A stretch of DNA of 64,000 bases. It comes from Rhytidiadelphus loreus (taxonomy: Eukaryota > Streptophyta > Bryopsida > Hypnales > Hylocomiaceae). Made by a program: the position numbers and the translations under genes. The stretch's first letter is position 1, and every line of letters starts with the position of its first letter. Positions 1 to 64,000 of the stretch are shown piece after piece. The stretch covers positions 4,714,501-4,778,500 of the forward strand of contig OX344763.1 in the NCBI GenBank assembly GCA_947034895.1. The letters are read 5' to 3'. Below the pieces are notes generated by a model. That model did no database searches. It saw nothing but the letters and a program-made list of their open reading frames with translations, and was not told where the DNA came from.

Positions 1-588
1 CCTTCTAAAAACAATAATTTACATAAATTATTAAAATTTGCAATGCTAACTCCAAAACTTTGTTCATTATTTTGAAGCTAGTTTAGTGCTTCTTGGAACC
101 AAGGAGCACCTCGAAGGTTCATTTGAAGATATGTAATAATGAGTCAAACAATGTTGTTTGGTTGTGGTTAAGTGCTCTTTAGAACTATACTTCGAATATT
201 CATTTGTAGAATTGTAACATTTCATCCTACATTGTTGTTCAACTGAATCCAAATTTTTCTTATGTATTTTTTTATGTTTACAATTTTACAAATGATTTGA
301 GTGGTCCTTGGGGTGCCATGAACTATTTCCACTCTAGACTGATTAGGGTTTAGGATATGTGACAACTACTTCAATGGACCATTTTGTATCTACTGAGGTA
401 TCCACCTCTAAACAAAAGTGGTTTCACTATCTCTTGCAAGACAAATACACAACATCTTATAGATTGCTACCTATAAGAAGTAGCTTCACTTTGTCAAAGC
501 TCAAACTTGGTGCGTGTATATACTTGTTGTCCTCAACGTTTACCTTGCAAGTAAACTTAAAGACATGATACAAATGCTTGTAGTTCAC
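1..588. other. AT-rich DNA, no gene seen
   Basis: Both strands carry only short reading frames with no family I recognise, and codon use looks random. Possibly the flank of the coding remnant that follows. Confidence 0.4.
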
Positions 589-1610
589 CTATGATTTCCT
601 ACTACCAAGTGTAGTTGTACTCATCGTAATGAAGTCTTCACAGATACAAGTAAGAAAGTCTAAAATTGTGATTTGATAGATCTTTTGGTTGGGAAAGATA
701 CTGGACATTACAGTGATTATTCTAACATAGCTAGGATATGGAATAACAACTACGGATTCAACGACAACTTTCAAATTACATGCTGTCTCCCATTTGTTGC
801 GGTAGTCAACTATGGAGGCATTAGGATTACGTTGTATGGTCCTACCCAATTTCTTTGGAGGATGCATACCACTGTCATATGGTTGCAAATCACTACCTGA
901 TTATTTCAAGTGAAGGAAGGACACACCTCTCTCCGTACTCTCTTCATTAAAAAGATGGAGCGCTAGTTTGCCTAGCTCTTCAGTTTGCAATTGAAAGCCT
1001 ACTTCGTCCAAAGAAAGGATCTCTGATTTGATAAGATGTGTTCCATATGCAATAGGCCACACATTTGGCAAAGGAGGCCAATTGTAAACCGACTTGACTG
1101 TAGAGCCTCTTGCACAACGCATAAGGTCATCTGCACAAAACCTCTCCCACTCTGTCTCATTTTTGTTGTCACTTCGTTGTAGTCTAGGGTAGGCTTTGTT
1201 TTTGCAAAGTAGATGGCCCACATACAATGAGTAGCGTAACTTTAGGCCAAAATCATTTGCAATGTTTGTGGTGGGTGTAGGTGTGTCTAATTAGGACTAT
1301 CGAACTTACGGTCCATGCCCTCTAGTTGTCAACCTACAAAAAATGAGGAAGTTGAGCTGGGTTGACTTCCAAAAGGAGATGCCCGAGGAGATGCCGAAGA
1401 AAGAAGAGGAGGTAAATCAAAGAGCACATCTCCATTAAATGATTGAGGAAGATGGCAAACATATTCACAATGAAGTATATTGAGGTTTATAAACTTCAAC
1501 TCATTATGTGCTTGCAGATGACTTTGCATTTCTCTAAGACACTCCAAGATGCTTACAAGCTCAGATGCCCTCTCATGAACTAAAGTAAGCAATATGTTAT
1601 CTTGTTGCAT
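589..1610 (-). pseudogene. unidentified protein-coding remnant
   Basis: The minus strand from 1227 down to 589 is a single reading frame broken only by one TAA at 901-903. It has protein-like composition, including the stretches AYPRLQRSDNKNETEWERF and MHPPKKLGRTIQRNPN. A second frame from 1610 to 1329, offset by a frameshift, continues the coding-like signal upstream with a helical, leucine-rich segment. I do not recognise the family; a transposon or a host gene fragment are both possible. It abuts the repeat copy that starts near 1690. The internal stop and frame change mark it as decayed. Confidence 0.4.
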
Positions 1611-3639
1611 GTGGTCCGCACTTACAATAGTGTCTTCACACTTCTTGGATAGTTAGATACGGTAGATAGTTTGCAACTTGCATCAATGAAAACAACACCA
1701 TCGTTGGAAGACTCTATATTCTTTAAGAAACATACCATTAGTTTTTGATGTGGAGTCTTTTGCACTACAAGAAAATGGGCAAAAATGTGACTGCAAAGAA
1801 TGACTGCTTGACCAAAATGACTTAAGAATGACTCGGGCTCCCTAATTGCACCAACGCTGTGAGAATTATTGTAGCGGAGTCATTTTGCAGTCAGGAGTGC
1901 GACTGTAGGACGAAAAGTCCACGAGGGGAAAGTTTCATCCACTGTATTTCGTTCACAACGTTATTGACTTGTATGAACTGCAATGCAGTCATAATATATG
2001 ACTGCTCGTCGCTCCAATGCAACTAGAAAGTGACTTCAATGTGACTAGAAAATGACTCCAAGAACCCCAACAACTCAATTCTAGGAAGTTACAACTTCAT
2101 GTTGGAAAAAGAAAAAGAAAATGGGTAGAAAGAAAGACATGGCTAAAAGGCAAATTTCCTTCCAAAAAGGGTTTCACTATAGTGCGACTACAAAATGAGT
2201 GAATTGTCACTACACCTTTTTGAAATAGAAACTCCAACAAAACACAATTTGAAAGGATATTGTCATGTGTTTCCTTGATTATTAACAAATGCAACTTAGA
2301 GATGATGTTGTATCCTTTAAAAAAATTGTTTAATCTTTTTTCTCTTCCTATCCCTTTTTTTCTTTTACATCCTCTTCTTCTTTTTACTTCTCTTATCTAT
2401 TTCATGAATTGTAATTTTCTTCAACTTACTTTAAAAAATAATAATAATTACTCTCTTTTCAATATTTAATTATTTTTTATGTTTTTTTTAATTATTTTCC
2501 AATTTTTACTTCTTGTAATTTTATTTTATATATTTTTTCCTTTTTTCTTGTCTTCTTCATTTCTTTGAAGATTTTTTATCTCTCTAATTTCTCTACTCTT
2601 TGTTTATCTTTTTAAAAAAAATAACCTTAAAAAAAGAAAATTTTCTTGTTCTTTTCTTTGAAATTGTGCATTCTTGGTGGCCCTTTTGCCTTGTTGGTAT
2701 ATTTTATTATTTTAGTAAAAGTAAACTTCAAGGTTCATTTAAACTCCTACTAATATGGCACTATTGATTTTTGTTCATTTGCATTATTGTCTTTTCATTA
2801 CCTCCGTACAATTCATATGATTCAAAATTTACATTTTGAGGTCCTAAAAAACATACACCTATCAAGTTATGTTAAGAATCTTATTTTTTGGACATACTAA
2901 TTAGGTATTTATGCTTAAAACCTCCAAAGTTTGTCTATTTTGTTCATTTTGATCAATTAAGAAAACTATAAAATGAAAAAAAAAATTCTTGCATGTAATG
3001 AAATCAAGATGTATATTCTTGATGAATTTTTCTTGGAATTTTTATTATTTTTGGATTTATTGAACCTATTGGTAAAAATTGCTTAATTTTGACATTTGCA
3101 AGCATATACAATGCACAACTTATTATTCAACTTATTTCTCTTTTGATTTTTCTGTCTATTTACTTATGTTTTTCTTATTAAAACAAACTGAAAAAATTAA
3201 ATTAGATTGACAATGCAAAGGCCAAAAACTAAATTTTAGATGACACTTAGCACCTCCGAGAGATAGAAAAACAATTTTTCATTTCAATTTTTATGGAACT
3301 AGGTTGAAAACTTTTACAATGTCTATGTTCCATCCATTAGTTTTTGTTCACAACATTGTTAAACTTCCAATGTGGACTTAATCAATTCCATTGTGGTGGC
3401 CATAGTCAAAAGTGAGTAAACTGTGCGACTGTATTTTGACTACAATTTCCTCTAAAGCGACTACATAATGACTTTTGTATCACTACTTTACTACTACATT
3501 AGAATCTTACAAATCCCATATCGTTTGTCTTGCCTCCTACCACCCACTTGTATAAAAGGCTTGTCATTTGAGCTCTTTGTATTCACACACTAAGTGGCTT
3601 AAGAAGCCATTTGACATATGCAAAATATAGTGTATTGTA

Positions 3640-3785
3640 TATTATATATTTTTGTATTGTGTATTATATATTTGTATATGGTGTATGGTATATTGTGCAT
3701 TATATATTTGTATATGGTATATTGTGTATTATATATGTGTATATGGTATATTGTGTATTATATATTTGTATATGGTGTACTCATT
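3640..3785. repeat. AT-rich tandem repeat
   Basis: About five copies of a 30-40-bp unit built on gtatattgtgtattatata and ttgtatatggt. It lies inside the CACTA-type element. The small reading frames across it are periodic artefacts of the repeat. Confidence 0.8.
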
Positions 3786-3815
3786 TTGCACATTTCACAG
3801 CATCTTAGAAATAAC

Positions 3816-4106
3816 CTTCAATTTTTTTAGATTTTATAAAATAATATTCACAAAATTGTTAGATTTCAGAAAATAATATTCAAATTTTCTAGATTTTAGA
3901 ATATAATCCTAGATTTTAGAAAATAATATTCAAATTTCCTAGATTTTAGAACATAATCCTAGATTTCAGAAAATAATATTCAAATTTCCTAGATTTCAAA
4001 ATATAATCCTAGATTTCAGAAAATAATATTCAAATTTCAGAGATTTCAGAATATAATCCTAGATTTCAGAAAATAATATTCAAATTTCAGAGATTTTAGA
4101 AAATAA
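3816..4106. repeat. 50-bp composite tandem repeat (30+20)
   Basis: A 30-bp unit (agatttcagaaaataatatt plus caaatttcct) alternates with a 20-bp unit (agattttagaatataatcct) for about five cycles. The short unit looks like an internally deleted version of the long one. It lies inside the CACTA-type element. Confidence 0.85.
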
Positions 4107-5482
4107 ATTGACTGCTGACGTGGATGTCCATGTCAGATTTAAAAGGGGTCCATTGCCACTACACAGTGACTACAAAATGACTGCAAAATTACTTCCATTG
4201 TGTCCGGTCAACTTCCCTCTTTCTTTATTCCTTCTTTCTTTACTCCTTTTCTCTTTCTTTTTCATCCACTCCTACATCCAAGGTAGAAATGGATGGTGAT
4301 AATACAAACGCAGTCGTTTACATAAACGACTTGACCACAACGACTGTAGGGACCTCAAGTCGTTTTACAGTCAAGGTGATCACAATGACTTCTTTGTAGT
4401 CGTTTATTGAAGTCATTTTGTTCACCATTTTCTTGTAGTGTTGTCATGTACTTCATAAACTAAGTCTACCTCCGACAAAGGGTAACTATTAAGAGTGATG
4501 CTCGTTACCTACACCAATGCGACATATTTAGGAGAGTGATCTAGATATACTCAATCATTAATCATTTATTGTATGGAAACTACTTATTGGAAAACATGTC
4601 TTAGAAAACCAATGAAAGAACCAATAAGGTAACCAACCCTATTGCCGCCACAATTTTGAGTTTGATCCCCTAGAAGTACCATATAAGAGAAGATTAACTT
4701 TTCTTTTAGATATCCATAATCAACAATGAAGATATTGGTAGTAGGAAGTAGTTTTAGATATGCACCCCAAAATACATGAACACCACTAGGTTCCTCCAAA
4801 TTGAAATTGCAAAGAGTTGATAATAGTCATGCACTCATGCTCCATACTAAAATTGACAAAAATCAAAAGAATAGTTGCTATACAAAGATCCTATGATGAC
4901 CACCTCCCTTTGTAGGAAGTTGCTACTCAAACTCCATTGCTCCTAAAAGCAACTTTGAAGAGTCTAAAATCATTGTTTTTACCTTTTATTTTGCCACATT
5001 CACTTCCTAATTTGGTCACAAACAAACCAATCTCTCATGAATTGAGTTTGAACAATTAATAGGCTAATTGGTGGTCCAAATAGGCTCATAGGAGGGTGGG
5101 TGAAGTAGTCACATGGCAAAAATAAGGTGGGTTCACTTACCAGTATGCCCAATTCCATCAAGTGTTGATAAACTCCACTAGTTACTATGCGTATCATTTC
5201 TACAAGTGAACCTAAAGAAAAGAGAGAAGAAATAGCAACTTCTTTTGTTGGAGGTTAGCATCTATTTACAATGGATCCCATGTCAAATCCTTGTTGGAAT
5301 TCCCTACATTGCCACCGAGTCCAATCATGTGTTGCCAAGATAGAAGGTTGGTACATAAAGAAGTAGAAAATTGCTACTTGAGTAGTTAGTTAAAATCTCA
5401 TCAAGATATTAGTTAATTTGTAAAAAAGCAACCTTGCTTGTAAATAGGCTTGGGATTGAATCCTTGTGTATGTGTGAGTTAA

Positions 5483-6535
5483 CCCCTAAAAGACCATTGT
5501 CCCTTCAGGGGACAAATGGGATTTTGGGCATGTACCTGTTTGTCTCAATTTTTGTCTTGATTTTTTGAATTATTTTTTTAAGATTGAAAAACTGATGAGC
5601 TTCCTGGGATTATATTTATTTTCACAATTGGTGCCCGGGAACAAAAGTTATGACCAAATAAGCTCAAAACAGGGGACGGAGGGCAGTCCGGGCAGCAAAA
5701 AGAAAATTTGAAAAAATTTGAGTTTTAAAAAAATAAAATAAAATTCCTCATATATTTTATTTTTGTCTATCTGTAAAGCTTTGATTCATTTCATTTGGAT
5801 TTGTTATGAGAAAGTTATGGACATTCTTGTTTTTTGGGCAGTTAGAGCATTTTCTTGAAAAAAATATCTTGTAGGATTCATTTCTGAATGCAATTTTTCA
5901 AATTTTTCAATTTTTTTTTTCATGGTTGAGTTTAACAACCCCACCATTGGAATTAGTGCATTTTAATTCCATCTAAAATATTTTAATATTTTAGATTTTC
6001 CTTCTATCTCATACCTATTTCTAACAAAAAAAAATTTCATGGTTGAGTTTACTTTCTAGAACAACCTCACCATTGGGATTAGTGCATTTTAATTCCATTT
6101 AAAATATTTCAATATTTTAGATTTTCCTTCTATCTCGTACCTACTTCTATTTAACAATTTTCTTAAGAATGAAAATTAAGTTTTTTTATTTATTTATTAT
6201 TTTTTCCCTAGACTCTCAACTCAATTCTCTACTATAAATATTTAAAGCTCAAAACTCTGTAGTGCAAAATTTTTTAATTAAAAATGTTCAAAGTCAAAAG
6301 ATCTAGTCCCGCAATGTGGTAAAAAACTAGTTTTTTCCACTTTAAACGCAAAAATCTTGCAATCTGTGCGGTCAAAAATTCTGAAATTTTTTTCACACTT
6401 TTTTATACTAGTTAGGTGTAAGATCCTACGGTTAGATGTGCAAAAAAAACAATTTAAATTTTTATTTACTCTTTGCTACAGAAATGGCAGATTTCAGTGT
6501 TTTATGGCAGAAAAAAGGCCTCGGTCCTTTAGGGG
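5483..6535. mobile_element. TTAA-flanked TIR element (piggyBac-like termini), 1.05 kb
   Basis: Terminal inverted repeats CCCCTAAAAGACC and GGTCCTTTAGGGG lie directly inside TTAA tetranucleotides (5479-5482 and 6536-6539). Related repeat-R copies at about 14535 and 37215 lack the element and read straight through, so it is an insertion into R. A TTAA target with CCC-starting termini is typical of piggyBac. A PIF/Harbinger element with a TTA/TAA target is the main alternative. The interior is AT-rich with no transposase. Confidence 0.65.
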
Positions 6536-6822
6536 TTAAATGAAATAAATCCTACTCTTGTAGCAAACATTGTGTAAGGTAACTACACCTTATTTCAACC
6601 CCTTTCTAAAACTGACCCCTACATATTCTCACCCAACATGTACTCTCCCTATTCATGAGAGTTCAAGGTTGATTTTAGAAACACCTATTTTCAGCACTCT
6701 GAATATTCATAGTTTATTCATATAGTGTCCCAAAAAATGCAGTCCAAGAGAATCTAAAATCTGGTTTTCAATACATTAATGAGAACCATGCTGAAACGCT
6801 TATTCGGTTGATATTAGGTGTA

Positions 6823-7362
6823 AGGTAAACTAGCCTATGACAGGCCAAGTGCCTAATATAGACATCTATAAGATGATCCATTACAGATTTCCATCAATCT
6901 GTGCCAGGTTTTTTCTAATTAATGTAAGCAAAACTTCATTAGGTAGGTTGATGGCTGAAATCAATGTTTTGTATGATGGTGATGGAGATGTTATAGACTG
7001 TTTTAGAAACTCGTCCCTTTCTAGTGTAATTAATTACATGAACTAACTTTTTTGATTCCTTTATGTCATGTCCATGTTAGAAAATATTTCAACCATGTTA
7101 GAAAATATTGTAACTGCATTGGGTGGTTTGATGACGACCATGGGTATAGTTTTTGATGGTTGTGGGACAGTCTAGAGACTGTTTTGAGCCATTTGACCAG
7201 TTCACTTCAAAAATCTGTAACAAATTCATACTTAGTCAAAAAAAAAATTCAATTGTTCTATGAATTTTTCATGTTTGCCTTTATATGGAAAAAAAATTTC
7301 AAAATTTCAAATTTGTCAACAAGGCAAACCAGGCAATCTGCCTGTCATAGGCTGGTTTACCT
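6823..7362. mobile_element. Tc1/mariner-type MITE, 540 bp
   Basis: Near-perfect inverted repeats AGGTAAACYAGCCTATGACA sit at both ends, flanked by TA (6821-6822 and 7363-7364). The copy of the host repeat near 37540 reads taggtgTAgttata without the element, giving a direct empty site with a single TA. No coding capacity. Two diverged internal repeats occur (6945-7010 and 7115-7185). Confidence 0.8.
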
Positions 7363-9107
7363 TAGTTATAAACTGCATATGTGCAAAAATATGCGTGAGA
7401 GCCTCTTTGCGTATTTTCTACGTACGTTCCCAAGGTCAAGTACAAGCGAAATGAGGGCTACATACCCGGACGGGGACGGAGACTTGGTGAGCCTACATTC
7501 CTTCTCCACTTAGAACTACTTCGAAGAAGAGCATGGCTGCAAGATCATTCCAGAGTGCATTCGGTGGCACGTCTCCGAAGTTATGATGAGATTGAAAACA
7601 TGCGTTGCAAACAGTGATCCAGTTTCGTGGCAAAGTCCTCAGGGTTGACCAACAGATAACACCTGCAAAGCGGAAGTAGAGCATGTTGTGAACTGAAAAG
7701 TCCATTCCTGATTTGGACCTTTCATTTGGAGTTTTCCCAAAGAGTTAAATTTCTTCACGCAAATTTCAAAGTAATTGCATATTTTGAAAGCGGAGAAAAG
7801 GGGGGGATAAAATGTATTTAAATTTGAGGTGTAGACAATTGTTTCACCATTTCCGTTTAATTCCCCCAAAAATATAATTTTGTACCTAAAATTTCCAAGA
7901 AATAAGCCACATTCAACACCCGCCAAAATTGTTTGGGCTTTGGACCACACTTTAGAACATGAAAGTGCCTCAAATCAAGCAAGCGTCTTGTAGATTGAGG
8001 ATTCATAGAGTAGTACAAAATCCAATAAACTAGTGGTAGATTGGTAGTGGATATAAAGCAACTTCTTAGAGTCTTCTAATTGAAAATTTAATTTACTATT
8101 TCTATATTTTTTTTTCACTAGTACTTCTTCTTGTTTGATACACCTCAAAATTTAACACCTTCTTTTAGTCTCATTCACAAATTCCAAGATATGTATGTAG
8201 TTTTGAAATTTGGTAAAAATTGATTAAAGGAGGAGGGTTTCAATGAAGAATGAATCTTTTTGTTCACAACTCTATTGACATAGGAAGTTTGAGACTTTGA
8301 GGCCCAAGCTAATTGGACTTTGAGGCCCAATCTTTTTTTGAATTAAAAGGTAGAGTTGCTTGATGTTGGAGGCTTTGAAAACTAGGTTTTGTCGGCTTTC
8401 AAGGAGACCCTCTACATCAATAAATATTATTCTCCACCTTCCCAAGATGCTTGAAATCCAAACCCAGTATCAATAATTGGATCAAGAAGTCAAACTTGGA
8501 TCTCTTTAGAGTCATGCTTGGAGGGTTCTTTGGAAAAAAATTTGCAACTTTGTTCCCAAAAATTACCTTAGGAAAAATGCACAAACACTAGAACTTGTTA
8601 TTTATCATGGATGATAAATTTGAAAATTTTGAACATGTTTTGGAATTAGAAATCCCAAATGACCAAATTAGAAAAGAAGGGGTCATGAAATACAAAGTTA
8701 ACATTTTTTATTTCTTCTAGCTGTTTGTATTTAGGGTGATTGGAAAAAACACCGGTCTTTTTTTCTATTGTGACAAACACATCATCTACTATAACTTTTG
8801 AAGTATGAACCCATTGAACTTGAATTTTTATTTATTCAAGATGGATGTTTCCATTGTTATCATATCCTTTATTTTTCAAAATAAAAATTACATTTAAAAG
8901 TCTATTTTTGAATTTGTCACACTTTCAAGTTTAGAGGGGTTGTATACTATGGAGTACTCAAAATTAATGATCTGGAGTTGAAATTTCTTTGAAATATTCC
9001 CACAATAGGTGGGCAGGTTTTGCATTAGGGGCATCTAAAGATACATTATTTTATGTCCTCTACATTTGTGCAAATAGGGTTCTTTGGCTCATACACTTTT
9101 GAACATT

Positions 9108-9329
9108 CACTACAAGAGAAAGGTGTGTTTTAAGTATAGTCCTACAGATAAGATATTAAGTAATGACCTTTATGTTGACCTTTATGTAGATTTTTAGTAA
9201 AAATTTATTGAAAATACGTGTACTTTTAGTAAATTTTTACTAAAAATCTACATAAAGGTCATTACTTAATATCTTGTATCTAGGACTATACTTAAAAACA
9301 CACTTAAAACACCCCTTTCTCTTGTAGTG
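9108..9329. mobile_element. CACTA-type MITE, 222 bp, near-palindromic
   Basis: Starts CACTACAAGAGAAAGG, ends CCTTTCTCTTGTAGTG, and is flanked by the 3-bp duplication ATT (9105-9107 and 9330-9332). The two halves are inverted copies of each other over most of their length, so the whole element can fold back. Nested in repeat R copy 1. Confidence 0.85.
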
Positions 9330-10229
9330 ATTTCAATTCATTCTTTTGGTGAAATCAGATCACCATTAAGTCCTCACAACTTTCCAATTTTTAATTTTCC
9401 TTTCTACTATGGTACATTTTTTATAAACTAAAAACTTGGCATACCCCTTTTATGTGAAAAATTGGGACATAGTACTGGTGGGTACAACTAAGACTATGCA
9501 ATATTCCCAAAAAATTCTTATTAATAGTACAAGCTTTCCCTTCTATTCATTGGAAACTGAGATTGGAAAAAACTTCCAATTTCATCAATTGAAGGTAGAA
9601 TTATTTGAAATTGTTCCTTCCCTAAATATGATATATTATGGTCTTCTCAAGTGTTATCCATGTAACCTTAAACCATAATTGTGGGGTATTATCAATCCAG
9701 CCTACACATGACAATACATGGTTGTAAAGTTATGAAACTCCTAGTATTAATAGATGATTTTGAGTTTTTATTAAAATATTTTCAAGATACAACTACATGA
9801 CACTTTAACTACCCGACAACTTCATATTAAGTTGTTCCAAGTCTTGATTCTAGGAATTACAAAAATTACAAAAGTCTCCAAAAAAATATGATTTATATGC
9901 TCTATTTTAATTTTATGGTTTCCAATTGTGTACAAGTAAAATATTTGTCTTACTATAATTTTGACTTTGTATATGCAAATAAGTTTAACTATACGGTTTT
10001 AAGGCAGTCTACCGAATATCCAGTCAAGATCAAATCAGTGATACTGTATGGCAGGTTCTTGGCAGAGTGGTGGGTGTTCAAATTCTGTACCGAAAGTTTT
10101 TAAAAATTGCAGCTGAGCTTTAAGAATAAAAGACAAATCAAATCAAAAGCAACTAACAAATTTCAATATACCTTGTTACAGGCTCAACCAGATACTACCC
10201 GTATATATGCTTGAGTATAGCCCACGGAC

Positions 10230-10560
10230 ATACTTCCTCCATCCCATAATATTAGTCCTTTTTTGTTTTTTTCATTTGTCCGGGATGACTTGTCCCCTTT
10301 ACTTCAAACTTGATTTTAGGGCTGAAGATCATTTTTTTTGTTTTATGACATTACCTAATGAAACAAAGTACAAAAAGTGTACAGTGAATCGTAAAGTATG
10401 TACAATGCAAGACCATGAGCTAGAATTTGGGAAAAACACTGGAGGAAACTCCTTTGAGAACTCCTTGGAGGCTTGGAGCACCAAAATTGAGGTTCAATGG
10501 AGTTTGGTGCCGTGTTTCTTTTGTACTAATCTTATTAGTTAAACCTTCCTCTGACACCCG
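10230..10560. mobile_element. Stowaway-like (mariner) element fragment
   Basis: Begins TACTTCCTCCATCCCATAAT, close to the Stowaway-type terminus found in many plants. A related copy starts at about 44730 with tccctccgtcccataatact, and an inverted one ends at 23673. The downstream sequence of the first two is similar (catttgtcc, ccctttacttca). I do not find the opposite terminus, so it is probably truncated. The 111-codon frame at 10207-10542 is not a recognisable protein. Confidence 0.45.
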
Positions 10561-11440
10561 TTTACAAACTCGGGATGAACTTTACTATTAACTCTAGTCT
10601 GTATCAGTTCAATGGTCTCCTGTATATCAGTTTTCTTTTCAATATCATGGTGGAAGGTAGATTTTCTAGAAAGTGCGTGAGTGTGTGGGTAATTTAATAA
10701 TCAGTCTCACGTACTCGCTTGATCTGGCCAACTGCATGCAGCAACTGATCGATGCGACGGAAGCTAGTCGCATCAGTCGGGTGAGATCGGTACGTAATCA
10801 TGCATTTCGATCGAGTTCATGACTGTCTCATATTTATGCACTTGAGGAAAGACGTTGTTGGCCAGATTATTCTCCACGATCGAGAGCTTGCCGTGGACTT
10901 ACTGAGCTGTTTGATCGAATGTCCGCGTTTTCCATAACGGTAGATATATATCACTACTGTAGTGTCTGGGATCGGAGTTTCTTGTTCAAGTGCGGAAGTT
11001 GCCGATTCCTAACTGTCTTCTTTTCATGCATGTGCAAGAGCTTGGTGCTCATCACCTAATTTCTGTGTTCCCACGCCGGATTGCTGTGTGGGGTCGTCCT
11101 TTTAGTCAAAATCCTAGTTTCTCATGGCCGATTGCACCATTGAGTGAGTCGTCGCGGCGACCTCGGGGGATTGAATCTTGGAAACTTTGTTTCGAATCTT
11201 GAAATTTGTGTCCATCATGCAAGCAATCATTCCTCTCCAACTTGATTGTGTGTGCGAATCAAGAATTAAACCGTTTGAATACATTGTTGCCAACAGCAGA
11301 ACCTGGAATTCATGACGGGAATTCGACTTATTCACCAACTCGAGGTCGTTGATGTACGTTGACGAACTCCGCGATGAAGGGATGTGTCCAGAAGCAGAGA
11401 CATTGAATTTTTTTTTTTTTTTTTTTTTTTCCGACTCTTC
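10561..11440. other. less AT-rich unassigned DNA
   Basis: Base composition is more balanced than in the flanks. A stretch at about 10704-10791 (+) is open in one frame and ends at a good donor-like GTACGT after an acceptor-like AG, so it could be an exon remnant. The family is not recognised. A small stem occurs around 10753 (gatgcgac / gtcgcatc). Poly-T at 11409-11430. Confidence 0.3.
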
Positions 11441-11441
11441 T

Positions 11442-11855
11442 AAGGTAGTATGCTCTAGAAGCGCCCGCCTTCTTCAAACCGCCCCTATTTGGGGTAAAGA
11501 ATGGAGACGGACTAATCCTTAAATGGACCACTTTAGTAATTGAATGCATGAAAAAAAATTATTTTTCTATTGCAAGAGCCAATCATTGCCTTCGACTTCT
11601 GCACATTTGCTTACAAATTGCAAGTGAATAGATTTTGGGAGACCTATGGTCACAAATAGGTGCCTATGCCTTGAATCTTTGAAAATTTATAAGTAATTCA
11701 AAAATGCTTGAAAAAATATAAAACCACTTGTGTTAGACAGTTTTCACATCCATTTTTCTTTCTCTGAAAAATGATCTAAAAATAATTTTGTCCACGTAAG
11801 CCTATGAAAAAGGCGGACCAGCTCTTAAATGGTCACTTTTAGAGCATACTACCTT
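11442..11855. mobile_element. MITE family M2, copy 1
   Basis: Terminal inverted repeat AAGGTAGTATGCTCT at the left, matched by AGAGCATACTACCTT at the right. A second copy at 25229-25643 shares the entire interior, including the block cttcttcaaaccgcccctat. TA dinucleotides at the ends of copy 2 suggest a mariner-type target. No coding capacity. Confidence 0.75.
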
Positions 11856-12339
11856 GGGTGGGTGATGGCACCTTCCTGAATTGAACAATATTGCATGTCA
11901 ACTTGATCTATTTTCTAATGAAATAATAATATAGTAAATTTAAGTAAGTGAGCCATATGGGGTTAGAAGCTCTCATGTATGGTTTTAAAGGAAGATATAT
12001 TTATTTATCCCAACCAAGGAGAACAAACATTTAGCAAAGAGATTCCAAAGCATCCAAAGCTTGGATTTATCCAAACAACAAATTATTGGAAATAAACAAT
12101 CTCACTTGCTTCAAGTATTATATTGAAGTACAAAATTAGTTGAAAATAATAATGTAATCTAAATTTCAAAAGAAAATAATGGAAGATAATTTTAAATTAC
12201 TTTAACTAAAAATAGGATTTAAATGAATACTTTACTTCCACATGGATGTTATTCATCATCTATTTTATTACTAGGATAACTAGTTCATCGTTCATTTATA
12301 TTGCTTATGGTCTTTAGTTGTTTATGGTGTGATTTGTCA
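11856..12339. other. AT-rich spacer
   Basis: No reading frame, repeat or site that I can support. Confidence 0.4.
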
Positions 12340-12542
12340 ATAGCAAGGTGAATCATATTCTAATTCAATGTCCATTCTTTAAGAAACACACCATTATTTG
12401 TGATGTGGAGCCTTCTTTTATATACATTATAAATTAAGTCTACCTTTGACAAAGGGTATTAAGAGTGATGATTGTTACCTACACCACTATGACATTGTTA
12501 GAAGAGTGATCTAGATATACTCAATCATTAATTATTTATTGT

Positions 12543-12894
12543 CATTAGAAAAAATTTCAGGTCTCTAGAGGGTTGCTCCACAATCCTCCACGGTACCCTA
12601 TAATTTACTTTTTTTTTGCTCAAAAATTCGTTTTTTCCCTATTTCCACCTAGCTATATCTGCAGTGACAATGGCATAGGAACCAAAATTTACAAATAATT
12701 TAAAAAAAAAAAATTTTAATCTTAAATTTTTTTTTTAAACAAACGGCGATTACTTACTGTTTTGGCAAGTAGTTAGCCAAGCTGACTGTTCACTGCGAGA
12801 CAGTTCTGCCGTTCTGGAGTGACATGCCGAGCTTTGAAATAGCTTGGCTTGTCACTCCGGAGCACCCTCTGGATGGCTGATATTTCTTCTAATG
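12543..12894. mobile_element. TIR element, 352 bp
   Basis: Long imperfect inverted repeats CATTAGAARAAATWTCAG continuing to AGAGGGT and GCTCC at both ends, about 40 bp each. Repeat R copies at about 4568 and elsewhere lack the element (tattgtatgg). The target duplication is not clear, so I do not assign a superfamily. The interior is GC-richer at the right end. Confidence 0.65.
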
Positions 12895-13409
12895 ATAGAT
12901 GAAAACTATTTAGTAGAAAATATGTCTTAATAACCAACTCTATTGCCACTACAATTTTGTGATTGATTCCATAGAAATATAAGAGAAGATCAATTTTTCT
13001 TTCAAACATGCATAATTAAGAATTAAGATAGTAGAAAGTGGTTTTAGATTTTTCCAAGTGAATGTATAATTTCTATGAATTTTGGAAATATGCACCCAAA
13101 AAATATTTGAAATGAACGCCACTAGGCTCTTCCAAATTGAAAAAACAATGAGTTGATAATAGTCATGCACTCATACTCCATAGTAAAAATGACAAATTCC
13201 AAAACAATGGTTGCCATACAAAGAGCCCATTATGGGCTCATGCTTTGGCAAGAAGTTGCTACTCAAATGCTATTGCTCCTAAAAGCAACTTTGTAGAGCC
13301 TAAAGTCACTATTTTTACCTTTGATTTTGCCACATTCACTTCCTATTGTGGTCACAAACAACCCAATATTTCATAAATTAAAATTGAAAAATTATTAGGC
13401 TATTTTGGT

Positions 13410-14133
13410 GGGTGGATGCAAGAAACACCGAACGATTTAGGGAGCGTTCTGCCAAAACTGTTTTTTTCCTGCCCAGTACTACTAGTACTGCTAGTACTGC
13501 AAAACGGAGCAATCTCAGCCGTTGATCCGAAAAATCAACGGCCAGTAGTACTTTTGATTACTTTATAATACTGAAATTGTACTACTTAAAAAAAATGACA
13601 ATTTGTCACAGAAAGTAGATAAAATTAAGTATAAATTAATAATAATTAGAAAATCATGAATAAAAAAAAACTAAAAATTGGCCATTTGTAAAGACTTGAT
13701 AGTGATTACATTTCACCAAAAACTAAAAATTGAAACCATCATAAATGTTAGGAGCGCTATGGGCAAGGGACCCCTATTTGCATGCATGTTGAAGACAAAG
13801 AATTGTGTTTTTTTTAATGCCCTTTGGTGGGCACATGCCCTTCTATTGTGGCAATAGCCCACAACAATCCTAGACGTACATCATCATTTTTGGATGCTCC
13901 ACAGTACTAAAAAACCCTAAAACGCAAAGTGTGACAAATTAGGTAAATTACAATTTAATTAAAGGATTTTTTTTCAAAATTTCTCAAAAGTAAGGAATCT
14001 AAGGACTTCCAAGTTAGCCATCTCCAATAAAAATTTCAAGTACGTGGACTTCATTTCCCAAAAGATATGACAAATTGCATCTCCGTCATTCCAATTGTGA
14101 CGCCAAATAGTACCGGTGTTTCTTGCATTCACC
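13410..14133. mobile_element. MITE family M1, copy 1, 724 bp
   Basis: Termini GGGTGGATGCAAGAAACACC and the inverse (ggtgtttcttgcattcacc), with TTGGT(G) repeated on both sides (13405-13410 and 14134-14139). A nearly identical copy lies at 34269-34990, with only a handful of differences. It holds an internal stem (ccgttgat / atcaacgg near 13518). No reading frame of note. The short TSD does not settle the superfamily. Confidence 0.85.
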
Positions 14134-15250
14134 TTGGTGATCAAAATAGGCTTCCTAAATGGTGGAAAAAATAATCACATGGTGAAAATGGGGTTGGTTC
14201 CCTTACTAGTATATATGTTCAATTCCATCAAGTGTTGGTAAACTCCAAGCACTAGTTATCATGTGTATCATATCTACAAGTGAACCTAAAGAGAAGATAG
14301 AAGAAATCCCAACCTTTTTTTGTTGGAAGTTGGCATCTATTTCCAAGTCAAGTCTTCATTGGAATTCCTCATGGTTGTTGAGTTCGTATGTTGCCAAGAT
14401 GAAAGGCATTTGCTACTTAAAAAAGTAGAAAATCACTACTTGAGTAATTAGTTAAGATTTGATCAAGATGTTAGCTAATTTGTTAACTTACAACCTTGCC
14501 TATAGATAGGCTTTGGGATGGAATCTTTATGTGTGTGCAAATCAAATGAAATAAATCCTACTCTTGTGGCAAACATTGTGTAAAGTAACTACACCTTATT
14601 TTAATCCCTTTTTAAAAATTGATCCCTACATATTCTTGCCTAACATGTATTCTCACTATTCATGAGAGTCTAGGGTTGATTTTAGAAATACCTATTTTTA
14701 GTGCTTTGAATATTCATAGTTTATTCATATAATATCCAAAAAATGAAACAATGTCCAATAGAATCTAAAACGCGGGTTTCAATACAATAATGCGAACCAT
14801 GTTGAATTGCTTTTTTGATCAATTTTAGGTGCACTAGTTATAAACCATATGAGTAGAATGCACACGTGTGAGTCTCTTTGCGTATTTTCTATGTACAGTC
14901 CCAAGGTCAAGGTCAAGTAACACGAGGGCTACATACCCCAACGAGGACAGAGACTTGGTGAGCCTACATTGGTTCCACTTCGAACTACTTTCGAAGAAGC
15001 CAGCATGGCTTCTCATGAACGCAAAATCATTGAACGGAAACTTACTGCGCATTTGGGTTGAAGAATCCCCGGAAGAATCACGTCTCCGAAGTTACGATGA
15101 GATCGGAAGCATGCGTTGCAAGCAGTGATCCTGTTTCGTGGTGAAGCCCTGACTCCGGGTTGACCAACAGATAACACCCGCAAAGCGCAAATATTGACTG
15201 CAAGTTTGAGAGTCTTCAGGCCCAAGCTCCTGATTTCACGAGCGAAGAAT

Positions 15251-16080
15251 CTATCACAGCTATCAGAGCTATAGAACTAATACAGTAGAGTACACGAAAA
15301 CAGTAAGCCTGACTTGACTAACTTCCATAACCACTCATCTAGGAAATGCTTAATCGGTCAATTTTACGTGCAATTTTACGTATGTGCAGAAATGTGTACA
15401 TGTGAATCTCTTTGCGTGTTTTCTACAGTCCCAAGATCAAGTACAAGCTAGCGACACGAGGGCTACATACCCCAACGAGGACTGAGGGAGACTTAATTGG
15501 TGAACCTATATACATTTCTGGACCACTTCCTTTCGAAGAGGAAGAAAACCAAATTAAAAATTGTCTCCTGCAATATGGTAGCCAGTCCATGGCTGTTCAA
15601 GAACGCAAAATAATTCAACGGAAACTGTGCATATGACGTCTCCGACGTTATGATGAGAGAGTATGGCTTTGCAAGCAGTATCCAGTTTGGTGTGAAGCCC
15701 TCCATGCATGTGTTGAGCAACAGATAACACCCGAAGCACAAATTTGACACAGCAAGTTTGAGACTTTCAGGCCGGAGCTCCTGCTTTCATGTGCCAAGAA
15801 TCTATCGATCACAGCTGTACAGTACAATCCAGTAGATTGAGTGGAGAACACTAAAATAGTAACTAAGGAACCTGATACCATCGATCTCGTTTTGATCGCC
15901 TTCAGCAAACTTCTCACCTCTTCCAATCAAATACGTAACTTCGTTGACCTTCGAGTACCGAATTGGTATGCAAAGCAAGCCACTTGGGTTGACTTCCTTT
16001 ACCACTCAGCCTTGAATAGAAAACGGGGTTGTCAACGTAATCTTCTTTTAATAGTGGCCTCCAACCTCCCACACTAATAA
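15251..16080. repeat. partial duplicate of the right part of repeat R, plus unassigned DNA
   Basis: 15390-15790 repeats the block at 14860-15200 (gcgtNttttctac, cccaaggtcaagtacaagc, gagggctacataccccaacg) and again resembles 37590-37930. 15800-16080 is less AT-rich, but I recognise no gene; reading frames there overlap on both strands without family resemblance. Confidence 0.55.
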
Positions 16081-17097
16081 GAGCACCTTTCCATTTCAGT
16101 CTTGGAGCTCCTGAATGACTGGAAGAAAATTAAACCATCTAGTGCTTCTACTTTCCATTGGGGTGGAGTTCCAACCAAGCCTCCAAGACCCCTTTCGAGC
16201 CTCTAGGTCTTGTTTTTCTCAAATGCAGACATGAAGGACGTAGATGCATGACTAGATTGGAGGAGGAGTTTAATGTTAGAAAAAAGACATGCATGGAATT
16301 GTAGTTCCCTCAAAATTTGCTTGCCGTGCTGGGGAATCCAGAATTTCCACTTTGCTAAAATGAAGGTTCCTTGACTTCTTTCCTCTGTTTTCATAATAAA
16401 AACAAAATAAAATAGTAAAAAGTAAATTACCCTCATAATAAGTAAAAGGTGTCTCCGACAACCCACAAGTATTGTAATGGAAACATGAAGGACCACCTAG
16501 AGCAATTCATTTGCTCTTTCTTGCATTATCTTATATGAATTTTAATGTGTGAGTCACAGATCACATTCAAGTGTATTTGACAACTTTTAGTTCCTTGGCT
16601 TTGAATTTTTAATTTCAACAATGAAAATGATTTATTCTAAATTTGACCCCAAATAATGAATTGTAAATATCAAAGTTTGAATTCTACTACAATTTGAAAT
16701 TTTTAAAGTTTCCTAAAATTGAATATTTTATTGCAATTTGAACTTGGGCCCTACTACCTTGGTATATTGAATTTATAATTTTAGAACAATATATGCAATC
16801 TTTGTTTATACTAGAATATTATTCAGTATGATAGAAATCTATGGTGAAATTATTAGATTTTTGGAGCCAATATTCTATTTGATATGAAGTAATTTCAATT
16901 TTTTGCTAAAATAAAAAATAGTTTCACAAAAAAATTCTGAAATTTTTATGACTAATAGAAGACATGTTCTTTCATCTCTAAAAAAATAATTTTTAAATTT
17001 TTATTCATGGGTCCGTTGGGAGACACTTACGCTCCCTTAACGTGGGAACTTTGAAACCAAGGAATGTTGACATCAGATAACAAACGCTACAATATTG
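16081..17097. other. AT-rich spacer
   Basis: No supported gene or element. Reading frames on the minus strand at 16203-16496 are short and unrecognised. Confidence 0.35.
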
Positions 17098-17447
17098 TAA
17101 GGGCCGATCTCCATTGTATTCCTAGATCTCCAGAAGCTAGAGCCCCCGGACCTCCAGGTTGGAGGCTAGGTAGCCTCCGGCCAGTCTCCATTGTACCTAG
17201 AAGCAGGGACTTGGAGGGGCCAAAAAAACTGCTTTTCAGCGGGACCCAGGGTTGAAGAAATGAATGGGTGCGAATAAAGCAAATCCGTTCTCAAAATAGG
17301 AGTTCAAGGAGGATCCGGCCCCTCCAACCCTACGCTCCCTATTTGTGCGGGTTGGAGCCTGGACCTCCAACCAGCCCCTTAGTGGCAATGGAGTCCCCTG
17401 GACCTCTCCAATCTAGGAAGTCTATGGGTTAATGGAGACCGCCCCTA
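17098..17447. mobile_element. probable GC-rich MITE
   Basis: Imperfect inverted ends (gggccgatctccatt / aatggagaccgcccc) with TA on both sides enclose a GC-rich island that contrasts with its AT-rich surroundings. The interior has repeated ctccaacc / ggttggag words able to pair. No protein-like frame. Confidence 0.45.
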
Positions 17448-17809
17448 ATTTAAATGTTGGTTGCTCAAACAAGAAGAGTTTGTCTCAAATGGTCGATGAA
17501 GATTGCTAATTTGTATGGGCTTTGTTTGAAACTTAGCTTTTAAGTTGATTGAGAGCTTACAAGATGCTCGTGAGCATCTTCAACCTTGGATTATTATTAA
17601 TTTAGGGATATTGATTGTGAGAAGGATTTATGTTTCCATATTTGTCCTGTGAAATTTTTAATTTAGGGTTCTGTGTATTGTTCTAAAGATCAGTGATTTG
17701 GTTCAATATTTGATTGTTAGTATTGAATTTTATATTCTTTCAATTTTTATATGTGCAGTATGTTCCGAGCATAAATGGAGCAATTCCACATGCCAAAGTT
17801 GTTAATATG

Positions 17810-18187
17810 GGCAATTTTATTTCGTTAAAATGGTGATATTCCATGTGCCATTTTCAAACCGCTTGGTCTGAACTGTGAAAGTGACATCTAGGACAAGTAT
17901 AGATTTGAGAAATCTAGGACTGATTGTATATATTTTAGACTGCACGATCTAAATTATAAAAGTGGCATCTAAGAATGGTGTAGATTTTAGAAATCTAGGC
18001 TAGATATATATTTTAGACTACACAATTTGAACTATAAAAGTGACATCTAAAAATGGTGTAGATTTAAGACATCTAGGAAAGATATAAATTTCAAACATCT
18101 AAGACAGTTGTACAATTTAGACTGCCCGGTTTGAACTGTAAAACTTGCCAAAGTAGCGGAATGGTGCCATTTTAATGAAATTGCCCA
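17810..18187. mobile_element. MITE with internal tandem repeats
   Basis: Inverted ends (gggcaattttatttcgttaa / ttaatgaaattgccc) are bracketed by a direct repeat TTAATATG (17802-17809 and 18188-18195), whose 8-bp length would fit a hAT-type duplication. Between them an approximately 82-bp unit (gacatctaRgRnnNNtgtaga) is repeated three to four times. Confidence 0.6.
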
Positions 18188-18403
18188 TTAATATGGAAAT
18201 TTTGTTAAAATGGCATATGAAATCCACCATTTCTTCATTTAATTCCTAATGTCAAAGACTAGTAAAGATTTCAGATTGCATGGTCTAAACTAAAAAGCAC
18301 CAATTTGTAAGCACCAGTTTGTGGAATACTGCTATTTTAAAGAAATATCTGTTTAATGAAGATCATCAATAGTTTTTGGACAGGAAAAAAATTGAAATTT
18401 TCA

Positions 18404-19311
18404 ACCGGGTTGCTTTTCTTTGAGTATGTGAACAAGTTTCATTCTCGAGGGTATGGAGCATATGTTTCTTGATCTCGGTACCAATCTGATATTCGAAGAG
18501 ATAAAGGAAAAGGCGATAGCCGTTGGACACATGTACGTCGACGATATGCAGTTTAGTTCTATCAAAGAAGGACGTGAAGCTAGCTGTGCGATTCCAATGG
18601 GTGGGAGTACATCGTAAGGCAATAAAAAAACGTTTTCTTTTAAACAACTTTAGTTACGAGAAGGGATGCCAGCTTTTTGTATCTGACCCTGCGTTACGAA
18701 TTCATCACCGTTCTTAGTGTACAGCTCGTATGGGAATAAACTCTTTAGCATGGGGTCAAGTGCAACGGCCATGACCAAAATTCTCTCCAACTTGACGTTC
18801 TATGATTGGCTTCGAACAAGGAAAATTATAAGTCATAGTTTTAGCCCGTCGTGACATTCTCCAACCCCGAATTATGTAATTAGGCTGCTCAGGAAGATTG
18901 GGCAAGGCGGCAAATAATTAGCATAATGTGATTATACCACTTCGCGGTTCTGGTTTAGTTGATTGCACCTCTGATGGACAGTAGCTGTAATTCTGGAAGT
19001 AATTTTGGTGCAGCAAGAAATCCTTGTGATGCCAAAATTTGAATGACAGCAGATGCAATTTTCGCTTGATCAGTGCCCAAATGATCGAGCAGGGCCAGGA
19101 AGTGGAGACAGTCGCGAAAGGAGAAGGAATCATTTGTTGATTCTCAACAATATTCTTTTCATGACCTCCAGGGTCGGGATTGCTTTCACTGCAGAATGCA
19201 CCATTTTCCGATCCAAACTAATTCGAGAACTTTGTGATCCAGCTCCTGTTGAATCTGTGCCATCGTAATATTCAGCGCCAATGACGTGTTTCTCAAGGTG
19301 AAGATTTTCAT
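18404..19311 (-). pseudogene. unidentified coding remnants, - strand
   Basis: Four short minus-strand frames have strongly protein-like, helix-rich content: 19311-19186 (contains LNITMAQIQQELDHKVLELV), 19143-18955 (contains DHLGTDQAKIASAVIQILAS and ends AAPKLLPELQLLSIRGAIN), 18772-18650 (MAVALDPMLKSLFPYELYTK) and about 18610-18404 (KLHIVDVHVSNGYR). They lie in descending order with stops and frame changes between them, as in a decayed or intron-rich gene. The last piece is weakly reminiscent of the VHIID motif of GRAS regulators, but the others do not confirm that. I leave the family open. Confidence 0.4.
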
Positions 19312-19807
19312 GTCGATTAGCAACAGCTAGCAATAGTGACTCGGTTGAGATGATCGATCGCTTCGATTGACTTGAACACATTCCGTCTCTCACGTTGATC
19401 GGTACTGCAATTCTCACGTCGATCAGTACTGCAATAATTCTCATGTCGATTGACAAAGTTCACACATCGATCAACAAGAGGCATCAGGAGAAACTTCATG
19501 ATAATGATGAAATTGATTTACTTCCTTCTTGTAAGAATCTATGTGATCATTCCCTAACTCACGTCCACCAGATCTTCCAAAAGTAGTACGTAGAATAAGA
19601 ACCTGCACTGACGACTTAATCGATTTACAGTAATAGCATTGAATTGTATTCGAGACTCCTCTCGCAAGAATTATCCGCAGAGGTGCGACAACCCGCACCA
19701 GAAACGTTTTGATATCCTGGGACTCATTATCTAAACTTGAAAACGCTCAAAACGTTCTTGAAACACAGATTTGCAAATACAGTCGTCCACAATTCTCGTC
19801 GTGGCCG

Positions 19808-19915
19808 TTACGAACGATGATGGCCATGGAGGGTGCCAAAAAGGCCTGTAGGATCTGCTCTCGTCGCGGATCAGGCCGTTTTGGCATCCTCCGTGGCCAT
19901 TATCTAATTCGTAAT
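19808..19915. repeat. strong inverted repeat (hairpin)
   Basis: Arms of about 40 nt (left 19808-19848, right 19872-19915; cores ggccatggagggtgccaaa and ttttggcatcctccgtggcc) pair with few mismatches around a loop of about 23 nt. It could be a fold-back element or an inverted-duplication small-RNA precursor. No target duplication is obvious. Confidence 0.6.
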
Positions 19916-20139
19916 TCAAGTGCAAAGGGGATTTGCTTAATATTTGAAAGTTTATTTTCATGACTTATGTAGGGATTGCATGTGTGATCGGTGTTACAGA
20001 TTCTGTATGGACTGACCAAGGGTAGAATCGCATGCAGGCGACGGGACTTGTCAGGTACGTCGATTCGTTTCTCTGCACATTTCACTCTCTTTTTACTTTT
20101 AGATTTTCCTTTGTATGTGTGTGGGGAATTCATCCAACG

Positions 20140-21060
20140 ATTGTCATTTTGGTGTGGCTTGAATGATGGACAGTTTCGAGATTCATCAGATCACACCAGC
20201 TCTCCCGATCACCAGAGCATCACAAGTTTGTGCGAGACAATATCGTTTCGCAAGTACGTAGGTTACATTTGACGTAATATAATTTCTCATTTGGCAAGAC
20301 CAGGAAATTGATCTACGTTGTCCAGACAGAATAGTTTTGTGCTTGGAATCCCTCTTTATAGATCAATGTGTTGCACTTACTGCATGTGTCAATAGGGAGC
20401 ATTGAGGGTGAACATTAGCTGTAAACTAAGTGAAATGAAATTTATCTATAACTCTAATTCACTTCCTTGTAAGGGTGGTCAGCGCAGCTTTCAAAATCAG
20501 TATGCTAATACTCTCGATATGTCCCAATGTCTTATGACGAGTTTCTGACTAAATATCCCTTCGTCATTTTTGTTGTTCTCCCTTAACAATTCGTGTTTCT
20601 TGGTTTGGTAATTTGTGTTTCTTAAGTTAAACACTAATAATGCGTTTGTTGCTAGCAGGGATGGTGAATGGGGTGATCACGTCACATTGCAAGCTGCTAC
20701 CGACTATGTAAAGCTACTCCTCTTTTCAATCAACTTTGTTTTTCTCTCAACCCTGAGTTATTTGGTAGCTAAAAGCATTGGATTCAGAATTCACACAAGA
20801 AAATCTTTTATCAAACTCAATGAGATGTTACGAGGATGCAGTTTTGTTCTTGGAGCACTAGTTGTGTCTTTCGATAAGGAAACATGAGAGTAGTAGCCTT
20901 TCTTCTCAAGAAGTCTAATTGCAAATTCTGGAGTAAGTGCAGTATGGAGTGAATACCTTCAAGAATACCTGCTTTGTGGAGATTATGCCCACTGCGAGGA
21001 AATCAGCTCGAGGATTTCACCCTCCGTTTTCTTGGTTGCGTGTTGTATTTCTGTGTGACA
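20140..21060 (+). pseudogene. OTU-domain deubiquitinase pseudogene
   Basis: Four exon-like pieces in order match the plant OTU cysteine-protease core. The first (about 20140-20253) reads DGQFR...SPDH, then after a frame change HHKFVRDNIVSQ, and ends at a donor GTACGT. The second (about 20509-20550) reads YVPMSYDEFLTK. The third (about 20645-20707) reads SRDGEWGDHVTLQAATDY and ends at GTAAAG. The fourth (20943 on) follows an acceptor gtgcag with YGVNTFKNTCFVEIMP. OTU enzymes cleave ubiquitin chains using the Cys of DGNCQF; here the Asn-Cys codons are missing, and frame changes occur in pieces 1, 2 and 4. It is therefore a non-functional relic. The reading around the third and fourth pieces is the clearest evidence. 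Confidence 0.72.
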
Positions 21061-21835
21061 AGGGGTGGGAGATGGAAACTTTGCTAAAATCGAAAATTAA
21101 TTCTCGAAACATAATGATGTTCTTGTGCTCAATTTTCTAGAGTAGTACCAACTCATTAATTCTTATAACATAGTATTTTCTAGAGAATTTTGGAGAAGGC
21201 TGGCTATATTTTACATGTTTGCAATCTGCTTAATCATGGGACACTTCGTTAGTGCCTTCAATCACGGTTTCAAATATGCAGTCAAAGGCTCATTATGGAT
21301 TTTACAATAAAAAAAAATGTTGTTGTTCAGTTGTTGGATGTCTAAAATGTATAATCATGACTTCAATGGTGTTTCCTCAGGTATAAATAGACAATGTATA
21401 TCATTCTAGTTGTGGGCACTTTTATAGTGTGGAAGACACATCTCATTGTTTTGTACGTTCTTGGAGAGTCATTCATGTATGGTAGCCGACCCATTCCTAA
21501 TCACCCCCATTTGCAATCTATAGACCACTCTATTTCTATAAAGTTGTCACATAGTTTGAGGAGCAGTTCTAGTTCATTATGATTGGCTGCAAGGCTATCA
21601 ATATTGCAACTAGACCTTGGCCAATTTTCCAATCAACTTATAGTATATTCAAAAATAGAAAGGTCTATATCACCATTGTAGGTTGAAGAAAATCTTCCAC
21701 TGAAAAACTCATAGTAATTATGTTTTGTGTAATATAATTTTGAAAAAATATGAAATCCTTCCAAATTCTATTCCTATATATGGGAAAAATTTGGCACTTA
21801 AAAAACTTGCAATCCAAATATGCGTAATTGCTTAA
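21061..21835. other. spacer, no gene seen
   Basis: AT-rich with short unrecognised frames only. Confidence 0.35.
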
Positions 21836-22400
21836 GTGGCAACCTCGAGTCTTAGGCGAGTATGAATTTGGAAAAATGGGAGCCTTCTTGCCAAGTGATT
21901 GCATTGGTGGAAGTTTTGGGCGACCTCAAGTCAAGGGTGACCACAAATCTAAAAAGAATGGGAGACCTTTGCGTTTGTCAAAGTTTATGGGTGTTCTTGG
22001 TGAATGCAGGTTAAAGGCAACCTCGGGTACATCTTGGGCAAGCGCGAGTCTAGGAATAGGAGAGCCCTCTTGTCAAGTGACTGTCTTGGTGGAAGTCAAG
22101 GATGACCACGGATTGGTTGGGAGAGATCTTGGGTTGGCTAGAAGAGAACTTGGGTCAATGGAAGAGAACTTGGATTTGGGTTAGTAAGGGTCGACTTTAG
22201 GTCCTAAGGTAAAGGTGACTTCGAGTTAGACTAGGCAACTGCAGGTCTAGTTGGGCGACCCAAAGTTCGTCTATCTGAAGTCGCCTACCTCCAAAGTCAC
22301 TCGAACCTAAAGTCACTCCAAAACCAAAGTCGCTTACAACCAAAGTTACCTTAGACCTGATGTCGCCTAGACCCAAAGTTGCCCTCTTCCGACTCGCATG
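21836..22400. repeat. degenerate tandem repeats
   Basis: A block of about 170-180 bp (ggcaacctcgRgt, gagccNtcttgYcaagtga, ttggtggaagt) is present twice at 21837-22110. From 22200 on, short words aaagtcgcc / aaagtcactc recur every 18-25 bp. The 118-codon frame across the first part is repeat-derived and not recognised. Confidence 0.6.
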
Positions 22401-23119
22401 CACCTCTCCTCTATACCACACAAATGCCACATAGCATCCACATGGACCTCGATAAATAGGAGGTAATTTTTTTTAAAGTTTAAAATAAAATTGACCTTAT
22501 TAGATGAAGAGGGGGGGGCTACTAGATGTCTTCAATGTCAAGTTTGTTGTGTTGTTGTGAGGTTCGGGAAGACAACCCTAGCTAGAATACTCAACTAAGT
22601 ACTTATTGTTCTCACAACTAGTGCCCATAGCGCAATCCCCACCTTCATCCAAGACAAACTTCATCAGTACCTTCAAATTTCAAAAGCAACCATTAATTAA
22701 ATAATAATTCTTATAAATAATGTTGCCATCAAATTCTCCACATACATATTGTGTTACAAATAGAAATTAGAAAATATTAATGCTCCAACCTAATACCAAA
22801 TTCTATCGTTCTTCTTTCATCACTACTACTTCCAATATCTTTCTTCCCTATCAATTCCACACCCTATTTCCCCTTCACAACACAAAGTCTTCCTTCTAAT
22901 CATCCAATAATTCATCTAAACTTTTAATATGTGGGACCTTCAATGAAGAGACTTTTCAACTACTTCAACCATAGAAATGGTTGGAGTTTCTTCTCTCAAT
23001 GACAACATGTCTATGAAAAGTTGCAAGTCAAGCTACCCCAAAACTCTTTATTCAAAATAATCTTTGGACTAGCGTTATTATGATGATGATACATCATACA
23101 TGATATAGAAGATGAGACG
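22401..23119. other. AT-rich spacer
   Basis: Nothing that I can support. Confidence 0.35.
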
Positions 23120-23673
23120 TACTCTCTTTGTTCCATAGTATTGATCTTTTTTGTAGTATTCAAAGAATTTAGGATTTGGCAACAAATTTTTAATGTATGT
23201 TACAATCAAATGATTTTGTAGTGAATGTACAATTTTTCCTCTCAAGTGCAAATTATTTTATATGGATATCAATTGCAATCAAAGAAAGATCAAAAGTAGG
23301 AGGTTGTAATAGATACAAAGTGCCACATATAAATTAGGATAGGCTTTATAGAAAAGGAAGACTTTGTATGCAACTCTTTGTGTATTTAGACTTGCACTAG
23401 AACCACTTGGAATTCAATAGGTTCGACGGAAAGTTCAATGTTTTTTGGTCTTTGACCTAGTCAACTTCAAATTTCTATAAATAGTTTAATTTTTATAATT
23501 CATTTAATCTATAAAGTGGTTAATAAACTAGACTTTTGGTGCTTCATTTCATTAATTAATGTCAAAAAAAAAAAAAAAATCTTCAAACCTAAAATCAAGT
23601 GTGTAGTAAAGGAGACACAAGTAATTCCAGACAAATGAAAAAAAAACGACTAATATTATGGGATATGGTTGTA
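23120..23673. mobile_element. Stowaway/mariner-like element
   Basis: Left end TACTCTCTTTGTTCCATAGT and right end ctaatattatgggatatggt resemble, in inverted orientation, the Stowaway-like ends at 10230 and 44730. TA is present at both borders. Long poly-A at 23563-23578. No coding capacity. The ends have diverged, hence the moderate confidence. Confidence 0.45.
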
Positions 23674-25140
23674 CTCAGACATATCTATCAATGGGTAGTA
23701 TCTAGTTGATTGGTTGAGCCTGTAATAAGGTATGTTGGAATTTGTTTATTGCTTTTTATTTGGTTGTCTTTTATTCTTAAAGCTCTGATGAAACTTATTT
23801 TTTAAATTCACTAAGGAATTTTAACTTCTACCACTATCACTCTAACACCCAAATACCTCAATACAATATCACTATAATTAGGTAGCAACATGCATAGCTT
23901 TGAGGTAGTCTACTCTAAAAGTGCCCATACTCTAAAAGCAATCATGATATAGAGGTACATATTTCTTTCTTCAATGTACCATCAATGTACATTTCAGGAG
24001 GTCGTTACTTTTAGTGACCATTATGTTTCAACTTCAAAAAAATTGTAATTAATTCCTCAAAGGTCCAACAAATTTGAAACCACTTGGATTAGATGCCAAA
24101 TCCATTTTTCTTCCTTCAAAAATTTACTAAATTTTTTTCAAGGAATTTAGCTTCCCCCAAATGAAAACAATTCCTAAAAGGTCATTTTAAGCAAGAAGCC
24201 CAAGTATTGATAAGTTTTATCAATTCCTTTAGAATTGTAACCCTATGAATTCAAACTAAATATGTTATGGATCATATAGGAAAAGAAAACATAACAATAT
24301 TACTTATTGATTGAAAGATTATAATGTTAAATCAAGAGGGTGGTAAAACTATGAAAGTGATTTGAGGTCTTTCAATCTTCTTTTTACATGTTAAATCTTA
24401 AAATGAGGTTAAAAGACATGCCATGCCCAACAATAATCAATTTATAGTTTTTCAAAATCTAGTTTACAATTTCCTTAAATGAGTTTCCAATGTAATATCT
24501 CCACTAAGATCCAATGTATATGAAGTTGATTTCCAAGAGCCTAACACTGTATATCAAGATTTGCAATGGGCACCCTTACACAAAATCTTCAATAGAAAAA
24601 AGATAAACACTTTATTTTAAAATTGGATTTTTGATATTTAAAATAGACTTTAATGGGTATTCGACTACAAACAAACAAAAATAGTAAAAATAATATTTTG
24701 GTATGATTTTATTGAACTTTCAAGTTTTGTCAACACCAAAATATGGTACCTTAATTGGGCATTCTAGGGTTAAGGATATTAACCAACTATAGAGAATTCC
24801 TTAATTTGTGATCCTTTTGTAAAAAAAATTGAATCTAATAAATAAATATGAATGGTCACAAGAGATGACAAACATTGATTTTGTATTTCATGACCTCCTT
24901 TAGCTAATTTGACCATTTTGGATTTGTAATTCCAAAACATATTCAAATTTTTAAAATTTATTATTTGCAGTAAATAACAAATTCTTGCATTTTTTAATTT
25001 TTTTTCTAAGGAAATTTTTGGGAACAAAGCTGCAAATTTTCCTCCAAGGAATGCTCAAAGAATGATTCTAAGCAGATCTAAATTTGACTTTATAATGAAA
25101 ATTGTAGATAAACTTTTTGGAATTTTGGAAAGCTTTTTAA
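23674..25140 (-). repeat. long repeat R, inverted distal fragment
   Basis: Reverse complement of the distal part of repeat R. 23674-23790 matches 10103-10229, and 25020-25090 matches 8490-8560 (gggaacaaagctgcaaattt on this strand). The middle also resembles 33440-34250 and 43060-43270 in inverse. A degenerate relative of MITE M2 lies near 23905-24130. No gene. Confidence 0.6.
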
Positions 25141-25228
25141 AGTGAAAGACAAATAGTGCAGGTTATGTTAATGTTAAGTAGAAGTTTAGTGTGAAACAAT
25201 TAAGTAGACATGTAGATATTGAAAAGAC

Positions 25229-25643
25229 TAAGTTAGTATGTTCTATAAGCCCTTCCCTTCTTCAAACCGCCCCTATTTGGAGGTGAAGAATGGAGACATG
25301 GTGATCCTTAAATGGACCACTGTAACAATTGAATGTATTGAGAAAAAAATATTTTTCTATTGCAAGAGCCAATTATTGCCTTTGATTTCTGCACATTTGT
25401 TTACAAATTGCAAGTGGACAGATTTTGGGAGACCTATGGTCACAAATAGGTGCCTATATCCTGAATCTTTGAAAATTTACAAGTAATTCAAAAATGCTTG
25501 GAAATATACAAAATCACTTGTGTTAGTTTCCACATCCATTTTTCTTTCTCTGAAAAATGATCTAAAAATAATTTTGTCCACGTAAGCCTATGAAAATGGT
25601 GGACCAGCTCTTAAATGGTAGCTTTTAGAGCATACTACCTTAG
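25229..25643. mobile_element. MITE family M2, copy 2
   Basis: Matches the element at 11442-11855 throughout. Borders read gacTAagttagtatgttct and agagcatactacctTAgtag, which suggests a TA target duplication. No coding capacity. Confidence 0.7.
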
Positions 25644-27100
25644 TAGATAGCCAATTAAGGGAATTACAGTTGGTTAAGACAAATAGACAATGTAATTAAT
25701 CTATATTTACTTCTGGCCAAGAAGTATAAGGACAATTAGACTTTAGGTTTCTTTCTCAAGTTTGTAGTAATTGCTTGCCTCTTGTACTGGTGCATTCCTT
25801 CAAGCTTAATATGATTTTTGTCTATTTGTGTATAGCCAGTGATTGGCTTTTGCTTGATGTTTGAGTTAGCTAGTGATTGACAAGATTTTGTGTATTCATT
25901 TCATTTGGTCTATTAGTCAAGAGACAGCGTGTTAAATAAACTTTGTTATGTTTGGAGCAACTAAATTTCTTTTGGGAGTTTGTAAAGTAAATTGATTAGC
26001 TAGTGATTGGCATTTTGATCTTTGTTATTTGATGCAAACAATGGTCGTCAAATTGTTCGTATTGGAGAACGCTACTAGAAGTCAAGTGGACTACTAAAAA
26101 AAGCACAAGATCTAGCTAAAAGGAGATGTGGAGTTGCGCAGTGCAAAGATTAATAGTCGATAAGTATGATTCTGACTGAGTAACTAATAATTAATTATCG
26201 TTGTTTGATAATTAATTACTTATGGTTGTTCAATTGTCTATTTGTCAAGAGTTAATTCTTTAGGTTGCCAATGATTGGAAATGTTATTGTTGATTATTAT
26301 TAATTATTTTGTCATGTTAAGGAGTTAGTGACAACATTGAATATTAGTCAAATTGTCAAGTGCTTGCAATGGAATTAAAAGGGACAAATTGACAATTAGT
26401 AATAAGTGCTCCGTAGATGGAGATATAGAGCAAGATTTCTTGTTCCAATTAGAATCTTGGTGTATCATTCTCTTGTTGTCATCTTATGTTGGAATCTGGA
26501 CAAATTAACCATTGATAGTGAATAATGCTTAGGAAATAATGAGGACCAATTGACAAAGTGAGTTAAGAGTATGGTGACAATGTAATGGTTGGAACCTACC
26601 TGTGTTTTAGTATAGCAAGATCAATTGACCAAGTAGTAGCTTGTTAAATTGTAAATGTAATTTGTGGGACTTAGACCAATTGATTTGCCGATGGAGCTTG
26701 GAGTAAGAAAGTTAACATGTCTATTTGACTGGGATATAATTAAAATTTAACTTTGCATGCTTTGCACACTAAGACCAATTGACCATATTGATTGTGCTAT
26801 TTGCATATTTAGCAATGAGGCTAGCTAAATAGTTACCTGATCAAGTGACATTTCATTAAAAATTGAAGAGTTAAATAAAGAGATTGTAATTGTATGTATG
26901 CATATATATAGAATAAGAGCCATGACTATTTGACAAACCTTGGTCTATTTGACAGTAAAATCCTAGTATAAGACTGAGACAACATGTCCGAAATCTGCAT
27001 CCATGGGTAATTATCAACAATTACTAGAATTGGTTAAGACAGAAAATACACCTATTTCACATAGCAAATATATTAAACCGGATTCTATTCTTTATTTATA
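25644..27100. other. AT-rich DNA downstream of the LPR gene
   Basis: The word gaccaattgac and close variants recur many times between 26330 and 26850, indicating an old degenerate repeat. No gene. From about 27100 to 27472 lies the probable 3' untranslated region and flank of the multicopper oxidase gene on the minus strand. Confidence 0.4.
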
Positions 27101-27472
27101 AAGAGCAAGTGATTTTCCTACATAAAAGTGACCTTAAATACAAAACAATAAACTATTTGACCTTTCCCCAATATAAAGAACCCCACAAGGGAATTCCTTG
27201 GATTTTGTTTCCCGAGCTATCACACGCTACACATATAATCCAACTGTCGGTACTGGGGCTGGAATTTGAGCATCCGTGGAAGGTGGGAATAATATTTTGT
27301 GAAGTCTGGGGGCTCTCCTTCATTTTCAAAAAAACCCATCATCAACCAAAAGTGGGGACACAGTTGCAGCTTTGCAAGGAGGACGAGGCTGCTTATTTGA
27401 GGGTTTCGGGTTTAAGGTCGTGGTTTGTCTTCATCTCCAGTATCCATTTCGCATCCCCTTCCTCTCGCACTC

Positions 27473-30400
27473 TTACCGATTCTTCTTCACCAGCTTGATG
27501 GGCCTCATCATATCATTATCCTCATGATCCAGAATATGGCAATGCCACACATAACCCGACCCCCCCGTAGCATCGAAGGTGAACTTCCCGTCCCCCGCCT
27601 GCGACTTCCACTGCACCACAATCCTTGTCACATAATTCGGCAGCGCCAACACAGTATCCTTCTTCCCAATCTGGTTGTAACTTGGCGGCACAGGCTCCCC
27701 GGTGAAGCACGTCCCGGGGGTTGCATACGTCGTGTTGAAAATCTCGCACTCCCCTGCTGTCCACTTATCAAGATCAAAGGGTTGCTGGTTGAGCGCCTTG
27801 AACTGAATCAAGTGGACGTGCATGGGATGCGCATCAGGGGTGAAGTTGATGAACTCCCAAATCTCGGTGGAGCCGAGCTCGGGCTTCTCGGTGACTGGGT
27901 CATGCCAGGTGTGGTTGGAGAGAAGGGAGCGCACGGGGTTGCCGTCTTGGTCGTCAATCTCCACCATGAAGAGGGAGCGGACGAGAGCGTTCGTTGTGTT
28001 CACTTCTTTGTCAGGCGCACAGAGCGTGGCCGGCACGGGGGGCTCGGTTATCACCGTCTTGGATTTCATCACGATGAACTTAATCACCGCGAGGGTACTC
28101 GGGGGGCTCAAGGTCGGGTCGCCGCTCGGGTAGGGTGCCGCGCCAGTGTTGTTGAGGATCACCTGAGGATCGAAATTGGCAATGGAAGTTGCGAAGGGTT
28201 AGTTTTACAACTTCAATTGCGCAAATCTGTGCTGGTTACAAACGAACCGAGATTGTGGGACAAAAGAAAACCGAATTGCGAATCTCATTTGTGAGTTGAA
28301 ATTGCGGTACAGAAGAAAACTTATTGGCGAATCCCATGTTTTGAATAGAAATTGTGTTCCATACCTGCGAGTCCGGTGCGAGCGAGAAGTCGATGATGCA
28401 GTCGATCCGCTCCGCAGGTGCAAGTGTCAGATTCTTGAGCTTTTGCGGCTTCTCCAGCATCCCCCCATCGGTTCCAATTTGAATAAAGCTCAGGTTCTTA
28501 TTCGACAACGACAGCACCAGCACCCTCGCATTACACGCATTCAAGAACCTCACCCTATACTTCCTCGGTTCCACCTCCACATACGGCCACGCTTTCCCAT
28601 TCACTAACATCACATCCCCGAAGTACTCCGGACACCATTGCGGATGATTCTTCGGCGAGTCTCCCACATTCGGAAAATTAATAGACCCATTATGAAACAG
28701 CGTCTTATCCTGCACCAACAGATCCAGCTCATATTTCGTCTTCGGCAACCACTCCGGCGGTGGCGTCGCAGGCTGCGTAAGGTACAATCCCGCGAGTCCT
28801 GACAACACGTTCACGCGCGTGATCCCGAACGCATGATCATGGTACCAAAGCATAGAAGCCGCTTGCGTGTTGGCGTACGTGAAATTCTGGGTGGTGAACG
28901 TTGGCCCGTACTCGCCTTTGGCGGTGTACCAGGAGTCTGGGTATCCGTCGGAGTCGGAGTCGCATTCAGCGCCGTGTAAGTGCGTGACGATGGGCACGCC
29001 GCCGTATTTGGGTGCAGCCCACATCACCGTGTTGTCGACGGCGAGCATGTGTTGCTGGTCGTAGATGTGATTCTCCCAACGGACGTAAGATTCTACGCCT
29101 TGGGTGGCGACGAGAGTTGGGCCAGGGACGCTAGCCGTGGCAGCGGAAGTGCCGTAGGCGTACAGAGTCGTGGGAGGCAAATCTCTGTGCAATTTCTGGG
29201 GACCCAAGGCGCAATTCAGGTCAGGTAAGTACCATAAAACACACAAACAGAAACAATTAATCAACATACCATAAAGACGTACAGCAAGTGAACATAAACA
29301 TATGTATCCCCAAACACGTAAACAATGATATAAACACACCATAAACATGTGTCCCAAAGTAGCAGTTGTAACAAAGCATCTATTGTTTGTAAATGGTTTT
29401 ATAGCGGTGGTTCTCTGCTTCGAGAAAAAAATTTAGTCTGTTGCGAAGCATTGCAAAAGCTGGCTGCAAACTTGGTGCCAAAGTCTTCGGCATGGAGTCA
29501 ACGCATATCTATCTGTGCTTAGACTGCTGCAAAAGCTATTGCAAATTCCTATAGAAACAGAAACATATCAGAGACATGTATTTCAAAGTAGCAGTTAGAA
29601 CACATCAGCAATTATTGTTTGCAATGGTTTTCTAGTGGTTTCATACTTTGGTGAAACATGAATGGATCCCAATTACTTCAACAGGAAGTAGCAGTTGCAA
29701 CGCAAGCCCTAGTATATATTTTGCAATGGTTTTCTAGCGGTTTCGTGCTTCTCAAAACTTAGGTGGGCACACCCCAAACCGCCACTTTTTGCTATTAACT
29801 GTGCCTAGTCACTATTATTAGACTGGTCAAATTGCTTGCTGACACGTGAAAGGAGGTTCCAATGCATCAAATAATGTGAAATTTGGATCAAAGTTATGAA
29901 GGGGCAAAGTCTTTTCAAGTAGATGTTCTAAAATCCTTTCTTCCACATAGGTACGTATTGATTTTGGAAAAAGTCTTTTCAAGTAGATGTTCTAAAATTG
30001 TTTCTTCCACGTAGGTACATATTGATTTTGGAGATGTACACAGAGTGATGTTGGCGATTTTGGGTCAGTGGCGCATTTTGGGGTGCCCACTTTAAACATA
30101 CCATAAACATGTATCCCAACACTACATCAGGAAGCTAGTAGCTAGCAGTACGTCAGCACATCATCAATTATTGTTTGCAATGGTTTTGTAGCAGTGGTTC
30201 CGTACTTCGCTACAAACTTATGATCTGTTGCGACCATCGCAAAGGTTGGCATTAAACTAGATGCAAAAGTCTTGGACACGGAACCAATTGCATGACTATG
30301 CCTAGCTACACTGTTGCAAAAACTATTGCAATCGTTCTCAATGGGTTGCAAAGACATCGAAAAATGCTGTACAAAAGCATTGCAAAATTGTTAGTAGATT

Positions 30401-30729
30401 TTAATTCTGGCGGTCCTTGCAAAGCCGTTGCAAAAACTATTGCAATTTCAGCCTTCGACCTGTACTAGCTAGTGCTGCAACCCTAAACATGTGTCCCGAC
30501 CTACCTGTTGGATTTTGTACGCGCCAATCGTGAGTTGCTTGCCGTTGTCGATTCGGATTTGTTTGAGCTCGGGTAAATTGTCCACGAATTGCTGCAGAGT
30601 CGGCGATGGCTGCAATGCTTGACAGAGCTGCGTGGGGTCATCAATCATCGCCCGCGCGGGTGCCGTGAGCCACCCCAGGAGTGCCGCCATGAGCAGCGAC
30701 TGCAATCGAATGGAGCCTCGGGTCTTCAT
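27473..30729 (-). CDS. LPR1: LPR1-type multicopper oxidase (ferroxidase), secreted
   Basis: Three exons, 30729-30505, 29195-28365 and 28162-27473, join in phase 0 at clean CAG|GTAGGT...CCCCAG and CAG|GTATGG...CTCAG sites and give 581 residues, the usual length of Arabidopsis LPR1/2. I chose ATG at 30729 because the frame upstream has no ATG and this start gives a signal peptide of about 27 residues ending LTAPARA. Copper motifs are complete: HLHG (about 147-150), WYHDH (192-196), HPMHVH (464-469) and HCHILDHEDNDMM (559-571). LPR proteins are cupredoxin-fold ferroxidases that oxidise Fe(II) in the secretory path or cell wall and set root-meristem responses to low phosphate in Arabidopsis; a like role here is inferred. 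Exons are much GC-richer than the surroundings. No frame break. The gene symbol denotes the family, not proven orthology. Confidence 0.93.
29196..30504 (-). other. intron 1 of the LPR gene, repeat-filled
   Basis: This 1309-bp intron holds at least four copies of a motif ttgcaatggttttNtagcgg (near 29390, 29620, 29723 and 30178), with related ttgcaaaaactattgcaat words, and a 64-bp tandem duplication (29906-29969 and 29970-30033). It is much longer than intron 2 (28163-28364, 202 bp). The expansion looks like old transposon material. Confidence 0.7.
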
Positions 30730-32127
30730 ATCTGTGCTCCCACTGCAATCCACTTCCCAATCCCGTCAGATTCCATCGCCATGATGAATTCGATCCCACC
30801 AGTGCTCCTGATCATGAAATTAGGGATTCAACGTTGACGTTTTCTGGATCTTTCAGCGGATTCATGCAAATTCGGGACTTAATTGACAACGACTGCACTG
30901 GCACTGCATGTACGGGTAGAAGCAACAAAACGTGACTATCTGTATTATTGCTCTCCGAGCCAGATCAGCGTCATTGCTACGGATACACTGTCAGGGTACA
31001 CTTACTTGTACTTACACTCTAGCTACCTGATCAGTTTATCATGAAGTAGTCCGGTAAGCAATTATAATTCACAGCTACTGGTTAATTAATTACTGCTCAA
31101 AGCTAGATGGGAACTAAACGTCACGTCCATCCCCCAAAGAGCTTTACGTACTTGCAAAGTTGCAGACGCTTCGTCCCGAAACAAAGTAAGTGTACTCGCA
31201 ATTAATCTCTAGCTGACAGCCCTACTTACATGCACAGTTACACAAACACATCAATCAACCCACGGGCATCAATCAACAATCGAACCTTCAGCTCGCTAGC
31301 TGCAGATTAACTTAAGCGGCTTTTATCAGTCCAGCAGCAGCTTGAATGATATTAACGTCCAGCTAGCTACCTTGCCAAATATCGATCATTCACCAGTGCC
31401 TGTAAGTGCGTGCAGTGCGTCGAATTGGACTAGCTTGCCAGACCGATTGAAGAAACTCAAGAGCAATCGTAACATCAACAAGAGCAGTTGCGATGGAAAG
31501 TCAAGACTCGGGAGTCTCAGTCCTCCAAAGTACGAGACGTGAGAAGCTCCATACTCCATTTGCTGGTCTGGCTAAATACCCGAACGCGACTCGACAAGAA
31601 GCAGCTACATAACAGCTAACTGAAATTCATCCCAGTTTGGAAAAAACAGATTGAAACGTAAGTCCACTGTATGCCCACAGTATGGAAGAAGTGGCTGGGG
31701 AGGTGGTTCGACTGGATCCTTGTGCGTGGAGGGCACACGCAGGGCTTATCCAGTTCCAGGTGGTATCTGGCTCCTCCGTAAACGACGCCAGTACGTTCTC
31801 CAGGAATATGGCGACTGCTGACCTATGAAACTCAAAGCCAGAAAACGGCTGGAATCAACTGGATCGATTCCATACCTTCGCATTTCTTTAGAGATTTGCA
31901 ATTACTTTCACTTCGTTTTGCAATTACTTTCACATTGGGTGGAAAATACTTCCTCTTCAGGTGTTAGTGGCCAGGTGTATTAATTGTGTCCATGTGCCTG
32001 CACACTGCTGATCTGTGTGTGTTGGGGATGCTGTACGTGCACGCGGTCTTTGGTTTCATCGACGAAGCTCTGGAATGATGCATGGCTCTCCTGGATGGAG
32101 TTATCTTCCGGATTTATTACTTTGTTT
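30730..32127. other. upstream region of the LPR gene
   Basis: Less AT-rich than most of the window and probably holds the promoter and 5' untranslated region of the minus-strand oxidase gene. I do not see a second gene; the 66-codon frame at 31342-31542 is unrecognised. Confidence 0.4.
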
Positions 32128-33328
32128 CCCGAAAGTCTGTTGCATGAATTTTTGTCATCATGGTATCCACATCTTTTGAGAGTCACCGCAATGGCCATAT
32201 CTTAACTTCTCGATTTTAGCTGTTGGAACTCGATTGCGTGAATTGTACCGAGAGTTGTACGCACTGTAGCTTGGGTTGATAGTTTTGAGCATGTGTGCTT
32301 TCAAAGTTGAAACCAAACAAGTAGGTATGAGAATCTTCAAAAGGCTCTTGTTCATGTGGCATTGGCTCGCTTTTTGAGGAATCTTTTCACATGTAGCCTG
32401 GGTCAATGTAATACCAATGAGGTACTAATGTTCTAGAGAGAGGCTTTGTCCTTGTAACACTAGCTCACTTTTCAAGGAAGATCCTATTTAGACTTCTTTA
32501 AGAGTAGTTTTTGTCAATGTAATGTCAACAAGGTGCTAATATAATCTTTATGAGGCTTTGTCCTTGTACTTGTGGCTCAATTTTCAAAGAAGATTTTAGT
32601 CAAAATTCCTCACATGTCACTTCAAACCTTTGGTTTAGAGCCAACAAAAAGAAAACATGTGTTGACATCTTCTTGCTCTAAAATCAAGTAATAGAAAAAT
32701 ACATTTTGGTGATTCCCGAACTGTTGCATGAATTTTTGTCATCATGGTATCCGCATCTTTTGAGAGTCACCGCAATGGCCATATCTTAACTTCTCGATTT
32801 TGACTATTGGAACTCGATTGCGAGAATTGTACTGAGAGTTGTAAGCACTGGAGCTTGGGTTGAATGGTTGATAGTCATAGGCATGTGTGCTTTGAAACTA
32901 AACAAGTAGCTATGAGACTCTTCTAGAGGCTCTTGTCCATGTGACATTGGCTTGCTTTTCGAGGAAGGTCCCTACTCTTACATTTTTTCACATGTAGCTT
33001 GGGTCAATGTAACACCAATAAGTTATTAATCTTCTAGTCAGAGGCTTTGTCCTTGTAACACTAGCTCACTTTTCAAGGAAGATCCTATTTATACTTCTTT
33101 AAGAGTAGTTTTTGTCAATGTAATGTCAACAAGGTGCTAATATAATCTTTATGAGGCTTTGTCCTTATACCAATGGCTCAGTTTTCAAAGAAGATTTTAG
33201 TCAAAATTCCTCACATGTCACTTCAACCCTAGTCCCCTTTGGTTTAGAGCCAGTTGACTTCCAATAAACATATTCTAGCATTCCCTTGCTCTAAAATTAA
33301 GCAATAGAAAAATACATTCTGGTGATTT
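32128..33328. repeat. tandem duplication of about 590-610 bp
   Basis: Unit 1 (32128-32714) and unit 2 (32715-33328) begin cccgaa...ctgttgcatgaatt and share ordered blocks, for example agagtcaccgcaatggccat and aatacattYtggtgatt at their ends. They differ by scattered substitutions and small indels, so the duplication is not recent. No gene. Confidence 0.8.
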
Positions 33329-33729
33329 TGAGGTATTTCTAGTCTAAAACCAAACAACCAAACTATAAAAAAAACATGTTTTGATGATTTGGCAAAGGCC
33401 GAGTTCTTAAATCAAACAATAGTTCTCGCAATAGTTAACTCCTAAATGCCTTAGACATCATATTTCATGTTGACTAAACTTTGAAGTTTATCAAAATCTT
33501 ACAAAAGTATTGTTTTAGATAGTGTTTTTTTAGAGGAATACCTTTTAAAGTCTATTTTAAGCATCAAAAATTTGATTTTTTTTTAAATTTATCATTTTTT
33601 TATTGAAGATTTTGTATAAGGGTGTCCTTATAAATCTTAATTTTTTAGTGTTAGGGATTTGTAGAGATGAGCCTCAAATACACTAGATCTTGAAGGGGAA
33701 GAATCATATGCATAATGATTAGAAATTTG

Positions 33730-33965
33730 CACTAGAAGAAGCCCGTGGCTTTTTTAATTTGTTGATGTCAAAGTTGATGGATTTTGCTAGACATCGTTTG
33801 TAACAACTTGTGTTTTTATGTCAACAATGACATCTAATGTAACATCTTGACGTTACATTAGATGTCATTGCTGACATAAAAACACAAGTTGTTATAAAAG
33901 ATGTCTAGCAAAATCCATCAATTTCACGTCTAAAACATTCAAATAAACATGGGCTTCTTCTAGTG
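33730..33965. mobile_element. CACTA-type MITE, 236 bp
   Basis: Ends CACTAGAAGAAGCCCRTG and its inverse, with the 3-bp duplication TTG on both sides (33727-33729 and 33966-33968). The interior is a near-perfect fold-back (gacatctaatgtaac / gttacattagatgtc), so a transcript would form a long hairpin. Confidence 0.88.
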
Positions 33966-34268
33966 TTGTTTAAAAAAATTTAGATTTTAGAGTATAATTG
34001 AGAAGCCGTAAATAGACTATCAAATGTATGCATGTTATATCCTTTAATTTCATAATTTTTGATAACCTCAATTTTAGAATTTAGATTTGACATATAAAAA
34101 AAAGATTGAAAGATTTCAAACCACTTTCACAATTTTAACACCCACTTGATCAAACATTATAATCTTTCAATCCATAAGTCATATTGTTGTGTTTTCTTTT
34201 CTTACGAATTATGTAATCTATAATATGTCTAGTTTGAATTTGTACGATTACAATTTCTTCTTAAATTG

Positions 34269-34990
34269 GGGTGGATGCAAGAAACACCGAACGATTTAGG
34301 GAGCGTTCTGCCAAAACTGTGTTTTTTCTGCCCAGTACTACAAGTACTACTAGTACTTCAAAACGGAGCAATCTCAGCCGTTGATCCGAAAAATCAACGG
34401 CCAATAGTACTTTTGAGTACTTTATAATACTGAAATTGTACTACTTAAAAAAATGACAGTTTGTCACAGAAAGTAGATAAAATTAAGTATAAATTAATAA
34501 TAATTAGAAAATCATGAATAAAAAAAACTAAAAATTGGCCATTTGTAGAGACTTGATAGTGATTACATTTCACCAAAAACTAAAAATTGAAACCATCATA
34601 AATGTTAGGAGTGCTATGGGCAAGGGACCCCTATTTGCATGCATGTTGAAGACAAAGAATTGTGTTTTTTTTAATGCCCTTTGGTGGGCACATGCCCTTC
34701 TATTGTGGCAATAGCCCACAACAATCCTAGACGTACATCATCATTTTTGGATGCTCCACAGTACTAAAAAACCCTAAAACACAAAGTGTGACAAATTAGG
34801 TAAATTACAATTTAATTAAAGGATTTTTTTTCAAAATTTCTCAAAAGTAAGGAATCTAAGGACTTTCAAGTTAGCCATCTCCAATAAAAATTTCAAGTAA
34901 ATGGACTTCATTTCCCAAAAGATATGGCAAATTGCATCTCCGTCATTCCAATTGTGACGCCAAATAGTACCGGTGTTTCTTGCATTCACC
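34269..34990. mobile_element. MITE family M1, copy 2
   Basis: Nearly identical to 13410-14133 over its whole length, with ATTG on both flanks. The relative of the host repeat near 43270 (aaattgataaac) shows the site without the element. High similarity of the two copies implies recent movement of the family. Confidence 0.85.
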
Positions 34991-35302
34991 CATTGATAAA
35001 ACTTATCAAAACTTGGGGCATTTTGTTTAGTTTTGAGCAAATTTTTAAAAATTAAAAAAAGACCTTGGAGATGTAGGGGTTAAACACATTATTTTTGGTG
35101 ATTTTTGTGAATGTAAGTGTCAGAGTGTGATGTTCAAAGTGTTGAAAGTTAAGAAATTAGAGTGATTGGATTGGTTTTAGAGCACTTATAGCATTTACTA
35201 GATGGTCATATATATTTTAGAGTTAAAATGTACATAGCAAGTCATTTGATGATACCATACTAGTTCTAAATCAATTATAGTGATTTTTGGGTAGATACTT
35301 AA

Positions 35303-35900
35303 TCCCTTAAGGACCAAATTAATGTTTGTTCGATGAACACTTGAAAACTAAGGTAGGGATTTACAAAGTCAATCTTTAACAAATACTCTCAAAATTTTGA
35401 TACAAGATGGGAACATTTTCCTCCTTCATAAGAGTTTAAAAAAAAATTCTAATTGGATTTCTGGATCAAAAGTTATGCTCCTCAAAAAATTTGAATAGTT
35501 TGGGCAATTGGGGCATCTTTTAGGCATCTTTTGCTAAAATCCTCATTGACTTTGAAATTTGGCTTATATTTAACTAATTAATATGGCACAAAAAATTCAA
35601 AAAAAAAAAATAGTAATTCTCAAATCAACTCTAAGAGGATTCAAAGTCTATTGACCCTCATAGTAACCCCATTTTGCAAGAATGGAAAGAAGGGTTTTTT
35701 TTCACTTCAGACATTATAATCTTTCAATTCACATGGTCAAATGGGCTGAAAATTTTTCAACACATTGTCATAGTAGTCTACTACACTTTTGTACAATTGA
35801 AGTTGAAAAAAAAAGTTTTGATGTTCAATTTTGGGCAATGCACTAAAAAATGACAGTTTTTAATAATTTCTCTTGAAAAACACCCCTGGTCCTTTAGGGA
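35303..35900. mobile_element. TTAA-flanked TIR element, 598 bp
   Basis: TTAA (35299-35302 and 35901-35904) encloses TCCCTTAAGGACC and GGTCCTTTAGGGA. The interior is homologous to 40380-41260, which appears to be a related element with a different right side. No coding capacity. Confidence 0.65.
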
Positions 35901-35904
35901 TTAA

Positions 35905-36589
35905 CTAAAACATCACTAATGTAAATTACATGGTTCATATAAATAGGAGATTTTAAATCACTATTAATATCAATCAAATCTTGTTTTGAATAGTGTCTCG
36001 TATCACTCTAGCCCTCCATTATCTAGTGAAAGCTTTAAATGCACATGTCTAAATGGCAACTTGTAAGTGGATGAGTGTTGTGCTTTCATTAACCCTGGAT
36101 GTTGAGGACATTTTGTGTCTTTGGATGGTGAACTAAGCTTTGTGCATACTATAAAATGGATGGTTTTCATCCAAATTTTTGTGTAGAACTTTATTGATGC
36201 TACAAGCACATCAATGAGTTAAGTTCAAGACGTTTTAGTTATTTTTTAAATTTATAAGGGGTAGTTATCAAAAAAATGGTACACTATCCAATGTATTTCA
36301 ATACTTTGATTTGTTTTCCTCTTAAAACTCGATTGACATTCAAAACTATTTTTTTTGCTTTTGAGTAAAGCTAACAAAATGAAGCTACTCAAGTGCAATT
36401 TCTACTCCACTTGGATTTTTCTTATATCTTTAAAATAAGCATTTTAGTGAAGTTTGAAGTTGAGGATCTATAACTATGTTTCTAAACATGGAATGACACA
36501 AAAAAATTCTCTATATAACAATGATCTACACTATAATTTACTTATATTTTGGAAATTTTAGACTCTTGAAAACAATCGAGGCTCTTCCA
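35905..36589. other. AT-rich spacer
   Basis: No supported gene or element. Confidence 0.35.
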
Positions 36590-39500
36590 AGTTGAAAGAA
36601 TAGAAAGTTGATAATAGTCATGCATTCATGCTCCATATTGAAATTGATAAACTCCAAAACAATAGTTGTTATATAAAGAACCTTTTATGACTACTTCATT
36701 TGGTAGGAAGTTGCTACTTAAATTCCATTGCTTCTTAAAGCAACTTTGCAAAGTCTAAAGTCACCACTTATACCTATAATTCTACCACATTCACCTTCCA
36801 ATTTGGTCACTAACAACCCAATCTCTCATAAATTGAATTTGAACAATTTTAGACGAATTTGGTGGTCAAAATAGGGCCTCTTGGAAGGTAGTAGAAATAG
36901 TCACATGGCAAAAATAGGGTTGGTTGACTTGGTTCCTTTACCAATATAATCAGTTCCATCGAGTGGTGGTAAATTCCACTAGTTATTACATGTATCATTT
37001 TCCACAAGTAAACCTAAAGAGAAGAGAAGAGAAATACCGAATCCTTGTTCAAATTCCTTATGCGGCCCTTCAGTTTGTATGTTACCAAGATGGAGGATTG
37101 GTACATAAAGAAGTAGAGGATTGCTACTAGAGTTGTTAGTTAAAATCTGATCATGATGTTATTAATTTGTCTTGCTTGTGAAAATAGACTTCAGATTGAA
37201 TCCTTGTGTGTGTGTGTGTCAAATGAAATAAATTCTACTCTTGTAGCAAGCATTGTATAAGCTAGTATTCACATCTAATTTCGACCCCTTTCTAAAACCA
37301 ACCCCTACATATTCTTGTCCAAATAAAATGTACTCTGACTATTCATGAGAATCTAAGGTCGGTTTTAGAATCATCCATTTTCAACCGCCTTTGGATATTC
37401 ATAGTTTATTCATAAGGTGTCCAAAAACTGCATTGAAATCTAGAATCTACTTTTGACTACCAACAAGACCCCACATAAAAAATTTCAATACAACAATGGG
37501 AACCATGTTGAATTCCTTAATATTTGATTGATTCTAGGTGTAGTTATATACCATTGATACGTGTAGAAACTAAGGTGTGTGAGAGTCCACTCTTTCCGTA
37601 TTTTCTACAGTCTCAAAGTCACATACAAGTGACACCATGACTACATACCAGAACGAGGAGGGAACCTACATTACTTCTCCACTTGCTTTCCAAGAGGCAG
37701 AAAATTAAATTTAAAATTGTCGCCAACACAACACTGTATGGTAGCAAGAGCATGACTGTCTGTTGAAAAACACAAAATTATTCAACAAAAATGCAAAATC
37801 TTCTGTACTTTGGGTGGCAGAATCACGTCTCCAAAGTTATGATGCGAGAGTACGCTGTGCAGATAGTATCCAGTTCGGTGTGAAGCTTCCCAGGTCAACC
37901 AACAGATAACACCCGAAGCACAAAATTAATAGTGTTGTGGACAAAAAAACCGCCCGTTCCGCATTTGGAACTTTCATTTGAAGCTATCTCAAAGAGGCAA
38001 TCGAGGAGGCAATACTCCACCTAAATTTTAAAACTAATTGCATATTTTAAAAGCAGACAAACATGGAATAAAATGTATTGAAATTTGAGGTTTAAACAAT
38101 TGCTCCTAACACTATTCTTTTCACCCCTCAAGGCCCAACAACTTTTTGACAACAAAGCAATCTTGGTCAGCTTACTATAAATGTAATTTTTATTTTTTTT
38201 GCTTTGAAATTTTCACACAACATGTGGTTTTGGAGTACCTTTAAGACACAATAATTTTCATAACTTTTGACTACATGGTAAAAAACTTATTGTATAATAT
38301 GTAGTTTAATTTCCCTTGGAGCTTGGGCAACTTGGATAGCTTAGAAAAAAACACTTTTTAAAGAAATATAAATTTGAAATGGGTTTTGTAGGTTTATTGA
38401 TAAACGTAGAAAGCTTTGACTATTATTCCATTTTGATTAACAACATGAAAGTTATGAGGGGTTTTAGTTTGCGGGCAATTATGGAATCTTTGCTCGAAAA
38501 CAAACATTGAAGTCCTTTATTTAACTCAATTTTCAACATTTTTGGAAAAAAATATAATCATAAAATGTAGATTGATTATTTCAACATTACAACCATTGAA
38601 ATTGGTGTTTTTCAATTCTATAACTAAATTCTTAACAATTTGGTATTTTAAATCATTTTCTACTTCTTTCTACTTCTTTCTTTTTCAAACATGAATATGA
38701 AATATATTTTGTTGAAAATTTTTAAATTTATTTTCAACTTATTTTCTTCAACATATTATAGAGAATTGCAAGTTGTAGGATTTACACATTTTTGGGCAAA
38801 AATTTTAGAAGATGAAATCTAACCATTTAGGAAGAGTTGAAAATACTTCTTTTTGAAATTCAAGCATCATGATCTTGCAATTGGTAAGGTTTGTTATTCT
38901 AAAATTTTGGGAGGGTATACTAGAACAAGTCAACTATAGAATCCTACAAGTGGATTTGTTAAAAAATAAATATTTGATGAAGATTTTAGCTTTGCTTTGG
39001 AGACTACGATTTTGAAGTAGTTTTCGGCCTTTACTAACATGAATGAACTTTGGGGGTAAATCCCAGCCAAGCACAATTTTGCACCTAAAATTCCCAAGAA
39101 ATAAGCCATATTCATAAACATCCACCAACATTGTTTGGGCTTTGGACTCCACTTTAGAACATGAAAATGACTCAAATCAAATGAGCATCTTGTAGATTGA
39201 AAATAGATTAGTACTAAATTGGTGTTAGATTGGTGCTTGGTGGATATAAAACAACTTCTGGAGCCTTCTAATTTCAAATTTAATTTATTATTTCAAATTT
39301 TTTTTAGTAGTACTTCTCCTTGTTTGATACACCTCAAATTTTAACACCTTTTGTATCTCATTCATAGCTTTCAAAGTATGTGGTTAGTTTTAAAATTGGA
39401 TGAGAAATTGATTGTATGGAGAGGGCCTCAATGAGGAATGAATATTCTTGTCCCTCACTCTATTGACATATCAAGTTTGAGACTTTGAAATCCAAGCTCA

Positions 39501-40292
39501 TTGAAAATTTAGAAGCTCCAATTATCTCTTTTTGAATAGGGGGTCAAGTTGCTTGATGTTGGGGGTTTTGAAAACTAGGTTTTGTCTACTTTCAAAGAAA
39601 ATCCTTCCCTTCAAGAAATATTATTCCCTACTTTCCAAAAATGCTCAAAATCCAACCCCAATACCAACAATTGGATTAGAAAGTCAAACTTGGATTTCTT
39701 AGAGTCATGTTTGGAGCATTCCTCGGAGGGAAATTTACAACTTTGTTCCCAAAAAGTACCTTAGGAAACTATGCAAAAACATTAGAACTTGTTATTTACC
39801 ATGGATGATAAATTTGAAAATTTTGAACATATTTTGGAATTAGAGATTTCAAATGGCCAAATTAGCAAGAAGAGTTCATGAAATACAAAGTCAACATTTG
39901 TCATTTCTTCTTGCTATTCATATTTAGGTAGAGCTTTCCCGTTTAATACTTATAGTATTCACTTGGGGAGATCACTCCTTGTAATTTAAGGTATACACCT
40001 GAGTTAAAAGGATATTTGATGTGGGGCTATTTTCCTTAATTATTGCATTTATTATGACCATATTTTTACATAAAAAGCTAAAAAGGGCATATTTCCAATA
40101 CCCTATAGTTTTTATAAATTCATTCATGCAAGTTTTTTAGTAGGGCTATCTTACATATAAAATTTAAAGTGTCCAATTTTCTCTTGCCTTCACCCTTCTT
40201 CACAAATTTTCTATTCCATCTACTGCATCTATGTATGGGGTATACATTGTGAAACCAACAATAATCAATTGAATTCAAGTGGCAATTTTTAA

Positions 40293-43200
40293 TCCCTAAA
40301 GGCCAATTGTTTATTGAATGAATAATTGAAACTCTAGATAGGTTTCTAAGTATGAAGTCAATTTTGGTCAGATGTTTATAAAATTTTGATACAAGATGCA
40401 AACATATATCCTCTTAGTGGAAATATAATTTTTTTCCACCCTAAACCTTTTTAGAAGCCCTTGCAATTTGGGCATCTTTGGGGCATCTTTTGCAAAAACT
40501 CTCATCAACTATTGAAATTTGGCATTTATGTTACTAATAAAATATGGCATACAATTGTCAAAAACAATTTAGTTCTCAAATCATATTCTCAAAGGAATCA
40601 AACTTTATTAGCTATCACTACTAGAAAACGCTGAAATTTCAACACAATTCTGTTGATTCGGTCGAGTTGTTCCGGTCACTGTACAACCAAAATTTGTTGA
40701 TTTCAGCGTTTTCTAGTAGTGTATGTTAGGGTGGCTTCAAGGAAAAACCTTTTTTTCTAATCTCAAGCCCTATTATCTTGCAGTATCTGAAGTCAAAATT
40801 CTTGAAATTTTTCCCACATATTCTAAATGTTTGTCTCTAATTTTTAACCATTTGGATTTCAAATTAAAAAAATATCTCATTGCATAAGAAATCATCAAGA
40901 AAAAACTAGTGTATTGCCAATGCACTTAACCTCTTTGCATTGTAGGTTGATTTAGATTTTTCATGAGTGAGCCTAACATTATATATTTATGAATAGTCAA
41001 ATTTTACTCTGAGAAGGCTTGAAGTTTGTTGATCCTAATTTGCAAGAATGAAAATAAAAGGGTTTTTTTTCTCACTTAAAACATTATAATCTTTCAATCC
41101 ACATAGTCAAATGGGATGAAATTGTTTCCACACATTGCCATAACTATATAATACACTTTTATATAGTTGGATTTTTTTTAAATAATTTTTTATTTTAGAC
41201 AATGCATAAAAAATTGACAATTGTGAATTTTTCCTTTTCTAAAACACCTTCTACTACCTTTACAGATTGATAACATTGAACATTTTAGAATTCTTAATGA
41301 AATTATCCCATGAAAATCTCATTCAATACGAGTGTGATCAATATACATGGCTTCAAAGATTAGAGTTAGGTGGACTATAAATTCTATCCTCATATTGTAC
41401 AATTTTCAAGTTTCTTGAACCCACTAACATAAACCTTCATATTCACAATTTTGCCACTTTTAGTTGATGTCTTACATTTACATTTAATTTTTTTATATAT
41501 ATACACTACAAGTACTATGGCACAATTTTAGAGGACCACCCTTCATTGTAGATTTTCTTGACTATGTGCATTTTATCATCCATATGAAATTATTTGTCCA
41601 CATCTATAGTTCTATACTCATCATACTATGAAAATTTTGCATGGCTTCTATTTGTCAAGGCTAACTTATTAATAAAAATTCCTATTATATGATGTTTTTA
41701 CATACCCTAATTTATATATATTAAAGTGTGTAGCATTTCATGAACCCTATAGTAGTTCGACAAATTATATAAAATTTACCCTCTTTGAATTAAATGAACC
41801 CTATCTTTTAACTCACATAGTTTTTAAAAAACCTTGAGTAATCTCTCTAGGAGTATTCAACACCAAAAACCCAATTTTTGGTAAAACACTACAAAGACAA
41901 CTAATCTTTCTTGAAGTCATCCTTTACTTATTAGATTCAATTTTTTTTATTAATAGAAGGATCACAAATCAAGTAATTTCTACAAATAATTTGTTTGGTT
42001 AATATCTTTAACCTCTAAATATCCAATGTACCATGTTTGGGTACTAACAAGACTTGAAAGTGAAATAAAATCTTCCCAAAGTATTAATTTTAATATTTTT
42101 GCTTCTAGTTGAATATCCTTTGAATTCTATTTTAAGGAGGGCTTTTTCTTTTGGACATGTATCCCCTTTGTTGGCTTCACTACAAAGGCCAATTTGGAAA
42201 GGAATGAAGCTAGAGAGGTCAAATTTTTTGACAGTTTCTCGGAGGGGTCATTTAGAGTGTCCATTAGAAACCACGTACGAACAAAACTTTGGACCCCCTA
42301 TATACTTTTTGAATTTTAAATAAAATTAAATAAAATATATATAAATAGATTTTCCTACTTTGAAAGTTTATGTTTTGAATTATTGATATTCTTATTTGTT
42401 AATAATAATTAGTTACAAATTTTTGAAGTAAAAAGATCCATGTAGAACTGAAAAATAACTTTCCTATATTATATAAGAAAGAATTGTCTAAAAAATGAAC
42501 AAAAAATTCCTAAAAATAACTCATTATTGAAGGCTCATGTTGAGTTGAATATTGACTCAATGGTCATCTAAATGTGTCCTCTATAATTATTTGAGTTGAA
42601 AAACATGCCATTTTAGTTCATTTTCAACCTCTTCTAGAAATTATTTCATATTTTATTTGAGTTGGAAATTTTGGCAATAGAAAGCTATAGTCATTATTAA
42701 ACAATGTTCAAAATTTTAGGTTGAAATTATAGTTTATTAGAAACCACTTGTTCGCATATGGTTTATTATAATAGAACTAAGTGCACTCCCCGAGGACAGT
42801 TTGGCAAAATTTTGCCAAAAATGAAGCCTTGATTTTAAGCAACAAAAAATATGATTTTGAAGATTTTGTTACCATTTTTCTATTGAAGATTTTGTGCAAG
42901 GATGTCATTGCAAATCTTGATTTTTTAGTGTAAAGAGGCTCTTGGAATTGAGACTCATATAATTGGATCTTAGAAGAGAAATTACATTGAAAATTCATTT
43001 AAGAAAATTATAGAATAGATTTTGAAAAGACATGAATTGATTATAGTTAGGCATGTCATGTCTTTTAACTTCATATTTTTTTCTAATATGAATTTTGAAT
43101 TTGACATATAAAAAGAAGATTGAAAGACTACAAATCACTTTCATAGTTTTAACACCCTCTTGATTTGATATTATAATTTCTTAATCAATAAGTTATATTG

Positions 43201-43355
43201 TTATGTTTTTTTCCTTTATGATCCATAACAAGTCTAGTTTGACTTCATACAATTACAAGTTTAAAAAAAATTGATAAACTTATCAATACTTTGGGTTTTT
43301 TGTTTAGTTTTGAGCAAATTCCAAGATGCTCAAAAAAGGCCTTGGGATTTAGGGA
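40293..43355. mobile_element. TTAA-family element(s), composite
   Basis: TTAA at 40289-40292 followed by TCCCTAAAGGCC, and GGGATTTAGGGA before TTAA at 43356-43359. The left 0.9 kb is homologous to 35303-35900 and the right 0.6 kb to the element at 33439-35079, so this may be one 3.06-kb parent or two merged copies. The interior at 41270-42780 is AT-rich, with no transposase seen. Confidence 0.4.
40616..40721. mobile_element. CACTA-type MITE, 106 bp
   Basis: Ends CACTACTAGAAAACGCTGAA and its exact inverse, flanked by TAT on both sides (40613-40615 and 40722-40724). One of the smallest members seen here, almost all terminal repeat. Confidence 0.85.
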
Positions 43356-44730
43356 TTAAAAAGAATTAAAAACTATAGGTAGTCAAAAAGGATATAATTT
43401 TCTTATGTGGACTATAAAAAGGATTATTGCTTCTAATGATGAAGATCAACATTCTATGCTAAATAATTAATTAAAGTTGGCAAAGTGAGTCATCAATTGA
43501 CTACACATAGAAATATTTTTTTTCCATACCATTTTTTTTGAAAAATAATATCCCATAAATTCTAGCATCTATTTTTGGAAATAGTTTTTATTGACTTTGA
43601 CCATTGGATAAAATATTCATTTGATTTTGGATGTCAACTTAGCTTAATTACTTGTGTACACCATTGCAATGATAGTCTTGAAATATCACTCAAAATAATT
43701 TGTAGGAAAGCAAGTGAACTCATTGCCATGTATATAAATCTTACACTTGATGGTTGCTTTTGTTCAATTCATGAAATCTTCATATTCCACCCAATTTGAC
43801 ATCGAAGCTATTAGTATTTAGAAGCTCGATATAATTTTCATTATAATGAAAATTGGACGTACTAGTACCTAGGGCTCGCAATTGGATTGGATTATATTTT
43901 GGACTACTTATCTTTCCCATAGATGTAAAAGTCTATGTCCTTTTACAATGTTAGTAGATTGGATTGTTTCATTTGTTATTTATTAGTACAATATTACAAC
44001 TCTAAGAATGTTCATTGGAAGAGAACTTTCAATTTCATCAATTGAAGGTAGAATTACTTGGAATTTTTCCTTCCCTAAGTATGACATGTGCAGGTCTTTT
44101 GAAGTGTTATCTATATAACCTTAAACCATCATGCTTGTGGAGTATTATCAATCCTGCACATGACGATACATAGTTGTAAAGCTATAGAACTTCTAGTATA
44201 GATGACTATGAGTTTTGATTAAAAGATGTTTCAAAGATGCAACCACATGACAATTTAACTACATGACAACTTCATAAGTTGTTCCAAGTCTTGATTTTTG
44301 GAATTCAAAAAATTATCCAAAAACCATAATTTATATGCTTTTAAAATTTTTCATGATTTCCTATTGCCTACAAGTAAAATATAAGTCTTTAGTTACTATA
44401 ATTTTGACTCTGTTGATATCAGTTTAAATAGACTGTTTTAAGGCCATCCACTTTCTTTGAAGGAACGAAACTACAAGAGTAAATGGAATTATATCAAAGT
44501 ATAGAAAGGTTGCTGCCTACAGCAACCGAAGTACTTGGAAGGTTTTGGCAGTGGTGGGTGTACAATTTCTTTACAAAAAGTTTTTAAAATTTTAGTTGCA
44601 GTTGAGCTTGAAGATGAAAAAGACCAACAATCAAATAAAAAGCAATAAACAATTTCCAACATACCTTGTTACAGGCTCAACTAGATACTACCCGTAGATG
44701 TGCTTGAGTATACCCACGGACATCCTTGCT

Positions 44731-46674
44731 CCCTCCGTCCCATAATACTAGTCCCTTTTGTTTTTTTCCATTTGTCCAGAATTATTTGTCCCCTTTAACT
44801 TCAGATCTGATTTTAGGGTTGAAAATGATTTCATCTGTTTCTGACATTGTCTAATGAAACAAAGCACAAGAAGTCTAGTTTATTATCCACTTTACGAATC
44901 AAAAAAATTCTGAAAACTGAATTGTTTATAGCATTTTGAAGTTTATTAGGTTGAAGAATAAAAGACTTGGAACTTTTTCATTGAATCTATTGAATTCCAA
45001 GTTGTTCTTGTGCAAATCTAAATACATGGAGAGGGCAAGGGAGTTGCATAGGAAGTCTTCCTTTTTCTATGGAGTCTATCCTAATTTATATGTGGCACTT
45101 TATAGGGGAATGTTGTCGCATGAGTGTGGAGCATAGAGCATAGAGCAAGGGTTTCAAGTAATTTTTTCAAAATTTTAGAGTTTAGAAAAGTGAAGACCTA
45201 TGACTATGAATGTTGAGGACCTAAAACCATGCAAAAAATAGGTGCATCCAATCTAAGTGGAGGAAGTGGATGTGAAGCCAAAATAATACAATTAATACAA
45301 TTTGACTCTTTGAGTCCTCTATGTCACATGTATTGTTCATATTGAACTTCTCATACAATAGAAGTATAAAGAATACCTTTGCTTGAATTAGAAATCAATT
45401 AAATAAAAACAAGCATTCACTATACAAGTCTTCCTACTAAAACCTAAATAAATAATTCATACAAGTCATGACTTCTATTGTGCTACCCTCCGTGACAAAT
45501 AAATTCACTTGCTATTATGATGAAGACTAAAATCTAGGTTTAGATGAAGATGAAAGAGAGGAGTTTATAGATTTGTCAATACTATGTGCTAATGATATGT
45601 ATAGCAACAAATATTTAAAGCATGTCCTAGAATGAGGTTGTTTATTTTATTTATTTATTTATTTGTTATAGTGAGATCTCTAGAATTGTGCATCCCTTGG
45701 TTGCATTCTTGGTACTATGAAGAAGCTCTCTACGAAGAAGGGTGTACGGACTTTGTTTTGTGGCATTCTGACTCAGAGCAAAAAAACATTGAATTTCAAA
45801 GTTTTAACAAATTAGAAAATAAGGCCATATTCATTAAATTGAGACAATGTGGATTCTCATTTTAATCATCTTCCTAAATTTAGTATATAGAAGAGTTCAT
45901 TAAATTGAGACAATTCAATAAATTGAGACCATTAAATGGTGGAAGAATAAAGAATTTCTACAAAGATAAGAAATTTGAGGAAAAAAATAGTAGTGAAGGA
46001 CGTTGAAAGGTGGGATTTTGGACGGCAAACTTGAACCATTTATAATAAGTACTTAACTAAAATATCTAAGTAAATAGTTTGACATGTAGTGAGGTAGAGA
46101 ATTTTGAAATCATCCATGATAGAATACATTTGTACACCTAGCCTTATCAAAAACTACAATGTCAAAGTAAAGAATTTGACATATGCTTAGATAGAGAAGT
46201 TCATAATTACTTTGTATAGAAAACATTAGTACTCATAAGTGTTCCAAAACAAATGTCATAGACAATAGAATTACAATGAAGAACTTACAAAATACACAAT
46301 ACAATACATGAAATAAAAATAAAAATATATTATATTATACAACATCTATAACATCAAATTCTAATATAATAAAAAAAAAAGATCAAAACAATGAACTAAA
46401 AGATTAAAAAAACTAAATCTATTTCATCTACTGTACCTATTTTTTTCTAACAACTTTTTATTATATTTTTTTGTGCCCTAATCAAAGAAACTATCAACTT
46501 CTACAACTCTTTATAATTTTTTTTTTCCATATTTTTTTGTCATCCTTGCTAAAGTTAAGAAAATAACGTACAAACTCGCAAAACTCCTAATGACTTCCTA
46601 TGACTACAAACTATTCATCTTCACTCCGAAGATACATTATTGCTTTCACCAGATACATATGCATCCACCGATGT
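44731..46674. other. Stowaway-like end, then AT-rich spacer
   Basis: 44730-44910 resembles the Stowaway-like fragment at 10230-10400. Beyond it is AT-rich DNA with small direct repeats (cattaaattgagacaat near 45832 and 45898). No gene found before the stop codon of the next gene at 46675. Confidence 0.45.
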
Positions 46675-49468
46675 CTAGATGATAGCAATTTGTATTTTGG
46701 GAATTCTAACTCTTGGATCAGAAGTGCTTTCTTTGAAACGTGGCTTCCAAGCAGTCATAATGTAGTCTGTATGCGTCCAACTCGGAGAGATAGCCTTATC
46801 CTCGCACCAAGAATTCCCTTGTTTTGTGTCCCACCCAGTATATGTTTCTTCATTGGTGTGCTGAAAAGACGTAGGTGTCCAATATTGAAGTTGAATCGAA
46901 TTGACATGCCCGGGATCTGGATTAGGATTTGTTAGAGCCCGAGCAAGCCAAAATGGACGGAGGTCACCGTCAGCGGGTCGCACAACAACTAAGTAACCTG
47001 CATATACATCACGGCCAACACAAAATGAAGGAGGTGGACGATCACGCCTGTGACCAACAAAAGGTGCATCTTCCGCAAACTCCTCACGCATCGTGCCATC
47101 ATCTAGGTATTGGTCTTCCACCTCATCAGCAATTCGAGAATTTGGCCAAAATCCATCCCGTAATGTCTCATGCACCACAAGTGGAGCATTGAGAGCACTT
47201 CTTACACCCTCCCAATATTTCCGCACCGGCTCATTCTTCCTCCTAAACTCGCCAGATAAGTCTTGATTTCCCATTGCCCCCCACAATGCAATGTACCCAT
47301 CTAAACCCTTGCAAACCTCATCAAAGCAACGCATTTGTTGCGGTGGCAAAGGTAGAGGACTACCCCTCAGTACTTTAGGATGCCCATCTATTGTCTCCTT
47401 CCACAAGCGAATCCCCCCACCTCCTTTTGGCAACCAATCCACATCGGTACAAAGGATCTTGTACTGCATCAATGGCCACCCATTCGAATCCTTATAAAAC
47501 TTGAACTGTTGCGCTTGAGAATGACCCTGTAGAGAATCATCGCCTGTATGCAAATACCCATCCACAAATCGCTTAAAATCAGGAACCTCCTCAATGAGAT
47601 GAGGAATTACGGGTTGCGTTTCACAATCCATAAAAGACCATCAACCTTGGAAGTGTAGGGTAGTCATTCGTCTTCAATTTAGTGCTCCAACGACCAAATA
47701 GAGCATCAATGTCCTCATGAGTGTGTCCAACAATGAGGAAATTAATGTATATCTCTCGAAAAATAGCTCTGTAGACAAGGAGAGAACAAAATGCAAACAC
47801 CCACCGATTCTTGTTGTCGCCAGAAGCGTTGTCAAGTTGAAGAGTCAATGTTGGAGGAAGAGGTTGAGCTTCCACCAACACTTCAGGGGGGGACCCGAGG
47901 GAGTCCGTACAAATCTTTGAGCCTATTAACAAAGCCTCTGTCAATTCAGAACGCTTTGCTCCTACAAACAATTGACGAGATGAATGCTTCGGTTGTGACT
48001 CTAGATATCGCAATAATTTTGCAATGGACCCAATAGTATGGTTGGAGTCTGTTGGGAATATGTCCAAGCCATAGTGTGCATATCGCACATCTCCATGACC
48101 ATGAGCAATCATGCCCGTAACAGCGACAAGCATCTTCATGAAAGAATCATTTTCCTTACTCTTGTGAGAGTAATGAGGAGAAGCAGTCTTGGAGTGATCC
48201 ATCTTGTCATGGATTATAGTGAGAACCTTGTCAGGATACATCTCAGACATTGAACGGTTTCCATAGTACAAGTCCCTATGCGCCTTCTGTCCCGATAGGT
48301 GCATTCTCAATTTGTTAGACCACACGTCTTGTGCTCGCGAACGTGGAGTGCAAGCACTCTTAAGTTGCCTATATCTATCGCACATTCCACAACGAACAAA
48401 ACTATCGCCTCTAGCCTTGGGAGCATATTCAGGAAAAGATTGACGACGAATGTTGCTCAATCCACTAGTCGAAATATGTTGCAATTGAAGTGAAGAATTG
48501 ACATTGTTGATCTGTGGCAACTTGTCCTTCCAACGAAATGCAGACGGTAGGACCATAGAGGGGACTTTCTCCCCAGACTCAAGGGTCCTCGACTTGTGGG
48601 GCATCGTGTCCGCTTCATTCTCCACTAACAATCGAAGAGTTGCTGTTGCTTGCAAAGTGTATGTCCGAGGTTTTTTCATTCCAAGGTTGCCATGATGCTC
48701 CGGTTTTTGGTCATCTTTTGCCATCTTCTTATATCTATAAAAGGCAGCCTTCGATACTCCATGGATGGTGCACCAAGCAATCGAACAAATTTCATGGTTT
48801 GCCAAGGTGATCATGTCCCTTCCATTGGAATCAGTGTGGGTTTGCTTGTGCACGTCAAGCAGACGTGACTTCCGCCAGAACACTCTACCATCAATATGAA
48901 GTAGAGACCGAACGGCTTGAATCTGACCTCGTGGAAATGGTTGCAAGCAATTCTTCTGGCAACATTTCATACTAGAAACATCAGCAATTGCTTGCTCTGT
49001 GAGGAGGGCTTCTTTCTTCGGGAGATTGGTAGGCTCAGTCCTCTCACGTGAGTTTTCATAGGAACGAACTCCAGTCCGAACACGCCGCCTTGAACCGTTT
49101 GAAGAGACTGCAGTATTAAAGAGATGCGTTTGTTCGTGGTCATATAAGCTGGCACCATTAAGGTAGACCTTGGAAATGTGCCAAGAGTGCATGGACCACA
49201 TCCACTCCGACGGAACATCTGCCTCACACAAAGACTCTGCAATTTGAATTGCAACCCGGTCATCACCGAGTGGCTGCCCGTCCATGTCAATGACGAGATC
49301 TACATCAACATTATGACAAATTCCTTTTGCCACCTCTACCCCCTCCTCATTTTTGAGTGTGACGCATTTGGTATACCAAGAAGCTCGAGGAAATCCCTCG
49401 CAGGCTGCGACACCCGGCGGCAAAGTTGGCACTGGAACTGTAAAGTCGTTGGCATCTGAAGTATCCAT
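46675..49468 (-). CDS. DUF7869-type transposase-like protein, one-base frameshift
   Basis: One gene in two overlapping frames. 49468-47621 covers about 615 codons from MDTSDAN, and 47631-46675 continues from MDCETQPV. The join lies in a run of T near 47627-47631 and is explained by one extra base, either a mutation or a sequence error. Seen in order: a Cys cluster KCCQKNCLQPF (about residue 165), CGMC (about 375), HDKMDHSK (about 420), LQLDNASGDNKN (about 543) and VGHTHEDIDALFGRWS (about 580). The last two are the signature of DUF7869, and together the three acidic sites look like a DDE/D triad of an RNase-H-fold transposase (inference). The C-terminal part ends with PFWLARAL and TAWKPR blocks and may be a DNA-binding tail. 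I chose ATG 49468 because a strong 3' splice site, tttctttcatgcgcag, ends just before it; the upstream ATG at 49477 falls in the intron. Confidence 0.8.
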
Positions 49469-49469
49469 T

Positions 49470-50699
49470 CTGCGCATGAAAGAAAACCAATTAATTCATA
49501 CTGTTGTGAGTATCCTCGAGGCGAGGATAAAAATTGTGTACGACACATTCACAAAATGAGAAACAAAGTTGCCTCCACAGGAGTGAAAACTTGAAAACCA
49601 TTTTGTGATCAACTATAATAATCCATCCATCAGGACTGAAGAAGTGGAAATGCGAAGAATTAGCAGAACAGTACCATAAAACAGAATTGAATCTAATATC
49701 TTTCCATTCCTTAGAATAAATAAGAACATGATTACATAATCTCTTGAACACACATCTGAAGGAGTAAGATAATCAAAGGTATCTTCGCATCGAAGATATC
49801 ACATGGAAACGATTGAGAGATATTATGCATTCCCACACACGACATTAGAGTGTCAGAGTGATAATGCATATCAACTCTAAATATCATCATAAATGTCTAT
49901 GAATGTCTATGCTTGTCTATGGTTAGCATTCACATACTATGCATGTTTGTCATTATCCTCGAGCCGAGGATAACTTCCATCTATGTCTACGATTATCGTC
50001 ATGTCTAGGATAACCTCCACGCATGTCTGTGATTATCCTCGACTCGAGGATAATCTCCATGCATGTCTTGAATTAACGTGGAGTCGAGGATAGTCTCGAT
50101 GCATGTCAGTGATTATCCTCGGCTCGAGGATAACCTCCATGACAGTCTCTGGTTCTCCTAGAGCCAATAATAGCCCCCATGCATGTTTGTGATTCTCCTC
50201 GAGACAAGAATAACACCAATGTATGTTTGTGATTATCCTCGAGTCGAGGATAATCTGAGACATGCATGTCTGAGATTATCCTCGACTCGAGGATAACCTC
50301 CAACTGTGTATGTCTGATGTTATCCTCGAGTCGAGGATAACCTCCATCCAACAATGTCTGCGATTATCCTCGAGTCGAGGATAATCACAGACATGCATGT
50401 CTCAGATTATCCTCGACTCGAGGATAACCTCCATCCAACAATGTCTGCGATTATCCTCGAGCCGAGGATAACCGCCATGCATGTTTGTGATAGATAAATG
50501 TATTGTTCCGAAATTCACGGCGTAAAAATTGGTTGTTCTTTACCGAAACTCACATACGGGGGACAACCTTTGAGGCGTGACACCGGAATTTTCAATACTC
50601 TAAGAATCGTAGGTCTATGCACCTTTGCTTAAATCTAAGGAGAAACAGCAGGAATCTAGAATTCAATGAGAAGGGAAGAAGGGAAATAGAAGAACTTAC
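49470..50699 (-). other. 5' intron of the DUF7869 gene
   Basis: Read on the minus strand, a consensus donor gtaagttctt starts at 50699 and a pyrimidine-rich acceptor gcgcag ends at 49470, two bases before the ATG. All copies of the 21-bp palindrome near this gene (49510-50471) fall inside this interval. The intron is inferred from sequence only. Confidence 0.65.
49953..50471. repeat. palindrome-bearing minisatellite
   Basis: Thirteen consecutive units, each with a 21-bp dyad (arms TTATCCTCG and CGAGGATAA, 3-bp centre) and a spacer close to ctccatgcatgtctgtga. Palindromes start at 49953, 49993, 50033, 50073, 50113, 50153, 50193, 50233, 50276, 50320, 50364, 50407 and 50451: a period of exactly 40 bp, then 43-44 bp. 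Those at 49993, 50073, 50153 and 50193 are degenerate. Two further single copies lie at 49510 and 49779. Confidence 0.93.
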
Positions 50700-50930
50700 G
50701 ACAACCCGTCCGAAACTAAGCCACCTACTCACATAAACAGGTAAATGAAATGCAAAACATAAGTTCCAAGGCAGTGCGGTAGCAATGACTGCAAGAGGCC
50801 GCGGAGGAGGGAAAACTGGGAACCAGGAGAGAGAAAATGAGGTGCTCGAGGATGAGAGACAATGCACATACTAGCGGGAGAATATGAGCGAGAAATACAA
50901 CGGCATTTGAATTGTTCATGATTTTCAGGA
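50700..50930 (-). other. probable 5' non-coding exon of the DUF7869 gene
   Basis: Sequence upstream of the donor at 50699, with CT-rich runs on the minus strand. Short minus-strand frames here do not join the DUF7869 frame in an obvious way, so I take it as untranslated. The start of transcription is not determined; it must lie before the LTR-like insertion whose edge is at 50965. Confidence 0.4.
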
Positions 50931-51299
50931 CGTAGGGGAGAAGTACCTCCTCGGATTAGGGGTCTGTGGGCGCTTAATTACCCACCCTTGGTAATTAATC
51001 GGACACAACCAGGTTCTAGGGGTTAACTAAATTCTAACCTAACGGGTGACTAAGCGTCGGTCCATTGTGCCTTTCAAGCAATGGATCTTCCTTACTAAGT
51101 TCCTAGTTTTCGCAGGTAACAGTGGAGTTGCCCCCAATTGGCGAGGGAATAGTTCGGGCTAACCGTCCCCTAACGGAAGCCTATGCGAACTACCACCGAA
51201 TCTTTCCTAATCTATGGGAATCTAAGGCTAATTGACCCTTCTTAAGACTGGGGAGGGATTTACCTAGGTCCCTTCCATGGTTTCCTGAGTTAATTGGGT

Positions 51300-51612
51300 C
51301 TTTTCCTAATCTAAGTTATCTTTTTCCTTAATTTAATTTATCCTTTTTTCCTAATTTAATTTCTTAATTTAATTCCTAATTTAATTTCTTAATTTAATTC
51401 CTAATTTAATTTCTTAATTTAATTCCTAATTTAATTTATCTTTTTTCCTAATTTAATTTCTTAATTTAATTCCTAATTTAATTTATCTTTTTTCCTATTT
51501 TAATCTTCTAATTTAATTTATCTTTTATCTAATTGAATCTTCTAATTTAATTTATCTTTTATCTAATTTATCTCCTAATTTAAGTTGTCTAATTTATCTC
51601 CTAATTTAATTT
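51300..51612. repeat. TTTAATTCCTAA minisatellite
   Basis: Repeated words cctaatttaatttcttaatt and tttatcttttatctaattt cover about 310 bp, with units of 12-24 bp. Confidence 0.85.
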
Positions 51613-52449
51613 ATCTAACTTAGTTGCTTGTATGGGCCACTCCTATGTATGAAATGGGTTTGGATACTTCGAGTCCTATTTGATAAACTTCTATGTCTAA
51701 CTCAAGGCTCCCTAATCCCTATTTGCTAATCAGAATTATTCACTATCTAGCAGAGTCTAACGTAAATTAGAAGGGAAAAAAAAGAGACACCGGAGATTTG
51801 TTTAATGACTCACCTGATCGCCGTTAGCATGTGCGGCATCCTCCTCCATACCTCCAGCCGCGTGCTCGTATTCCATAGTCGACACATATTTTGACGTAGT
51901 AAAATGCCAACGGCTTAGTCCTCGGCGAAGTGGTACACCCTAAAGACCTTTAATGGTCCCTTCCTTACTCCTTGCCTCTTCTCCTTTTCTTTCAACACTA
52001 TTCCTACCAACCCTTTAAATGAGACCTTACACCATATGACGCTAATCTAATGGAAGAATCACCTATTCCCTTACGTCGTCATTTCGGTGTCATCCTAATC
52101 TCCTTCCTAATGGTTGTAAGAAGCTTTTGAGATTTCCTACCTAATCCTATGACGCAACACTATTTATCGTCTCTCCCTTCCTCCCTTCCTATAACTACCC
52201 CCTTCCTAATCTTGTCATCATTGTGTGAGGTGGCTTGTTGGTGAGGGACTTTGAGAGGTTGTGCAGGTTTGGACGCATGGGATGGCGACTTCTCTTCCCC
52301 CCTTCTTCCTTTAGCCTTGAGTTGGCCTTTCGTTAGTCTTTCACTAGACCCCGGTTTCAATCTTAGTGTGATAAAAACCCCAAAAAAAGGTGTGGTGGGG
52401 CCCCGCAGGGCATCGTCCCGTAGTGCTGAATTTAGTTGAGGTGAGGATT

Positions 52450-52700
52450 TATCCTTTCACCCACCCCCCTTTTCTGGACTCCCCGCCCAAGCTCCCTGGA
52501 CTCCCCGACTCCCCAGCCCAAGCCCCCTGGACTTCCCAGCCCGAGCCCCCTGGACTCCCCAACTCCCCACCCAAGCTTCCTGGACTCCCCGCCCAAGCTT
52601 CCCCGACTGTGCCGGTACTGTTGCCGGTAATGTTGCCGGTACTGCTGCCTGGCTGGCTGCCGGTCCCGCTGCCGGGCTGCCCCGATACTGGTGTTGGTGG
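52450..52700. repeat. GC-rich minisatellite
   Basis: Units of about 27-33 bp of the type cccaagcYccctggactccc are followed by gccggtactgttgccggta repeats. The Pro/Leu-rich frame at 52390-52782 and its minus-strand counterpart are by-products of the repeat. Confidence 0.75.
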
Positions 52701-52839
52701 CTGGTCTGGCGCTGGTTTCTCTCTCCTTCCTAAATTCCTCCTCTCGGGTTCCCGTATGGGAACCCACTCAACTAAAAACTAAACTGGATATTGCTTTTTG
52801 TGGTCAGGGTAAAACAGGGCTGGACTAAAGGTGACGTTT

Positions 52840-53150
52840 TTGAGGGCAGAGCTTCGCCGTTAGGAGATAAACTGAGAGTTAGCCCCGCTATCCTATGGGG
52901 GTTCTTCCGCCTTTCTACCAACTAGGGGGTATCTTGGGAGCTAAACTTTAATCTTTCCCAAGAAGATCTTGGGAACTAAACTTTTGGAACTTAGACCTTC
53001 CCGGGTCCAAAGCTTCGCCGTAGGATCGGTTTTAACACCAACTTTAGGACTTGCCAAGGCTTGGGATTCAAAGCTCCGCCGTCTAGGACTCATTTTAACA
53101 CACTCTTTAGGACTCAAAGGGTCACAAGGTCAAAGCTTCGCCGTCCCCCG
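52840..53150. repeat. dispersed aaagcttcgccgt repeats
   Basis: The word aRagcttcgccgt occurs near 52850, 53020, 53080 and 53135, each followed by different sequence and tttaggac / taacacc blocks. A degenerate tandem array of units of roughly 60 bp. Confidence 0.6.
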
Positions 53151-54841
53151 AAGGGTGGGGTCCACACAATCAAGGGAAAGGGTTACTAAGGTTAGATCTC
53201 CTTCTAAGGCACATGTACATGTAAGGTAGTAACGTTAGAGACTTTATGCACCAAAGGCCCCCCAAAGCGGCATCGCTAAGGTACGGTGGGGGGTTACTCT
53301 GGGGTTAGTGCACGACACAAGATAAACTTCACCAAAGACTCTTCAAATGGGACCAAAAGAAAGCCAAAGAAAGCACACAAAGTACATACGTACAAGAAGA
53401 AGGACTCCAAGGACCTTTAAAAGCTGCAAATAGAACAACAACGAGAGCCAAAAGTGCTCCAAAAACACCGTAGAGGTTTTTTGGCCTAAATGCCAAAAAT
53501 TCCAAGATAACTTGGACCCACGGACCCAAAACAAGTATTGGGGGTGTTTTGGGAGAGAGAAGGGCCCCCTTTTATAGGTTTCCAAGGGCCCACTCTCCCC
53601 CTCGACGAGTAACCTCATCCATCCGGATTTTCATCCAACTTTGAGATTTTCACCTAATCTTGGGTTTTACGCTGGTCCTAGTTTCTAACTTTTGGAGTTT
53701 AGCTTGGAATTGCAAATGGATTGCGCCAATGGCTTCAGAATGCCATTTTTAGCCTAAAGGACCCCCTACCCCCTATTTCTATCACAAAAAAACCCTCGGA
53801 AACTAGTGCCAACTGGAGCCAATTAAAAGGGTAAAAACCTAACTTTGGGGGTTTACCTCTTTTGGCTTGGTTAACTAGCTAGGGTTGTTGGGGAGGCTCT
53901 AGGGAGTAAGAAAAGGCTCCTTGATGTCTTCGTTCGGACTTCATACGCTCCCGGGACGCCGGTCAACCCCGCAAAGATCCTGCCGTAAATATTAATTGGG
54001 GGGATGTTATCAGTTTCGGCTGCTTCCCGCTATTGGAACTCCATGAATTTTGTCGGGGCGCGTTATTAACATAAAAGATGCTAGTCTAATTTTTAGTGAG
54101 ATTTTACCACGGCCTGGGTATTTCCTATGAATTTCCCAACGTGGCCTTTGGCGGTTGACCGCTCGGAAAAAGATCCTTTGGAGATCAGAAAAAACCGAGA
54201 CTTTTTGGGGAACCTCTCATGGAGTCCCCCAAGCCACGTGCCAAGTCTTGGGCTATTCTGGCACACAGTTGGTGGCGAGGTGAAAACTGACTTCGGTTGA
54301 ATCACCGGCAGTCAGGGAATCTTTCACATGTGAGGGAATCTTGGCGAATGGGTTTTGCCGTGGATGTCCCGACATGTTCCAGATCCGAGAACACTATCCG
54401 GCGGCTGTGGATTCCTCCATGCGGCCTGTCTGGGACAAGTGACACCTGCAAGCTAACAAATTGGATTCCTAATGTTTCGTTGGTGGAATGGGGAAACTAA
54501 AACCTATCTTTGGAGATTTACGTGGGGACCTCCTCCACTCTCCTAAGACTTAATTTAGCCTATCATGGTCACATGCACTAGGGTTTTGGGCTATTTTGGG
54601 TAAGTTCCTAGTAGCCCTGTTGTTTCCTACTAATTACGGGTTCTAACCTATATACAAGTGGGTTTTATGGGTAATCTATGGATAAAAGGCTATTTATGAC
54701 CAAATGCTATACTGGTACGTGACATACCTATTTTGGTTCTACACTCTTTTTTGGGCTTTTTGTACTACTTTATACCTTAATTTGTAATAAACTAAAAAAA
54801 AAGAAAACAATGAGTCCCAAGTGACGAATTTGGGGCTCACA

Positions 54842-57592
54842 GGGGCCGTTGACATTCTCATCGCCCAAATAATGACATCGATGAATAACAACGAAGGACC
54901 TTTTCAATAATAGAAATGAGATCTCACGTAGCCGATATTTTTTAGATTTAAATAGGGGGATTCATAGTTCGTGGAATTTTTGGCAGTCACCCTTTCTCGG
55001 AAAATGTGGAAATATTCTTTGAAAGCACAGCGGAATTTCGGATTTGGCAAATTTGGCAATTCTTACACCAGCCGCCAAACAACCTACTTTTTAAAATAGT
55101 TTATTCTAATGTGTGATTTAGATGAATGTATAGGGCTATAAACAGAAATGTACTCAATGTAAGCTTTCAATAGGGAATGAAGTTAGGGCTTATAGGGTTT
55201 AGGGTTTAGGTTCATGATTTAGGGTTTAGGACTTTAGAGTTTATTGGTTTAGGAGCAATAACAAAGTCTTCACGAAATGTAAATTACATGTTCACAAATT
55301 CAATGTTCTTAAACATTGTGATTTTGCAAATTATATTGACAATTCATATTTTTTTGGGAAATTCCAATAATAAAAATTTCAAGGATGTTTCTTATTTAAA
55401 ATTTATTGGGTTTAGGATATTTTTTAAATACAAGCGGATGATTAAACATAATATTTTTAGTTTCAAATATTATTTATGTCAACTTATAAATGATCTCCAA
55501 TTTTGTGGGCTTCTAAATGACTGTACACGTTCCGAATTACCCAAAATATTGCACAATCTCTAATATAATGTCAGAAAAAATATACACAAGTTTGAGCTCC
55601 TTTTTCCAAAACAAAAAATAATGTATAATTGTGAATTTCATAACATTCAATTCTATAAAATGTAGTATTGGTTATATTTTATTTTCCATAATGTTGTAAC
55701 ACATTCTAAGGAATTTGCATTGATAGAGGAGCACATTAAATATTTGCTATTCTTCTTGTAAAGCACTACAGAAACCAAAGAAGAAATGAAGCCATTGATG
55801 CTGTACTTTATAGAATTAAAATCACAGAAGCTTAAAATTTTAATGAAGATAACTACAGAGGAACAAAAAAATAATGTACTAGTTAAATTATGATAAAATT
55901 TGGAAAAATAATGATTCTTCAACATAGTTTATTATTCTATTCAATTGTTTTTTAAATTAGAATGATTCAGGGGAAAAATCTAAAATTTGCAGAACATTGT
56001 AAAGAAGTACAATAAAAAAAAAAGCCAAAATCTTTTATGAAGATGAAGGAAATAAAAAACAAATGTTTAAAATATTTCAAAAAAAAGTTGGATAATTGAA
56101 CTATACAAAGTAGGACCTCTATTTTTACAAGCGTGGTAATTCATAACAAAGTAAAAAAATTCAAAGATTTTTGTTCTAAGAAGTCATGATGTCCACCTCC
56201 ATGGCTTTCCAAGCCATGATTTGAAGCATAATTGGCTTCAAATGAGACTACTTTGTTAGTACATTGAATGAATGACGGACTTTGCATTCATTTGCTACCA
56301 ATCATTAGTATTAACCCCTGGCATCATAGTTTAGAGACTTGAACCACTTCAATGTCTCATAAATAATAATCATCAGAGGTTCATCTCCTACAAATGAATG
56401 TATTAGAATGTATCTTATACAATGACTTCCTAAATTGTATGAAAATACTATACTCTACAAGTTTTAGAAATTCTTTACATTTTTTGTTCTTAAACTACAT
56501 AATTATTCAGAAAGTACTAGTTATGTATGAATGAAAAGCCTATTTTCTAACTACTATGAACAATTTTGAGTGCTATACTTTTATAATTTTGTCATGATAA
56601 CTTTTCAATAAACAAAATATTGTATCAAACTAATTCTTAAAATATTTAACATAGAATTAAGAAATAAAACAAGCCAAGTGTACTTTGTACTTTAAAAATT
56701 ATTGTAAACTCAATGCACAACAATCATGGAATTATAAAGAAGACAGTGAAGTGAGAAAAAATGTAGAAGTTTCATTTTTTTCTCACTCTACGCTAAACTT
56801 TATTCCATAAATACAGAAATAGTAGTTTCTTAAATTAGAAAACAAGAATACTTAATTTTAATGTTTTGTTGTGAAGTACCTGACAAATGGCATTAAATAA
56901 ATTCAGAGAAGAATCATAAATTCAAGTTCAAAATATTTTCAAATTCTACATTTTTATTTTTTGTCCCATTTAATGGTTATTTCATACCTATTATAATGTT
57001 GAATCTGTAAAAAATGGTGTTTAGACCTTCATGGGTTAGACTCATCTGTAATGTAAAATTCTTTATAATTTTATAATAAAAAAATGGAATTTTTTTTTAT
57101 TACTTGATTATTCTTTAATTCATGACAATACTTTAAAATGTTTAATTAAATTTACTGAACTTTGTATTTCATATAAAATTTTAGTATACAGAATGCCAAA
57201 AATGTAATGTTAGCTTTGAATACGGTATGAAATTTGGGAATTGTGTTTGAGCATACAAGTTGTAAAGATGCTTCAATTGATTCATTTGAAACTTAGAGTG
57301 AATTCTAAGAAGCTCAAAAAATACGTTGGTCATTTTGAAGTTTTCTTACATAACAAATAAGAAATACAATTGATTAAATATTATTCAAATTTGTTATGGA
57401 AAACCCCAATGGATATGAAATTTTATCCTTGATTTTTGGGGTTAGGGAAAGTGTACATTAAATGAAAAAGTCTAAAGAAGATGAATTAGGGGACTGGAAG
57501 ATATCATATTCACTTTGGACAATGTTTGATACATGTGTTCAACATCTTTTGTTCCCATCATGTGCATTTTTAGCCTTCTTTAAAACCTTAAC
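54842..57592. other. AT-rich intergenic DNA with telomere-like motif
   Basis: No gene found. At 55191-55250 the plant telomere unit TTTAGGG occurs four to five times with interruptions (tatagggtttagggtttagg). The remainder is very AT-rich and unstructured to my reading. Confidence 0.5.
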
Positions 57593-58190
57593 CCCTAAAC
57601 AATGCCGAGGCTTTTTATTGTTCAATGAATGACAAACAATCTTGCCGTATAGGACAGAAATGTAACTATCCATTTTCTAGAATTTAGCCAGGGTGAAAAG
57701 AAAGATCATCTACAATAGTTTGTTTTTCAAGTAGTATTTTTCCATTTTTATAAGCCAACAATTCAGATGGTGATAAAACAAATAATTTTCACGATGACCA
57801 GCCTGGGATTCAAAAGTTAATTTTTCTTTTAAAGCAACATTTAGAATGCCCAAATGTCATGGTGTATAATTTGTGGTTGAATATTCAATTCTTCAAAATC
57901 AAATGCCATTTCTTTGAAAAATAGGGAACTGTAAAAACTTAATTGGATGAAGTTCTGTTACATTCTTTAGCCCATAATCAATGCCAAAGGCCATTTTCTG
58001 GTCATTGAATGACAAGGAATCTCTCCGTGTAGAACGAAAATGCAACTATTCATCCTCTAGAATGTGTGTGGAAAGGAAAGATCATCTACAGTACTTTGTC
58101 TTCCAATTAGTACATTTTGATTTTTTTAAGCCAACAATTCACACAGTGACAAAACAAATGATTTTTTTCAGGATCCGCCCATTGTTTAAG
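57593..58190 (+). repeat. diverged tandem duplication (about 380-bp period)
   Basis: 57593-57810 and 57972-58190 share ordered blocks: cattgaatgacaa, aagatcatctaca, taagccaacaattca and gacaaaacaaatgattt. Identity is moderate. Confidence 0.7.
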
Positions 58191-58239
58191 GTTGTAAAAC
58201 ACATACGTGTATAGGATCTAAAGCTTAGAAGAAGTAGTT

Positions 58240-58990
58240 TTGAGGAGGCAAGTCCGGCGTTGTTCATTCGGCAAAGGATATAACTTGAGAATTATTTTGC
58301 TTGGCAAAGTAGGTTCGGGGAGGCTGGCAGCTAGGGAAAGTAGGTTCGGAGGAGCCGTAGGTTTGACGAGGTAGGTTCGTCATGGCCCAAAGCTCGAGAA
58401 AGTAGGTTTGGGGAGGCTTGGAACCCGGTTCGGCTAGTCGCCCCTCCCCACCAGTGTGTTCTCCCCACCAGTTGTGTACGCGGGAGTTTGTGTGCACAGT
58501 CTACAGTGCAGACGTTTTTGTTTTTGGAGGATTGAGTGTAGTGCACAAGCGCGGGTTTCGAGGGTTGAGTGCAGTGTACAAGCGCGGGTTTCGAGAGTTG
58601 AGTGTAGTGCACAAGCGCGTGGAGGATTGAGTGCAGTGCACAAGCGCGAGGATTGAGTGGTGTGCGCGTGGAGGATTGAGTGCAGTGCACAAGCGCGAGG
58701 ATTGAGTGCTGCGCGCGTGGAGGATTGAGTGCAGTGCACAAGCGTGTGTTTCTTGAAGGTTGAGTGTAGTGCAGCGCGGGTGTTTCAGCCGAGTTTGGTG
58801 GTCGAGTGCAGCGCGGGTTTTTTTCCGACTTTAGCCCAGTTTGGCGGTTTGAGTGCAGCGCTGGTTTTCTTCCGACTTCAGTCCAGTTTGGCGGTCGGTT
58901 GCAGGCGCAGGTTTCTGCAGTCGGTTGGAGGCGCGCGTGGTCGATTGCAGGTGCGGGTGGTCGAGTGCAGGCGCGGTGTGCAAACAGAGG
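58240..58990 (+). repeat. GC-rich degenerate minisatellite upstream of the ParB/methylase gene
   Basis: 58260-58430 repeats aagtaggttcggggaggc-like units. 58530-58760 repeats gaggattgagtgcagtgcac plus aagcgcg about nine times, with fading copies to about 58990. It contrasts sharply with the AT-rich flanks and may be the promoter or 5' region of the downstream gene. The 254-codon minus frame across it is periodic and not taken as a gene. Confidence 0.75.
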
Positions 58991-59362
58991 TTTCGTTTCT
59001 GATTGTGAACGCGGGCTCCCATTTTTTGTTGTTTCGTTCGGGTTTCTAGATGCATTGACACAGATTGGGAAGAGTACCAAACTTGATTGCACCAAATTCT
59101 GTCATTTCTGGTAAGAATAGTTCCACGGTTGTTTTCTGTACAATGTGTTTTATATGTAATGTTTTTTTGTTTTCTAGTGCCAGGTTCTAGAATTTAGGGT
59201 GTTTTTGTTCTTTGCATCTTCACTTTGTAGTTACTGTTCATCTTGTTCTTCAATTCTTCACCTTGTTGCACTAGTATGCAACTATGACTGGCCTAGGGTT
59301 TAGAGTTATAGTGTGAAATTTTGGTTTATGTCTTCTTAGATTAGGGTTTGTAATGTGTGCAG

Positions 59363-59431
59363 GACCCATTGTGAAAGTTTGTGTCACACTAGAAATTGCT
59401 ACAGGAAGTGTAAAACTAGAATTATTTGAAG
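59363..59431 (+). other. putative 69-bp 5' exon
   Basis: Bounded by an acceptor tgtgtgcag and a consensus donor gtaagc. In one frame it reads VKVCVTLEIATGSVKLELFE, vaguely like the first strand of PPIL-type cyclophilins. Joined to the next exon it is not in the frame of the downstream ATG, so I treat it as untranslated or as a captured fragment. Confidence 0.35.
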
Positions 59432-60448
59432 GTAAGCAAGTCTTTAGTTGGTGTTTCTGTTGGTTTCAATATGTGATTTCAATTCTGTTTTTAAGCATGT
59501 GTTAATTGGATGTGAGATTACTTGGTGTGGTATAGTATTTTTTCAATGTCTGTAGTCAAAATGTGCCTAGATTATTAGTATAACAATTAGGGTTTTCGTC
59601 ACAATTCTCACCAATTATCGTTGAGTTCACAAGAAAATTATCCTCGGGTCGAAGATAATAGTCACGGGGACAACGGTAAAGAACCCAAAAGAGTAATGCA
59701 ACTTGACTAAATATTATCCTCGGGTCGAGGATAAAAAGCTACAACGACGAAAGAAAAACAATGTACTTAAATAACAAAATATTATCCTCGGCCCGAGGAT
59801 AAAACAAAAAACAAAACATGAATCCAATATAATTGAATTAAAATATGATACACTTATCCTCGGCCCGAAGATAACAACAAAAACCATAACACCAATATAA
59901 CAATCACATTCAAATAAGAAACACTTATCCTCGGACCGAGGATAATACAATAACAGATATGACACATCATAATTAAGACAGTGTCATATGCATAGTCAAA
60001 TGATTCATATACGTTATCTTTGACCCGAAGATACTTAATCAAAACAGTCAGTCTCAAATATAATTTAGGAGATAATTTTGTTTTAATGTCGGCTGAAGTA
60101 TTTCAAATTAAATACAAAACATTTATCCTCGGTTCGAGGATAAAATCAACCAAAGAAAACACAATATTATATAACCGAATAACTATCCTCGGCTCGAGGA
60201 TAAAAACATCTACAGAACCAAGAAAATAATATAATGATATGAGAATAACGAACATTTATCCTTTTCTTGGACGATATTAAACCGTAGTTGTGACCTACAA
60301 ATAAAATGTGTAGATTGATCACTCCGTTGTTATGATGTTTATCCTGGCATAATCATTTTTGAGTGATATACCATCTTTCCTCTGTTATCTTCGATGCGAA
60401 GATAAAAGTCAAATTACTACTCTGATGTTCATGGTTTACATTGCACAG
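59432..60448 (+). other. 5' intron of the ParB/methylase gene, with dispersed palindromes
   Basis: Donor gtaagc at 59432 and acceptor ttgcacag ending at 60448. Nine clear copies of the 21-bp palindrome start at 59638, 59714, 59782, 59854, 59925, 60014, 60123, 60183 and 60385, with one degenerate copy at 60256. Unlike the array at 50 kb they are spaced irregularly (60-200 bp) with unrelated AT-rich DNA between. Confidence 0.75.
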
Positions 60449-61885
60449 AATCGTACCAACATGGCTACAGACTCGGACTACGACTACTCAAACACACTCC
60501 CGTTTCTGGAGCCATTTAGCAAGTGGGTGGATGAGGAGCCCTTCATAACGGAGATGCCAGAGCTCTACGGCAAGCTCTGACAATTCAAAGCCGTTGTCGA
60601 CTCCTGGACATTCGGTGTCAACCAGTCCAAGGACTACATCTACCTCCGTCACCGAGTAAAAGACACCGGGATGTACGTGAACTGGAACCTGAGTGAGAAG
60701 GTCGCACTCGTGGAGAACCACCAAGACAAGTACATTGTCATCACCCTGCAAGGGCACGACAACGCGGGAAGGGAAACAAAACATACCCATTCCATCGTCT
60801 GCCATGAAGATGACAATGTGGGAGTTTTCGACTTCGACAACCTCATCGCCGACTTGCACTCGGCAAACCTCGATACCTTGGCAGAAGACTTTATTTCAAG
60901 GTACCACCCCTGGGTCAGAAGGAACGCCAGGACCACGTCTAGGAAAATTGCGTACATGTTCCATAAGCTCACGGAGCACGCAAAGGAACATGTCCACAAA
61001 GGACCTGCTCGAGCGAGTCACGGTCCAGGTCAACAAAGGCAGGACACTGCCACTGAGACCAAATCTGCGTCGGGAGTGCGTGGCCGCACAGGGAGTAGAG
61101 GAAGTGGGAGAGGAACCGCCCGCGCTCAGGCCTAGAAAAGGAAGAACCCGGACACCAGTATCGGCGAGCCGAGTGACAAGCGCAGGAAATCTATGGCGGA
61201 GAGTCGTCCAGCAACCGCTGGCAGTTCAGGCTCTATACTTACGAATGTGAATCCGAGGAAGCCAACAGATAGAAAGCCAATCGAAAAACATGAAGTCGCT
61301 GGAGCATATCAATCAGATTTCTGGAAGGAAAATGGCAAGTGCTTCATTTTTCATCCCCAGATCTTCACCGTAGACATCAAACAATGCTTCCTGGCCAAGG
61401 AAAGATATATTATTCGGAAGCTAAAAATGAGAATGGTGTTTGAGATGAAAGACACCCTCGTTCATCTCGGCTCAGAGCAGCAAAGACAAAAACTTTGCTT
61501 GACACCTGTAGATGCCAATAAGAAACTTCTGAAGGAGCGTCCGAAGGATTGGGATTCTATCAAGAACGGAGGCTTCTACATCATCAATGGCCAGCACAGT
61601 GTCACAGCAGCCAAAATGCTACAACAAGGAGGATGTTGTGAGATTCGGAAGATCGAGTTGCAGACGTGGGAGGCTATAATCGTTTGGACTAGAGACCCGA
61701 AACAGCTCACAGCTATTTCAAAATGGTGCAATGCCTCCAATCACCTCGTCCACAGTCAGCCAACGTGGGGGAACCAAATTTCCGCGTGCAGGCAGGTTTG
61801 GAAGGAGCTCAAGCGGCCTACCAACATCGAGAATGAGGGATTGGTGAGGCGGAACAAAGCCGTCTACAACCTTGCAGCATACAAG

Positions 61886-62093
61886 GTAGGTCCTATTATC
61901 TTCGAGGCGAAGATAAAATGTAGATGTTCATGATCTAGCTAGATGTCTTCATGTATTGCCTGTACAGGTTTTGTAATCTGGTTTTCTATGTTTTGTGATG
62001 TATATCACAATTATCCTCGGCTCGAGGATAATGGTCAGAAAAACTGTACGCAATGAGCAATGAGCTGACTTCATTGAATATTCATCTCCACAG
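61886..62093 (+). other. intron with two palindromes
   Basis: A 208-bp GT-AG intron in phase 0. It carries palindrome copies at 61896 (T/A variant, arms TTATCTTCG and CGAAGATAA) and 62011 (C/G variant). Confidence 0.85.
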
Positions 62094-63425
62094 GACTTTG
62101 TCGACGCTGTCATGATCCGGTATGGCAGCATCAACCCTGACAAGGAGGGAGCACAGGTGAAGTTCGCATCGGATGTCAAGAATGAAATCCGAATTATTAC
62201 CTTGGCCGATGAGACTTACCAGATGTAGGAGGAATTCCTCCAAAAACACATGGAAGGATCACTGATTGATCTTGTGACGCGCAAACCATTCAAAAGCGCG
62301 AAGACCTTCAACGAGAAGAATTTCTTATTGAAGAGGGAATTTTTCAAGCACATGGGACACTTCACAGACATTGATCTGAAGGATTACGTCCTCCATCTGC
62401 TTGGGAGAACAGAAGGTCGCACACGGGACTACTCGAAGGTCTCAGTGGGCGCTTCAAAGATATTGTGCGAGGACAATTATAAAGCCGAGCACTGGGTAGA
62501 GAGGAGGAAGCGAAAGAAAGTCATCATGGAGGAATTCATGGCCCTCGATAAGTCCTTAAAATTCAAGGACAGACATGGGGAAGTCATTGACGTGGCGTGG
62601 AAGCAATGGAAGCGCGACAACATGTTTTCCTCGGCAACGTGGGATTTCCTCCTCACCGCCCCCCCCAACCAGTTCTTCGTTAAGCGCCTCACCAACGAGG
62701 CGAAGAAGAAGACAGCAATAGACTACAAGGACAACCCAAAATTGTCGATGGTCTATAACATGTTCAAGACCTTCTTGAAAATGAAGAAGCGGGTGGAGCC
62801 AGTGGGAGGGGATGTATTCATTCGGGGTCACCAATGCTATCCCCAAGCTCTTGTGACCACCCATGTGTGGCCCTATGTCATGAGAGACCTTCGTGTTGTT
62901 GTCATAGATTTTCGAGTCCTCCCTAGACCAAATCCAGGATCCGGTGACAGTCCACCGTGCTTGCCATTGCTGAATTTCTTGACAGAGCACCTGAAGCCGG
63001 TCATGACTACTCCGGATGTGTGGTTATGGATTATGGGAAATCCATACGACATGGACGCGGCAAAGAAATTTGTGGTGTCGAAGATGACCGGGTACAAAGT
63101 CAAGGTGTCCAACTACCTACCTAGTAAGGCCGAGAGGATGGACAACTCGACCAACCGTGCGTTGGCACCCCCAGTGAAGCTCCTTTTTGTATTGAAGAAA
63201 TGGGATGACGGGGAGCCAAGATATAAGGATGTAGTAAAGAAGGTCTACACCACCGATGACATTCCTTACTACACGGACTTTCAGAAAAACACCGAGGCAA
63301 AATATAGAGTCCATGCTAGTGAGCTCAGGATGGAATTCTATATTGACATTCTCTAGAGTTTTGCCGTGACTGGAGAAAACGTCATCGGCATTTACACAGG
63401 CTCAAAGTTTATGATTGCTGCCAAG

Positions 63426-63640
63426 GTGAGACTCCATGTTTTGCTTGTCTTTATCTTCGGCTCGAAGATAAAAGTGTCTTATTGCTGGTTATCTTCGGCT
63501 CGAAGATATCTTTGTCTGTTAGTGTTGTATTATGTGCTAACTTACTCGATGTATATTGTATGTTCGTGTGTTATCTTCGAATCAAGGATAAAGACTCAAG
63601 GGTGGATAATGAGCATTAACGACTGCTTGTTCTTCTGTAG
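63426..63640 (+). other. intron with three palindromes
   Basis: A 215-bp GT-AG intron in phase 0. It carries copies at 63451, 63489 and 63571. The splice is supported by protein homology: the methylase-like block GSKFMIAAK continues as MYGLYYYGLTDRH only after removal of this intron. Confidence 0.85.
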
Positions 63641-64000
63641 ATGTATGGTCTCTATTATTATGGCCTTACTGATCGGCATGCATCCCAAAAACTTCGAGAA
63701 ATGGCGAAGTATGGCAGTAAATTAGACATCAATGATTTCTGCCATGAAAACTCGCCATATCTCCCAGGTTATGAACGTCCTCGTAACCTTCAAACTCCAG
63801 ATGTGGACTCGGAGTCCACCCCCTCTATTGATGGCAATGCGGGAGCCTCAAGGGCAGATCAGGATTTCCCAGGTGACGAGGGTGCTTCCAACCTCGGCAT
63901 CAATGAATATGGAACAAATACCAATATTGTTCGAGGAGGAAATGTGGAGCAGGGCCAGGGCCAGGGCCAGGTACAGGACGAGGGCCCCGAATCCGCCTCC
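63641..64000 (+). CDS. last visible exon of the ParB/methylase gene (partial)
   Basis: Open for all 120 codons from the acceptor at 63640 to the window edge in the frame set by the previous exon. It starts MYGLYYYGLTDRHASQKLRE, the counterpart of the end of DNA-methylase motif I through the following strand, and then becomes an acidic, low-complexity tail with GQGQGQ near 63953. The gene continues beyond the window. Confidence 0.8.
   Translation, partial: MYGLYYYGLTDRHASQKLREMAKYGSKLDINDFCHENSPYLPGYERPRNLQTPDVDSESTPSIDGNAGASRADQDFPGDEGASNLGINEYGTNTNIVRGGNVEQGQGQGQVQDEGPESAS

Follow-up and report, generated by a model that had tools for sequence, protein, structure and literature searches.

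To our knowledge, VANDAL is the known case among plant transposons in which an element's own protein counters silencing by way of a repeated site. ParB, Noc and KorB bind palindromic parS, NBS or OB sites, the letters of the ParB P-motif being GxRR, and beta-class amino-methyltransferases have a DPPY-type catalytic motif. CACTA (En/Spm) transposons have CACTA termini and a 3-bp target duplication, and the TNPA sites in En/Spm serve as transposition or self-repression sites. The letters GGATAA/GATAA resemble plant I-box/GATA or one-repeat MYB sites. The target motif of VANC21 is YAGTATTAY (PMC5735166). Phage fusions of ParB with N6/N4 methyltransferases exist, ParB-fold proteins are frequent on mobile elements, and the P-motif arginine is required in ParB, according to the main text of PMC12704722, in which transpos-, plant and moss are mentioned 0 times. 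Fungal DNA transposons carry TET/JBP dioxygenases that are thought to counter silencing (PMC12730594, abstract). The Sola superfamily, as described in PMC10741241, has a 4-bp target duplication, a DDD-type transposase and a possibly large size, and is known from the moss Physcomitrella.

The locus studied here lies in a 64,000-nucleotide stretch of moss DNA (the window), in which the original prediction had reported a repeated 21-bp palindrome. The palindrome was confirmed: the pattern TTATCYTCG-N3-CGARGATAA, with up to three mismatches allowed, matched 28 times (19 exactly; 4, 2 and 3 with one, two and three mismatches respectively), while 100 dinucleotide-preserving shuffles of the window averaged 0.06 matches and never exceeded 1. 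The palindrome had been placed only in introns of two unrelated, transposon-like genes. It is true that 27 of the 28 matches lie in four inferred introns (13 + 9 + 2 + 3; Table 1), but a degenerate one at 46615-46635 lies outside them. The further statement that exons lack the palindrome does not hold, since the last exon of gene B has matches within its open frame at 64453 and 64621, just past the window in the same copy. Nor are the two genes unrelated; both are the divergent genes of a single DNA transposon. The case shows that a motif that seems intron-specific can belong to one mobile element.

Table 1. Features of the transposon copy, in window positions
Feature	Position	Strand	Remarks
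Transposon copy	45821..64000 in window		Left terminal inverted repeat AAGGCCATATTCATTAAATTGAGACAAT from 45821; right end about 67926 (C3:4782426), outside window
Degenerate palindrome, 3 mismatches	46615..46635		Past gene A 3' end, near left end
Gene A, putative transposase with DUF7869	46675..49471	-	Pfam DUF7869, 2e-37
Gene A 5'-UTR intron	49470..50699	-	13 palindromes; 40-44 bp array at 49510-50471
Foreign insertion, 3.9 kb	50963..54841		Alignment gap of ~3.88 kb vs other copies; GGGG each side
Gene B 5'-UTR intron	59432..60448	+	Nine palindromes, 59638-60405
Gene B exon, ParB-like region, INGQHS motif	60449..61885	+	ATG at 60461; in-frame stops 60578, 61133 in window copy
Gene B intron	61886..62093	+	Two palindromes (61896, 62011)
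Gene B exon, beta-class methyltransferase-like fold	62094..63425	+	In-frame stops 62226, 63354 in window copy
Gene B intron	63426..63640	+	Three palindromes (63451, 63489, 63571)
Gene B last exon, start	63641..64000	+	Continues past window; palindromes 64453, 64621 in open frame

The element is bounded by 28-bp terminal inverted repeats, and homology among copies begins and ends at the same terminal repeat. A 4-bp target duplication was found by eye in all five copies with both ends (CTTG, TATA, CTAT, TATT and AAAT), that of the window copy being alternatively readable as 12 bp. Membership in CACTA (En/Spm) was rejected: the termini read AAGGCCATATT... and the duplication is 4 bp instead. The 4-bp duplication and the large size agree with Sola as described in PMC10741241, a likeness by description rather than by comparison of transposase sequences. 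The moss element's ParB/methyltransferase-like gene, its phosphatase-like gene and its palindrome arrays are absent from that description of Sola (PMC10741241). The foreign insertion is private to the window copy; the other five copies lack it.

Genome-wide there are 2,893 exact palindrome sites, and the reversed pattern gave 0. Sites were mapped at 88 of the 2,893 places, in the first 2.2 Mb of one contig (C1:324245-2231316), and the transposon copies studied were chosen from the same 88. All 88 distinct sites fall inside either the transposon, one of its fragments or a diverged relative. The original prediction had named equal density in unrelated DNA as its refutation; this was not seen in these 88 sites and their flanks. 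Its suggestion of a tiny intron-tolerated insert is likewise disfavoured, the sites being arrays in one element with no free copy among the 88. In the genome search for gene B, 111 of 880 candidates were scored, which makes the copy number a minimum. Between 28 and 38 palindromes (up to three mismatches) are present in every one of the six copies examined. Their density is highest in the first introns of both divergent genes; the arrays occupy roughly +3.7 to +4.6 kb and the element's middle, and an extra cluster follows the third gene, ahead of the right end. A degenerate palindrome, with three mismatches in each case, recurs at +792 to +796, counted from the left end, in all five copies that have this end.

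The sites occur in arrays with periods of 37, 40, 73 and 102 bp in which the flanks are repeated too, as would be expected if neutral tandem arrays had simply grown by unequal exchange inside the element. We consider this highly improbable, because the arms survive in a third family and in relatives whose flanks fail to align, and because arm identity exceeds flank identity. Between subfamilies, intron palindrome arms are 88.0% identical, intron flanks 60.7% and exons 81.6%, figures to be read with the reservations that the aligner may have paired palindromes with neighbouring ones, that the sites were picked by their match to the pattern in the window copy, and that homogenisation of tandem arrays does not require selection. 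The palindrome is unchanged between subfamilies despite a difference of ~16% in gene B, and the third family, with gene B 36-45% identical, also carries it. Of 22 usable read-throughs into introns of other relatives, 17 contained it, a count in which at least three tails are near-duplicates (P0172, P0176 and P0180) and for which the patterns were set once some of the tails had been inspected, the general pattern after the whole first batch. The palindrome is thus retained across families whose non-coding DNA has stopped aligning. Both the shared origin and the selection proposed for it originally are supported by these results: the sites belong to one element, recur in the diverged family as well as in relatives located on other contigs, and have arms better conserved than their flanks between subfamilies. 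Because the palindrome is better kept than the surrounding DNA, it is probably a protein docking site, and of the three options first offered, a putative protein-binding site fits best.

Another of those options, that the introns carry an RNA hairpin or a splicing signal, also seems very unlikely. With nine-base arms, a 3-base loop and a majority of copies in introns, the palindrome could form a hairpin, and on the sense strand G.U exceeded A.C over all 193 sites (81 vs 34), as it did among distinct 21-mers on the gene A side (19 vs 9). Removal of the right-end tandem cluster (21 of the 193 sites), however, reduced the difference to 41 vs 34, and when identical 21-mers were also collapsed the half-changes were balanced at 32 vs 31; on the gene B side the bias was reversed (G.U 13 vs A.C 24). 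Further, symmetric double changes fall almost solely at arm position 6, the sequence itself is fixed beyond what pairing needs, and some copies lie within a coding frame, others between genes.

If a protein reads the palindrome, the transposase encoded by gene A is one candidate, binding for transposition or self-repression. All six copies have half-sites near the right terminus, TTATCTTCG beginning about 90 bp and TTATCTTTG about 70 bp from it, and gene A is conserved together with the element. The full sites, by contrast, are not massed at the termini, the arrays standing well inside the element, and the left end has one degenerate full site only; we regard binding by gene A as improbable. 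A co-opted host transcription factor is, in our judgement, an equally doubtful reader. The half-site does include GGATAA/GATAA, and the letters ATC and GAT are among the least variable, but the spacing of 3 bp and the inner letters, which a reader of GATAA alone would not need, are largely fixed, and position 6 varies in matched pairs.

We favour, with modest confidence, the reading that the palindrome is the element's own dyad-symmetric recognition site, read by the gene B protein, and that it serves to counter silencing or to activate genes. A dimeric protein would read both half-sites, TTATCYTCG and its mirror across the 3-bp spacer. As against gene A or a host factor, the likeliest reader would be the gene B protein, ParB-like and methyltransferase-like with an altered catalytic motif. 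It may sit on many sites just downstream of both promoters, and its binding might free the element's genes from host silencing or activate them, by analogy with VANC on VANDAL in Arabidopsis. In common with VANDAL21 and VANC21, one DNA transposon family repeats a short motif many times, often in tandem, within its introns and its other non-coding DNA, and extra genes lie beside the transposase (PMC5735166). The concentration in non-coding DNA and the tandem arrangement that mark VANC targets are found for the moss palindrome, except at the last-exon sites. The moss motif differs in being a 21-bp palindrome, in contrast to the YAGTATTAY of VANC21 (PMC5735166). Gene B matched no recognised Pfam family and is predicted to have ParB- and methyltransferase-like folds; and whereas VANC targets turn over fast, the moss palindrome is stable between families, a point against the favoured reading. 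The element is a candidate second, independent plant anti-silencing system, in a moss-like plant and with an unusual protein and a stable, recognisable target. The palindrome and gene B form a protein-site pair open to direct testing, and provide a marker by which the family can be found in other genomes.

Structural models suggest that the gene B protein joins a ParB-like fold, assigned with low confidence, to a methyltransferase-like fold, with both motifs altered. For part 1 of gene B the top eight Foldseek rows were all of the ParB family (best E 0.0067, prob 0.80-0.99), none being below E 0.001, and the model was poor as a whole (mean pLDDT 49.8). In place of the P-motif, all 11 rows of the gene B alignment have GQHS or GQHN. 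The second fold is predicted to be the permuted beta-class amino-methyltransferase fold, and on the matching strand IDxRxxP, placed by eye, stands in place of DPPY, with D270 and R272 nearly invariant. Given the changes from GxRR to GQHS and from DPPY to IDxRxxP, neither gene B activity is likely to be standard.

With ParB, Noc and KorB the moss system would have in common that the site is palindromic and that the protein is modelled with a ParB-like fold; unlike them, it has GQHS for GxRR, a plant transposon as carrier and arrays of ten or so sites. In a ParB/parS-like alternative, which we think unlikely, the palindromes would load a gene B clamp that spreads over the element and excludes DNA modification, or reads it; the 18-kb element would thereby protect itself from silencing, and the site code would be near-fixed over gene B divergence to ~40% identity. 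The phage fusions in the main text of PMC12704722 pair a ParB-type with an amino-methyltransferase-type fold, as gene B is modelled to do, but gene B has DPPY replaced and is carried by a plant transposon. Fungal TET/JBP transposons share with the moss element a DNA-modification-type protein aboard a DNA transposon, but the enzyme type and the hosts are other, and the abstract mentions no palindrome array (PMC12730594).

In the open-access literature searched, we found no description of the palindrome or of a plant-transposon ParB-methyltransferase gene, and no mention of DUF7869. No Pfam family was matched by more than one member among gene B and its relatives, and the first members matched none at the cut-off. 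A DUF6551 hint (E 0.15) falls on the GQHS stretch of gene B. Of five proteins, none reached the NCBIfam cut-off, a weak match to a fosfomycin-resistance family being judged chance, and none matched PHROGs. No solved structure was matched by sequence by gene B part 1 or gene C. Genes A and B had no match in viral contigs; one exact palindrome locus there was judged chance, since open frames overlap throughout its contig.

Comparison of copies supports the four putative introns. Those at 61886 and 63426 have GT...AG in all six copies, with two palindromes in the former and 2-3 in the latter, and the one at 59432, placeable in two of the six, has GT...AG in both. For the gene A intron, the acceptor CAG, one base ahead of ATGGAT, is kept in 5/5 copies inspected, and of the five copies in which the donor was placed, one (b428) has TTAAGT. 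In the last exon of gene B the two palindromes past the window encode DYPRGEDN and DYPCREDN; all 16 last-exon palindromes of the six copies share one reading frame, which is open across them in five copies, copy d1666 having a stop in two of its four sites.

Gene A is broken in the window by a frame change near 47621-47631, giving two overlapping frames, and the part of copy d1666 that was analysed has it as one frame, 888 aa long. By sequence it gave three matches to solved structures, all chance-level. Across 25 aligned sequences, D360, D363, D485 and D527 are invariant, and the named relatives among the 120 of 218 protein matches listed are from Physcomitrium and Ceratodon.

A scan of the window for the 21-bp palindrome TTATCYTCG-N3-CGARGATAA gave 28 matches at up to three mismatches, 19 of them exact, versus 0.06 expected in shuffled window sequence, which bears out the original observation that the site is repeated there; 27 of the 28 fell in the four segments then called introns. 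In the 407-Mb assembly (489 contigs, the window included), exact palindromes occupied 2,893 places, versus none for a reversed control pattern. Among the matches listed on another contig (C1:324245-2231316), 82 of 88 distinct places were in five other copies of one element, three in a fragment (L038) and three in a diverged relative (L039, L040). Five further motif-dense places were compared with the window. One 28-bp inverted repeat, AAGGCCATATTCATTAAATTGAGACAAT, marked both limits of homology, and a 4-bp direct repeat flanked all five copies having both ends; the left end of the sixth copy, c1545, was looked for and not found. These shared boundaries and flanking repeats indicate that gene A (minus strand, a putative transposase with DUF7869) and gene B (plus strand, ParB-like and methyltransferase-like) are the divergent pair of a single transposon, and not two unrelated genes as had been proposed. 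Three copies measured 18.0, 18.2 and 18.7 kb and one 25.8 kb. The window copy is decayed in both genes, and its insertion contains a TTTCCTAATTTAA tandem array. The phosphatase-like third gene reads DLNGV at the place of DxDx(T/V), the usual motif of NIF/CTD phosphatase-like proteins; between-copy identity was about 88-95% for its stretch and about 78-89% for the gene B block.

Features of the window and of the element copies (plain coordinates are window positions; L032 is a stretch of copy d1666, and L036 is the window copy beyond the window's right edge)
Feature	Position	Remarks
Window copy of the element	45821 to about 67926	22.1 kb
Degenerate palindrome	46615	3 mismatches; beyond gene A end
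Gene A frame change	near 47621-47631	window copy
Foreign piece, 3.9 kb	50963-54841	gene A promoter region; GGGG on either side; missing from other five copies
Gene B in-frame stops	60578, 61133, 62226, 63354	four, across two exons; window copy
NIF/CTD-phosphatase-like gene	L032:2072-2815; near L036:2130-2723	right of gene B; PF03031, 5e-15
Half-sites near right terminus	L036 about 4337-4365	window copy
GC-rich tandem repeats, 20-49 bp	58520-58980	ahead of gene B
Direct repeats of 143 and 249 nt (94%) and 76-nt inverted repeat (93% complementary)	32137-33327 and 33771-33924	outside transposon

The four introns are predicted, backed by splice ends kept between copies. Both short gene B introns retained their ends in all six copies despite differing sequence, and the first gene B intron, placeable in just two of six, had GT...AG in both; the gene A acceptor was conserved in the five copies looked at, and the gene A donor was TTAAGT in one of five. 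The GC-rich repeats perhaps lie in the gene B promoter or first exon. Each copy held 28 to 38 palindromes; all of these matches were within the element, and its scanned flanks in the six copies had none. The sites formed a 40-44 bp array in the gene A 5'-UTR intron and a more widely spaced one in that of gene B; the next gene B intron had two, and the third two or three, in all six copies. The claimed confinement to introns did not hold: in the last exon of gene B, beyond the window edge, all 16 palindromes from the six copies lay in one reading frame, mostly translating as DYPRxED. That frame was open across the palindromes in five copies; in d1666 two of four sites held a stop. Three last-exon sites in d1666 and e2167 were spaced at 102 bp, which is divisible by three. 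Another cluster lay between the phosphatase-like gene and the element's right end. The sites are therefore a property of the element, chiefly in its introns, and not of introns as such.

Aligned copies showed the dyad to be kept better than its surroundings. Between the window copy and c1545, identity was 82.1% in intron flanks, 95.2% in intronic arms and 95.2% in exons; against d1666 the values were 60.7%, 88.0% and 81.6%. Because an aligner can favour the arms, these differences are supporting evidence for selection, and conservation over distance is stronger. A third family (C1:2197001-2232500, compared in part as L039-L041) has the same architecture in mirror orientation, with amino-acid identities of 36-45% for gene B and 60-62% for gene A; at the DNA level only short gene B coding pieces were alignable. 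L041 had 10 palindromes in or adjoining the same three introns (0.03 expected, with any base at position 6), eight of them with TTACC or GGTAA on one arm, and L040 had seven upstream of gene A. L039 is linked to the family by a 161-bp match at 71% and by position, nothing more; its neighbour L041 confirmed this diverged relative. For relatives on other contigs, the intron was read as an open-frame extension past the conserved exon end. Sixty gene B relatives gave 39 such ends, 22 with at least seven residues; back-translated from protein rather than read as DNA, 12 of these 22 tails (near-duplicates P0172, P0176 and P0180 included) matched a strict palindrome pattern and 17 a general one, both defined once some of the tails had been inspected, versus shuffled means of 0.005 and 0.023. 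Neither pattern occurred in 14,683 exon residues. Some tails agreed with position 6 having changed on both arms in a matched way (TTATCGTCG...CGACGATAA). The 120 gene A relatives listed, totalling 74,901 residues, gave a sole match, in the upstream extension of P0004.

Symmetric double changes occurred at position 6 in 43 of 172 sites, at position 1 in two, and nowhere else, the letters being largely fixed outside positions 1 and 6; this pattern is as would be expected of a dyad read by a dimer. The transcript hairpin that had also been suggested was not supported. On the sense strand, G.U exceeded A.C over all sites (81 vs 34), but the excess shrank to 41 vs 34 without one tandem cluster and vanished (32 vs 31) once identical 21-mers were collapsed; gene A alone still leaned to G.U (19 vs 9), with gene B at 13 vs 24.

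The comparisons show one element with its own repeated dyad, kept better than its surroundings, and a linked gene with predicted folds of types known from DNA-acting proteins. We infer that a dimer of the gene B protein occupies the dyad and that its presence next to both promoters would keep the element's genes active or unsilenced. The nearest model is VANC21, which recognises a short motif located in VANDAL21 introns and in other non-coding stretches of that transposon, with methylation being lost there (PMC5735166). The likeness is a short motif in an element's introns; unlike the VANC21 site, the moss site is palindromic and stable, and the linked protein is of another type. A transposon carrying its own regulatory site array is of a known kind, the unusual part being the linked gene B protein. 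All six copies carry half-sites TTATCTTCG and TTATCTTTG near the right terminus, beginning about 90 and 70 bp from it, suggesting that the dyad's arm may also act at the element's end.
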